64,000 nucleotides of DNA from Antedon mediterranea. Its lineage: Eukaryota; Echinodermata; Crinoidea; Comatulida; Antedonidae. The number at the start of each line of letters is the position of its first letter. Position 1 is the first letter of the stretch. This document shows, piece after piece, positions 1-64,000 of the stretch. Below the pieces are notes generated by a model. The model had not been told where the DNA came from, did no database searches, and was given only the letters and a program-made list of their open reading frames with translations. Position numbers and translations under genes: made by a program. The DNA lies in the NCBI RefSeq assembly GCF_964355755.1, contig NC_092673.1, forward strand, positions 6,453,001 through 6,517,000, read 5' to 3'.

Positions 1-114
1 AGAAAATCTTATATTCAATTGTACACTAGTGCAAGTCTCTTCAAAGAACATACACTGTTATTTTGGAATGTAAAATATAAATTTCAATACAATACAATTT
101 CTATAATGTTACTT

Positions 115-3100
115 TCAGTGTTGTGTAGACCAGTTATTCCCATAATTAAATGGTACACCAGCGGTAGGCTGTCCAATGAACGGTGTATTTGTTGAAGGGT
201 TGGATTGGCCTATGTAAGCATTATTATAGCTATGGCCGTGTTGATTGCCGTAATATTGGCCTGCTGGGAAGTTATACATGTTTTGATTCAATGAGTGGTT
301 AACCTGAGATTGCATCATATACTGCAACCCTGGTTGTACACATGGAAGGTTTGGTTGCACATTCGGTTGCATGTTTGGTCTTACATTTGGTTGCATATTT
401 GGTCTCACATTCGGTTGAATGTGTGGTGGAGGCATACTTGATTGCATGTGTGAGTTAAAGGTCGGCTGGATATGTGGTGGATTCCAGCTTGGTCTATGCA
501 TGCCACGTTGTGGTGCCTGTTGAATTCCTTGTGGAGGTGGAGGCAGTCCTGGTGGTGGTCGAATCATATTTACTTGTGGTTGCGCTGCATACACCTGTTG
601 AGGTTGTGACCCGTAAGATTGAGGATACTGGAGACAAGGCCGGAAATGATGGGTATAAATTTGCGTAGCTGAATTTACATGGGAACTTGGCGGATATTGC
701 GGAGCCAGACTATAATACGTTGTTCCTTTTTGAGTGACAGATGCAGACGGGATGAATTCTGTACTTGCTGGAATGTTGAAACTTTCCAAATCTTCGCAAG
801 GCTTAAACGGTTCAACGACGTTCATCTTCTTACAGGTGTCACCCAGAGTCAGTATTTTCTCACTTTTGATCGACACAGGACTTGTTAAATTCTTTCTAGT
901 ATCTGAATTGGAGATTTGATCGTCGTGAACTGATGCATGCCTTGACGTGGACGATGTGTGGATAGACATTGTGGATGCATGCCCCTGGGAAACCAGGTCA
1001 TTCACTACACCTGTGAAAGTGGTATTACGAATAAAGGTAGTTTTATTGATAAACGTATACTCATACTACAGTAACAGAAAAAACAGTGATTTCTGTGTGT
1101 TATTTATAATATATTTCACTTTAAAACATATAAATCTAATTACTGTACAAACAATTCGTAAACAGAAACATAACAAATTAAACATTGCTGTATAATTAGG
1201 CCTTAAAAAATCTAAGGGTCAGAAAATAAATTATATTTTTTTCAAAAACCAAACCAACCAAATGATTGAATTAACAATAAAATCTCATTTACATTTTTTA
1301 TAATTACTGTATTAAAAATTAATCTATTTCCCTATAAAATAACACTAAATTCTACTATTTTAAGTCACTACCTAGTTTAAAAAGAAATATTGAAATTCAA
1401 TTTTTTAAACATTGTTAAATAGAAATTTCACAAAATCACTAAAACAATATATTTTTTTCATCAGCTTAAGTAGGCATATCAACTGTTTTCCCATCAGCTT
1501 AAGTAGGCATATCAATGTCGGTCTTATTAACAAGATATTGTATACCTCTTTCAATTTCTTCTGTTTGAATCTGCATGTTTTTCACTTTAGCTTTCACAAA
1601 CGCTATCTGCTGCTCAATTTCTGTCAGTTCATCCACCAAGCCATTTCCACCATCCTCCATCATCGCAATGAGTATCTTTTGCCTGAAAAACAAACATTTT
1701 GAAACAATCATTTACAGATGTACATATTTGTAGTTTGACAATAAAGAACCTCAGCGGAGGATCCAGGAAGATCCAAATGCCTAAAATTGTGAAATTAAGT
1801 GTTAAACTTATTTAGTAACCTGTCCTATCTTTTGCATTGCAATTCCCGAAATTTGTATTATGTCATGAGTTGTCTGGCAAATCGCGAATTTTTAGTAAAC
1901 ACACTTTGTAAATAAATCGTAAAAAATGTAAATGTTGATTTTTTTAAATTGTTTCTTTTGCTTATCTGGACTCATTAAATAGATATTGCAAATGCACCTG
2001 TGACGTCACACCAATTTACGGCGAGTGCGTGCGATTGTTCTGAAATCATATGTACATCCCTAATACATTGTAAAAATACTGTCCTCGGTCAAGTTGTCCT
2101 TTAACATTAAAAAATGATTCTATCTACAGGGAAATCTTTACTCGAGTTTAATCAGTGATTATGACATTGACAACTGGGTTCAAACACCGCCTCTATTTGT
2201 GTCAACTTTAAATTAGTTTTCTGTACTAGTTTTTGAATATTTATTTTTAATTATTTATTTTTAATTCTTTAAATAGAATTTTTGGATATTTGCACGATTG
2301 GCGTGCCATACGTGACTTGTTGAAAGCCTGTAAAACCATGGTGTTAACACAATTGAGTTGATGTAAAACAATTATTACTGATATTATTTGTTGTCTACAC
2401 TATCAAACTTTATGTGACAAAAAATGTGATGTGCCAATATATGGACATGATGATGTCATATCACTACCATATTTGGGCACATCACACTTTGTTTAAAACT
2501 AGTTTGATGCTAATTTTCTTCTTCCTTACATTCTATTTGTTAACTTGAGGGCATTTTGGTACAGTACTTATTTTACAAACCTTTTTCTTTCTGATACTTG
2601 TAACATTATTTTTAATAGATCCAAGTCATCACTAACAGTTTCATCATGTGGCTCCACAGGTGATGTTTCTCCCTGAAAAAAATGATCAACAAAATATTCA
2701 CTGTAACAGTTAAACACATCATTAATCCTAATGGGATAATTGTGTACCCTGTGTCATTCAATGGTAGTTCTCTACATGGTAAAGCAGGGATGTCACCAGC
2801 TTTTTGGAGTGCCGGTCGGCAAATTTCCGGGGGGGGGGGGGGGGATACACCGGGGTTCCCCCCCCCCCCGGGGTTTGTCGTTATTTCAGCGAAACATAAA
2901 GAATTATGAAAATAAATAACAAATTGCGTCAGGTCTTGGCCTAACCTTGTACCACCGGGGAGTCGCCGTTATTATTCGCGAAAACAAAAAAACGCTCACG
3001 AAATGAATAGCAATAGATCGCGTCAGGCTTAGGCCTAGTCTTGTAGACACTACGACCACTAAGGCCTAGCCAAGGCTTAGATAGATGCCCCAAAACCCAA

Positions 3101-6100
3101 AATCTTAATTCCACAAAAACGGGCGCTTCTTTATTTAGGCCTAATCCCTAATCAAATAATGTAGATAAATTATTAGCCTATAGACCTTACTACTTGTTGC
3201 TCGATATAATGTTCGTGTTCTTTTGCGCGAGAGTTTTTTAGCGTATTCGCGAATTCCGGATTTTTTGTTTCACAACTGTGCGGCAAGCATGTAGTGCATG
3301 GCCGGCAAGAACAGAGACACGTGTTTATGGGTTAACTGAAGTTCAGCAACCTGAAGTTATCCCAGGGACGTGTAATTATTGTACCATGCTCGGCGATCAT
3401 AAACGAACGAACTTGCCCGGTCTCACTGAACCATGCGCATGTTTTTTGTTTTTTTTTAAATAGTTCGTAGAGTACAAAAATGTAAAACTAGTAACATAAT
3501 ATAATTAAAGCAGGGTGACAAAACATTCAGCAATTAAAAATGATTTTGTTTGGGTCTATGTAGTTATACATTATTAATTACTGCGTACTTGTTTGTATTT
3601 TTAATCTGTGCAAAATAAAACGCTTGAATGGTCGCTATGTGAACTTTAAACTTGTACACTGTGCTGTGTAGCATGTTGTTCGCCATGACTCACAAGCTGT
3701 ATACAATGAATACCAGGGCAGGGTAGGCCTGGTATTGTGTTACAAATAAAGTAACGTACGTAACCACGGAAACATTTGCTGTAGTCTTTTGTCTTATCTA
3801 TATGAGGCTAGCTTGTCTGTTATTAACGATGTGCTAGGTAAAATGTTTTAGTACGAATTTTAGTTAGGCCTAGGCCTAAGAAATATCGTAATGATTAATA
3901 AATAATAGTGGTGGTCGGCAGCCTGTAAATCCTGGTCGGAAATGTTGAGTGCTGGTCGGGGCCGACCAGCGCCGACCAGCGTGGTGACATCCCTAAAGTA
4001 TAAAGTATAATATGATAACATTGTTTAAAAAACACTCGATTGTATTCTTGCAATTTGATTGGTTAATTACGAATCATGTGTCATTTGGAATTAACCTTAA
4101 CTAAAGTGATATCTAATGGTGATAATTAACAAGCTCTAATGCACATTCAGCTTTTTGTAAACATTTAAATAACTTTGCCAAGCGACGTTGTTGACTGATA
4201 GCATTTTAAGATCAACTTGCGAGCCATAACTGTTCTACTCCGCGACTAAAGTTGGAAAGATTCCCGGCCTAGTATTTCTCAAAGATTTACGATGGATAAA
4301 TTTTAAAAAAAGTAGTTTTTTTTTATTTGTTTAATGTAGAGAATATTTCATTCGATGAAAAGTTGACTGGACAGGACAGAACTAATCGGTGATGGTTACG
4401 ATGTTTGTTTGATAAATTAGAGAGAATATCTACCTTCCAGTAAGGATCTTCCGCACTAAATTCTTCAAAAACTTGTGTTAGTATTGAGGATAGGTCAGAT
4501 GACTGATCCTCAAATACCGCTACTAGACTTGGAATTCTATTTAAAAAACCATTAAAAACACATAAATTTCAAATTCGGACTCAATAATTATAGCAATAGC
4601 ATAATCAAATAATTCAAGGAATATTAAATAAATAGTTAAATGTATCTGTGAAAAGATAAAAATATTTAAATAAAATTGTTTTAAAAATACATAAAGCTAA
4701 GTGCATTTATTTCAAATTTATTTCAATCTTACTTTGGAAAGATACTGTAAACATTCCTAATTATGCATCCTCCTGTTAACAAGTACAAGTGTACACAATT
4801 TTCACTTACTTTTCAAGTGGATATAATGTGATATAGGGGCTTGGATCCGATTGGTCATCTGCTGGCCCTCTAGTGACTTCATACCTTTAAATTCAAAGAA
4901 ATACCATCAGCAGATTGTTACATTTCTCCATTATTTTTCTCAATTGGGTTAAATACTGTTACTCATTTAGTAATCCCAATACTACAATTATTAGCCTGAA
5001 TAGATGCATTTTGCTAGCCCCAACTACTACAGTATTGCCTCAACTAGTCATATCTCTCGGTGTCCGAGTCTTGTGAATGATTCTACAGAAAACAACAGAC
5101 AACTACTGTAGTTCCCCGGGAATAATCCCACCCCCTTGTAAGTGAAATTTCTCCAAATTTTGGAGGTGGCTACAATTTAAACTAGCTATATATTCCGATG
5201 TAGGCCTAGTAATTAAATGGTCTGGTCATCTAGGCCTAGACGGCCTAATTGGTCATACCTGTGCTATGTCTACCGTATAGACTTTTCCCTAGATTTCTAT
5301 TTAAAAAATATCCTAAAATGTGATCTAGGCCTATAGCTTCCTAAATAATATCGACACGAACTTGTACAATTTCTCCAGCGGTTCCACACGCTTGAGCTCT
5401 GTCTAAATCTTGTTGCATTTCAAGCAATTTAATAGTGATAATAATCTTCTGGTATAGAGCAAATCTTGATATATTGATATTATATAAAAATTGTAGTAAC
5501 AAAGTATTCATACTCATCTAGCTCTGCAAATACATCTGGATATTCTTCCCGTGAAAGTGAAATGGATTGGATACCAAGTTGCTTAATCTGCATCTAAAAT
5601 AAAATACAGATAATTTGTTATTAATTACAGTAATAGTACAGTCCATATATTGTCTGCTAACTTCAGGAGGCCTCCTTAACGCAACAACGTATCACATATG
5701 TACAACAACAGTGCTGCAAACATCACTAAAGGAAATAGAATTACTGTAGTTTGATTTCATGCAAGAACATTGGAAAACATACAGCACATAGTCAAACGTA
5801 TGCAAGCTGAACCAGGTCAAAGGCTGAACCAGGTCAAAGGCTGAACCAGGTCAAAGGCTGAACCAGGTCAAAGTCTACAACAACTAATAGACGTGCAAAA
5901 AGCAGGTTTGATTTCATGCAGGCGGGGCAAACACAATTATTGGAAGGGCATTTTCTTACATTGCTGAGGTAACGATGCGTTACTAGTGGGAACCACGACC
6001 TAAGTATAAGAAGACTAATGACAATTAAATCCTAACCAAAGTTCGCAGTTTACAATGAGCTCTGCAAAATGGTTGCAAACAATTAGATAGGCCTACACCT

Positions 6101-9100
6101 CTACACCCACCACTATGCATCTGTTACATCAATTAGAGTATATCATTTTCCTATACAATCCTCATATGGGAAACATTTTTTAACAAAAACTTTATTAATT
6201 TTAATGCTACAAGGAAATAGAGTTAAAAGTGTAATTTTAAATAAAATCATGTGGTACACATTGTTCTCCCAATATAGAAGTCAAGTCCGGCAAATTGACA
6301 AAATATACTGTAGCCTTTGATTGCTCTTGTTTGTGTTTAATGTTTTGGCCTAACCTACCACTAGTAGATAAGCGATTATTTTATGTATAATATTCTTGCA
6401 CCATTTTTAATACTGGTTGGAGCCAATTTAGTAATTTAGCAAATCCTGCTGGCAAAACGGGAGAACACTGGGTAAATTATAGTATTTGTAGTTAAATAAT
6501 ATATTTATTTGGATTCCCTGTCTGGTTGGCATCACTTTGCATTCACCTTCGTTCAGTTCTTGTCTATGCAAATACTTACAACTTGAGTGACAGCATCCAC
6601 ATCAATCAAGGTTCGTAGGTTTGCACTTGGCAAGTATGGAACGCCGATGTGATTGATTAGGTGAATTGTACGGTCATTTCCAAGATCAAGACTATTAAAA
6701 ACAATACAAAATGATTATACAAATAATGATCGTTTGTGAGTGCAATGGTACAAATGGTGAAAGATGCGAAAGACTTCTAATTATTAGCGAGTCAAAAGGC
6801 CAAGCGGTTTAGGCAGGGCACCATTAACTGTACCTAAAGAGCCAACAATAACAGCATGGTTGCAGTCTCCCCTAGTTCTGGTGATGCAACAACAAACTGT
6901 CATCTAGTGGACACTGTTTACCTCTGTCTACTTAGAATCCAGTTCATCATTATTCGGGACGAGTAGGGGTTTACCCCTGTAAATTGGTTCAAAAAATAGT
7001 CCTGTACGAGGGGGATTCCTACCTATTTGATGGTAATGTAAGTAACTAATGATAATACTTGGCGACATGTGCCTGAAGATAAATAAAATAAAACAAAATT
7101 AAAAAAATAAAATGTGAATGAGGCACTTACTACATAATAAACCGATTGCTTTCAAGATCATCCAAATCACCACCCATTTCACGATTCATCTGTTCCATCA
7201 ATTCTTCATCATCCAACTCCTCGACAACCGGATAAATTCTAACATCTTCAACGAACTCTGGAGACTCCTCTGTTCCTGTAACCTTTTCTAACATTGGTGG
7301 GCCAATGCTCAAGTTATTGAACTGGGTGTCAAGTCCGGTTGGAGAGGCTAAGCTTAGCCTAGGAGGGGTTAAGGAGCTTGATCCAATGACCTCTTGACCA
7401 TCTTCTTGCATTGCAGTAGAATTGTCATACACTAGTGTTGGTATGTCCAAGCCGTACCCAGTCATCAAACTGTACTCTGAATACTATGAAGGTATTTAAA
7501 TAAAACTATTAATATAAATATACAAAAGTAAGATATACACTCCATTAGTTATATGCATGTTGTTGGGCGACACATGTCACATTGATGTATAATGTACTGA
7601 AATACTGTTTCAATTAGTGTTCATCAATTGGTAATCATCTGGAATAGCCAATTGTTTTGTTGTAAAATGCCATCCTCCATTTGCTAGTGTATCATAGAGT
7701 AATCATATACTAGTTGTATATGCATGTACGTTGAGCATATATCCTCGTAACCACAAAATTAAAACCAGAATTTTACACAAATTTTTCAAATTATCTTTAT
7801 CACTAATTTTATGTATGGATACAGTGGCCATTTGGAAGAGTGATCCCTGCCCTGTTTTAGGCTGCCTGTTTGTATAACTGTTGTTGCCTCTTGACTCTTT
7901 CTAGTTTTAATAATTAATGATTGCAGCTACTAGAATACTATTAATTCAAATTTAAATAAAATGAAATTTCCAATAACACAATAAAACAACATACTGGTTT
8001 GTCTTTGTCCATCAACGTGTCGAAGGTCGCAAAGTTCTCGCTCACCAGGACATCATTGATGTGTATATCCTCTTCAGTGCTCGTGTCTGTTAAGCATACA
8101 CACAAAACTCTCTCCTAAAGTAGACAAATATTTTATTTATACTATTGTTTATAGTGTACTATTTTTTTGGAAAGAAAGCGATATATATATAGCAATCTCA
8201 GAAATGTAGATAGATTGTTGGGATATCAATATTATCAATTGGGAACATTTGTAGTCAACTTAAAGATTCGTTACTTTTTACATTCGAACAATAAACGGAT
8301 TTTGCTCAACAGAAAATCATTTGAATAGAAAATGACAAAGCAATCTTTTTCGTAAAGAACAATCTCAACGGTAAAGTCCCAATCGAATACGACAAATAAG
8401 TTACCATACAAAATATCCCTTTAATAGGATGTTATGTCCTCTTAATAGGAGTTAGCCATAACATATTGCCATAGGAAAGTAAGATTAATTTATTAGTCCA
8501 ATAGTTACAATTGGAAAATCTTATTTGGCGAAAAGTTAATAATGAAGTTGTCTGTGAAGCGCTTCTGTGTAAAATATTGAATAAAAAAAAGGTTGTCTGT
8601 AATTTGTTTTACCTGAATACCAGTTACCAAGGCAACTAAAGCTTTGTCAAGACAAAGTTGTAGAATTCTATCTTGTACTGGCTTTGTCCATGTTTCCTGA
8701 AAGAAAATAAATTTATTTTCCATAATAATAATTGTTGTTGTTGATTAGTAACAATGCAAACAAGTTGAGTGATTCTTGTTGAGTGAAAAATGGGGTGGTA
8801 AACAGTTTAAAAAAAATTAAGAAAAATCAGCATTGCCAAGTAAAATGATTGTAGGAAACTATGTAAATATTGAATATAAAACAATAGAAATAAATTTCAT
8901 GGTTAAGAATTATTCACAATTTTCTAGGTGAAAGAATTACAAGATAGCAGCCGACCTACTTCCTAATTATCACTTAACCTAATCCTTTATATAATCTCTC
9001 TTTTACTATAAAGTAAAAAGAAGCTGCTCATGGGATTGAACCCCATACAAGTCTAAACCATTCTACACAAACAAATCGATAGAAAGTGTCTGCATTATAG

Positions 9101-12100
9101 TCAATTCTTATTTCACACCTAATGCATATTCAATAAGGTAGCAGTATATGACTAATAACTAATGTTTTCTGCATTGCTTACTTACAAATAAACAATGCAG
9201 TATGTAAAATGAGGATTTATGGTGCTATCTATTGTAACATACCAATGATTAGAGTTGTTGTTACTACTTGTTTGTCTATGTAATTTGTATGGTATATTGA
9301 AATAAATCAAAAACTAAATCTCCGTCCACACTATCACATTTTATGTGACAAAAAAAGGTGATGTGCCCATATATGAACATGATGATGTCACAGCACTACC
9401 ATATATAGGCACATAACATTTTTTTGTCACACAAAGTTTGATAATATAGACACAGCTTAAGCCTACCGCTACAGGTTTGAGGAACGAAAGCTTTGCATCA
9501 TAGCCTTGAACTGGTAGGTGAAACATAGATGATCTGGAAAACATTAAACAATACTTTAAGTAACAAGACACTATTAATTAAAGCACTATATAACACTAAA
9601 ATTACACTTCAGCACATACAGTAGGAAAAAACTATAGACGATAAACAATATTATATACAACACAATAATTTACTCTATGCAATGTTGCTGCACTGGTAGG
9701 CGCTACACTGCTGGCAGCCTTGGGTTCGTAGAGGGCCTAATCCAAATTTCCTCAGTTTCCAGTTAAGCTTCAGGGCCCAGAATAAATACATTTAACATTC
9801 AACACTCCTCACATTGAGATTCGAAAGTAGAAATGGTATAACATTCAAATTGTCTACTATTTTCAAATGATTAAGATTACGGTTAAAAGTACACTTTAAA
9901 AAATCTATTGCTTTTCCGGTTTTGATGTACACAATGATAATGGCATGAACTCCGATAGAAATGATGGTATGATAGAAAGATTTAACATACTTGAGGTATC
10001 GTAAAAGACCTTTTGGTACGCAAGCTACTGTTCCATAATCGACATACTTCACCTGTAAAAAAAGAAATAAATTAAAAAATCAAAAATATCTGTCATAACA
10101 CAGAGTTAACATTGTTACATATAAAAAAAAGTTTATATAGTAGAACCTGTTCCTTTGGGAAATGCTTATTCAGGGGACATCTCTATTAAAGGACACGCCT
10201 ATTCAGGGGACACTTTCCTGTGAAACAAATGATACAAAGTATCTTTAATACTACAGCCAACCTCAATTCAGGGGACAACATATTCAATGGGAACTTTTTT
10301 GGGTCCCGAGTGTGTATGCCTTGTTTGTCCTTTTATCAGTTATCTTTGTTTTTACACCTTAAGTTATAATTGTTTATCAATCTTTACTTGCATACTTGTC
10401 ATGTTTATTATTGTCTTTCTGTGGATTACTGTTATTATTATTATTACTGTTATTCCTGATGATTAAAATGTTGAATCATGGCTTTTAATGCTTTTCATTG
10501 TTTAAATTTAAACTATATTGGCTATTGTATTCAAACAGACGTAACAAGCTTTTCCTACCTCTACAAAATCCATATTAGTAATTCCTGTAATAATTGCACG
10601 ATGCCAGTTGTGATCTTGTTGATAGAGGGCAGCACACACTTGATTAATTGCGATCATAGATTCGGCCATTTTGTATTTTTCTCCAACATTTGAACAATAC
10701 ACTTCTCTGGTAGTAGCAAAAGAAAATAAATTATATTCAAATAGATTTACACTTGGAAAAAAAACAATATCTTTTCATTGTCAAAAAACACAAAAGAAAT
10801 AGTTGCTACTACCCCAAACACTAGAGGGTACTATATAAATGTTACATTTTTAAAATAATCAAATCAAGCTGAAGCCAAGCACCATATTGGACGACCCTGG
10901 AGGCCAAAAATGCACAATACTTACTCTAATTCATCCATTACTGTTTCGAGTTGTAATAATTCATCATTTTTCAGTTGTAGTGTTAGGTTAGCAGGTGAGG
11001 TGACATTGGATACATAGACTTCAATGTATTCTTCTAAGGGTGGTAAATCATTGTACTTATAACAAACTCCACTGCCTATTGCATCGCTTGGTACTTTACT
11101 ATATAACGGTTTGTATACCTATTAAAATAAATATCAATATGTCAGTAAGTTAGAGGGCGCTGTTTTTCTTAAACATGCAGAACGTGATGATCGTGGCGAT
11201 GATAGCCTTGTTTTTATTCAACTTTACAATGACCAATGTCCTGGTTTAAACAATTTGATGTCAGCTGAATTCAGAAAAATTACTCTATTTTTGGTGAGAA
11301 TTGGTTTTTTTTCAAAATTTATAGTCTAGACCTCTAGGCTAGGCCCACTCTGTCTAAATAAAATGCTAAATTATACACTGGGACTTTGCCCAGGGATATG
11401 CTTGTATGCGAAGGTGATCGTAAAATCAGAGGTGGGATTATACTTGGGGTGGGACTTTACCAGAGGAACTACGGTAATGGTAAAGATTATTAAGCGCAAC
11501 AAGCATACTGGGGATTTCAAAATAATACTTATTTGGCAAATTTCATAACAACATTATATTATGGTTAATAACTGGACAAAATATCATACACAATACACAA
11601 AAAATAGTTTAATAAAAAAAATAGGTTGTTTGTTTACCTCAGGTACTGTGCCTAGAGACTTATTCTTGGAAGGGTATAGGTGAAGGCGACCTGAAAAGAA
11701 AGTTGAATAGTCGTAAAATATTTATTCAATGTAAGAAAGTATCTTTCTGGAAGATGGCATTGAAAAATAATTAGGCAAAACTTAGGCAAACAGCTTGCCA
11801 TTTTCAACAATTCTCTCTCTTCTTAATTGATAAGCCACCACCACTACCTTGATTGTGTCGAGCAAGGTTGAAGCCAACTTGGTTCTGATATTTTTCAAAT
11901 TTTCTGATATCATATGATATGACTTACCTCTTCCTTTGTAGACCACATGCAGTACATCAGGTAGCATTACTATTAGAGTGTCAACATCCATGAAACCATG
12001 GTCTTGCAATGCTAACTCCTCTCCAAATATTTCCTACAAAATTATTTAAATTATTCCAAAAAAAGTGTAAATAATAATGTTTGTATGTTAAAATAATACT

Positions 12101-15100
12101 CGTATACTAGTGCATAATGGTATACAAATAATAAAATAAAATTGTTACAGCGGATGACATGTCTAACAGAAATGTTTTCAGTTTGAATCTGTTTACTATT
12201 AATTGCATTTCATTTTCACATACAAACTTATAATTTATAACAGTGAATATTTGATTTGATTTATAACAGTGAATATTGATTTTTTGTCACATAAAGTTTG
12301 ATAGTGTAAACAGGGCTTTAGTGTTGGAAAAAGAAGGATTTAGGTAAATTCTTACAAAAACTTTCTCTAATGTTTAAAACTTTCCAAGAACAAGGTATCT
12401 AATATATCTGAAGAAAGACCATTTCAAAGTAGAGGAGAGATGAAGACAACAAGTAGAAGAAAAGACCAATAAAGGATTGTCTATACCTGATAAGCACTTT
12501 CCAACTGTTGTACAACAATCCCCGGTTTCATCACAAGAACTTCTCGTATTTTCACCTTTAACTGGTCAAAGGTTAACTTTGGTATGTTAGGAACCACAAT
12601 TTCATTTGGTCTGTGCCTTGGTTCTTTTGGCCTTGGTTCTATAGTAACAAGAATGTTATCAATATACCTTATTATATTATTTATCAGGCTCAATGACCAC
12701 ATAAAAGGACTCTACCATTGTTACAATGGGTCTGGGGGGCAATGTTGGGTGGGGTTGTTTTTTTATCTAGCTCTTCAATAGAATTAGGTTTAAACTGGTA
12801 CTACTGTATTTCTATTATATGCCTTTAATTTTTTCATATTCAACATTTGAGGCTTGGCATAACAAAAGCGATGCAGAGTCACAACCCCAACTGTTAAGAT
12901 ATTTAGTCTTGAAGTTTACAATGTGAAAAATGGCCTAACTAAGGCCAAAAACCATTCTATAAACACTTATCTTTGACAAATATCAGAACTATGTATATTT
13001 TGCAATTATTTAAGTCGTTTCCATGGAAAAAAAGGAAATTGTATTTGTGTTTACTAAAAAATAGACATTCTTTATTTGGTGTCTGTTTCTTTTTATTTAA
13101 TCTTAATTTTTAACAAACTAAAATCATGTAAATATAAATTGGTTTTAATAAGGTGTTGATGAGAATCTATGACTGTGATTGGCTATAAAGATTAAATACG
13201 CTCTCTGATTAGCCGACACTTTTGTTTACCTGGTGTATGAAAACGAGCATCAAAAAGCAGCCAATCACCAGTTGGATTTGGTCTTTCGATCGTGATGACA
13301 TCCGGCATAGCAGATACCAGGTCAATAACGCTAAAGAAGCCATACTTTGACAACTTAAGCTCAATGCCTGTTAATTTCTGTGAAGTCCAACATATTGTTA
13401 GTTTATAGATAAAAGATAAACTATGGTATTGGTTAAAGATAAACAATATGCATAAAATAGGTTATATAAGTTTATCTGAATAATGCACTTGCCAATTGTA
13501 TGACCCACTATACGACCCCGAGAGAGGTGCGTCATGGACGAGTCATTTTCAAATAATTATTGACACGGTTGCGTCAAAAAACCTAGATGGTACGTCACAT
13601 CAATGAACAATGGTGTGTCAATGTCCGTCACTTTACCGTCCACCATATCATGAACAACATGGTCACAGTGCATCAAAATGGATGTCATGGTCACGTAAAG
13701 TGGTCACGTTTTTGACGCAGGGGTGCGTCATAGTATTCATAATGTATGAAGAACAAAGGACAAATGCATAAAGTTGACAGTCATCTTTAAAATACATTAT
13801 TTATAATTTTACATTACTTATTTCTATTACAATTCAATTTCAATTCAACTTTTATTTCAGACAATTGTCCATATGGTATACATTCTTATTCATAATACAT
13901 TACAATAATTATATCCATCAATTAATATCATGATGTACGTAGATAGTTCATTAAGATTTCACTTACACAGTATGTATATGGTAGTTTGTTCGCCCATAAA
14001 CCATTGGTGTTTTTACTCAAAATCTGTGAAGAAAAGATATTAAATTTGTTGTATAAACCTATACAGACAGGATTGTTATGTACGGTGGAGAGGAAGAGGT
14101 GTATGTTTTAAGACTATGGTCAATCCCTTTGTCAGGGGACAGAGGACAACTCTATTGAGGGGACACTTTGTAGGAGGTTGTACTATGTGTAATATATCTA
14201 ATTTCTGTTTTCATATTAATGGATTGTTATTTTGTGGTTGTGGGGAAGGGGGGGGGGAGATGGGGTTTGTATATGTTTTAACACTATAGGGGTCGCTTTG
14301 TAGGAGGTCCTACTACCGGTACATGACATATATTGTATTTTTATCTTCAAATTACTGCATTTTAGATGTATAGAAATATTAAAATATACAATCTAAAATC
14401 AACAATTTTAGTTTAAAATTGTTCTCACCGTTCTAATGTTTTTAACGAAGGCATCGTCGAAGTTGTCCGATCGTTTTTGCTTGTTGCGAGTTTCAACTTT
14501 AGAGTTCGATACCGGATCTTGGTTTATAACTGGCTCTTCTGAAATATTACAACATTAATTATTAATATTAAAAAATTAATGAATATGTATTCATGTTTTT
14601 TTTTCATTTGTAAAATCATTGTTGAATGAATAAGTATGTGTACACACACACAGTTCTGTTAAGAGGGTCTAAACATAGAGTGGCAGGAACAATTAACATG
14701 TACATTCACAACCGTTTTATGTTTTACACTTGAATTTTTAACGTAGTGTATACTATAGAGATACTAAGGTCGATAGGTCATAAGTACAACATAGCAGCCC
14801 GAGTCTGTTAAGCCTGTTTTCCAACTGGCAAATGTGTTTGTGCCGTGCGAATCGAAAGCGTCAGCTTATACGCAAATTTAGCAAAATTAGTACAGTTGTT
14901 TGAATTGTTTCAACTGTTTCCAAAGGAAAAAATTGTGCAACCAATCAGAGCTCAAGAAATGACGTCGTTCATGAGCACTCATTTGGAAAACTATACAGAG
15001 ACATGTAATGAACATGAAATAGCAGCCTTCGCTCTACAGCAGTGGAAAGTAGCGCATTTTTTTTCTCCTCTGCAAAACCTTAGACTCAAGCGAATAAATT

Positions 15101-16159
15101 CGCCTAGTGGAAAACAGTCTTTATGAAACTTGAAGTTCAGGATAAAACTGGGTAATTAAATTGGATTTTTAATGGTTCTCGGTCTGGATTTAGCAGGCTT
15201 GAACAGAGACTGGTAATTTGGGACTGATATAATATATAAAAGGATGATAATTCTATGCAAATCAAGTTTTTTTTGTTCAGGCCAGCTGAAATGATCTATT
15301 ATATTATCCCTTGACCAGATTAATTTTACTTGGCCCAACGGAATAGATTTTTAAAAATTGAGAAGATACAGGTTTGAAATCGCTACATCTATGTCACCAA
15401 TCGGTTATGATTAATCAATTGACGTTGGTGGCGCTTGTGAATTCACTCACTTTGTTCTGTAACATTTGCTCTTGACAATACTGGCTGGTTATGCTGAATT
15501 TTCGCAAAAATTTTGTAACCCCCCGAACTTAATCTCTCAACTTCAATGCCAGGTATACAATTAAACAATTCTTGTAAACTTGAAAAACTCAATTTGTTGT
15601 AATCTATCATGTAACCATATTCATCGTTGAAAAGTGTTGGAAAATTTGATCCGTGAATTCCATTTGTAAACGAAGCGAGAAGTTCTTTTATTTCAAATTG
15701 TAAATGCGAAGGTACCACAGGTTTGTTCACCGGTTTAACTTGTTTCGGTTTACTGTCATAACTTGAATTTTGTCTTGTGCTAAAACTTGAGTTATTATAC
15801 ACTGGTACGGGCCTTCTGCTGGGGTTTTTTGGCGGTGCAGTAATTTTAGAAGTTCCGCCACGCTTTCTTGTGTCAATTTTCTGCCTCATCACCATTTTCT
15901 GTATGTGTCGAGTTGTGTCGTCACATATGCCCATAACTTTCATCTGACCACGATCCCATACAGGTTTTACAACGTCCTTCATGTCTCGAAATAGTTCACT
16001 CGCACTGTCATAGCCTAACTTCTGGTACGGCAACCTGTAGCCCATTACCGCCTGAAAATCCTCCTCAACTTGCCTGACAGTTAGGCCCAAAGGTGCTGAA
16101 ATGAGTAGGGCTCGCACTAACTTCTTAACATCCTCTTTTAATGCCGCTTTATCAGTCAT
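115..16159 (-). CDS. TDRD5: Tudor domain-containing protein 5-like (LOTUS x4 + Tudor), 21 coding exons
   Basis: Seen: an ATG at 16159 opens a 236-residue exon. Splicing 21 exons with GT-AG sites and compatible phases gives one 1285-aa frame ending at TGA 117-115. LOTUS/OST-HTH modules lie at about residues 5-78, 152-220 and 266-337, with a fourth LOTUS-like stretch at 363-441. An extended Tudor domain follows at about 470-640, with core NWHRAII then VKYVDYGTV and the later DTSTEEDIHINDVL stretch. The C-terminal 300 residues are rich in Pro, Asn, Gln and Tyr, with repeats of the type PNVRPNMQ. Family knowledge: TDRD5 is a germ-granule protein of the piRNA pathway; LOTUS domains bind Vasa-type helicases or RNA, and Tudor binds dimethylarginine. 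The order of domains and the Tudor exons fit TDRD5 rather than TDRD7, which has three Tudors. Odd points: a fourth LOTUS-like module, where vertebrate TDRD5 is usually annotated with three, and a longer C-terminus. The 3' UTR runs past the left edge. Germline expression is inferred. Confidence 0.93.
1459..1515. repeat. 24-bp direct duplication in TDRD5 intron 20
   Basis: A 24-bp sequence beginning CATCAGCTTAAGTAGGCATA occurs at 1459-1482 and again at 1492-1515, a 33-bp period. It lies just downstream, in transcript sense, of the exon 20 donor and includes the read-through stop. No function is evident. Confidence 0.7.
2391..2505. mobile_element. MITE family A, copy 1 (TDRD5 intron)
   Basis: Terminal motif GTCTACACTATCAAACTT, then the internal signature TGTGATGTGCC, an ATGATGATGTCAT core and the inverse TTTGGGCACATCAC arm, ending near AACTAGTTTGATG. 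The same layout recurs at six other places in the window. Short and non-coding, so a non-autonomous DNA element is inferred. Confidence 0.7.
2787..3996. mobile_element. Probable DNA-transposon remnant with CAGGGATGTCACCA ends
   Basis: The left end reads CAGGGATGTCACCA (from about 2787) and the right end TGGTGACATCCCTA (to about 3996), which are inverted repeats. Sub-terminal GGTCGGC and GCCGACC motifs lie at both ends. The CAGGG terminus resembles hAT elements, but no clear 8-bp target duplication is visible and no transposase frame survives. It sits in intron 18 of the TDRD5-like gene. Confidence 0.5.
2829..2873. repeat. G16 / C12 homopolymer tracts
   Basis: A run of 16 G (2829-2844) is followed by CGGGG and a run of 12 C (2858-2869) then GGGG. 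Such runs can form quadruplex or hairpin structures and are also prone to assembly error, so the exact lengths should be treated with caution. Confidence 0.75.
5806..5873. repeat. Four tandem 17-bp units containing AGGTCA
   Basis: The unit GCTGAACCAGGTCAAAG starts at 5806, 5823, 5840 and 5857 without interruption, inside a TDRD5 intron. Each unit contains the AGGTCA half-site bound by many nuclear receptors. Whether this matters is unknown; it may simply be a minisatellite. Confidence 0.85.
8232..8398. mobile_element. MITE family C, copy 1
   Basis: Left half contains AATTGGGAACATTTGTAGTC and AAAGATTCGTT. The right half ends with CCCAATCGAATACGAC, the inverse of the GTCGTATTCGATTGGG end of the copy at 16598-16804. 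It lies between exons 12 and 13 of the TDRD5-like gene. Non-coding. Confidence 0.55.
9320..9460. mobile_element. MITE family A, copy 2, abutting a splice donor
   Basis: Ends are CCGTCCACACTATCACATTT and GATAATATAGACACAGCTTAA, with the family's GTGATGTGCCC and GATGATGTCA interior. Its right end touches the GTAGGC donor (minus strand, 9466-9461) of TDRD5 exon 11, so intron 11 begins six bases before the element. Confidence 0.75.
12277..12320. mobile_element. MITE family A, solo end
   Basis: Only one arm is present, reading TTTTTGTCACATAAAGTTTG followed by ATAGTGTAAACAGGGCTTTAG. It matches the right end of full family A copies and lies in a TDRD5 intron. Confidence 0.6.
13481..13782. mobile_element. 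MITE family D, decayed copy
   Basis: The left end reads GCACTTGCCAATTGTATGAC then CCACTATACGACCCCGAGAG and GGTGCGTCAT, matching the intact copy at 21297-21631. The interior keeps GTGCGTCA-type motifs. The right end (GGACAAATGCATAAAGTTGAC) is degraded. It lies in a TDRD5 intron between exons 3 and 4. Confidence 0.65.
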
Positions 16160-16422
16160 GATTCTGATATGTTCGTCTTAGAATTGTGATTTAAAAAAAT
16201 GAAAATTACGCTACGATTAAAGGATGTTTATAACAAATCTTGTGAGAAACATTTCAAGAAGCACATGTAAAATTGTCACACGGATTCTTTTTTATAATCA
16301 TAAAAAAGGTTATGACGATACGGTCGAGTGCACACCAGGTCAGGCACGTGTTTTTATAGAGGGCGACATAGTCATTTTCTATTATATCGAAGAGAATCCG
16401 TCCAATTGCACTCTTGATTTGA

Positions 16423-16933
16423 GGCCCATTTACACTAGGATGATAACTATCGACGATATTATGATTATTCCTACATAAAACAAAAGATATCTTAAAGGTT
16501 TTCGTTCTAGGATAATCATCTATGCTGCCTTTGATGAAATATTTTCACATGTCCAATCAAATGAGGTCATGATTAGTGAGAGCAATAATATTTGTCATTG
16601 TCGTATTCGATTGGGAACTTTCGTTGTCAACGTAAAGATTCGTTGAGTACTTTTTGTATTCGAATTGTAAATTTGTGCTCAACAGAAAGTCATTCGAATA
16701 GAAAACGTTGACAACGGAAGCTTTTTCGTTAAGAACAATCGCAACGCTCAAAATACTCCGTTAAAGAAGTACTCAACGGAAAAACTACTCAACGAATACG
16801 ACAATTGTGATAATACAATGATAATTGTTCTTAATATTGATCATGACATCATTTGATTGGGTTTAAAAAAAAGACTTTTTTCTAATTTCTTTTATTTCAT
16901 GTTTTTATCGTTATCATCCTAGTGTCCATGGGC
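16423..16933. mobile_element. MITE family B, copy 1, interrupted by a family C element
   Basis: Left end GGCCCATTTACACTAGGATG and right end CATCCTAGTGTCCATGGGC are inverted repeats shared with copies at 19835-20098 and 38613-38975. The interior is interrupted at about 16598-16804 by a second inverted-repeat element, which makes this copy longer than the second one. Confidence 0.75.
16598..16804. mobile_element. MITE family C, copy 2, nested in family B
   Basis: Starts GTCATTGTCGTATTCGATTG and ends CTCAACGAATACGACAATTG, with paired internal motifs GTTGTCAACGTAAAG and GAAAACGTTGACAACGG. It lies wholly inside a family B element and so was inserted after it. Confidence 0.65.
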
Positions 16934-17644
16934 ATCTATTTAAATGTATATAATTTGACTGTCCACTCGATATTTATTTGTTGTAACAGTATGGTATCCA
17001 GTTTATTTGCTGATGGGCAGTTTTCCAAAAACAAAAGATTATATTTATTATTACAAATCCTCTGCCTATAGTTAGAAACAATAGAGGGTATGTACTGTAA
17101 CAAAAGCCGAACTGACTGAGAAATAAACAATTCAATACCATTGATGTTTAAATTACTTTAATGTTCACTTTTAAGTATCTTAAAAAAAAACAAAAATTAA
17201 AAACAAAAAGGTGTTGAAATGTCCAAGTGATAGAATCATGTGAAAATGTCCAAAGTTAAATTAACAAAATTTATGTAAATAATAATTTGCACAACTTTTA
17301 AGTCGATATGCAATACAATTATTTTATCTATTCTCTAAAAAACAAAAATGTGTTATAAATTTCATCTATAAATATGTGTAAAAATATACCACCAATTATG
17401 AGTAATAGTTTTGACATATAATATTAGTCACTCAGTTTGTTTATAGCCCAATAAAGTTAATAATTAACATTTGTTTACTAACAATGATTACTTAAACACT
17501 CAAAAGTAAACAAATATTAGTCATGTTTACACATGGCAAGAAAAGTACTTTCCTCATTATTTTGTTATTATGTTAAAGGCACAATTAGAGGGTGTACGAA
17601 TGTGTTAAGATTCTACTGTCAACAAAATAAAAAAAAAGAAATGG

Positions 17645-17750
17645 CTAAAGCTTGGTTCCCACTAGGATGCAATTGAAATGCAAGGAAGTTGACCAATCAC
17701 AGGCCTCAGTTTGGAAAATACATGACATCATAGTGGGAACCAAGCTTTAG
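17645..17750. mobile_element. 106-bp foldback element with perfect 20-bp arms
   Basis: The arm CTAAAGCTTGGTTCCCACTA (17645-17664) has its exact inverse TAGTGGGAACCAAGCTTTAG at 17731-17750. The 66-bp centre is non-coding. Perfect arms suggest a young insertion of a very small non-autonomous DNA element. Confidence 0.85.
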
Positions 17751-17803
17751 TGTTAATATTGCTGTGCTTTGTTATATAATTCAAACAAAAATGTGTTATA
17801 AGT

Positions 17804-17925
17804 TTAAGCTCTGTCTACATATCAAACTAGTTTGACAATGTGCCCAAATATGGTAGTGATATGACATCATCATGTCCACATCACATTTTTTGTCACATAA
17901 AGTTTGATAGTGTAGACAGCTTTAG
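17804..17925. mobile_element. MITE family A, copy 4
   Basis: Starts TTAAGCTCTGTCTACATATC and ends AGTTTGATAGTGTAGACAGC, with the interior motifs TGTGCCCAAATATGGTAGTG and GACATCATCATGTCC. It lies downstream of the ZIP7-like gene. Confidence 0.8.
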
Positions 17926-18251
17926 TTTTCCAATTCTCATGGTAGGCCTAAACATTCAATGTGACCACCTTAAATATATGCTAATGTGTGAACACCTGGA
18001 TCTGTATTTAAAGATTCATTGCGAAAAAAAGCTACATAGTTTGTACAGTGTTTTCTTGTTTTTTTAAAAAATCCAGTGCCATCATTTGAATTGAAGCAGT
18101 TCTAATATTTATGTGCTGTAGGTAAATTCAATATTTCAATACATATTCGAAGATAGCAAACTTAAATGTTGCCGATGCGTCAGAAAGGTATGTATTATTT
18201 TAATGGTAACCAAGGTTACATGAATTACAGTAAACTACACTATACACAAAC

Positions 18252-21200
18252 TCATTCAAATTCTGCTATAAGAATCATAAGGGCGATTCCGGTTAAAATA
18301 GCTACAATTTCCATGATTGAGCGCAAAATTGTTGACTCTTCTTCTAGCAATTCCGGAATGACTGAGACGGTAGCTATGTAAATGAAACCCCCGGCTGTGA
18401 ATGGTAGAATCCATAATGTTCCTGCGTCGCCTGCTCCTTCAGCAAGTAGTCCGCAGACGCATCCTGCGAGAGCTCCGACAGCTGTTACAAGCTGTAGCAT
18501 CATAGCCTGTGAAGAATAAAGAATACAAATTGAAGTTAAAAACAATTTAATTCAGGTACATTTTGTACTTCTATGTTGGGCAATTTTAATGTAATCTTAG
18601 GTTGCATTCAGATGCGAATGACCAACTGTGTATGGGCTAAAAGTTGTATGCTACTCCATAATAAATATTGCAAAAATCATTCAAGTCATGGATGCATTTA
18701 CAGTGTTTCTCAATAGGGTCCTTTCAGTGTCATAGGTATTATAAAATTACTCCATTGCATAGAGTTCACTGCCTAGATAATTTGCAATAATCGTTAGCTA
18801 CAATACAGGTATGTACATGTTTAACCACCTCCTTATTGTATGTGTTAAACGTGTTATCATTTTAAATCTAGGGTTAGTAGCCATTATTTGGAAATAATAG
18901 CAGAATTTCTGAACTGTTATTACTAGGAAAAAAAAAGGAAATGTTTACAACACAACATTATCACTTTCAGGTAGTTGCTTACGATAGGTAGGCTACATGT
19001 ACAAAAAATGATGCATGGTCCAGACTGAGTTGGCATAAACTTAAATAATAAATCTGCTTACCTTTCTTTTAGTGCATCCTGATTGGACGAGAATTGCGAA
19101 ATCGCCTATTTCATGCGGTACTTCATGTAGAAGGATTGTTAGTGTGGTTACTATGCCAACATTAGTACTGATCAAGAACGACGCACCAATCGCGAGACCA
19201 TCTGTGAAATTATGAGTGCAATCCGCGGCCAGGTTGAGATAGCCGGACACTTTGATTTCCACTTCTGGGGTTTCTTCTTCTAAAAACAAAAGAATGATAT
19301 TGATAAAAAAATATACTAAATAATAACTGTATTACATTTCTAGCTACCGGTAGTTGTCATTGTTACAGTTAAGCTCTGTCTACACTATCAAACTAGTTTG
19401 ACAAAAAAATGTGATGTGCCCAAATATGGTACTGATATGACATCATCATGTCCATACAGTATATGGGCACATCACATTTTTGTCACATAAAGTTTGATAG
19501 CGTAGACAGAGCTTAAAGTTAATAAGGCCACAGTTGCAATTAACCAACCATCCCTAATGACCTATTAATAGTCAAGTTATTCCAGGTCGCCACCCATCCC
19601 TCTCAACTTCTCCTGATTTCGCAAATCCTTTCTACATAACAAGTTAACCATAGAAACATAAAAAAAAACCATTAAAACAATAACAAAATTGCAAAAGAGT
19701 AAAAAAGGTATAACAAATTTATTCAAAAACAAAAATAAATTTAAAGTTAAATCCAGGCCATGGAAAGCTAATAATAGCATGGAGGCGGGCTTCACTGTCA
19801 ACTTCTTCAGCAGCAGCAATTTGAATAGGTTAAAGGCCCATTTACACTAGGACGATAACGATCAACGATAAAGAGATACAGTAAGCATGCATTTTTCATA
19901 CATAAAATAAAAGTTTTCATTCTAGAACTAAAGGATTTATGCTGTCTTTGATAAAAATATTATTTTTTTAAACCCAATCAAATGACGTCATGATAAATAA
20001 AAACAATAAAATATTACAATATTAGTGCTCTTAACTATTCTTTTTTTTTTGTATGAACAATTAATCGGCGTTCATTATCGTCCTAGTTTAAATGGGCCTT
20101 AAGCGTGTTTATATTCAACATATTGAATTGAGCACAACCCTGGATCCTTTCCTGGCTTTAGTTATTTTTTGGACCAATTAACTGCTGTTGCTGTATCAAA
20201 ATATTATCGTCACCAAGCATGCATGCAAAAACCAAAATAACAATGTGCTTTGACACAATACAATTTATTAATCAACAACATACAGTGACATAATAGACTA
20301 AATGTGGCCTTTGTTTTGGGTCTATTGTGTATTCTGTTGGTGTAATTTCAGTGTTTATATATTTGGTTGAAGTGTTAAAAATCAATTTAGATTTCTCGGA
20401 ATCTGTCTACTTTTCATAATTATCGTGAGAACTTACAAATAGTTACGGTACGGTAAACACATTGGAATTGGCTGTGATTTTAGGAAGGCTTTTTGGGAGT
20501 TACAGCACTTTAAATTGGAGTTTGATTTGATTTTAAAAAGAACAAAACAGAGAGAAGATATAAATGGAAACACAATTAAAAAGTTAAGAAAAAATTATTT
20601 AATGCCTGAACCAAATTAATCCTGGTTATCCTTAACCAGATGTACAGTATTTTCAATGGGCTCCAAACGTCCAGAGAAATTATTGAGTTATTATGAATAA
20701 TTATATCATATGTATGGTTAAAAAGCTTGATTCATAATTAAAATAAATGACAATATATTATAAAGTTAAAAATTTTTCAAATAATAAATCGGGATTTCAT
20801 CGAGAGCTATAGACGATGACTTGAATAAAAGAATATAAAACTTTACAATTTTTTTTATCATCAGTTCAGCGTATGTTGGTGTTGAGTGGGTTGGTATTAT
20901 AATTCATTACAGTAGTATATTAACAAGGGTAGAGTAGGTATCACAAAGGGTTAAAAAACAACCACCAACAAACGCCCAAAACACTTGCGTTTTGCTACTT
21001 CCGCTTCTTTCTTCGATTTGCTTTTTACAAGCCCTTTCAAACCTGAAGAATATTCAACACTACATTGTAGTACTGCAATTTGATCATGGAATTGTAAATA
21101 AATCAGTTTTACTTTTAATAATAAATTATTTGATAATAACTGTAATAATATGACCAGGGGTCTGGGTATGAAATTTAGCGGTGGGATTATAATTGGATTC

Positions 21201-22515
21201 CAAAATCAGAAGTCCAAATTTAGACTAGAAAATAGAAGATGGCATTAATTGTACATACTTGATTATACTTGCTCATGCGTTGTACGATGGTAGTAATGCA
21301 CTTGTCAATTGTATGACTCACTATACGACCCCCGGGAGAGGTGCGTCATGGGTGCGTCATTTACAAATAATTACTGACGCAGGGGTGCGTCAAAAAACCT
21401 ATATGGTACGTCACATCAATGAACAAGGTATGTCCGTCACTTTACCACCCACCATATCATAAACAACATGGTCACAGTGCGTCAAAATGGGTGCGTCATG
21501 GTCACCTAAAGGTAAGTCACCTTTTTGACGCACGGGTGCGTCATGGTATTCAAAAGTATGACGCACATCGGACAAATGACGCACCTCTCCCGGGGGTCGT
21601 ATAGTGGGTCATACAATTGACAAGTGCATAATAAAACTTACTTTTTGTTACTCCTTTTTTCTCTTTTTTGTCCTCCTCATCTTTCGATACCTCTTCTTTT
21701 GATTCATCTTTCTTTGACTTGTTCAGATCTTTTTTAACTGGTGGAGAACCATGGGAATGACCGTGACCACCTTTGACTAACCGGACAAACTTCTCAACGA
21801 CCAGGAAAGCAACAATGCCGCCAAGGACCCAAAGACCTACGGACATGTCATGCGCATGGCCCTCTGAATCATGCGAATGTTCATGATGGCTGTGTCCATG
21901 ATCATCGCCACCATGACTATGTGGATTGACGGCGTGTGGAATGAGGTGCAGAAAAGCATCTCCGAGAAGACCTCCAGAAGCAAAGGCAAGCAGCACTTTC
22001 AGAAGAGGTCCTTGTGCGTTGCTCTGGTCCAGTGGAATCACAAAGAGTATGGCAAATGGTGCAGCACTTATCAAGACAGTAGCGCCGATAGCCTGCCACC
22101 ACATTGTGGCAGTGTCTCTATCTGGTTTTCTTGGTTCCTCTTCATGGTGATGGTGTTCTTCTGGGTCATGCTTAATGGCTGGCTCTGATTGTTGTGTAGG
22201 TGGTTCAGCAATTGGAGGGGGAGCATTAGCTTCTTTTGAATATCTATTTTTTGTTGCTTGTTTGGGGTCTGCATCATGCCCATGTCCGCCGTGTCCACCG
22301 TGACTGTGCCCACCGTGACTGTGACCGTGGCCTTCGCCATGGCTGTGAGCATGCCCGCCTCCGTGGCTGTGAGCGTGCCCGCCTCCGTGGCTGTGAGCGT
22401 GTACGCCGTGGCCTCCGTGAGAATGACCATGGCCTAGCACAAAACTAGCAACGCAAAGTCCAATAAAAACAAAACTGACGAACCGAACGGTAGATAAATT
22501 ACCAACAGACGGCAT
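18252..22515 (-). CDS. SLC39A7: Zinc transporter ZIP7-like (SLC39A7/KE4), three coding exons, 448 aa
   Basis: Exons 22515-21642, 19279-19062 and 18506-18252 join in phase (GTAAGT and GTAAGC donors) to give 448 aa, close to vertebrate ZIP7. Seen: an N-terminal signal-like hydrophobic stretch (residues 1-28), then a luminal His/Gly-rich tract of HSHGG-type repeats, a transmembrane helix after TATMWWQ, a helix with [11 protein letters not shown], a second His-rich loop, a Lys/Glu-rich loop, HNFTDG, and the LIV-1 signature HEVPHEIGD in exon 2. The last exon encodes the final hydrophobic helices. Family knowledge: ZIP7 releases zinc from the ER/Golgi to the cytosol and is gated by CK2 phosphorylation. 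The HEVPHEIGD metal-site residues are intact. Intron 1 begins five bases from a family D MITE. ER localisation and direction of transport are inferred from the family. Confidence 0.95.
19369..19516. mobile_element. MITE family A, copy 5, best preserved
   Basis: Begins TTAAGCTCTGTCTACACTAT and ends GATAGCGTAGACAGAGCTTA plus A, near-perfect inverted repeats. The interior carries GTGATGTGCCCAAATATGGT and the inverse GGGCACATCAC. It lies in intron 1 of the ZIP7-like gene and serves as the reference copy. Confidence 0.88.
19835..20098. mobile_element. MITE family B, copy 2
   Basis: Starts GGCCCATTTACACTAGGACG and ends CGTCCTAGTTTAAATGGGCC. The interior has ATGACGTCAT at 19982-19991. TTAA-like bases flank both sides, so the target duplication could be TA or TTAA and cannot be fixed. 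It lies in intron 1 of the ZIP7-like gene. Confidence 0.8.
21297..21631. mobile_element. MITE family D, intact copy with arms over 50 bp
   Basis: The left arm starts GCACTTGTCAATTGTATGAC and continues through CTATACGACCCCCGGGAGAG. The right arm is its inverse, ending GTCATACAATTGACAAGTGC. The interior is a series of GTGCGTCA / TGACGCAC motifs. It ends about five bases from the GTAAGT donor of ZIP7 exon 1, and an unspliced read of that exon runs into it. Confidence 0.85.
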
Positions 22516-25500
22516 TTTAATATGAACTGGTTGTTTAAATTCCTAGTTAATTAATAATCCTGTCAACACCCAATTTGTTATTTCAACAAGAGCCCTCGAT
22601 CAATCACTCACTCTCTCGGCACAAAAAAGTGGTAAATACACGTGGCATGAAATAGAGGGCGGCAGACAGGATTTTAAATCAATCATACGTGTTTCAAAAC
22701 GACTTACCGGTTTACCGTATTATGTATTACTGTACAGTATTATGTTTTGAAAAGTTAGTTAGCCCAACTGGTAAAAAGTATGTAGCCTATGATCTTTCAC
22801 ATGAATTTTCGCGGATATAGTACCAGTATGTCTCAATCACTGGAGGCCGTTTTGGAATCATAATTTGTTTGACCTATCTATCTATTTCCTTGTAAATTAA
22901 ATGCCTTTTTAATATTAATTATATTTTCACTAATTTCATTCAATCTCGATATTATCTCAAATAACTTGAAAAACTTATATATCTCAGTGTATTGCTAGGA
23001 TCACAAACAAGGCAGTGAGCATGAGTATTGGTTCCCTATGTTTAGACACAACTAATGTCATGCGGATGCAACCGAAGAGCTCAGTTACAAAGTAAAGTAG
23101 GACACTACAGCACTTTATCCAACAATTGTTAAATGTAGTGCGTTAACATAATTTTCTTTAAATATAATGTATGTCACTTAAAAATTGCAAGAATGCATGC
23201 ATTAAAAAAATAATCACAAATATTCACGTGTTACTTGCATGTGGCAAGCAAAGAGGGAGAACATGTCTTTTATAATTGATATTGTTTTTAATAATACAAG
23301 AACATATACAAATTATGTGTGTCGAATGTTTTTAGAGAAAAGAGAGAATATATAACGTAAATAAAATAAAAGAAAAAAAACACAGTAGGCTATTCAATTT
23401 AAAGAAATTGTTGTATTATTTAAAGAAAAATATCGTTCAAATTAATTATCATAAACAATTGCGTGATTCATATCGTCAGTTTAATTTTCGAGTAGGCTAT
23501 AAAACCAATAATGACATGCGAAAACGTAAGACAGGTTAAATATACATTTTCTAGTTTGTGGAAAATGATAATTAATAAAGTAAAGTAAAAGTCATAAAAA
23601 AGTAGAAAATATGGATCTTTTACTTACTTATGCATGATTTGATTTGACCTTATACATTGTTTTATTGGGTTAGAAACTTAATTGTTCCCCTTTTGGCTAC
23701 TAGATTGAACACACTCTCTAAACCTCATTGACTTATCATCTCCTACACTTACCTATTTTAATGTATTTTGTATTACCAACACTCAGGCTATAGTACAATG
23801 GAGCTGTTTTAACATTATCATTATCATCGAAGAGCAGAGGCCGGATTTATCGAACTTGCTTAGAATAAAAGAAATCGTCTTATGCTAACAACTATAGCAG
23901 TTTCACGAATAAGCCTATATTGCTTTGGCGGTTCTTACTATTTTAGTTAAGCAACAATATAAGACAATAAAATACCAACTCAGAAAACTTTTGTAAACTA
24001 AAATAAAACAAGTAGGGTTCTCTTCCCTGGTATATCATTATCTTTCTTTTCTCACTCTAAATGTGGTTGGAGAAAAAATGTAACTAGCTAACACCATACA
24101 TTCTCATTGCTACCATTTCCATACCGATCCGAGTATTTTCATTTAAGTTTCGAGGCAAATGTTATTTTATTAGAGTTATTAGAGTATTTCTTTTTAATAT
24201 ATTATTTTCTTTCTAAAGCCAAATATAAATTAATATTGTTCTTCTCTTGTAGATTTTCTTTAAATAACTAGAAACACAAATTCACAGAGATTCATACGGA
24301 AATTGTGCACGTTTTTGTTTATTAAAAGATTCACATTTATTGTATTGGCACATTATTAAAATAGGCATAAGATTAAAACTAGGTCCAGGGCCTAGACTAG
24401 GGCTACTTACTTCTATTAAAGAAAGCATAGGGACCGAGTGATTTTTATTCGGAATCGGAAGAATTACCGAGAAAGGGTCAAACCTAGCCCTTCCTAAAAT
24501 TGAGATCCTGCCGTTTCCTCTCCTGTTTTTTGCCATATTTATTATGTATTCCACTGTTAGCAGGTACATGTTAGGACATTTTGGTAGACTAAGCCCTTTT
24601 TGACAATTTAAAAATGAAACACTAGTAGGCCTACTTATTTTTTTTAGCATAGGCCTACTGATAAAATGATAGATGGAATTTCGAATACTGTATCCTGGCA
24701 ACCATGGAACATTTCGACCGCGTATATAGAACAAAAAGATGCATTTCGAACATGTGAACGCACACGCGCTCAAAATCATCTATATAAGCAGCGCATCGAT
24801 CACCTAAAAATCGACAACAACTTGAGATTTCTCTCTCTACCAGTTGTTTTTAACGTGCTGTATAGTATTCACATAACGTATTGCTAAGCAAGTTTCGAAT
24901 TCGAAAACATTCACACGAAGAAGAAGGGTAGGCCTAACTAGGCCTCCTAGTAGGCAGGCTTTTTAATGTTTTTAGGACTTTCTAAAAAACAAAGAGTTTG
25001 TTTTACCAATAATACATAGGCCTAGGCTAGGCTTAGTTTAGGTAGGCCTAGACTATAGCCTAGAGGCTATAGATAGGCTAGGCTACTCTAGCCTCTAGGC
25101 CTTAAATAAACTAACCTAAGGCTAAGCCTTTTATTTTAGTTTTAGTTAGACCATATCCTTTTCATTTAGGACCTACCTACTAGGCCTACCTAGGCTGAAC
25201 TACTACAACAATAGCCTAGTTACCATAAGCTAGCTAAATGCTACTTCTATTAAAATAGGTAGGCATTTACAGTAAGCTATGGCCGTAGGGCCTAGACTAC
25301 AGTAACTCTTTGAGTCTTGGTTCTCCCTGTAGTAGTAGTAGTAAGCCTCTAGGCCTAGTAGTAGTAGTAGTATCAGTACTAGTAGGTAGACAGCTTACGT
25401 AAGTTCTAACTAAGTACCACACACAAGACTAGCTTTAGTTGTAGACCTACCAAGCTAGCAGAGGAGCTTATTCTTGCAGTTGTGCTAAACAGCGCATAGC

Positions 25501-25642
25501 GACTATTTTGTATTTTGCGCTATATTAATTTAAAACCATTATTAAACCATTAACTATTATCGGTACTACTACTACTACTACTAGCCTATTTAAATTATTA
25601 TTAAATAATTAATGTGAATTATATATTTTTTCAATTAAGTAG
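22516..25642. other. Gene-poor interval between ZIP7 and the kinase
   Basis: Holds the presumed ZIP7 promoter side and AT-rich DNA. From about 24.9 to 25.4 kb it is dense in AGGCCTA and CTAGGC motifs of no known role, with short TAG/CTA trinucleotide runs near 25330-25376 and 25567-25582. An open frame of 165 codons at 24282-24779 (minus) has no recognisable domain and is treated as chance. Confidence 0.6.
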
Positions 25643-27125
25643 ATCTCAACAAGATGCACACCAGCAAGCAAGAAGAAAGTCAGTATTTACAAGGATTTGG
25701 ACAGCTGTGCTTCATCTTCTTTGCATAAGAGGAATTGACGAATCATCGGATAGCAACTTAAGTTCGTCATCGTCATTATTATCATCATCATCACCATCTA
25801 TATTATTGCAACCAGCGGGCACAGTGTCGGCATCGCTGTCAGGGGTACAAGAAGTATCAGTACGACAGGTATCATCAAAGTCTCTATCAAAGTCATCAAG
25901 ATCACATTCGTCTATGTGGCCAATGTCATCCACATCGTTTGCGCTTTCTCCTAGCCAGATACTTACCACACCAGGTCTATCACCCGGGGAGGTGATTCTC
26001 CCAAGGCAACATGTTTGTAGCTCATCCTCATCATCTACCGCTCCGGTCCAGCGCATTTTTAGAAAACCAACATCAGAGTTATCACCCGGTGAGATACCAG
26101 AAAGGAAAGGTCTTTGTAGTGTGCCATCATCGTTGTCGTCACAATGGCCATTGTCACCTGCCAGTAGCTTCAATGGTTCTTCCCGTTCTTTGAAAAGTAA
26201 CACTACCACTTCAGCACCCATATCCGTCTTTAACGATAGAGATGCTACAACAAAACTTGCTGAAATTCTGCCGCCTGCTCGGTTATTAGATAGTTCAAGT
26301 GTAACCGACCTTTGTAATCCTGTACGCCTTGGACAGGGAAGTTTTGGTCGTGTTGACCTGATGTCATCCAATCTTTTGCCAGGCCACTATCACCTTGTCG
26401 CCGTCAAGACGGCTTTTTTGAACAATTACAGCAATCCTGATGAAGCATGGGGCAAGATGGTAGTAGAAGCGCGTGTTATGAAATTTTTAGACGATCTTCC
26501 ATCTGTTCCTCGAGTCTTTGGCGTCTTTCGCCAAGGTGACGTATGCTGCATGATACAGGAGTTTATCGGAAATACCTTCACCCTTTCCAGCACCACCTTC
26601 CTGGATGTATTGCTAACCGGGCAGCCGTCCTTGAGCGCGCTTGAATGTATCTCTATGACATCAGAGGTTGTCATTGCGCTCAACGACATGCACAAACGTG
26701 GGATTCTCCACAACGACGTAGCTGCGAGAAACATCCTGATCCACCACGCTGGAACCAGCTACAGAGCGAAGCTTACAGACTTCGGGATGGCATGCAGAGT
26801 ACAATATCCAAGAGCACATAGAGAGTTAACCTTTTCATCGTTGGACGAACTACTCCAATACAATCAGGATCATCCGGAGGTAGCACCAGAAAAATACCTT
26901 GACGGTGCTTGTGATTCTGTTAACGGTGACGTGTATTCCATCGGTTATGGTATACGTATTGTAGGAGTGGCAATTAGAAGCAGCGAGATGGTTGAACTTG
27001 GAAAGTCTTGTACATCTTTCGACGCAGAAGATCGACCATCTCTAGATTGGGTAATCAACATCTTGGACATCATTAAAGAAAATGAAAAGAGCAATCCAAC
27101 ATGCCGGGGTATCAATGGCCCTTAG
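25643..27125 (+). CDS. Ser-rich protein kinase with HND catalytic loop, large single exon
   Basis: Numbering here counts from GTG at 25614, where the open frame starts. There is no ATG there; a TTTTTTCAATTAAGTAG acceptor ends at 25642, so either an upstream exon supplies the start or translation begins at ATG 25914 (M101). Residues 40-200 are Ser-rich with two LSPGE motifs. The kinase domain spans about 235-490: glycine loop GQGSFGRV 240-247, VAVK with K265, helix-C E285, catalytic H366-N367-D368 then N373, DFG 389-391, APE 424-426 and helix-F D439. All catalytic residues are present, but the usual HRD Arg is Asn (HNDVAARN). The C-lobe after APE is short, about 78 residues. HxDxAARN is tyrosine-kinase-like, yet the specificity cannot be assigned. 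Stop TAG at 27123. I do not recognise the family; a lineage-specific kinase or retrogene is possible. Confidence 0.8.
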
Positions 27126-29955
27126 TTTTTTTTTAAATATAGTTTTAAATTATTAGGCTTAACATATAAAAAATATAAACAAACAAAGCACAGACATAAT
27201 TATAATGTATAAATAAATTAATAGTAATTATAATGTAAGTTTCAGTAATAAAAAGAATAAATACTTTAAAATATTGATAATTAGGCCTAATAATATTTAA
27301 ATGACAATCCTTTTTATCTAAGTGTTTCTCCCTCTTATTTACATGTGTTTCTTGTTAAGTTTATTCTTAATTAAACATTTTAAATAAAATTACAAAAAAG
27401 ACGACACTAACAAAACATTATTTTAAAAAAAACGAACATTTTAAGTTGCTATTGGTAAGTATTGTAAAAAGGTAAGTATACTCAATTTTAACATTTTCTT
27501 TGTAATGTATTTCAATGTAAGGCTTATAGTTTATATTTTTAACATTAATAGATATGTATATAAAAGTAATAACAAAAAAACCCTTGTAATTTTTTAAACA
27601 AGGTTAGATGTCCTATAAATTTTAATTATAATTCTTTATCATAATTTGTCTATTTCAATATATTATAATGAAAAACATACAAAGAGCTCTCGCGTTTATA
27701 AAACATAATTTTTCTTATATTAACTATATATTTCTGTCCTCTAGGTTTAGGTTGTCATGATACAGTCTTGCTAAGAACTACATGACGTTTATTGAAGACA
27801 ATCATTTAACCAATTAAAGGTAAATCATTACTGTATTGTATTTAAGTAATAAATCGATCTATATATTTTTGATATTATAAAAATGTTTTCCCTACCAAAA
27901 TACCATTTTATTATTGTATAACATAACCTTTTTTTCTCTTTTCATGCAAACCTACCACGATTATCAAATGATGATCAAGAGATGATATATATCATCATTT
28001 CAGGTAAAAGAAAATAATCAAAATTTATTTTGATACCGCTAATTAAATCGTATTTCTTTAAATATTTGTGTGGAAAATCTGTGTATCTTATTTAAGTTTA
28101 TCTAAAGTAAATATAGCTAAGTAATAAAGTGTTTTCTTTACTGTTATCATTGATACTTGTCGAGTAAACTAAAATCAACAATCGATATCAAGCTGATGTT
28201 ATCAACATATATTATGTAAGAAGAGTCACAAATGTTATCTAAAACTCTATCCACCAAAACATTAAAACAAGTTAAATTGTGTAATACAGTAATTATTATT
28301 TGTGTGGCCTGTATTAATACATGTAGCTACAATAAATAACTAAAGTGTTTATTTTTTTAAATTTTGTTTACAATCGATACCAAGCTGATTTTATCAACAT
28401 TTTAGGTAAGAAGAGTCACGATTGTTATTTACAACTCCAAACCATTAACAGAAGTGACATTTATTTGTTTATAACTGTATAATAATTATTGTTTTTCTTT
28501 TGATGGCGATTCGACATAATCAAGTCAATATCAACATCTTTGGTATGAACATTTAATCACTTTGTATGACTCTAGTCTAGCCAAGGCACTTGAAGTTGCT
28601 AGAGTCTCGATCGAGGTATTACAAGTTCAACCAACATTTGTATTGTTTAGTTTTGTTATGTTTAAAACTTCTATGATTTCTTGTTTTCATTAATTGGCGA
28701 GAGCACTAATACTACGACTTATCAACAAGACATCGACATGATGATGATGATGTTAGCAACATTTTTCAACATTTTAGGTAAAGATATTACATTTTTTATA
28801 ATTCAAGTCTGACTTTACCTAGTTGAATTAGCCTAAGCGTTTTACATACAAATAAAATTTGTAATTCTATTTTTTCCTTTCATTTCGGTAAGTACCACAA
28901 CTCATCACCAAGAAGTTAGGCCTAATATTAAGATTATTTTTCTAATATTTTAAGTAAAAATAACCAATCACAGTTGATGTTTGAAAATTCCATTTTTATT
29001 GTTTTCTTTTCATAAATAAGGTGGGAACCATCACAATGTCAGGTAAAAACAAGGAATCGCAATTGTTATGTAGGTAGGCCTACGTACGACTCGTATATAG
29101 CTACTATACAGTTTCACCAAAATATTAAAGTTATAAAACGTGTTTAAAACGTGTTTCTTAAGACGATGTAGCCTAACTAATCATTTTGTACATGACAAAC
29201 TTTTTTATTCTTTTTTAAATGACAATCGGCCGAAGCACCAGAACATGTACAATCAAGCATAATCAAGAGCACATTTAGTTATCTATAACATTTGAATGTG
29301 TTCATTTAGGTGATCTAAGTGAGAGAATGAAAGATGATAATTCAGAATCGGGGTAGTTTAGCTAGTATGCTTAAAAGTATTGAATCCTCTGGACATTTTG
29401 ATCTGTCAACTCTCATTCCTTTTAAACAACTTAAAATTAGATCGTGGAGAGAGTGAACCGTCTCTCGACATGCGGCCTGTGTAACGACTGGTAGATAAAT
29501 GCTATTCATGAAGAATGCAATAATAACGTCATTTAACTGTACTTTATTGACAATCTAATAGATCTCAGATAACTATTTAAATGAAATAGTAGTTTTTATT
29601 AATATTAGTAAATGTGTTGCTATGACTAATGAACTTACTTATGTTATTAAATCTAGGCCTAACTTGTTAATTTAAACAATAATATAAATCTAACACTATC
29701 ATTACTACTAAGATCTGCCGTTTATAGTAGTTTAATATTTAAATAATAACAATAATAATGTTTGCTCGGCAATTATTGTACTGCAACCAGGGGAAAGTTA
29801 ATAGCCATGCTTGTTTAAAAAATGCTCTTACTCTACCATTGTTATTATATTGCTGCTATTATTACAAATAAACACATTTTATTAATAAATATTAAAACAC
29901 AAAAGATTAAAATGAAAGTGTAAATCACTTTAATGTGCATTAAAATAATATATAT
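27126..29955. other. Interval between kinase and GPCR
   Basis: Contains the kinase 3' UTR and a run of loosely repeated blocks (27940-29075, listed separately). AT-rich elsewhere. No open frame with a recognisable domain is present. The right-hand side holds the 3' UTR of the minus-strand GPCR. Confidence 0.55.
27940..29075. repeat. Degenerate ~130-240-bp blocks with donor-like AGGTAAGA motifs
   Basis: About seven blocks share the order TTTTC-rich tract, CGATAYCAAGCTGAT-like or related sequence, TATCAACATTTTAGGTAAG-like sequence, then AGTCAC and TTGTTAT. The clearest pair is at about 28180-28240 and 28370-28430 (both have CAAGCTGAT, ATCAACAT and GTAAGAAGAGTCAC). Weaker copies are near 27960, 28500, 28720, 28890 and 29010. 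Each contains something like a pyrimidine tract plus a 5' splice site, but no conserved open frame was found. Confidence 0.45.
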
Positions 29956-30987
29956 CTAACACCTACTATCGTGTGTTTTGTTACTCATTTGTAAAACTAA
30001 TTCGTCTGTAGTGTTAGTAGAGCGATTCCCAGTATCCTGAACACTAGAATCTTCAATCACCACTGTTTGGCGGAAACAACATGATTTTTCATTCGTGCAA
30101 CACCCGAACAATTCCGAAATTCCTTCTCGGAAATCCGGCAACCTTCGCCAATATATAACCGGATTCACCGCGGAGTTTAGCAATATCATTGCAACGCCAA
30201 TGTAGAAAACCAAACTCGACACTATACAACGATCCTCTTCCTCAAAGCCATAGTACATTGTGAACATAATGCGAAGAGATTCAATTGCCCATGGCAACCA
30301 GCAAATAGCGTAAACCACCACTATTACAACATACGCCCTTAACACAAGTTTTGTATACTTATAGTTACCTCCTCGGTTCAATCTAGCGGACATTCGTTTA
30401 TCATGTGAATGTATTTTTATAAATATTGAAAAGTAAAGTATTGAAATCCCAATCATTATTACAACAATGCACAGAGGACCAAGAGTGAAAAATATAACTC
30501 GATGTAGGATATAGTCATAGAACGAAATTGGTAAAAGAACTGATGACGTTATCAACCACATGATGACGGAAATGCTTAGAAGTTGACGCGTTGTTCCGAT
30601 GTGAGTTTTGCTACTGTTGGTGAATACGACGATCTTGAGAAATCGTTCGGCAGCGATTGCGAGGATCGTAAAACCCGAGACAATGCCGACAATCAGTCCG
30701 ATGCTCTCCATATAGGTTTTGTTGAAAATCACAATACAGGGGTAAATTATACCGGCCATTAAGTCCGTTAGTGCTAAGTTAAAGATAAGAATATTGCGGC
30801 GTTTATGCAGCCGCTTTACTTTGATGATTGCCGCCAGAATAATTGCATTTTCTACGATAGATAAGATGCATATCAAGAAGAAATAAATTGAAAAGATTGC
30901 CAAGCCTGTATTGCTGCTACCAAAGACACCGGATTCCATAATGTCAACAGGCTCCACTGAGCAGTTTATAACAGCAGTGCGATCCAT
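29956..30987 (-). CDS. Class A (rhodopsin-type) GPCR, intronless, 343 aa
   Basis: One exon from ATG 30987 to stop 29956. Seven hydrophobic segments are visible. Class A marks: N47 in TM1 (ENAII), D75 in TM2 (NLALTD), E114-R115-F116 at the end of TM3 in place of DRY, W144 in TM4, CWLPW 229-233 in TM6 and NPVIY 275-279 in TM7. A Cys pair at 296-297 may be palmitoylated, and N8 (NCS) is a glycosylation site. The extracellular loops are very short, and no Cys is present about 25 residues before R115, so the usual TM3-ECL2 disulphide seems absent, as in melanocortin/lysophospholipid-like receptors. The ligand is unknown; I do not assign a subfamily. Intronless class A receptors are often expanded in echinoderms. 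Plasma-membrane location and G-protein coupling are inferred. Confidence 0.9.
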   Translation of the reverse strand: MDRTAVINCSVEPVDIMESGVFGSSNTGLAIFSIYFFLICILSIVENAIILAAIIKVKRLHKRRNILIFNLALTDLMAGIIYPCIVIFNKTYMESIGLIVGIVSGFTILAIAAERFLKIVVFTNSSKTHIGTTRQLLSISVIMWLITSSVLLPISFYDYILHRVIFFTLGPLCIVVIMIGISILYFSIFIKIHSHDKRMSARLNRGGNYKYTKLVLRAYVVIVVVYAICWLPWAIESLRIMFTMYYGFEEEDRCIVSSLVFYIGVAMILLNSAVNPVIYWRRLPDFREGISELFGCCTNEKSCCFRQTVVIEDSSVQDTGNRSTNTTDELVLQMSNKTHDSRC

Positions 30988-32750
30988 CGTCTTGTCGAAT
31001 TATCTTCCTGTTGAATTGGCCTAAATAGATGATCGAAACATGATAATTAAAAAAACAGAAACTGATACAGCAATGCAACCCACAATTGCCTTTAACAAAA
31101 CATTCATTAGTTTACTTCAAGCAATGCAACCCACAATTCATTAGTTTACTTTATGTTTTAGTAATAATTAAAACACAATTAAAAAAAGCATACACTTTAC
31201 TTTATTGCCATAAAAAAAGTCTGAGAATATAACTGCTACATTCTGCAGTTATGAAATATTATCTACCTGATAACATGTATTACAAGTATTTACTACACTT
31301 AGACTTGTATCTCACTGACTTGCGGTAGTCAGTTAGATAGTATATCGTGAAAGCTGCAGAAATTAAAACGAATACTTATAAATATATTGTATCCAAACAA
31401 CTCACCAGATAGGCAAAAATGATAACCCTTCGGTTTTACAAATTAGAAAAGTTAAACTTTAATTGCATAGTTTTTTTGTTTAAGTCGAATGACCCACGTT
31501 AATCACGAAACTGTAAGAACTAATTAATTGCGAAAATATTTCTCTATCATTTTATAGATGTCCACGCCGGAAAATAGAATTAATCGGTGGATCACTGGTG
31601 TGCATGAAAAATCAAACCGCACACGATATGCCCTTCACAAATAGTTAAAGGATAAACTTTCATCATGTTCAAGGAACTTATTATATTACGACAGTATTAC
31701 TCATGATATACTGAAAGAGGCGCATCACTTTTAACAAAATATTAAAATTTAGCCTAATAATTCCAATGTTACTACACCTTACCAAACATTTAAAACAATG
31801 GTTTTATGCCATATTTTGTTCGTCTATTGGCTTTTACTTATAGTAATTGAAAGTATGATGAAACTTAAGTGAAAGTACGTGGTAGACCCACTTAACACAC
31901 ATAGCCTTGATGATGAGTGGTTTTACGTACGAACTGATGTCATGACTTACTAGCTTCCTAGAGGGATAGGCCTACACAGAATGTAGCTGGCAGTACACGT
32001 TCTAGTACTAGTGATGTTAAGCTAAACTACTGCTCGTTTACCGTCACTTGACCAAGAATCTGGAACAATTTACTAACTAGTTACATTAAACATTTGAATG
32101 ACTATAAACAGCAATACTTTTTATTTTAACTAATGCTATGAATGAAGAGTCGCTGATTCTGAGCTTATCATAAATGGGCGCTATAATGTTAATGTTAGCT
32201 CAACGAATAATAACGGCACTTATTAAATTAAATATCAGTTACATTGTCTCTTTAAAAAAAACAACAAATTGATAGCAACACTTTTTGTGTGTATTTCGAT
32301 TTTCTTTCAATTGATAATGACCCCAATGGGAACTAATTCTTCCTGTAAGGATTAATTTGGTCGCCAATAAAAACAAACATCTGATATTGAACATTTAACT
32401 AACCAGAGGCCTGTAGAATAGAATAATATTATACAATAACAAGTTTTGTTTTTGTCTTTTCTGTTTTTATCCTTGTACATTAAACTTCATATTTTTTTCC
32501 GGTTCAATAACTTTAATTTTTCACAACAACAACTCACGTCAGATTGATGATGATCATCCGGGTATTCCCTCTTTCATGAGTCATAACAGTTCAAGTTCAT
32601 GTATCGAATAAATGATTGGTCAAAATTATCGAGCGTGTTAATAACTAAACCTAATATAAGGTCATGTCCAGTTTTTAAATTATGAATGGGAAAGAAAGCC
32701 GAAGAAAATTTCATTTGGTTTTTTTAATGTCATAATAATGTTCAGAATTT

Positions 32751-33630
32751 AGGCCTAATGATGACGTGCATCTTTAATACACCTCACTGTGTATAATAAT
32801 AGCTCTTTTGACAGCAAGGATAGACAACAAAACTAAACACACACACAAAATATAACATGTAGACCTATTGTAATTTAAAACTATAAAATAGGCCTAATGA
32901 TGACGTGCATCTTTTATACACCTATCTGTGTATATTAATAGCATCATCCTGGTTAGTCTTTTGACAGCAAGGATAGACAACAAAACTAAACACACACACA
33001 AAATATAACATGTAGACCTATTGTAATTTAAAACTATGAAATAGGCCTAATGATGACGTGCATCTTTTATACACCTATCTGTGTATATTAATAGCATCAT
33101 CCTGGTTAGTCTTTTGACAGCAAGGATAGACAACAAAACTAAACACACACACAAAATATAACTTGTAGACCTATTGTAATTTAAAACTATAAAATAGGCC
33201 TGATGATGACGTGCATCTTTTATACACCTATCTGTGTATATTAATAGCATCATCCTGGTTAGTCTTTTGACAGCGAGGATATACACCAAAACAAAACACA
33301 CACACAAAATATGACTTGTAGGCCTAGTGTAGGCCTAATTTAAAACTATAAAATTAGGCCTAATGATGACGTACATCTTTTATGCACTTATCTTCGTAGA
33401 TTAATAGCAACATCCTGGTTAGTCTTTTGACAGCAAGGATATAGACAACAAAACTAAACACAAAACACACGCACAAAATATGACTTGTACTGTAATTTAA
33501 AACTATAAAATTAGGCCTAATGATGACGTGCATCTTTATGCACCTATCTGTGTAGATTAATAGCAACATCATGGTTAGTCTTTTGACAGCGAGGATAGAC
33601 ACCTAAACAAAACACACACACAAAACATAT
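32751..33630. repeat. Tandem array, unit ~139-160 bp, about 5.7 copies
   Basis: Units begin AGGCCTAATGATGACGTGCA at about 32751, 32890, 33043, 33196, 33356 and 33513, so periods are 139, 153, 153, 160 and 157 bp. Each holds CTTTTGACAGCAAGGATA and an ACACACACA tract. Short antisense open frames arise from the repeat and are not treated as genes. Confidence 0.9.
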
Positions 33631-34034
33631 TACTCGGCTTGAATATTGTCTTGAATACAGAATGCAACAACGGATATTTATTACAAATACACATTCTTCA
33701 TTTTCATTGTTTAGATGGAAGGCATATCTTATAATATTAGACCTACCCTGAAATTAATTTCTAGGACTACTATGGTTACATCTTTTCACCTCACAGTTCA
33801 TCTCTTTTCACCTCACTGCATAATCATATGGTGATTATTGCATGACGCCAGCAAAATATCAAATTGCAAATTGTCTAGAATGAATTTACTATTCTGTGAT
33901 AATGTCCGCAAAGTCCATTGCTAAAAGTGTTAGGGTAATAAATGGGTTAAATTGAAACATAGATTCGCAAAATGTAGCACCAATTGCAGAACTGTGAGTC
34001 TGAAAAACTTTTTGAATTTACTTCATTTTACTAA

Positions 34035-34071
34035 CTAGATGGTACGCGAGCGAAGCGAGCGTACCATCTAG
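34035..34071. repeat. Perfect inverted repeat with GCGAGCGAAGCGAGC centre
   Basis: Arms CTAGATGGTACGC (34035-34047) and GCGTACCATCTAG (34059-34071) flank an 11-base loop. The GC-rich palindrome contrasts with the AT-rich surroundings. It may be the end of a repeat element. Confidence 0.75.
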
Positions 34072-37000
34072 GTCGTGCTCACAGATGGTTCTCGAATACA
34101 TAATAATTTCAGCGTTAAAGAACTGGCGATTTCAAATGTACGTACCGCAGGACAATAATACATGTCGTTTACAGGAACGAATAAATAGACACTGTGATTT
34201 ATGTACTCAACTAAAATTAGCACCCTGGGAATTACTTCCGAAAGAGAAACTTGTCACAAAATGAGACAAATTGTTTAAGTCAAATTTAAACAAACTTAAT
34301 TTGTGTTTTGTATGTAACATTAGGGTTGAGGGATGGGGAAGAGGATGGGTGCAAAGAAGAACAATTTTTAAATATATTCTTTATCTATTTAGTAACGAAA
34401 TATTAATTGTTTTCATGTTTTACAAATAATATACCACTATACACAGTAAAACATTGCGATTTAATACTTTGTTGAAACTATCACCGTCGATTGAAATACA
34501 GTACATATAACGATACATCACTACGACGTGTATATGTTTATATAATTTAAAACAATTTGTGAAAACCACCTTTATTCGAGCAAAATCATAAATTCGATTT
34601 AATGGTCAATAAATATTAAATTATCTAACTCAACTTAATTAGTAGGCATAATGGTTTTCAATTGTTTCTTAGAGCCAATTCATACTTAAGTTGGTTCCTA
34701 CCCTACCCTCCAAAGTTGTTCTGCGTTTAGGGCATGTGATGTACCGTAGGCCCATCCTCTACTGGTTTTACAACGCTACTCATGCCAGTGAGGGAAGGGT
34801 GGTGATGTGGGTGGTTTAACTGCAATAATAAAGATGTGTACATAATATACGGCGAGTGAAAGCGCTAGCTCATTATCTGTTTAAAAAAATGTATATCCAA
34901 CCTCTGCAGCACAGATTGAAATGGTTGGGTTGGTTGAAAAAAAAATGGATCGAATTATACAGTACTTGCCTTTACGACGCCTGAGGGAATAGACACTTGT
35001 GGAACAGAGATTGGAATGTTCCATTCATCGCAAATCAATACATTTGTATAAACGTATATTAAATCTATCAAAATAGTATAAAAAAAAAAATCGGCCTGTC
35101 TTCAACATTATGATGCTGTACTTGAGCTGTTCAACCGGTTTTCAGCCATTAAAAACAATTATCGTAGGAGGAGATAGGAAAATGCGAAGCATCCTCGTAT
35201 TATTGTCTGCGGGTATTTTTCAAGACGGACATCCATTAGACAGTGTATACCACGATCGAAAAACACCCCTATTTGGGGCAAATCGTTGAACCTAAATTCG
35301 TTTTAATCGTCAATAACTAATTATCGAAATCAATTTAATTAGTAAACAGGGTTACATCTGGTGGTTAAAATCAGTACCGAAAGTACGAACCAACTTTATA
35401 TACCATCGAGTAAACATTCTAGCAATAACGCACGATTTACCAAATTTTGCCCTTACGTAAATTTATATATAGATACATATAGGCCTAATTATAAAGACCG
35501 TATAATTTCTTGAATTCCAGAAAAAATCGTATAATCATTATTTTGGCTTCCTTAAAATTAGAAAATGAAACCTAACCATCAGTATCAATCTGTTCCTCAG
35601 GCATATTGTACTTGTTATTATCAATGCAAGGTTATATTTTGTATACACAACAACAGTTTGTATTATACATATTATGTATTGCGTGAGAAGTTTGATATGC
35701 GTGAATGATTATATATAAAATGTCAGGTACCTCTATTTCTATACTACCATTTATCGATTTGTATTTTTTAAAGGGTTTTTCTATTTTGGACGGACGACAC
35801 AATACATTTACTTACCTTATGTTCTCGTACATACAAGGGATAATATTCATACTGTATCATGATGCACTTTTTTTGCACATGACACTTGTTGATTGTGTTG
35901 ATTAAACGGATAGTCCAGCAGTATTCTTAAATAAATAAGAAAGGCTGTTCGTTAGGATACACATTTTTGCTACTACGCACATCCATGGGATATAGATTGT
36001 ACTAATGTTTAGAGTACATTTTAAACCCGTGCCGGGAGTTGGATTAATGAGGTCAACCAGGGTAATGGAAATGTTTCAAACTTCATTAAACCTGCCCAAG
36101 GTGTGTGGGAGCGGGGGCGTTAGGAGTTTGTTCATACTGTAGCCTACGTGGCACCAGTCACCACTCTAGAAGACGGTCTCTCTTAAATACCTGGTTATTG
36201 TACAAATAATTTATTTCAAATCTAACGACAAACCAATATATTTATTTATTGCGAAAAAACTTGGGGCGCGTTTATACAACACGCTATTACACGCATATTC
36301 TACACGCCTACGAGAAGTGTGTTGTATAACAACAAAGAGATTCCGTGTAATGAGATTTTAATTGCAAAAAAGGCTACTTGGCTGAATCCTAAAATTTGGT
36401 GGATTCCCGGTCACCGTTACCGTGTTGGAAGTGTCCTCAGGGTATATTTTGACCTCTCGTTAAAACAGGTCGTAATATCAATCATGTCATGCGACGTCTA
36501 ACAAAATTGGGCCCATTTATTGCTGCTTCGCTGCCAGCAATCATCCTCCTACCACGTCTTACGCCTAGCCTGGTAGGGCCAACTCGTAGTGGTAGTAGGC
36601 CTCTATAGACTATCGTTTCCCACTCCAAACAGAATAAACAAGAAATATTTCTTACAAAAAACGCCGCGTAACTTTTTGACTGGACAGTCTTCATTAATCT
36701 AATATAATAGGTCGGCCAATCAAAACGCAAGTGAACAATTGGGACTTTACTTGTGATTTATGTCATTGGCCTGTCAGCACAGTCGTTTCTTTCTAGAATT
36801 AAACGCACAAACTTGTATTGGGTATAATTTATGTTTATGTGGTTATTACTATCGCATTTAGGTATTGATAATAATAATAATATGGCTTTTGAATATATAA
36901 TTACTGTCTGTAGAATAACATTTATACATTTTCGGTTCGCGATGAAAAGTTATATGAATGGATTTGTAATAGGTATTTATAATAATAGTATATGGGTTGT

Positions 37001-37160
37001 ATTATTGATAAGCTATCACCAAATCGCGTTATACCATTATTTCTCAGGGTTTTTTGCACCATTGATCAATACCAAACGCGTATCGGTATTATAGTTTTTA
37101 ATGAATCATTACATTAATAAAAATACCCAATTAAATCAATCGCGTCAGTCCAATTCCGAC

Positions 37161-37314
37161 TTATGTGTCTACACTGTCCCAACTAGTTTAACAAAAAAAG
37201 TGTGATGTGCCCAAATATGGTAGTGATATGCCCGAATATCGTAGTGGACATCGTCATGTCTATATAATAATATGGGCACATTATATTTAGTTTGATAGTA
37301 TAGACAGAGCTTAA
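37161..37314. mobile_element. MITE family A, copy 6
   Basis: Starts TATGTGTCTACACTGTCCCA and ends TTGATAGTATAGACAGAGCT plus TAA, with GTGATGTGCCCAAATATGGT inside. Somewhat diverged from the copy at 19369. Confidence 0.75.
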
Positions 37315-37334
37315 GGATTATATTTAAAAAATGT

Positions 37335-37640
37335 TTTCTTACATTTTGAAAAAAAGTATTTATTTGTTTATAAGCCCAATTTTCCAGTCTTAATTTTACA
37401 TTTTGAAAAAAAAGTATTTTATTTGTTGATAAGCCCAATTGTGCAGTCTTATTTTACATTTTGAACAAAAGTATTTATTTGTTGAGCCTAAGCCCAATTT
37501 TGCAGTCTTATTTTACATTTTAAACGAAAGTATTTATTTGTTGATAAGCCGAATTTCCAATTTAATAATAATGACCCCTTCCACAGTGCTTATACCATAT
37601 ATATTTTACATGATATTGACCGTGGGTTCTTTACGCCTCT
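37335..37640. repeat. 57-59-bp tandem repeat, four units, plus 3' flank
   Basis: AGTATTTATTTG-type motifs start at about 37355, 37413, 37470 and 37529, each followed by ATAAGCCCAATTTTGCAGTC-like sequence and TTTTACATTTTGAA. The unit run is followed by an AATGACCCCTTCCACAGTGC segment that recurs at about 38190. Confidence 0.8.
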
Positions 37641-38099
37641 GATGCATTTGTTTTTATTGTACCTTTTTAATAAATTATTATGTTTAGGCCTAATCACACC
37701 CAATTTAATGAAACGGTCAGATTCCGATTTCAATTGAACAAAAGTAGTACTGTATTTATTATTCATTGATAAGCCAAGGGTCCCATGGCGTTAGCCGATA
37801 TCTTGAGCATTTGACTCATGTGTCAACCTGTAACACAAATCATTCTTCAAAATCTAAAGAAAGAACCTCACACGTCTTTTTTGTGAGTGATGGATATGCC
37901 CACGGAAATAATATGTGGACATTGCAAACAATCATAGGCCTACAGTAACAAACATAACATGGCTAATAAGCATAACATTCAGACTTGTTTGTTTTCTAGT
38001 GGATTTTTATTTACTTTAGCATGTAGAATAAAACTAGTAACAGTGGCTATATTAATAATTATACTGATTATCCTTGATGTTATCGCGTCTAATAATAAA

Positions 38100-38420
38100 A
38101 TATTTTGTTGTTGATAAGCCCAATTTTTCAGCCTTGATTTTACATTTTGAACGAAAGTATTTATTTGTTGATAAGCCCAATTTTGCAGTCTTAATAATGA
38201 CCCTTCCACAGTGCATTTTACATGATATTGACCGAGGGTTTTTACGCCTCTATAGCCACTGATCAATACCATAATTAATGTACTTTTTTAAATGAATATT
38301 GAAATGTTTCAACATACCCAATTAAAAGAACGGTCCGTTTTCGAGTTCAATCTTTTAGAGAGGTTGGAGTTTCATTTTGAACGAAAGTATTTATTTGATT
38401 GTGATAAGCCAAATTTCTAG
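38100..38420. repeat. Dispersed second copies of the 37.3-37.6 kb repeat
   Basis: Copies of GATAAGCCCAATTTT and GAACGAAAGTATTTATTTG lie at about 38115-38185 and 38370-38420. The first is followed by AATGACCCTTCCACAGTGC and TTTTACGCCTCT, as at 37565-37640. This indicates segmental duplication of roughly 150 bp. Confidence 0.75.
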
Positions 38421-38612
38421 TCCTAATGATTTGAGATTCAACGGGTTTTGCTTTCAATTGTATAATAACAGCCACATGTTAAGGAATATGAATCTCTTTA
38501 TGATTTTAATATGGTTCGAAATGATATTACACAACGATTAGACAGCAACTGTGCAAGAGTCCAACTAATAAAATGAAAACGGAATGATCAATTAATTGAA
38601 CATTTACAGCAT

Positions 38613-38975
38613 AAGGCCCATACACTAGGACGATAACGATCGACGATAAATAGACAAATGTGCATTTTTAATACATAAACCAAAAGAAATATAAACAATT
38701 CCTTTGATGAAAATTATATTTTCACACGTCCAATCAAATGACGTCATGATTAGTAAGACCAATAATATCGTGACAATACAGCGATTTTATTGTTTTTATT
38801 TATCATGACGTCATTTGATTGGAATTTGAAAAACATTATTTTTATCAAAGGCAGCATAAATGATTATCCTATAGGTCTAGAACAAAAACCTTTCTAATTT
38901 CTTTTGGTTTATGTAAAAAAAATGCATGCTATATATTTATCGTCCGTCGTTATCGTCATAGTGTAATTGGGCCTT
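38613..38975. mobile_element. MITE family B, copy 3
   Basis: Left end AAGGCCCATACACTAGGACG and right end GTCATAGTGTAATTGGGCCT are inverted repeats. Two ATGACGTCAT palindromes lie at 38739-38748 and 38805-38814 in mirror positions. Confidence 0.82.
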
Positions 38976-39687
38976 TATACAAAAAAAAATAAATTGATTA
39001 CGAAGTTACATGTCATTTTCACCTATCACCAAAAAACTAACCTTTTCAACACTAATTAATTGTTACGAAGCCAATTTATATTATATATTTCATTAATGAA
39101 CTTTACGGTAAATGAAGAGTAAGTATCAGTTAATATGAATAATATAACTAGTAGGTCTATGAAGTTGCGTTCAGACACAGAACTGTGACATTACTATCAT
39201 AAATGTTGAAACCACTTATAAAACCTTTTTTTAAAGAAAATATAATTGTGTTAGGAGAAGGCGAATAAACAAATAGATAATGTACAAACCTTTTTCTGGA
39301 TTAATTAATGGAGCAGGTGTTCCTAATAATCTTCTGCTGCTACCTAGACTGATTGTTCACCTTCTGACGATAATTGATTGGACCCCCCACGGCATCTGAT
39401 AACCAACAAAAAATGTACCAGGACTGTTTCAATGATTTAATATCTGACGGCGTATTATTATAACATTGGCCTAGATTGACAGTCAAAAGGAAGTTATTGT
39501 AAATACCTCCCTTTATGTTGACAGAGCCAAAATAAAGTTTTGACCATTATCGAATGATTATTTGACAGTGATTTATTATAATACCGGCCTGGTTGACAGC
39601 AAAAACGAAGTTATTATTTATTGAACAAGATTTTACAGATTTCCGTCTACATCTCAATAATACTGTATTATCAGCAGAGGCTTTCAT

Positions 39688-40498
39688 AGGGCCTGTTTCT
39701 GCTGCAACTGCTTAAAATACGGTATAAAATACGGTATTTTTTATACCGTATTTTTTAGTACCCCGTTTCTGCTAACAATACTTCTTGGGTGGTCGTGTTA
39801 AATTTCATCTTTTTTTACCCAAATTGCCATTCATTTATTTGATCGATAATTAAAAGTAACAATAAAGGAAGTTTTACGTCTCACTTTCAACAGCCTAGCC
39901 CTAGTGATAGAGATGTTGTGAGAGCACAGAAAACATCGTAATGTGGACAATTAATTCGTTCCCTCCCCGAGTTATTGTATTTTGCAATGTTCTACTGCTT
40001 TCGCAGGCTCTTCAGCTTTGAGTTTACTTGCTTTGGAGACCAGTCTATTCCATACTCCTGCTTTATTTTTTTGAAATGTCTTTGTAATGTGGTTGTCCCT
40101 TTTATTACCTTTTAGTTGGCCAGACATTTTAGCTTCCCCACACACATTTATTTAGTAAAATTGTGACGTCTTCGCTCCACATTTTCGCCGAATATATCTA
40201 TACACGTGTGTAAAGCAGCTGACAGCGACAGAAAATAAAAACACGAATGTTGACCTTTTGTCATGTAAAAAAAAAAATACGGTATTTTTTATTGGCAGCA
40301 GAAACGGGTACAAAAAATACGGTATAAATTTGTAAATACCGTATTTTATCCACAAATTTTGTGGGGAAAATACGGTATACAAAATACGGTATATTTTTTA
40401 TGAGCGCAGTTTCTGCTGCCAAAAATATACCGTATATATACGGTATTTAAAAAATACCGTATAATATACGGTATTTAGTTGGCAGCAGAAACAGGGCC
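39688..40498. mobile_element. Palindromic DNA element rich in ATACGGTAT, Harbinger/Tourist-like ends
   Basis: Outer ends GGGCCTGTTTCTGCTGC (39688) and GGCAGCAGAAACAGGGCC (to 40498) are inverted, flanked by ATA on both sides, a possible 3-bp target duplication. An inner pair, GTACCCCGTTTCTGCTAAC near 39760 and GGCAGCAGAAACGGGTAC near 40293, nests inside. AATACGGTAT / ATACCGTATT motifs occur at least ten times near the ends. No transposase is visible. Confidence 0.75.
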
Positions 40499-42788
40499 AT
40501 ATAGACTCTCTTCTCCCAGACGTTTTTTGGGTCCAGCAGCTACCTATAAATTATAGTCGAGTTTCCAAATTCACAAAACTGTCAGCCTTAGATACTAAAG
40601 CTACCGCTATGAAACAGCTTATTAATGAATGTGTCCTCCTGGGACATAGCTGGCTAGAGCCGCGGCGCGAAAATAACATCGCAAAAATGGCATCTTCTTC
40701 CATAGTGTATAGATGAAACAATGAAACCCTTAAAATAACTTTTATTAATTTAAATGAACCGAGAACAAAATAAACAACAATGCAAACGTGAACGAATACA
40801 ATAATGAAAATGGTAAAAATCGCGCGAATACATCGGACAGCGAGGAGGCGACGATGATTTGTTGACAACAACCCAGCCAACAATTCAATTCAAGCGATCA
40901 ACGATTTGACCTTTTATCCTAGCATGCACTGCGTGTTGATGAAACTTCCGGTACAACACGGTATCGTGATTTCTAGTATAACAGCAAACGTTAAGGTGGG
41001 TTGACCTCGGTCCGAACAACACGCTAACAATTTAAGACGTGTTCAAATTTAGGGTGTTGTATAAACACGACCTTGGTTCTGGGTTGGAACGATTTTAGAA
41101 CACTGGAATGCCATAATACAAATTCACGTTCACCCAAAACAATATGAATCTTTTAATTTAACAATCCGCTAATTTAAACGCCTTGAACATCGCTTTAAAT
41201 ACATATGAATGCAACAATAGAGAGTTATTACAACTACAAGTCTTTTATTGTTTAGTAGAAGGCCTATTGTTATTATATTATACCTAACCCAGAAATTATT
41301 TTCTACAGGTAGGCGAATATTGTTTTATATAACAAAACTGTAATAATTGCGTCGGTGTAAATAATGGGGGAAGGGTGGGGATTAAAAATTTCCATAAAAA
41401 ATGACCTGAATCATAGAATTAATCCCTTATTCACTGGCCTGCAGCTAATTCGCATCCAGTGTGATTTTTAGTTGTATTGGTGTGGATCAATTTTATATTT
41501 TGTCTAAATGGTCCATATTCTCACAATGGTGGCAAGAATTTATCACTAGGCCTACTACAAAATCCTGGCAGCACCATATCCGCTACCTATATCCTAATCA
41601 ATTTTTTAAAATTTGCTCGATTGACTTTGCATTTTCAATCAATGTATATCAGGTATTAGTTCTCTTTTTATGTGTCTAACCCAGCGGAAGTGTCCTTTGA
41701 GTTCATTTCAAAACTTTTACGAATTTTAAATTTCTTCAAATAATGTTTACCTGTTTTGAAGCACAAAAAAGTGAGGATTCTGCGTTTTTGGTCTTGGCAT
41801 TTTATGCCTTTTATTGACACACTTTATTTGCCCACAATTTCTACATTCATATTGTCATGTAAAATGTGTTTCGGATATTAGTACATTCAAATCGTGACCA
41901 TACCCACTCAGTTCTGTATCTCCAAATACTTTAGTATTTGCCAAGAATCATATGGACATTTGGTAAGTAGCATCTCATCTGTATCTATAATTATGTGTGT
42001 GCCTGTATTATGTAAGGTTAAGAGTAAGGTTATGGTATATGATATTTTTTATTAAGTATTCCTATATACTGGAGACATCTATCAGAGGCCTACGAGAATC
42101 GGGTGAAATTACAAAAACACAAAAATTGCACCAAAGTGTCGTGTTTGGTTTTACTATATTTATGTCAGTAATAAAGCTCAGCAGTATGATGTGTGTTTTA
42201 ATTTTATTATATTTGGACATTCCCATGCCATTGGCCAAGTTTCGTAAAAGAGAGATATGAGTTAACAACTCTCTTAGTGCCACGGGCGGCGTTTGAAACC
42301 CCCGGGGACTGTCTAAAGCTAACTGTTTCACGCAATTGAATTTGACTAAAACTCAACAGAGAGTTTGTTGCTTATTATATTTTCTTTATATATTATTTTT
42401 TTGTACAATAAACACAATCGTTGGGGTGTGCCGAGAAGGAGGTAGGCCTACTTTTAAAGTATACGAAAAATTGTAAGCACCATATATATATTCTCCTGTA
42501 AAGCTCAAACTTTTCGACGCCATTTTAATACCAGAAGATCAGCAACAAGCTTGTTGTTTATTATATTTTATTATTCATGCATTTAATCATTCGACTATTG
42601 CTATTATAATAGTCACGTTTGATTTGTTTAGTCTATTATTATAATCGGTCAAGGGTTATATTGCAATTATATCCCGGGTTAGTACACTATAGTCACTGAC
42701 CTAATCATAAGAACTCATGACACCAGGAACGGTTGATGTTAAACCACGAAGTAAATTGTGTTCCACGCAACCAGCAAAAAGGGAAGAT

Positions 42789-42826
42789 AGGGAAGAGTGA
42801 GAGTGAGGTAGGTCTCACTCTTCCCT
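42789..42826. repeat. Hairpin with 14-bp perfect arms
   Basis: AGGGAAGAGTGAGA (42789-42802) pairs with TCTCACTCTTCCCT (42813-42826) around a 10-base loop. Arms are too short for a typical animal microRNA precursor; no function is claimed. Confidence 0.6.
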
Positions 42827-43084
42827 GGTGAGTTTATAGTTATTATTCTACATACTCGTCAAGCATAGAAGGTTAGTAGTCTAGATTTAGCATAAACATA
42901 GCAAAAATATTTGGACATTCGCTTATTCGATTGAACATTTATTTGAGCTATGGAATTACAGAAACTAGTTTAATATCATTTCATATAATTTATTTTGCCT
43001 TTAAAAATTACAGTACATACAATAATAAAAAGAATAAAATTTAGTTTATTATCTAATAATAACAATAATTCTATTATGATACAT

Positions 43085-43160
43085 TTGGTGGGCGAGAGGT
43101 TAAGACAATGTAACCGTAATCCATAACCGTTATGACAAGGGTTCGAGGTTCACTTTGGCT
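43085..43160 (+). repeat. tRNA-like sequence, probable SINE head
   Basis: GGGCGAGAGGTTAAGACAAT resembles a pol III A box of tRNA-Ser/Leu type, and GACAAGGGTTCGAGGTTCAC contains a B box. A clean cloverleaf acceptor stem cannot be drawn, so a tRNA-derived SINE or pseudo-tRNA is more likely than a working tRNA. Confidence 0.4.
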
Positions 43161-44574
43161 CTGATTCTCAAAATGCACAATAGTGTACTTGGACAAAACA
43201 GTACTTTCGAGTCGAGGCATGATGTGGGAATACAAAAAGAAACAAATAAACAAAAACCTTCATTAGGATATGAATTCTTCTTATTCAGACAATGTACAAT
43301 GCGCACTTAAAGTGACTATGATGTTTATTTCAACGGAAAGACAGACTAAAAATCACCCAGCAATAAACCGTAATAACAATAATTAGGCATATGTTGGAAC
43401 AAAAATAGTTTTTGATTTGAAAATCAAATTTACCACTTATCTTTAGCATGAGTTAACAGAGAAATAATCTAGTATTGAATGTTTCCCGAAGACGTGCAAC
43501 GTAAGCAGTAGACTAACCAACTGTTACAATCTCCACGTCCTGGATTTTGGTTCAGGACTTGATTATTTTAATTGATGTTTTATTGGGGAGGTGTTCCGGG
43601 CATTTATTCAAATAAACACCATCCTAATTGGTATAATTAATACATTATTCCGCGACACAGTGAGCCGTTTTGGCCTAAGAAGGAAGACGTTTTAGACGGC
43701 TTGCAACATGGGCAGGGTCCTGACGGGACACAGATAGCGCACAGTATACATAAATTCCTGGCAGCTATCGGGGTTTCATTCGATTTCAAACAAAAGACAT
43801 CAATGACATCAATTCTCTCGATGTCATTTTATATAATTATTTCCCACAATTTACTCCTATGTTTTATGAATATATTTAATTTGATCTTTATGTAATTACT
43901 ATACTTTCACATGCGCGGTCCGAAAACAAACAAAAAACCAAAATGGCTATCGCCACCAAACACCAACGGCCAACTTAGTTGCATGGCGGAGATTTGTACC
44001 GAAGTTTTTGCATTGTGCTCGCCAATGTCAGAATTAACCATAATTTATATATAGATTAATTTAGCAAAAAACCCATTGGCCAACAGACAATTTGATTATT
44101 TTTCTGCTTTAACTTACAGTTTTTCAGATAAATAATTTGTTTCGATCCAATGGTTGGTCCAAGTGGATACCGTAACTATTATGTGACATTAAATTGGCAT
44201 TACTGTATATCGTTAGTTTCTTAAATCGAACATATAATTACTATAATAGTTCAGCAGTATCCTCTATTGTATGACCATTGTCAATGCAATAGTTGTTATT
44301 ATAATGTACCTACCCTAGAAGTAGGAATTTGATATGCGTCAATGGATATAATTTAAGGTATGATTTTATTTTTCATACGTGACATCAGAAAACCAAGTCA
44401 ATTGTTTTTTATTACCATTCTGTCGCCAAAGTAATGACCTGATGGGGCAATAAAAAAATTATTATAGGGGTTGCGGAAAGGTGGTTGCTATAATGATGGA
44501 TCAATCGAAACAATGCAATGAGTATAGTCTAAATACAATTTTTTTTTTGCAGACTGAATACATCATTTTGAAAA

Positions 44575-47500
44575 ATGGCAAATCTTAAAAATGAGTTTGA
44601 CTACTTGAAATTTGAACTCAGTAAATATTATACTGGTGAACGCTACTCGTGGTTGAAATTTTGCCTTTTCGATAATTTAAGTCTATCAGACCTTACCGAT
44701 AAAGAGTCAACTGGACATACTTTATTCAATGAACTTGAAAGAATACATGTAGTCACAGCTAATGACGTCAACCTACTCTTGGAGATTACTGCGCTAACAG
44801 GTTCAGATGATGCCAGAAAACGTGTAAATCAGTATATTGAAGATAACAACATTCAAAACACAGACAAACACAAGTTGACAACTTATCGTAAACAACTCTT
44901 TAGGGCTGTGAGAGAAGCTGAACCAGTTGCATTAAATAAGGTTACTGCTATGTATAAACTAACTCATCTTAATTTTACCAACCTTTGGGATGTAATATTT
45001 CACCTTGAAACCAACGGAATTTTACCAACCGAAATAGACAAGTTTGGAAGTCTACTTGGAAAACGCGCAGAGAAAGAACTACTAAGTACCGGTAGGCCAC
45101 TGTAAATGTTGTTTTTTTGATTGATAGAATATTTTGTAATATAAAATTGTGAATCTCACACACGAATTGTGTTAACATCATGTGCAACAGATTGCATTAA
45201 GGCATACATTGGTGTTACACCATCGTGATACGTGCGAATGGTTTACCAATCACAAATAAAATGTATTTATAACAGTCCATCGAACGCTTATTATAATTTA
45301 AACATTACCGTATTTGTAAGTCAATGCAATAATTATGGTTAGAATAACGTTTTTATACATTGCCATAACCGCACAACATTACCACATAGATCCACAACAT
45401 TCAAAATAATACCACTAGAATATTCACTAGATATTCCAATAACCTAACGAAAGATTGGAATATTTGATAAATTTAGTCAAAAAACAAAAAACGGTTCGTG
45501 CAACAAACATTTCTTTAGTTAGTAATAATAGTGATGACGATAAAAGTGGCCAAACCTGTCAAAAGTAAAAAAGAAAACAACTGAATATTTGTATAGTAAT
45601 GACGACATCAATAAGCTTCTCACATACAACTATTTAAATTCAGCAGGCTTGCATGGATGTGCCAACGCATTCCGACGTCGCTCCACCATATACCTGCCAT
45701 AAAAACGGTGGGACACGTCGAAATCATATGTATGCGGTTTTCACCTACACATTTACTTAATCGTTCTTATAACGTAATACTGATTAAGTATGGCAAGTAT
45801 TACAGTAGGTAGGGCTCCAATAAAAAACGCTTTAAAGTAAATAAATTAACATAAACACACTTTTTTTCTTTATTCAGATAAAAAAACAAAAAGGGTTCGT
45901 GAAGCAAACATTTCTTCAGGTAGTAATATTGATGACGACGAGATAAGTGACCAAACTTGTCAAAAGAAAAGGAAAATAACTGAAGATTCTTATAGTGATG
46001 ACGACATGAATGCCCAAGCATCTACATCAGCTCATACAGGCCATAAACTAAAGAGAAGACTAAAATACAAATCTGACAAAGGTACAATTGATGACAATTA
46101 CTATATAATTGAAATTAAGGGATCTGCACAATACAATATGTTATTTTTAAATGACGTCGTAATTTTTGATAAGCCAAAATTGTTAATTAATTAATCCTAT
46201 CTAAAATTTATCCGCTTTCATATTAATTTGACGTGCACGTGTGTAAATATTTCACGTTTACAGTTTAGAAAAGGTACGCGCGATGCAAAAAGTTTAATAC
46301 TTTTGAAATGTTCAATATAGCCTGAAACGTGTTCTATAAATTTAGCTTAAGCATTTCCAACAAATGTTTGTCCAGAATGTTTCAATTTCATTTAAAGGAC
46401 ACCAGTCATCTTCTTTACAATAATTAACTTCCACATTTATCTAGTCCACATTGGTCGCTTTCGGACACCGACCTCTTGTACCAACCTGTATCTTCTCGTC
46501 TTCCTTTTACTTTCCATTTCCTTTAAAAAAGAAGGTCCGCATAATCTCAAGATGGGATGAGTCTAGTGTGAATCATTGTCACCATTTTAAAGTTTGTTTA
46601 ATTAATTAATATCGCAATGTTTACAGTTACGAATTGTGTTGTGTGAATATCGTTTACTCTTTATACATTTTAATTAATTTCTAGAAAATGTTGATGAAGA
46701 TAGAGCACCGAAGTCAAAGAAGATAGTTTCGAGAGAAGGTAAAACCATATTTTTGGGCAGGTACATTTTTTCAAATGCGTTATAGCAAGTCAAAGAACAT
46801 TTTTATTTAAATAACGTAAATTATTAAATAATACCTTTCTATAATTACAATTGTTTTTTCTTATATTATAATTGAAAACAAATAGACATGGTAATTTTAA
46901 ATAGGACATTAAAGAAGTCTGTGCACATATGACCTTGTGTAAAAAAGCAACGTTTAGTGGCATGTTTAATACTTTTTCATTAATTTATTTGATTGATTGT
47001 CTTGTTTATATATTATAGAAAAAATCAAAGATTATCTTCTTGATAGACAAAGATTGGTGTGCGGCAATAACAATAAGAAATTTACATCATCAATAATGAA
47101 TAACAATTCTTATTTCAACATTGAAATATTCACTGAATTGAAATTGCTGAAAGAAGATGAGATAAATGGCAGTCAACCAACTACATTACCAACAATGTTA
47201 GATGATATCAAATCCATGCCAGCATGTAGAGTTCTTATATCTGGTGATGCTGGGATTGGTAAAACAACATTATTAAGGTACTTGGCATACAGTTCAACTC
47301 TTGGAAAACCAATTGCATTTGAAGGTAAAATTGTATTTTTCTTGAATGTTAAAGATTTAGAAAAAGGGCAAGACATCTTTGATTTGATTGAAACACAACT
47401 TGATATGAACGATTTTACTAGAAAGACAAAGCTTCCAAGAGATGATCCATTGTTAATTCAAAGATTTATTGATCAAAATGACAGCAAGATTGTGTTGTTA

Positions 47501-50500
47501 TTAGATGGATTGGATGAAATCAGTTTTGAGAATAAAAGCTTGATAAATCTTTTCACAAAGAACACATTGGGAAATAGTGTTGTGCTGCTAACATCCCGAT
47601 CAGATAACTTAAAATGTTTAGATAAATTTAAAATGATGTGTGACTTGCATGTTAGAGTGAGTGGATTTGATAAAAATAGCATTAGAAAATACATTGACAA
47701 ATTTTTTAATCATTTTGGAAAAGCCGAATTTGGAAAATCACTTAGGCGGAAATTGGAGCTTGACGAGAAAAAAACTACAATTGACCGCAGTCATTCAGAA
47801 GCATCTGTATTGTGTAAAAATCCATTATTACTACTTTCAATTTGTCTTTCCTGGATAGAAAACAGACGTCTTCCTTATAGTGAGTCTGATCTGTTCAAAG
47901 AATTTTTTCTTTGCCTATTTAACCAATTCAATAAAACTAAAAAAAAAAAGTTTACTAAATTTGAAGATGCTCCATCAGAATATGTAAATGCTATGCTTTT
48001 GTTAGGGAAGTGTATGTGTAATTCTGTCTTAACGTTAGCTAAACTTTCAATAAGCAAACATGATTTGGAAGCATCGACAGAAGACCAAGGGTTGATTGAT
48101 CTAGCCTTAAAACTTGGATTTGTTTCTAAAATGTCACCGATTTCAAAAAAACCCACAAGTGATATGTACATACCTCCGCACAACTTGATAGGGGAATCAT
48201 TGGTGGGATTCTACTTATACAAACTTTATAACAATGAAACGTCGAATGAATGCACAAAGCATGAAAGACAGTTACTTAAGCCATTGAATGAAAATGAATG
48301 GAAGGTAATAAGAGAACGTAGGAGATTTAAGAAGGTAAATATGTTTGTAGTAGGGTATCTTGGTGGAGATGCTGGTAAATTTTTGAGATATTGGGTTACA
48401 AATAAATTTTCAACATATCGTTCTTTAGGTATTTACTTAAACTGTGTTAGAAAATCCGATCTGAAAGTAGTGAATACATTCTTGGAACCATACACAAACA
48501 GCGCGACGTTAAACCACACTCATGTATCTAACTCTTTAAAACAAGGTATTTCCTACTTTAATCGAAACTCTGAAGTAGCTTTAGGCGAAGATTTTACAAA
48601 TCTTATCAGGCAATTTTATAGCATGGATTTGAGCAAACTTGATTTGAGAACTTTTTTAAATGAATTATCAACATATGATAATCCTCAAAAAGGAAAGATT
48701 CTGGCCCACATTGTTTACTTTTTCACCTTTCAACTTGACTTAAGTAATTGTGGCATATCAGGTGATGTAATGAATGATATGATTAGAGAGTGTTCTAAAA
48801 TGGGTGGTGAACTGGAATTATACAATCTTAAAATCAGAAATAATAATTTGAGCAACATTAAAGCTACATTAATGAATTCTTTGATTAGGATGTCTCCTTT
48901 TTGTCGTCTATTTGATATAAGTAATTGTAATCTATCAGGTCAAGTAATGAATGATATCATTAGGTGTGATAGAGAAGCTGTGCTGAACATAGTCATCCTC
49001 AGAATCAATGACAACAACCTAAGTGACATTGATGGTACATTACTGGGTAGTTTCTTGAGTAAGTTCCCTAGGTTGATTTCACTTCAAATGAGGGATTGTA
49101 AAATTTCAGCTGACGTAATGAATGACATGATAAGAGTGTGTGCAGGAAAAAAATTAAAGTTACAAGTGTTTGATATTAGGGGTAATGATTTACGTGGCAT
49201 TAATGGCTCCTCACTTGGTACTTTCTTGAGTAAATCCCCTAAACTACTCAAACTTCATATGGGTAGTTGCAAATTATCAGGTACCGTAATGAATGACATG
49301 ATCAGAGTGTATGCAGAAGATAAGTTAGAATTACAAGACATTTATATGTGGAATAACGATTTAAGTGGCATTAACGGTTCCTCACTTGGTACTTTCTTGA
49401 GTAAATGTCCTAAACTACTCAAACTTCATATGGGTAGTTGCAAATTATCAGGTACCGTAATGAATGAAATGATCAGAGTGTATGCAGGCGATAAGTTAGA
49501 ATTACAAGAGTTTATTATTAGTGATAATGATATCAGTGACATTAATGGCTCCTCACTTGGTACTTTCTTGAGTAAATCTCCTAAACTACTCAAACTTCAT
49601 ATGAATACTTGCAAATTATCAGGTACCGTAATGAATGACATGATCAGTGTGTATGCAGAAGATAAGTTAGAATTACAAGAAATTTATATGTGTAATAACG
49701 ATTTAAGTGGCATTAATGGTTCCTCACTTGGTACTTTCTTGAGTAAATCTCCTAAACTACTCAAACTTGGCTTGCCTACTTGCAAATTATCAGGTACCAT
49801 AATGAATGAAATGATCAGTGTGTATGCAGAAGATAAGTTAGAATTACAAGAGTTTATTATTAGTGCTAACGATTTAAGTGGCATTAACGGTTCCTCACTT
49901 GGTACTTTCTTGAGTAAATGTCCTAAACTACTCAAACTTCATATGGGTAGTTGCAAATTATCAGGTACCGTAATGAATGAAATGATCAGAGTGTATGCAG
50001 GCGATAAGTTAGAATTACAAGAGTTTATTATTAGTGATAATGATATCAGTGACATTAATGGCTCCTCACTTGGTACTTTCTTGAGTAAATCTCCTAAACT
50101 ACTCAAACTTCATATGAATACTTGCAAATTATCAGGTACCGTAATGAATGACATGATCAGTGTGTATGCAGAAGATAAGTTAGAATTACAAGAAATTTAT
50201 ATGTGTAATAACGATTTAAGTGGCATTAATGGTTCCTCACTTGGTACTTTCTTGAGTAAATCTCCTAAACTACTCAAACTTGGCTTGCCTACTTGCAAAT
50301 TATCAGGTACCATAATGAATGAAATGATCAGTGTGTATGCAGAAGATAAGTTAGAATTACAAGAGTTTATTATTAGTGCTAACGATTTAAGTGGCATTAA
50401 TGGTTCCTCACTTGGTACTTTCTTCAGTAAATGTCCTAAACTACTCAAACTTCATATGGGTAGTTGCAAATTATCAGGTACCGTAATGAATGAAATGATC

Positions 50501-53500
50501 AGCGTGTATTCAGGAGATAAGTTAGAATTACAAGAGTTTATTATTAATGCTAACGATTTAAGTGACATTAATGGTTCCTCACTTGGTACTTTCTTGAGTA
50601 AATCTCCTAAACTACTCAAACTTGGCTTGCATACTTGCAAATTATCAGGTTCCGTATTGAATGACATGATCAGTGTGTATGCAGAAGATAAGTTAGAATT
50701 ACAAGAAATTTATATTTGGAATAATGATTTGAGTGGCATTAATGGTTCCTCACTTGGTACTTTCTTGAGTAAATCTCCTAAACTACTCAAACTTCATATG
50801 GATACTTGCAAATTATCAGGTACCATAATGAATGAAATGATCAGAGTGTATGCAGGAGATAAGTTAGAATTACAAGAGTTTATTATTAATGCTAACGATT
50901 TAAGTGACATTAATGGTTCCTCACTTGGTACTTTCTTGAGTAAATCTCCTAAACTACTCAAACTTGGCTTGAATACTTGCAAATTATCAGGTACCATAAT
51001 GAATGACATGATCAGTGTGTATGCAGAAGATAAGTTAGAATTACAAGAGATTTATATTTGGAATAATGATTTGAGTGGCATTAATGGTTCCTTACTTGGT
51101 ACTTTCTTGAGTAAATCTCCTAAACTACTCAAACTTCATATAAATACTTGCAAATTATCAGGTACCGTAATGAATGACATGATCAGAGTGTATGCAGGAG
51201 ATAAGTTAGATTTACAAGAGTTTATTATTAGTGGTAATGATTTAAGTGACATTAATGGTTCCTCACTTGGTACTTTCTTGAGTAAATGTCCTAAACTACT
51301 CAAACTTCATATGGGTAGTTGCAAATTATCAGGTACCTTAATGAATGAAATGATCAGAGTGTATGCAGGAGATTTGTTAGAATTACAAGAGTTTATGATT
51401 AGTGCTAACGATTTAAGTGGCATTAATGGTTCCTCACTTGGTACTTTCTTGAGTAAATCTCCTAAACTATTCAAACTTGGCTTGCATACTTGCAAATTAT
51501 CAGGTTCCGTATTGAATGACATGATCAGAGTGTATGCAGAAGATAAGTTAGAATTACAAGCAATTTATATTTCGAATAATGATTTAAGTGGCATTAATGG
51601 CTCCTTACTTGGCACTTTCTTGAGTAAATCTCCTAAACTAATCAAACTGCATATGAATACTTGCAAATTATCAGGTACCGTAATGAATGAAATGATCAGA
51701 GTGTATGCAGGAGATATGTTAGAATTACAAGATTTTATTATTAGTGATAATGATATTAGTGACATTGATGGCTCCTTACTTGGCACTTTCTTGAGTAAAT
51801 CTCCTAAACTAATCAAACTGCATATGAATACTTGCAAATTATCAGGTACCGTAATGAATGAAATGATCAGAGTATATGAAGGAGATATGTTACAATTACA
51901 ATATTTTAGTATTAGTAATAATGATATTAGTGACATTGATGGCTCCTTACTTGGCACGTTCTTGAGTAAATCTCCTAAACTAATCAAACTGCATATGAAT
52001 ACTTGCAAATTATCAGGTACCGTAATGAATGAAATGATCAGAGTATATGAAGGAGATGTGTTAGAATTACAAGATTTTATTATTAGTGATAATGATATTA
52101 GTGACATTGATGGCTCCTTACTTGGCACTTTCTTGAGTAAATCTCCTAAACTAATCAAACTGCATATGAATACTTGCAAATTATCAGGTACCGTAATGAA
52201 TGAAATGATCAGAGTATATGAAGGAGATATGTTACAATTACAATATTTTAGTATTAGTAATAATGATATTAGTGACATTGATGGCTCCTTACTTGGCACG
52301 TTCTTGAGTAAATCTCCTAAACTAATCAAACTGCATATGAATACTTGCAAATTATCAGGTACCGTACTGAATGAAATGATCAGAGTATATGAAGGAGATG
52401 TGTCAGAATTACAAGAAATTCATATTTGGAATAATGATTTAAGTGACATTAATGGCTCCTTACTTGGCACTTTCTTGAGTAAATCTCCTAAACTAATCAA
52501 ACTGCATATGAATACTTGCAAATTATCAGGTACCGTAATGAATGAAATGATCAGAGTGTATGCAGGAGATATGTTAGAATTACAAGAATTTATTATTAGT
52601 GATAATGATATTAGTGACATTGATGGCTCCTTACTTGGTACTTTTCTGAGTAAATCGCCTAAAGTGTTGAAACTTGGCTTGAGTACTTGCAAACTATCAG
52701 GTAATGTAATGAATGAAATGATCAGAGGGTATACAGGAGATATGTTAGAATTACAATATTTTAGTATTAGTAATAATGATATCAGTGACATTAATGGCTC
52801 CTTACTTGGTACTTTCTTAAGTCAATCTCCTAAACTACTCAAATTGTATATGAATACTTGCAAATTATCAGGTAATGTAATGAATGAAATGATCAGAGTA
52901 TATGAAGGAGATGTGTTAGAATTACAAGAATTTATTATTAGTGATAATGATATCAGTGACATTGATGGCTCCTTACTTGGCACTTTCTTGAGTAAATCTC
53001 CTAAACTAATCCAACTGCATATGAGTACTTGCAAATTATCAGGTACCGTAATGAATGAAATGATCAGAGTGTATGCAGGAGATATGTTAGAATTACAAGA
53101 ATTTATTATTAGTTATAATGATATTAGTGACATTGATGGCTCCTTACTTGGTACTTTTCTGAGTAAATCGCCTAAATTGTTGAAACTTGGCTTGAGTACT
53201 TGCAAACTATCAGGTAATGTAATGAATGAAATGATCAGAGGGTATACAGGAGATATGTTAGAATTACAATATTTTAGTATTAGTAATAATGATATCAGTG
53301 ACATTGATGGCTCCTTACTTGGCACTTTTCTGAGTAAATCACCTAAATTGTTGAAACTTGGCTTGAGTACTTGCAAGCTATCAGGTAATGTAATGAATGA
53401 AATGATCAGGGTGTATACAGGAGATATGTTACAATTACAATATTTTAGTATTAGTAATAATGATATCAGTGACATTAATGGCTCCTTACTTGGCACTTTC

Positions 53501-54463
53501 TTGAGTAAATCTCCTAAACTAATCAAATTGTATATGAATACTTGCAAATTATCAGGTACCGTAATGAATGAAATGATCAGAGTGTATGCAGGAGATATGT
53601 TAGAATTACAAGAATTTATTATTAGTGATAATGATATTAGTGACATTGATGGCTCCTTACTTGGCACTTTCTTGAGTAAATCTCCTAAACTAATCCAACT
53701 GTATATGAGTACTTGCAAATTATCAGGTACCGTAATGAATGAAATGATCAGAGTGTATGCAGGAGATATGTTAGAATTACAAGAATTTATTATTAGTGAT
53801 AATGATATTAGTGACATTGATGGCTCCTTACTTGGCACTTTCTTGAGTAAATCTCCTAAACTAATCCAACTGTATATGAGTACTTGCAAATTATCAGGTA
53901 CCGTAATGAATGAAATGATCAGAGTGTATGCAGGAGATATGTTAGAATTACAAGAATTTATTATTAGTGATAATGATATTAGTGACATTGATGGCTCCTT
54001 ACTTGGTACTTTTCTGAGTAAATCGCCTAAATTGTTGAAACTTAACCTGAATAATTGCAAACTATCAGGTAATGTAATGAATGAAATGATTAGTGTGTAT
54101 GCAGGAGATAAGTTAGAATTACAAGAGTTTAATATTGGTAATAATGATATCAGTGACATTAATAGTAATTTACTTGGTACTTTCTTGAGTAAATTTCCTA
54201 AACTACTAAAACTTGGCTTGCATTCTTGCAAATTGTCAGGTAATGAAATGAATGAAATGATTAGAGTATATGAAGGAGATACGTTAGAACTACAAGAGCT
54301 TTATATTAGTAATAATGATATCAGTGACATTGATGTATCCTTACTTGATACTTTCTTAAGTAGATTGCTTAAACTGCGTAAAGTGTACATGAACAATTGT
54401 TCATTATCAAAAAGTGTGACCATTGGTTTGTGTTCAGTGAGGGAAATAGAATTCTTTACATGA
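44575..54463 (+). CDS. NLR immune receptor: tandem DED - NACHT - giant LRR array, 2739 aa
   Basis: Exons 44575-45091, 45878-46081, 46685-46738 and 47019-54463 all join in phase 1. Start ATG 44575 follows a T-rich tract and opens the first domain. Residues 6-88 and about 102-170 look like two death-effector domains (helix-rich, LFNELERIHVV and LWDVIFHLETNGIL). Exons 2-3 encode a charged linker with basic KKRK and KLKRRLKYK clusters. NACHT: Walker A GDAGIGKTT 334-342, Walker B LLLDGLDE about 418-425, sensor TSRSD 450-454. From about residue 830 to the end there are LRRs: one and a half diverged units, then units of exactly 57 residues from 929 to 2695 and a 44-residue cap. Family knowledge: NLRs are cytosolic sensors that oligomerise through NACHT and signal through death-fold domains. 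DED suggests recruitment of caspase-8/FADD-type partners (inference). No transmembrane segment is seen. Confidence 0.93.
45478..45615 (+). pseudogene. Decayed duplicate of NLR exon 2 in intron 1
   Basis: The segment aligns without gaps for about 90 bases to the start of exon 2 (45878 onward), sharing GGTTCGTG, CAAACATTTCTT, GTAGTAAT-like, GATGACGA and TGTCAAAAG. It has an in-frame TAA right after the TGTCAAAAG codons and no proper acceptor (TTTAGTCAAA). It is a dead tandem exon copy. Confidence 0.85.
49028..54460 (+). repeat. 31 exact 171-bp LRR units plus a terminal partial unit
   Basis: Counting from the Ile codon of the I(N/D)GS(S/L)LGTFLSK motif, unit 1 starts at 49028 and unit 32 at 54329. 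The distance is 5301 bp, exactly 31 x 171. Each unit is 57 aa and carries two LRRs, one around PKLLKLxxxxCKLSG and one around LELQEFxIxxNDISD, matching the alternating 28/29-residue layout of ribonuclease-inhibitor LRRs. Units 3-5 (49370-49882) and 6-8 (49883-50395) show no difference by eye. Units 28 and 29 are also near-identical. Confidence 0.95.
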
Positions 54464-57400
54464 TAAGTATATTATACATTTTTTACTCTGTTTTTTGTAG
54501 TGATTATTTTTAATTTCTTCTTATTATTGCTTACTATGTATGTAAAGCTGAGGGCTGTATTGTGAGCTAAGTATTAGTTTGAACCAAAAATAGATAGTAG
54601 ACACCCATCTGTCATTTAAAGAAAACAATCTGAAAAACTTTATTTAATGATTCTGTAAAAATAAACCAAAATGCATCAAATCAAATACATCATCAAATTG
54701 AGAGTAACGTTGGAATATAGCTGATCAGTGTCAAATAAAACCCGCAGTCAAATCAAAATCCATTTATATGAGCGACGTATTGAATAAACAACACTACCTC
54801 ACGCCATGTAGGCCTATCTTATACTCTTACTGAGGACTTTCTAAGAATTGAATTGTTTACGTTTTGTATCTTGTTTTGTTATTTGTAGGTCTATTGCACA
54901 TGTTTTCTCTCAATTTCTGGAGCCTCTTTCAAAAAATTATTATAGAAATTGAAATTATTCGGACCTTAAAGAAGGCAAGCTATTAAGTCACTTAATTTTT
55001 ATTGTTATGACATTAAATAAAAATGTGACTTAATAAAATAATAAAATACTGTAAATTATAAAGCTTGACTTTGTTCATACAGTTCAAGTTCTCTAAACAA
55101 TGTACTTATAAAAAGCTGTAACTATTGTTTGTTATTTGTAATTCAAATTAAATAATAGTAGGCCATCGTTTTTTCTTCAATTTTCATTGTTAAAGACAAA
55201 TATCTGTTTATGAAGTATAAGCTGTAATATGCATATTAATAGCACATTGTTGATTGTTAACACATTCCACATTATTTAAGACAACCTTGAACGATTAAAT
55301 ATTATTATATTATGATATAGTTTATTTCAATTACATGTAAGATGATATTATGTTTTATTCTCACATATAACTTGCGTACCACGCGTGCTGACATTAATGT
55401 GTTCGCCAAATGCTTACAACAGATTTTTACCGTATATCTTAAGGTACTGTAGTTTGAGGAAAATGTTAATGTATTGTTCTTTTGTCGCACGAACATTCAC
55501 TTAAATAATGACATAATCCTAAAAATGAAACAATGAAATTAAGAATAAGCATGTAATGAATGACAATGAATTTATTTATAGACATTACAGAGTATAATTC
55601 GAAGTCTTTAAAACAATTCAGTAGTAGATACAAATTAGATACTTCGTTTCTTAGGAATTTATGGTTGTGTACCGCAAACAATATTAACAAGATAATTTAT
55701 CATTTAATCTGTAGAGCATATTATAATATATGTGTATCATTAAAACGTATTAGACTTATAGAATTTGGATTGTAAATTCAATGAAAATTACTAAGGTTTG
55801 TGTATTTAGCTTAAATTAATTATAGTGTCGATGGTCATACCGGATTGTTTGTGTACATTAGTTTTAATTAGTATACTGTAGTTTACATCAATTATTATTG
55901 TTTATCAGGGAAGAGTAAAATTGAGAGTTTACTAATTCAATAAAATGATTTAAACATAATACATGATTGACTACAGTTGTATTTGTTATTTGTACTTCAT
56001 AGACAAACACTGACAACATTATTATCCTAATTTATACCAAAGAAAATTATCAGACTTGACAGAATGACATCTCTCAATAATTCCAAATGCGTGCATCCTA
56101 CCAGGCAGCCAGACAAAGCACTATCCTTCCACACCTAAAAGACAGAACATTACACTCTCATTATTCTCTCAAATAAACGTTGACGATCTGGAGATGATGA
56201 GGATGATATGACGATGATGATAACGATGAAAATGACGATATCAACGAAGGTGGTGTATTCACTGTGGTAATGAAATCATAAAAAAGGCAAAATGAAACCT
56301 CATGACTACAACCAACGAAGATGATGACGCTAGTAACACTCCGTTATGCGTGAGTAATCAAAGAATGATGTATTGCATAAACAGGCGTAATAAATAGAGA
56401 GAAAGATTTATAATTATGTGTTGATTATACGAGTACGGATTATAGACCAGTGTACGACTTCATGTCACAAGCCAGAGATGTGTACGCAAATAAAAGTACA
56501 ATATAACTGATTGTTGTTGTTTTGTACATCATATATATAACGAACACGGTTGATGACAAAGATGATAATGGCGATCATTTACAGTGATGCCGCATGTCGA
56601 ATAACTGTGTTGAATTGAAATAAGTAACTAACCAAAAGTATAGTATTTATATGATGACATGACAATGAGAACGATAGTTCTGATTAACAAAATATAAAAC
56701 CAGAAAAATGTATACTAATTATTAGTGATATCAGGGAGTTTTTCTAACCACAACGATGAATATGCTGGATCGATTGCACATGCACTTTTTGATTGGATAG
56801 TCTTTTATGATTAGGAGGATGATAAATGAAAAATATTCAATATGATGACGCTGATCGTGCGACTAGATGAGACTGGAGTTTTGTGAGGTTAGAGTGCGGA
56901 TGATGATCCGGTGTAAACTACTAGGCCTATATATAGGTTTGTGATGATTGAACATCATATGATGAGGAGGATTTTGAAAATAAGGATAATAATAAATGTA
57001 AGCTTAGTAATAAAGACACACTTTAATAGGTCGTTTTGCAGTTTTATAAAGTTATTGATTTAGAGTAAAACAAAAAAGTAAATTTATCCAAAACCTGTTT
57101 GGAGGACAATTTGTTTTTGCTTTAAATTACAGTTTTTCAGGTAAATAAAAATATTCGGGAGGACCAGGGATTTGTCAATTTTAATTAGATGTTCGGCTGC
57201 CCAAAACATCACACAACAGATTACTTTTTAGGTCTTAAAAGCAAAATGTTGGTATTTTGGGATTGTTACTTTTTTGTATGTTTTCATGTTTATTCCCGAG
57301 TATTCTTTAAAAAACTTTGAAAGTTGGCTGCTGCCCTCTATCAAATTAAAATCACGATGTTTTTGTTTGTGTGTGAGACACAAGTGTCAGAAGGATCGGA

Positions 57401-58016
57401 GAGTGCCCCAAGCAAAACAAAACAGTCACACAGACGGATCCGGGCCAGGCGGCTAGGTAGGGAATTTTCCTATTTGGGTAGGCCTACTATAGTAGGCCTA
57501 GGATTTTAACGATAGAAAGTGCCGCTTATTAACGTTAATTAAAGTTAATGCATTTGAGTTTTTGGTTACTTTGTATCTCCCCCTCCCTATAGACTAGCTA
57601 GTACTATATAGGGCCTAGAGGTCTACTGTTTAGTCAGGGAAAACAAGGAATATCTTATCGTGTTGTAGTGTAGAGATGTAGCCTAGGCCTAGTGTAGAGA
57701 TGTATTGTAGTAGGCCTGCCCTACTAATACTACCTACGGTAGGCTAATTGCTTACCTACTTACTAGTCTAGGATAGACCTAACTAGACATACAAGGCGGC
57801 TATCTGGGATAGCCTAAAGTAAGGAAGGCATAGTAAGCACGTCTATCATGCCTAACTAAAGTAAAACATTCAATCAAAAGAGCTGGACTTTTTGCAAAAA
57901 GAAGCTTGACAGTATGTAGAGTACCATACCTTCATATAACGTTAATAAATAAATAAAATAAGCCTAGCCTAGGCCTAGGCCTAACCTTTGTTTTTTCTTC
58001 TAAGGCGTACATTATT
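54464..58016. other. Gene-poor interval between NLR and amine oxidase genes
   Basis: Contains the NLR 3' UTR. From about 56.15 to 57.0 kb it is rich in GATGATGA-type purine stretches. From 57.45 to 58.0 kb it is rich in AGGCCTA/CCTAGGC motifs, which lead into the 5' UTR of the amine-oxidase gene. No supported coding sequence was found; open frames are 60-75 codons without domains. Confidence 0.55.
54660..54665 (+). promoter_or_regulatory. Candidate polyadenylation signal of the NLR
   Basis: AATAAA lies 197 bases after the NLR stop codon. Other AATAAA copies follow in this AT-rich DNA, so the site actually used cannot be decided from sequence. Confidence 0.35.
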
Positions 58017-61000
58017 ATGGCCGACATTGTTGTCGTTGGTGCAGGTATCTCTGGCCTAGTTTCATCATATTATATTTTAAAAAAGAATCCTGATGCCAAA
58101 ATTACCCTTCTTGAAGCTTCAGGTAAGTATATCATTCAACTGGCTAGTTTGTACGTAATTATGATGGACAAGTTCAATATTTGACTCTCTGTGACCCTAT
58201 ATATACAGTATGACATAAAGTTCTGTATATGGCCAAGAGAATTTTGAGGTTTTTGGGTGTTTGTAAATAAGGGGTCAGTCTAATTACAGAAAACAACCGA
58301 AAACAACCACAAACAACCGAAAAACAAAATAAAAAAATCTAAATACCGACAACAAATTTGTATAATATTTTGGTTAATGTCGCCCTCTATTGATGGGTGT
58401 TTCTAAGACCATACAGAGAGAAAACCGCGCGCGCAAAAGCCAAGGAAGACCCTACGAAATGGTAGTGTGCACAAAATACAACTCAAAATCGTACAAATTC
58501 AATGATATACACCGTAGACTACATTTAAGTCTTACAAAATATTTATTTATAACACATTTCGTTTTTAGTCTTTCGATTTTCAAAAACAAAGCATGATTTT
58601 ACCTAACTTTGCATTTTTGTCACTGAAGTTAATACTGAAGTGATTGAGAATAAAAACGTTACTCGACTACGGTAATTTTACTGAATAGATGTGAAATGTG
58701 AACTTGTTTTAAGTATACTTTATAGTCCCTAATATTATCAATATTCTTAAAATATCATTTTTGTATTATTATCTTTGAAAATCTATAATTAAATTGATCA
58801 TGATTAACCATAGTCAATTTACTTTCTATACTATGGATTAACGTAGTCACAATTATTGTGAGGAGTAAATGCGTTGGTTTCTGGATCAAAAATCGAAAGA
58901 CGAAAATTAAAATATTTTGATAGATTCTGTAAGTAAATGCGATGTTAACATTGATTGATTGTACGATTTTTAGTTGTATTTTGTGCACACTACCATTTCG
59001 TAGGGTCTTCCTTGGCTTTTGCACACGCGGTCTTCTCTCTGTCATGGTCTTAGCTCTAGAAACACCCATTAGTAGAGGGTGACATTAAAAATTCATATAT
59101 ACAAATTTGTTTTCGGTATTTAGATTATTTTATTTTGTTTTCGGTTTGTTTTCGGTTGTTTATGGTTGTTTTCGGTAATTAGACTGACCGTTTATAAGTA
59201 GTTGATCTGACGACCGCCAATATTTCTTCAAATGCAATACAACAACTCTTTATGTCTTCAAAGATTCAATATTGAAAGATCCAATCTAGGCCCTATGATA
59301 CTCTATGAATCATGATAGTCTATGATACTTTATTTCAACCTAAGAATACACATATTGTTAACAATGCAGGCCCACAAAATGAATGGCTAGTAGACCAATT
59401 GTTTTATTAGACCAATGTCTAATAAAACAATGTAAAAAATGTGCTTGTGATTCTAGGTACCTACAACTGTGATTTGTAGACATGATACAATGCTATCATT
59501 TTGTGATAAGTTGTTTAAACACAGTAGTTTGAACAATGGTATCTACACTGATTTATAAAATACATTTAGTATGTGTAGTGCCTAGCTTACCTTGATGAAC
59601 TAGCCTTGAACTTTATTGTACTGTAGGGGAAAACCATAGCTTGAAAACATTTTGTTTTAATACACTTCCTTTGAGAAAATTCTGCTTATTTTGAATAAAT
59701 ACACTTTTTGTATGCTTTGAATGCAATATCATTCACAACAAGATTGGACATTTTCAGAACGATAGGATACAGTATCTATTTACTTCTATCTAAAGCTCTT
59801 TCAAAAAATGCGATGTTCCCATATTAAATATAGACATGATGATGTCATATCACTACTATATTTGGGCATATCACTCCCATATTTGGCCACATTACACTTT
59901 TTTGTCAAACTAGTTTGCAGATCTTTAGTAGATATCATCAATGTCTATTATACTCTAAAAATAAAATAAAAATATTTCGAAAAAAAGTGGGTCATTTTGA
60001 AGTATCATAATAGTTATTAACTTTCACCAAAAATTAGATTAAATTAAATTAAACTAAAATACAGACGTTTTTTTGTCTTTGACTTCAAGTTTTTGATCAA
60101 AACATAATATCTAATAATGCAACGCGCTTGTTTGGCTACTCTGTATGCATAATCATAAAAATTCCTCGCGATATGTGTGAAAACACCTTCTCAACCGTGA
60201 CGAGTTGTAAACAATCCTAATTAGCATCATGCATAATGCATAATCGTGGTTTGAAATCTTTGTTTACTTTCGCTCGCGACGATCTTCCAGAGAAATGCAA
60301 ATTAATTTACCTGTTAATTACGTAAACTTGTTGTTTTCGGCTCGAATTTTCGACTTAAAGCTCAGGTACAGGCATGAATTTTAAATATAATATTTTGTTA
60401 ATTGTACATAAATCAAATATTTGTAACAGAAATCGAGACGAAAAAACATGAATTTCCCTTAATATGGTCAAATACAAAATTTGGCAAAATTCTCCCTAGA
60501 CGTTGAAAAAAGATGGTGGACGGTGGATAATTTTTGCTATAGCATGAAAATAAAAATCTGAAGTTGAATAAAAATATCAGAAATGTAATATTCAAGTTAT
60601 ATTACCTATATTTAGTCATCTGATAACATTTTTTACCACACCATTTATTTTTCATAGCTTTTTAAAATGCCTCTCTATTTACAAAATTTGTGTACAAAAG
60701 AATAGAGATTTTACTGTGTAATTTGAACTATCCCCCCCACTGATAAGAAAGTGCTTATTTTCAACTAGCTCGTGTAACACAAATAAAATCCCAAAAATTA
60801 TGAAACATAGGGGAAACTATAGATCGATAATTATTGGAATGTATGATCAATAGAAATTTTTTGCCCGCACCTGGCCTTTAAAGTGAATAACTAATATTAC
60901 TTTGATATGGCCAATTTAAATTTAGAATTTTTTTTTTCATTTTTTGTGTTTCAAGGGACAATACATCTTTAAAAAGATTGTATTAATTTCTTTTATCATA

Positions 61001-62683
61001 TTTTACATTAACAATGCTTTTTCTAATGGTGAAAGAAATGCCTTTTTAGTAACATATACAGTAATATTATGATTTTTTAATTGATATTTTATAAAAGGAA
61101 TTTTAATAACAACTTTTTAGTTTTTTTATAGATCGTGCAGGTGGACAGATTTTGTCGGTGAACCTTAAAGCAGCGTCTGGTACAGATACATACGATGTTG
61201 GGGGCGCTTTTGTTCAAAAGTTTGTAAAACAGTTTTATATTCTAATTTTCATAAAAATAATGGATAAAAATAATTTAAACTAGATTTAATTCGTCACTAT
61301 GACGAATTATAGGTTATATGCATTGATTTAAATAAAGATAATAGATTTTTAAAAGATATATTGATTGATTGATTTTCTCAGAATCTTTAATTATTTATAA
61401 TATATGATAGGACCTTGCTAACGCGAACACCATAGCCGGTATCACAATCCGATCAAAGATCCATATGCGTATAATGTCATAAACCACATTTGTTGTTACG
61501 TAATAATAAAGACATAAGTTAATTTTTATCTAGATTTCATTATAAATCATGTGTATAATCTATACACTAAGAAATAAATTTGAACAAACAATACGGATAA
61601 TAAAAAAAAATCTTATTTCGTTTCCCGAGGTGAGACTCGATCTCGGTACCTTGAATGCCATAGACACGAGCACAGACCACCGAGCCGTACACAACTGACT
61701 AAAAGTTGTAGAAAAATTCCTCGGTGTATTTACTATGCAGTAACCACTTTGATGCAAATAGATTATTACATACCGAAATGAATTATAATTTTTTACTATG
61801 ATGACATCTTTAAAATGTATACAAATGATGCACTGTCAAACTACATACTTTTAACTTTAATATATGAATTTTTGAAGGAAGAAAGTTAATGTTAAGTTTG
61901 TTATTTTGGCCTAAGAAAATGTCATAATTTGTTTGATTGTCGAAATTATTTTTTTAAAATTTAATATGCAATTAATGATGACTTAATCAACTTTTGTTCT
62001 CTTTATTTGATAATAAATCATACATATGATACATACACTTCAAGAAAATGAAATAAAAAATAGGTGTTCCCCTGCATTCTGACGATATATATTAATTTTT
62101 AAATTTAGCATATTTTCACCATTTTGTTAACTTATACGTGCGTAGCCAGTCACTTTTGACGTGCTCGTATAACGCAATTTCGTGTTGAAACCTGAATCAA
62201 ATATGATGATATTATTAAAGAAAGATTGTAAAACAGAAATCAGGCAAAAAGAGTGCGCACTAACGTTTAACGCGCAGTGCGCGTGCAAAAATCTGCGCAC
62301 TCATGGCAATTTTTTAAACGCTTAAAATTGCCTGAAACGTACTCTAATTTCATCGAAAATAAATTTTGACAATTTTGAACATTTTAAGCGCGCGTACGCA
62401 AGCGTTATATGCGCTACGCACGTAATTTTATTGCCATATGATGAAATATGACCTGAAATTTATGAGTACCAAATTTTGTTTAATTGTGATTCATGCTTGT
62501 GAAGATATGATTACAAACGTGATTTCGTAAAATCGCGCGTAGACCGCGTAATTTTTGATTATGCATCGTGAAAATATAACCACATCGATTCCTGGCCATG
62601 AGGAATATACTCTGAAAACTTGACTTAGCTAGATTAAACTGATGCCAAGATAATGCACGGACAAAATAGTGCTAAGGAAAGAA

Positions 62684-62718
<35 letters not shown>

Positions 62719-63501
62719 AGATTTTGACAGAATCAAGAGGTTATATGCATATCATGCATATAACCTAATGATATTGATAATTAATAAAGAATGTTTTATA
62801 GATGGAATTTAGTGGGTTGTGGATTGTCTCCTGACCCTCTCCAATACATTTAGCGTACAGTATGCAATTAATTTACTGTATAAAGGGTCTTTCGGGCAAT
62901 GTTAAAATCAAATCTCCACGCTGTTATGCGCCAATCGCTCTCCGCGTGAAAACGAAACATTGACGTCCGATTTGATTTGCCAGCGTCAAATCTGAATCGT
63001 GCCGAAACAAGTGTGAAAGACCCTTAACTCATTATTGATGGTATACTTCATTTTAGTCGCGTGCATCGCAACTCTACAGCTCACTATGTCGGTCGGTTGG
63101 TTGGTCGGTCGGTAAAAATTAACTTGAGCACGCGACTGCAGCCATGTATATGGCCTTTTTTCAGGTGATCACATATATTATGTTTACAATTTAGTTTTTC
63201 TCTATGTAATTAATTAATAATAATTACAGGAAGTTATATTGTTCTGTAATATCCTCACAGATATGTACACTTTTAATGAACAAATTTGAACTTTATTGAA
63301 ATATAATTTACATAATTATTTTCTTGCAGAGCCCAAAAAGATTTGATGTCGTTACTGAAAGAGTTTGAAATAGAGACATATCCACAGCCAAAGGGCAAAC
63401 GCATCACACAGCTTGGAGATGGAACTATCAAACCATACTCAGGTTCTATTCCGCCGTTACCTTGGTCGTCACTCATCGACCTGCATAGGTTTATGTCTAA
63501 G
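58017..63501 (+). CDS. Flavin monoamine oxidase-like protein, first three coding exons (partial)
   Basis: Exons 58017-58122, 61132-61219 and 63330-63501 join in phase (donors GTAAGT, GTTTGT, GTATGA) for 122 codons and continue past the window. Exon 1 opens MADIVVVGAGISGLVSSYY, the Rossmann dinucleotide-binding GxGxxG motif, and ends LLEAS. Exon 2 continues DRAGGQIL, matching the family's EA-x-DRxGGR region, and then DVGGAFV. Exon 3 reads KDLMSLLKEFEIETYPQPKG and a proline-rich PYSGSIPPLPW, similar in position to MAO. Family knowledge: FAD-dependent amine oxidases deaminate amines. The substrate cannot be set because the catalytic half lies outside. The usual GGR is GGQ here. Start ATG is in context ATTATGG and follows a CT-rich stretch. 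Introns contain foldback elements and a tRNA-like sequence. Confidence 0.85.
58273..59189. mobile_element. 0.9-kb foldback element with long imperfect arms
   Basis: The left arm from GGTCAGTCTAATTACAGAAA to about 58600 is matched, inverted, by 58850-59189, which ends GGTAATTAGACTGACC. Shared inner marks are GCCAAGGAAGACCCTACGAA and GTGCACAAAATACAACT. The arms are 300 bp or more. Short open frames on both strands come from the arms. It lies in intron 1 of the amine-oxidase-like gene. Confidence 0.85.
59790..59928. mobile_element. MITE family A, diverged copy 7
   Basis: CTAAAGCTCTTTC at the left, GATGTTCCCATATTAAATAT, ATGATGATGTCATATCACTA and TTTTTTGTCAAACTAGTTTG follow, ending ATCTTTAG. Clearly related to family A but with altered ends. 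Confidence 0.6.
61617..61697 (-). repeat. tRNA-like sequence, probable SINE head or pseudo-tRNA
   Basis: On the minus strand GGCTCGGTGGTCTGTGCTCG resembles an A box and GAGATCGAGTCTCACCTCGG a B box with T-loop. No clear matching acceptor stem or discriminator, so a working tRNA is not claimed. Located in intron 2 of the amine-oxidase-like gene. Confidence 0.4.
62682..62719. repeat. (AAAT)n microsatellite
   Basis: About nine uninterrupted AAAT units in intron 2 of the amine-oxidase-like gene. Confidence 0.9.
62882..63026. mobile_element. 145-bp MITE with AAGGGTCTTTC ends
   Basis: TAAAGGGTCTTTCGGGC at the left is mirrored by GTGTGAAAGACCCTTA at the right. Internal GATTTGA-type motifs are also inverted (AAATCAAATC and GATTTGATTTG). 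Non-coding. Confidence 0.7.
63055..63137. mobile_element. 83-bp foldback with AGTCGCGTGC arms
   Basis: AGTCGCGTGC (about 63055) and GCACGCGACT (to about 63137) are perfect inverses. Between them lies a GGTCGGTCGGTTGG-type simple repeat. Probably a small mobile or foldback element. Confidence 0.6.
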
Positions 63502-63532
63502 GTATGACAACTATCACTTCATTCTATATATA

Positions 63533-64000
63533 TGCCTGTCTGTGTATGCCTGTCTGTGTATGCCTGTCTGTGTATGCCTGTCCGTGTATGCCTGTCCGTG
63601 TATGCCTGTCCGTGTATGCCTGTCCGTGTATGCCTGTCCGTGTATGCCTGTCCGTGTATGCCTGTCCGTGTATGCCTGTCCGTGTATGCCTGTCCGTGTA
63701 TGCCTGTCCGTGTATGCCTGTCCGTGTATGCCTGTCCGTGTATGCCTGTCCGTGTATGCCTGTCCGTGTATGCCTGTCCGTGTATGCCTGTCCGTGTATG
63801 CCTGTCCGTGTATGCCTGTCCGTGTATGCCTGTCCGTGTATGCCTGTCCGTGTATGCCTGTCCGTGTATGCCTGTCCGTGTATGCCTGTCCGTGTATGCC
63901 TGTCCGTGTATGCCTGTCCGTGTATGCCTGTCCGTGTATGCCTGTCCGTGTATGCCTGTCCGTGTATGCCTGTCCGTGTATGCCTGTCCGTGTATGCCTG
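63533..64000. repeat. 14-bp minisatellite running off the right edge
   Basis: About 33 units of TGCCTGTCCGTGTA begin 30 bases after the exon 3 donor at 63501. The first few units have CTG in place of CCG, so a single variant has spread through the remaining units. The true length is unknown because it reaches the edge. Confidence 0.95.

Follow-up and report, generated by a model that had tools for sequence, protein, structure and literature searches.

How can one exon hold about sixty-six leucine-rich repeats (LRRs) in units that never change in length, and what kind of protein would carry them? These questions were raised by a locus of the crinoid Antedon mediterranea, which lies in the window analysed here, i.e., the whole stretch of 64,000 nucleotides.

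Gene model and anatomy of the array

Based on splice sites and phases, four exons were predicted at 44575-54463 of the forward strand, and these encode a protein of 2,739 aa; all the exon junctions in the predicted splicing are of phase 1 (Table 1). The last exon lies within an ORF at 46997-54463 (+) that is open for 2,488 codons, with zero internal stops. The NACHT domain scored 65 bits against PF05729, for a cut-off of 26.7, and the C-terminal LRR domain was recognized by Pfam LRR_4 with an E value of 1.5e-62. The other high Pfam matches on the array, BetaGal_gal-bd, RH_dom, MuF_C, and Lactococcin among them, were discarded as repeat-driven noise. Exon 1 matched Pfam DED with an E value of 1.6e-4, which is below the Pfam cut-off, and a single DED was seen by sequence. 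An AlphaFold2 model of this exon, built on an alignment with 20 paralogous exons, reached a pLDDT of 94.1, and its top Foldseek matches were all tandem death effector domains (tDED) of caspase-8 or cFLIP, with TM values of ~0.7-0.75; in the predicted structure, the two six-helix DEDs pack as in caspase-8. The features by which NLRs are recognized were found in the gene: a NACHT with Walker A and B motifs, C-terminal LRRs, and, through the predicted splicing, an N-terminal death-fold effector. Collectively, this makes it probable that the product is a cytosolic NLR-type sensor composed of a tDED, a NACHT ATPase, and ~66 ribonuclease inhibitor (RI)-type LRRs, in which the turnover of the inner units would vary the binding surface and whose role would be in immunity.

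Intron 1 contains a decayed duplicate of exon 2 (45479-45625) in which changes break the frame, suggesting that the linker exon was once duplicated. Elsewhere, the window contains further domain frames (Table 1) and a 14-bp tandem array at 63531-64000 (33.6 copies, 99%), which runs past the window end and is open in several frames on both strands.

Table 1. Coordinates of the predicted gene, its domains and repeats, and other frames in the window.
Feature	Position	Strand	Basis
Exon 1, tandem death effector domain (tDED)	44575..45091	+	ATG start; donor GT and phase consistent
Exon 2, charged linker with KKRK stretch	45878..46081	+	AG/GT borders, phase 1, frame kept; predicted
Exon 3, short linker	46685..46738	+	AG/GT borders, phase 1
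Exon 4, giant last exon: NACHT and all LRRs	47019..54463	+	7,445 bp open; TGA stop 54461-54463
NACHT domain	47231..47710	+	Pfam PF05729, E 7.4e-18
Walker A GDAGIGKT	47243-47266	+	Motif
Walker B LLLDGLDE	47495-47518	+	Motif
Leading LRR pairs (two, of 57 aa each), diverged but in phase	48707..49048	+	Fixed 171-bp grid
Indel-free LRR-pair array: 62 LRRs in 31 units, each of exactly 171 bp	49049..54349	+	TRF; fixed grid; MAFFT
Recent duplication of about three units	49354..50400	+	534 bp identical at 513-bp lag
C-terminal half unit/cap	54350..54460	+	Fixed 171-bp grid
OST-HTH/LOTUS domain frame	15446-16177		
ZIP zinc transporter frame	21553-22542		
Protein kinase frame	25605-27122		
Rhodopsin-type receptor frame	29959-30999		

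The sequence-only reading had described 31 units of exactly 171 bp that hold their phase with no indel, and this was borne out. TRF returned a period of 171 at 49114-54362, with 30.7 copies, 89% matches, and 0% indels, and the MAFFT alignment of the 31 units comprised 171 columns and 0 gaps; a gap-free periodicity of this kind is far beyond chance. On the fixed 171-bp grid, pairwise DNA identity among units ranged from 68 to 100%, and 28 of the 31 are unique. Units 4-5 and 7-8 share 100% DNA identity and units 6 and 9 share 99%, the 171-aa block being identical; units 18 and 20 are also identical, and the exact repeats within the array measure 534, 308, and 297 bp. When the diverged leading units are included, 33 full units are in phase across 48707-54349, i.e., ~66 LRRs, and the half unit comes after them in the same open exon, in agreement with the number first proposed. 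The motif count gave 64 anchors, with spacings that alternate between 28 (31 times) and 29 (30 times) residues. This alternation of strand-helix repeats is that of RI-type LRRs, and it upholds the earlier description of the 57-aa unit as a 28+29 ribonuclease-inhibitor pair.

The AlphaFold2 model of 18 units (49220-52297) showed 36 regular strand-helix repeats with a pLDDT of 91 and a pTM of 0.67, and placed the strands at residues 11-15 and 40-44 of the unit. The best solved structural match was ribonuclease inhibitor (Z 30.9, rmsd 5.8 over 448 residues), and the LRRs of NLRP3, NLRP14, and NOD2 were among the matches. The solenoid that had been expected was recovered as a regular predicted fold. 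At this pTM the overall shape of the superhelix is uncertain; 66 LRRs would make several turns if the curvature were close to that of ribonuclease inhibitor.

The paralogue family and the growth of its arrays

A NACHT search of the 354-Mb genome, in which the studied gene is on a 36-Mb contig, gave 103 scored NACHT exons. At least 15 of them are in open frames of at least 2,000 aa, the largest of 3,822 aa, and the studied gene is the ninth by open-frame size. These giant frames ruled out that the array is unique or the longest in its genome; the giant sensor is one member of a family and no lone oddity. The giants are of two kinds, one with two-LRR units of 57 or 58 aa (the studied gene, many on C7, and one more on C4) and one with four-LRR units of ~119 aa. 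The longest exact runs were 47 units (57 aa each) in C7_6849 and 39 in C7_6882, and in two paralogues the whole array is made of 174-bp units with 0% indels, indicating the array-wide spread of a three-base change. Many NACHT exons have similar tandem-DED exons 2-9 kb upstream.

Some family members may be dead. C7_6760 (C7:6752801-6762200) has an intact array of 33 units of 174 bp and a frameshift between NACHT and array, near an AACCT tandem duplication at ~2,680 on the minus-strand reading of that interval, and this could be a recent pseudogene, a sequence error, or an intron. The paralogue at C7:6904301-6913500 has ~20 units followed by a stop, with 4.3 more units ~1 kb downstream, and is a truncated receptor. 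At C10:13659901-13663500, a tandem-DED exon precedes a 681-aa LRR frame by ~0.6 kb and no NACHT intervenes; this is a possible DED-LRR receptor without the ATPase. Candidates for tandem-DED-like exons numbered 416 genome-wide, many of them in C3 20-25 Mb and C4 16-20 Mb, outside the listed NACHT matches, and the latter are perhaps a large separate tDED family.

Nearest neighbours of the units were compared in ten paralogues of the 57-/58-aa kind. Inner units were mostly closest to units within their own gene (31 of 32 in the studied gene), and the leading units, together with some of the trailing ones, were closest to the unit at the same position in a sister gene, with up to 99% identity. C7_6849 and C7_6788 share 90% identity in the part that precedes the LRRs, yet they contain 47 and 30 exact units, respectively. 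In the studied array, all four combinations were present in 89 of 190 informative site pairs (four-gamete failure). The affinity of inner units to their own gene and the conservation of end units by position indicate that the arrays grow in their middle part, through unequal exchange and conversion, between end units that stay fixed as caps.

The constant unit length had been attributed to recent growth by unequal exchange plus selection for the intact frame. The exchange and the selection held; the recency of the array as a whole did not. Between units, the mean divergence per site is 0.21 for synonymous and 0.12 for non-synonymous changes, and with ~21% synonymous divergence the array as a whole is not young. 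Only some duplications are recent, i.e., the 534-bp match at a lag of three units and the identical units 18 and 20. At the structural positions of the unit, pN was near 0 versus a pS of 0.21. Two non-coding tandem arrays in the window, one of them a 153-bp array of 5.3 copies at 32804-33629, were used as indel controls and showed 0.23 and 0.75 indels per substitution, at a divergence from consensus of ~4% versus 9% in the LRR array. For the exact unit length, selection on the frame and on the geometry of the solenoid is a better explanation than recency.

Variation of the concave face and alternative explanations

The residues predicted to point outward from the strands (11, 13, 15, 40, 42, and 44) had a pooled pN of 0.24-0.40, versus 0.02-0.11 for the inward residues 12, 14, 41, and 43. 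At the ten exposed LxxLxLxx sites of the studied gene, pN was 0.310 and omega 1.56, versus 0.082 and 0.36 elsewhere, omega here being obtained from pairwise counts on recombining units and not from a formal codon test. The excess of pN at concave sites was observed in each of the ten paralogues, with permutation p values between 0.00005 and 0.038, and outside these sites omega was 0.25-0.62 in nine of the ten genes. The 31 units contain 23 different concave combinations. This pattern fits a diversification of the binding face and suggested diversifying selection. A somewhat unlikely alternative is relaxed constraint, under which the solenoid needs its core alone and the exposed strand residues drift. 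It would account for a pooled pN/pS of just 1.29 at seven concave sites and for concave omega values below 1 in three paralogues (0.61, 0.68, and 0.97). However, in the other seven of the ten concave omega exceeded 1, up to 2.7, as it did in the studied gene, and far less variation was seen at the other non-strand positions, of which many are on the helix side and presumably exposed.

The array itself could be an assembly artefact, with repeats expanded or collapsed by the assembler, and the long exact repeats inside it (534, 308, and 297 bp) give this some ground, tandem repeats being named as a known source of assembly error in the title of PMC6868369. It is nonetheless very improbable, since 28 of the 31 units are unique, the similarity among them is structured, and independent long arrays are present at 14 or more other loci; a 5.3-kb array would also be shorter than usual long reads. 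A further reading, also very improbable, takes the gene for a dying or non-coding copy, untranslated or decayed, and its array for a minisatellite. One paralogue is indeed frameshifted upstream of an intact array, and a decayed exon 2 duplicate lies at 45479-45625, but 2,488 codons stay open here, all splice phases fit, pN at structural positions is near 0 against a pS of 0.21, and the nearby non-coding arrays do contain indels. As for function, the receptor may distinguish self from non-self (allorecognition) and not sense pathogens, like the fungal het-d/het-e NLRs; the repeat-grown NLRs of Podospora with high internal conservation act in this way (PMC12222747). We give this reading a small probability, as the large number of paralogues is just as compatible with pathogen sensing.

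Comparison with known receptors and proposed working

Animal NLRs such as NLRP3, NOD2, and NLRP14 share with the studied gene the NACHT and the C-terminal RI-type LRRs, but here a tandem DED replaces the PYD or CARD, and ~66 near-identical LRRs are encoded by one exon. Ribonuclease inhibitor, the best structural match, has the same alternation of 28- and 29-residue LRRs, with about a quarter of the repeats of the studied array and unattached to NACHT or DED. Exon 1 is predicted to have the fold of the caspase-8/cFLIP tDED, with 11-17% identity in full-length matches; the tDED is joined to a caspase domain in those proteins, whereas here it is joined to a NACHT-LRR receptor. Echinoderm NACHT families with death or DED N-termini have been described, with 203 NLRs in S. 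purpuratus and 53 in Chiridota heheva, where LRRs were found in only one NLR (PMC8913654), and PMC12222747, citing Hibino 2006, mentions a single case of high internal conservation in an LRR-NLR of a sea urchin. In contrast to these sea urchin and sea cucumber NLRs, the present family includes at least 15 giants, whose units are of two types (57/58 aa and ~119 aa).

Fungal NLRs offer another parallel. Those with high internal conservation (HIC) contain WD40, ANK, or TPR repeats, no LRR having been found in fungal NLRs (PMC4986451). In het-d, het-e, het-r, and the TPR/ANK NLRs, the sensor repeats are likewise near-identical and subject to unequal exchange (PMC4986451, PMC12222747). The HIC threshold of repeats more than 85% identical across at least 100 aa (PMC4986451) is surpassed by the identical 171-aa block of the studied array. 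Fungal HIC NLRs differ in repeat number and have variable surface sites (PMC4986451, PMC12222747); here, repeat number was seen on one haplotype, and the close paralogues C7_6849 and C7_6788 differ in it (47 versus 30 units). The fungal proteins have 10-11 WD repeats, compared with 66 LRRs in the studied gene, which combines DED, NACHT, and LRR and lies outside the HNWD class (het-d/e/r) defined by HET plus WD40. A literature search on NLR repeat number returned nothing specific. New here are the scale (~66 to >100 LRRs), the number of giants, the cap-and-core anatomy, and the concave pattern in ten genes.

Returning to the reading as a sensor, and by analogy with NLR and DED biology, a ligand would be bound by the long concave face of the solenoid. 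Binding would relieve the NACHT, which would oligomerise with ATP, and the clustered tandem DEDs could then start a DED filament to which a FADD/caspase-8-like pathway would be recruited, with cell death or NF-kB signalling as the output. The sequence comparisons support a model in which unequal exchange and conversion multiply and shuffle the inner units of each gene, the end units remain fixed as caps, and selection keeps frame and unit length; amino-acid change focused on the outward concave residues would give each gene a different binding surface. We tentatively propose that the family may use the fast turnover of near-identical LRR units (60 to >100 LRRs) as a germline diversity generator, in which individuals would differ in array length and concave composition, and these would set specificity; such a system would be the animal LRR equivalent of the repeat-grown allorecognition NLRs of fungi.

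These observations address an open question, i.e., how diverse recognition surfaces arise in animals without antibodies. A germline receptor of this type could show new binding surfaces being built by repeat copying, and its fixed caps, exact frame, and binding-face change mean that the proposal can be tested through the number and sequence of the units in different individuals. The family also offers naturally occurring LRR solenoids of regular build, several times the length of ribonuclease inhibitor, and a tandem DED on NLR-type receptors.
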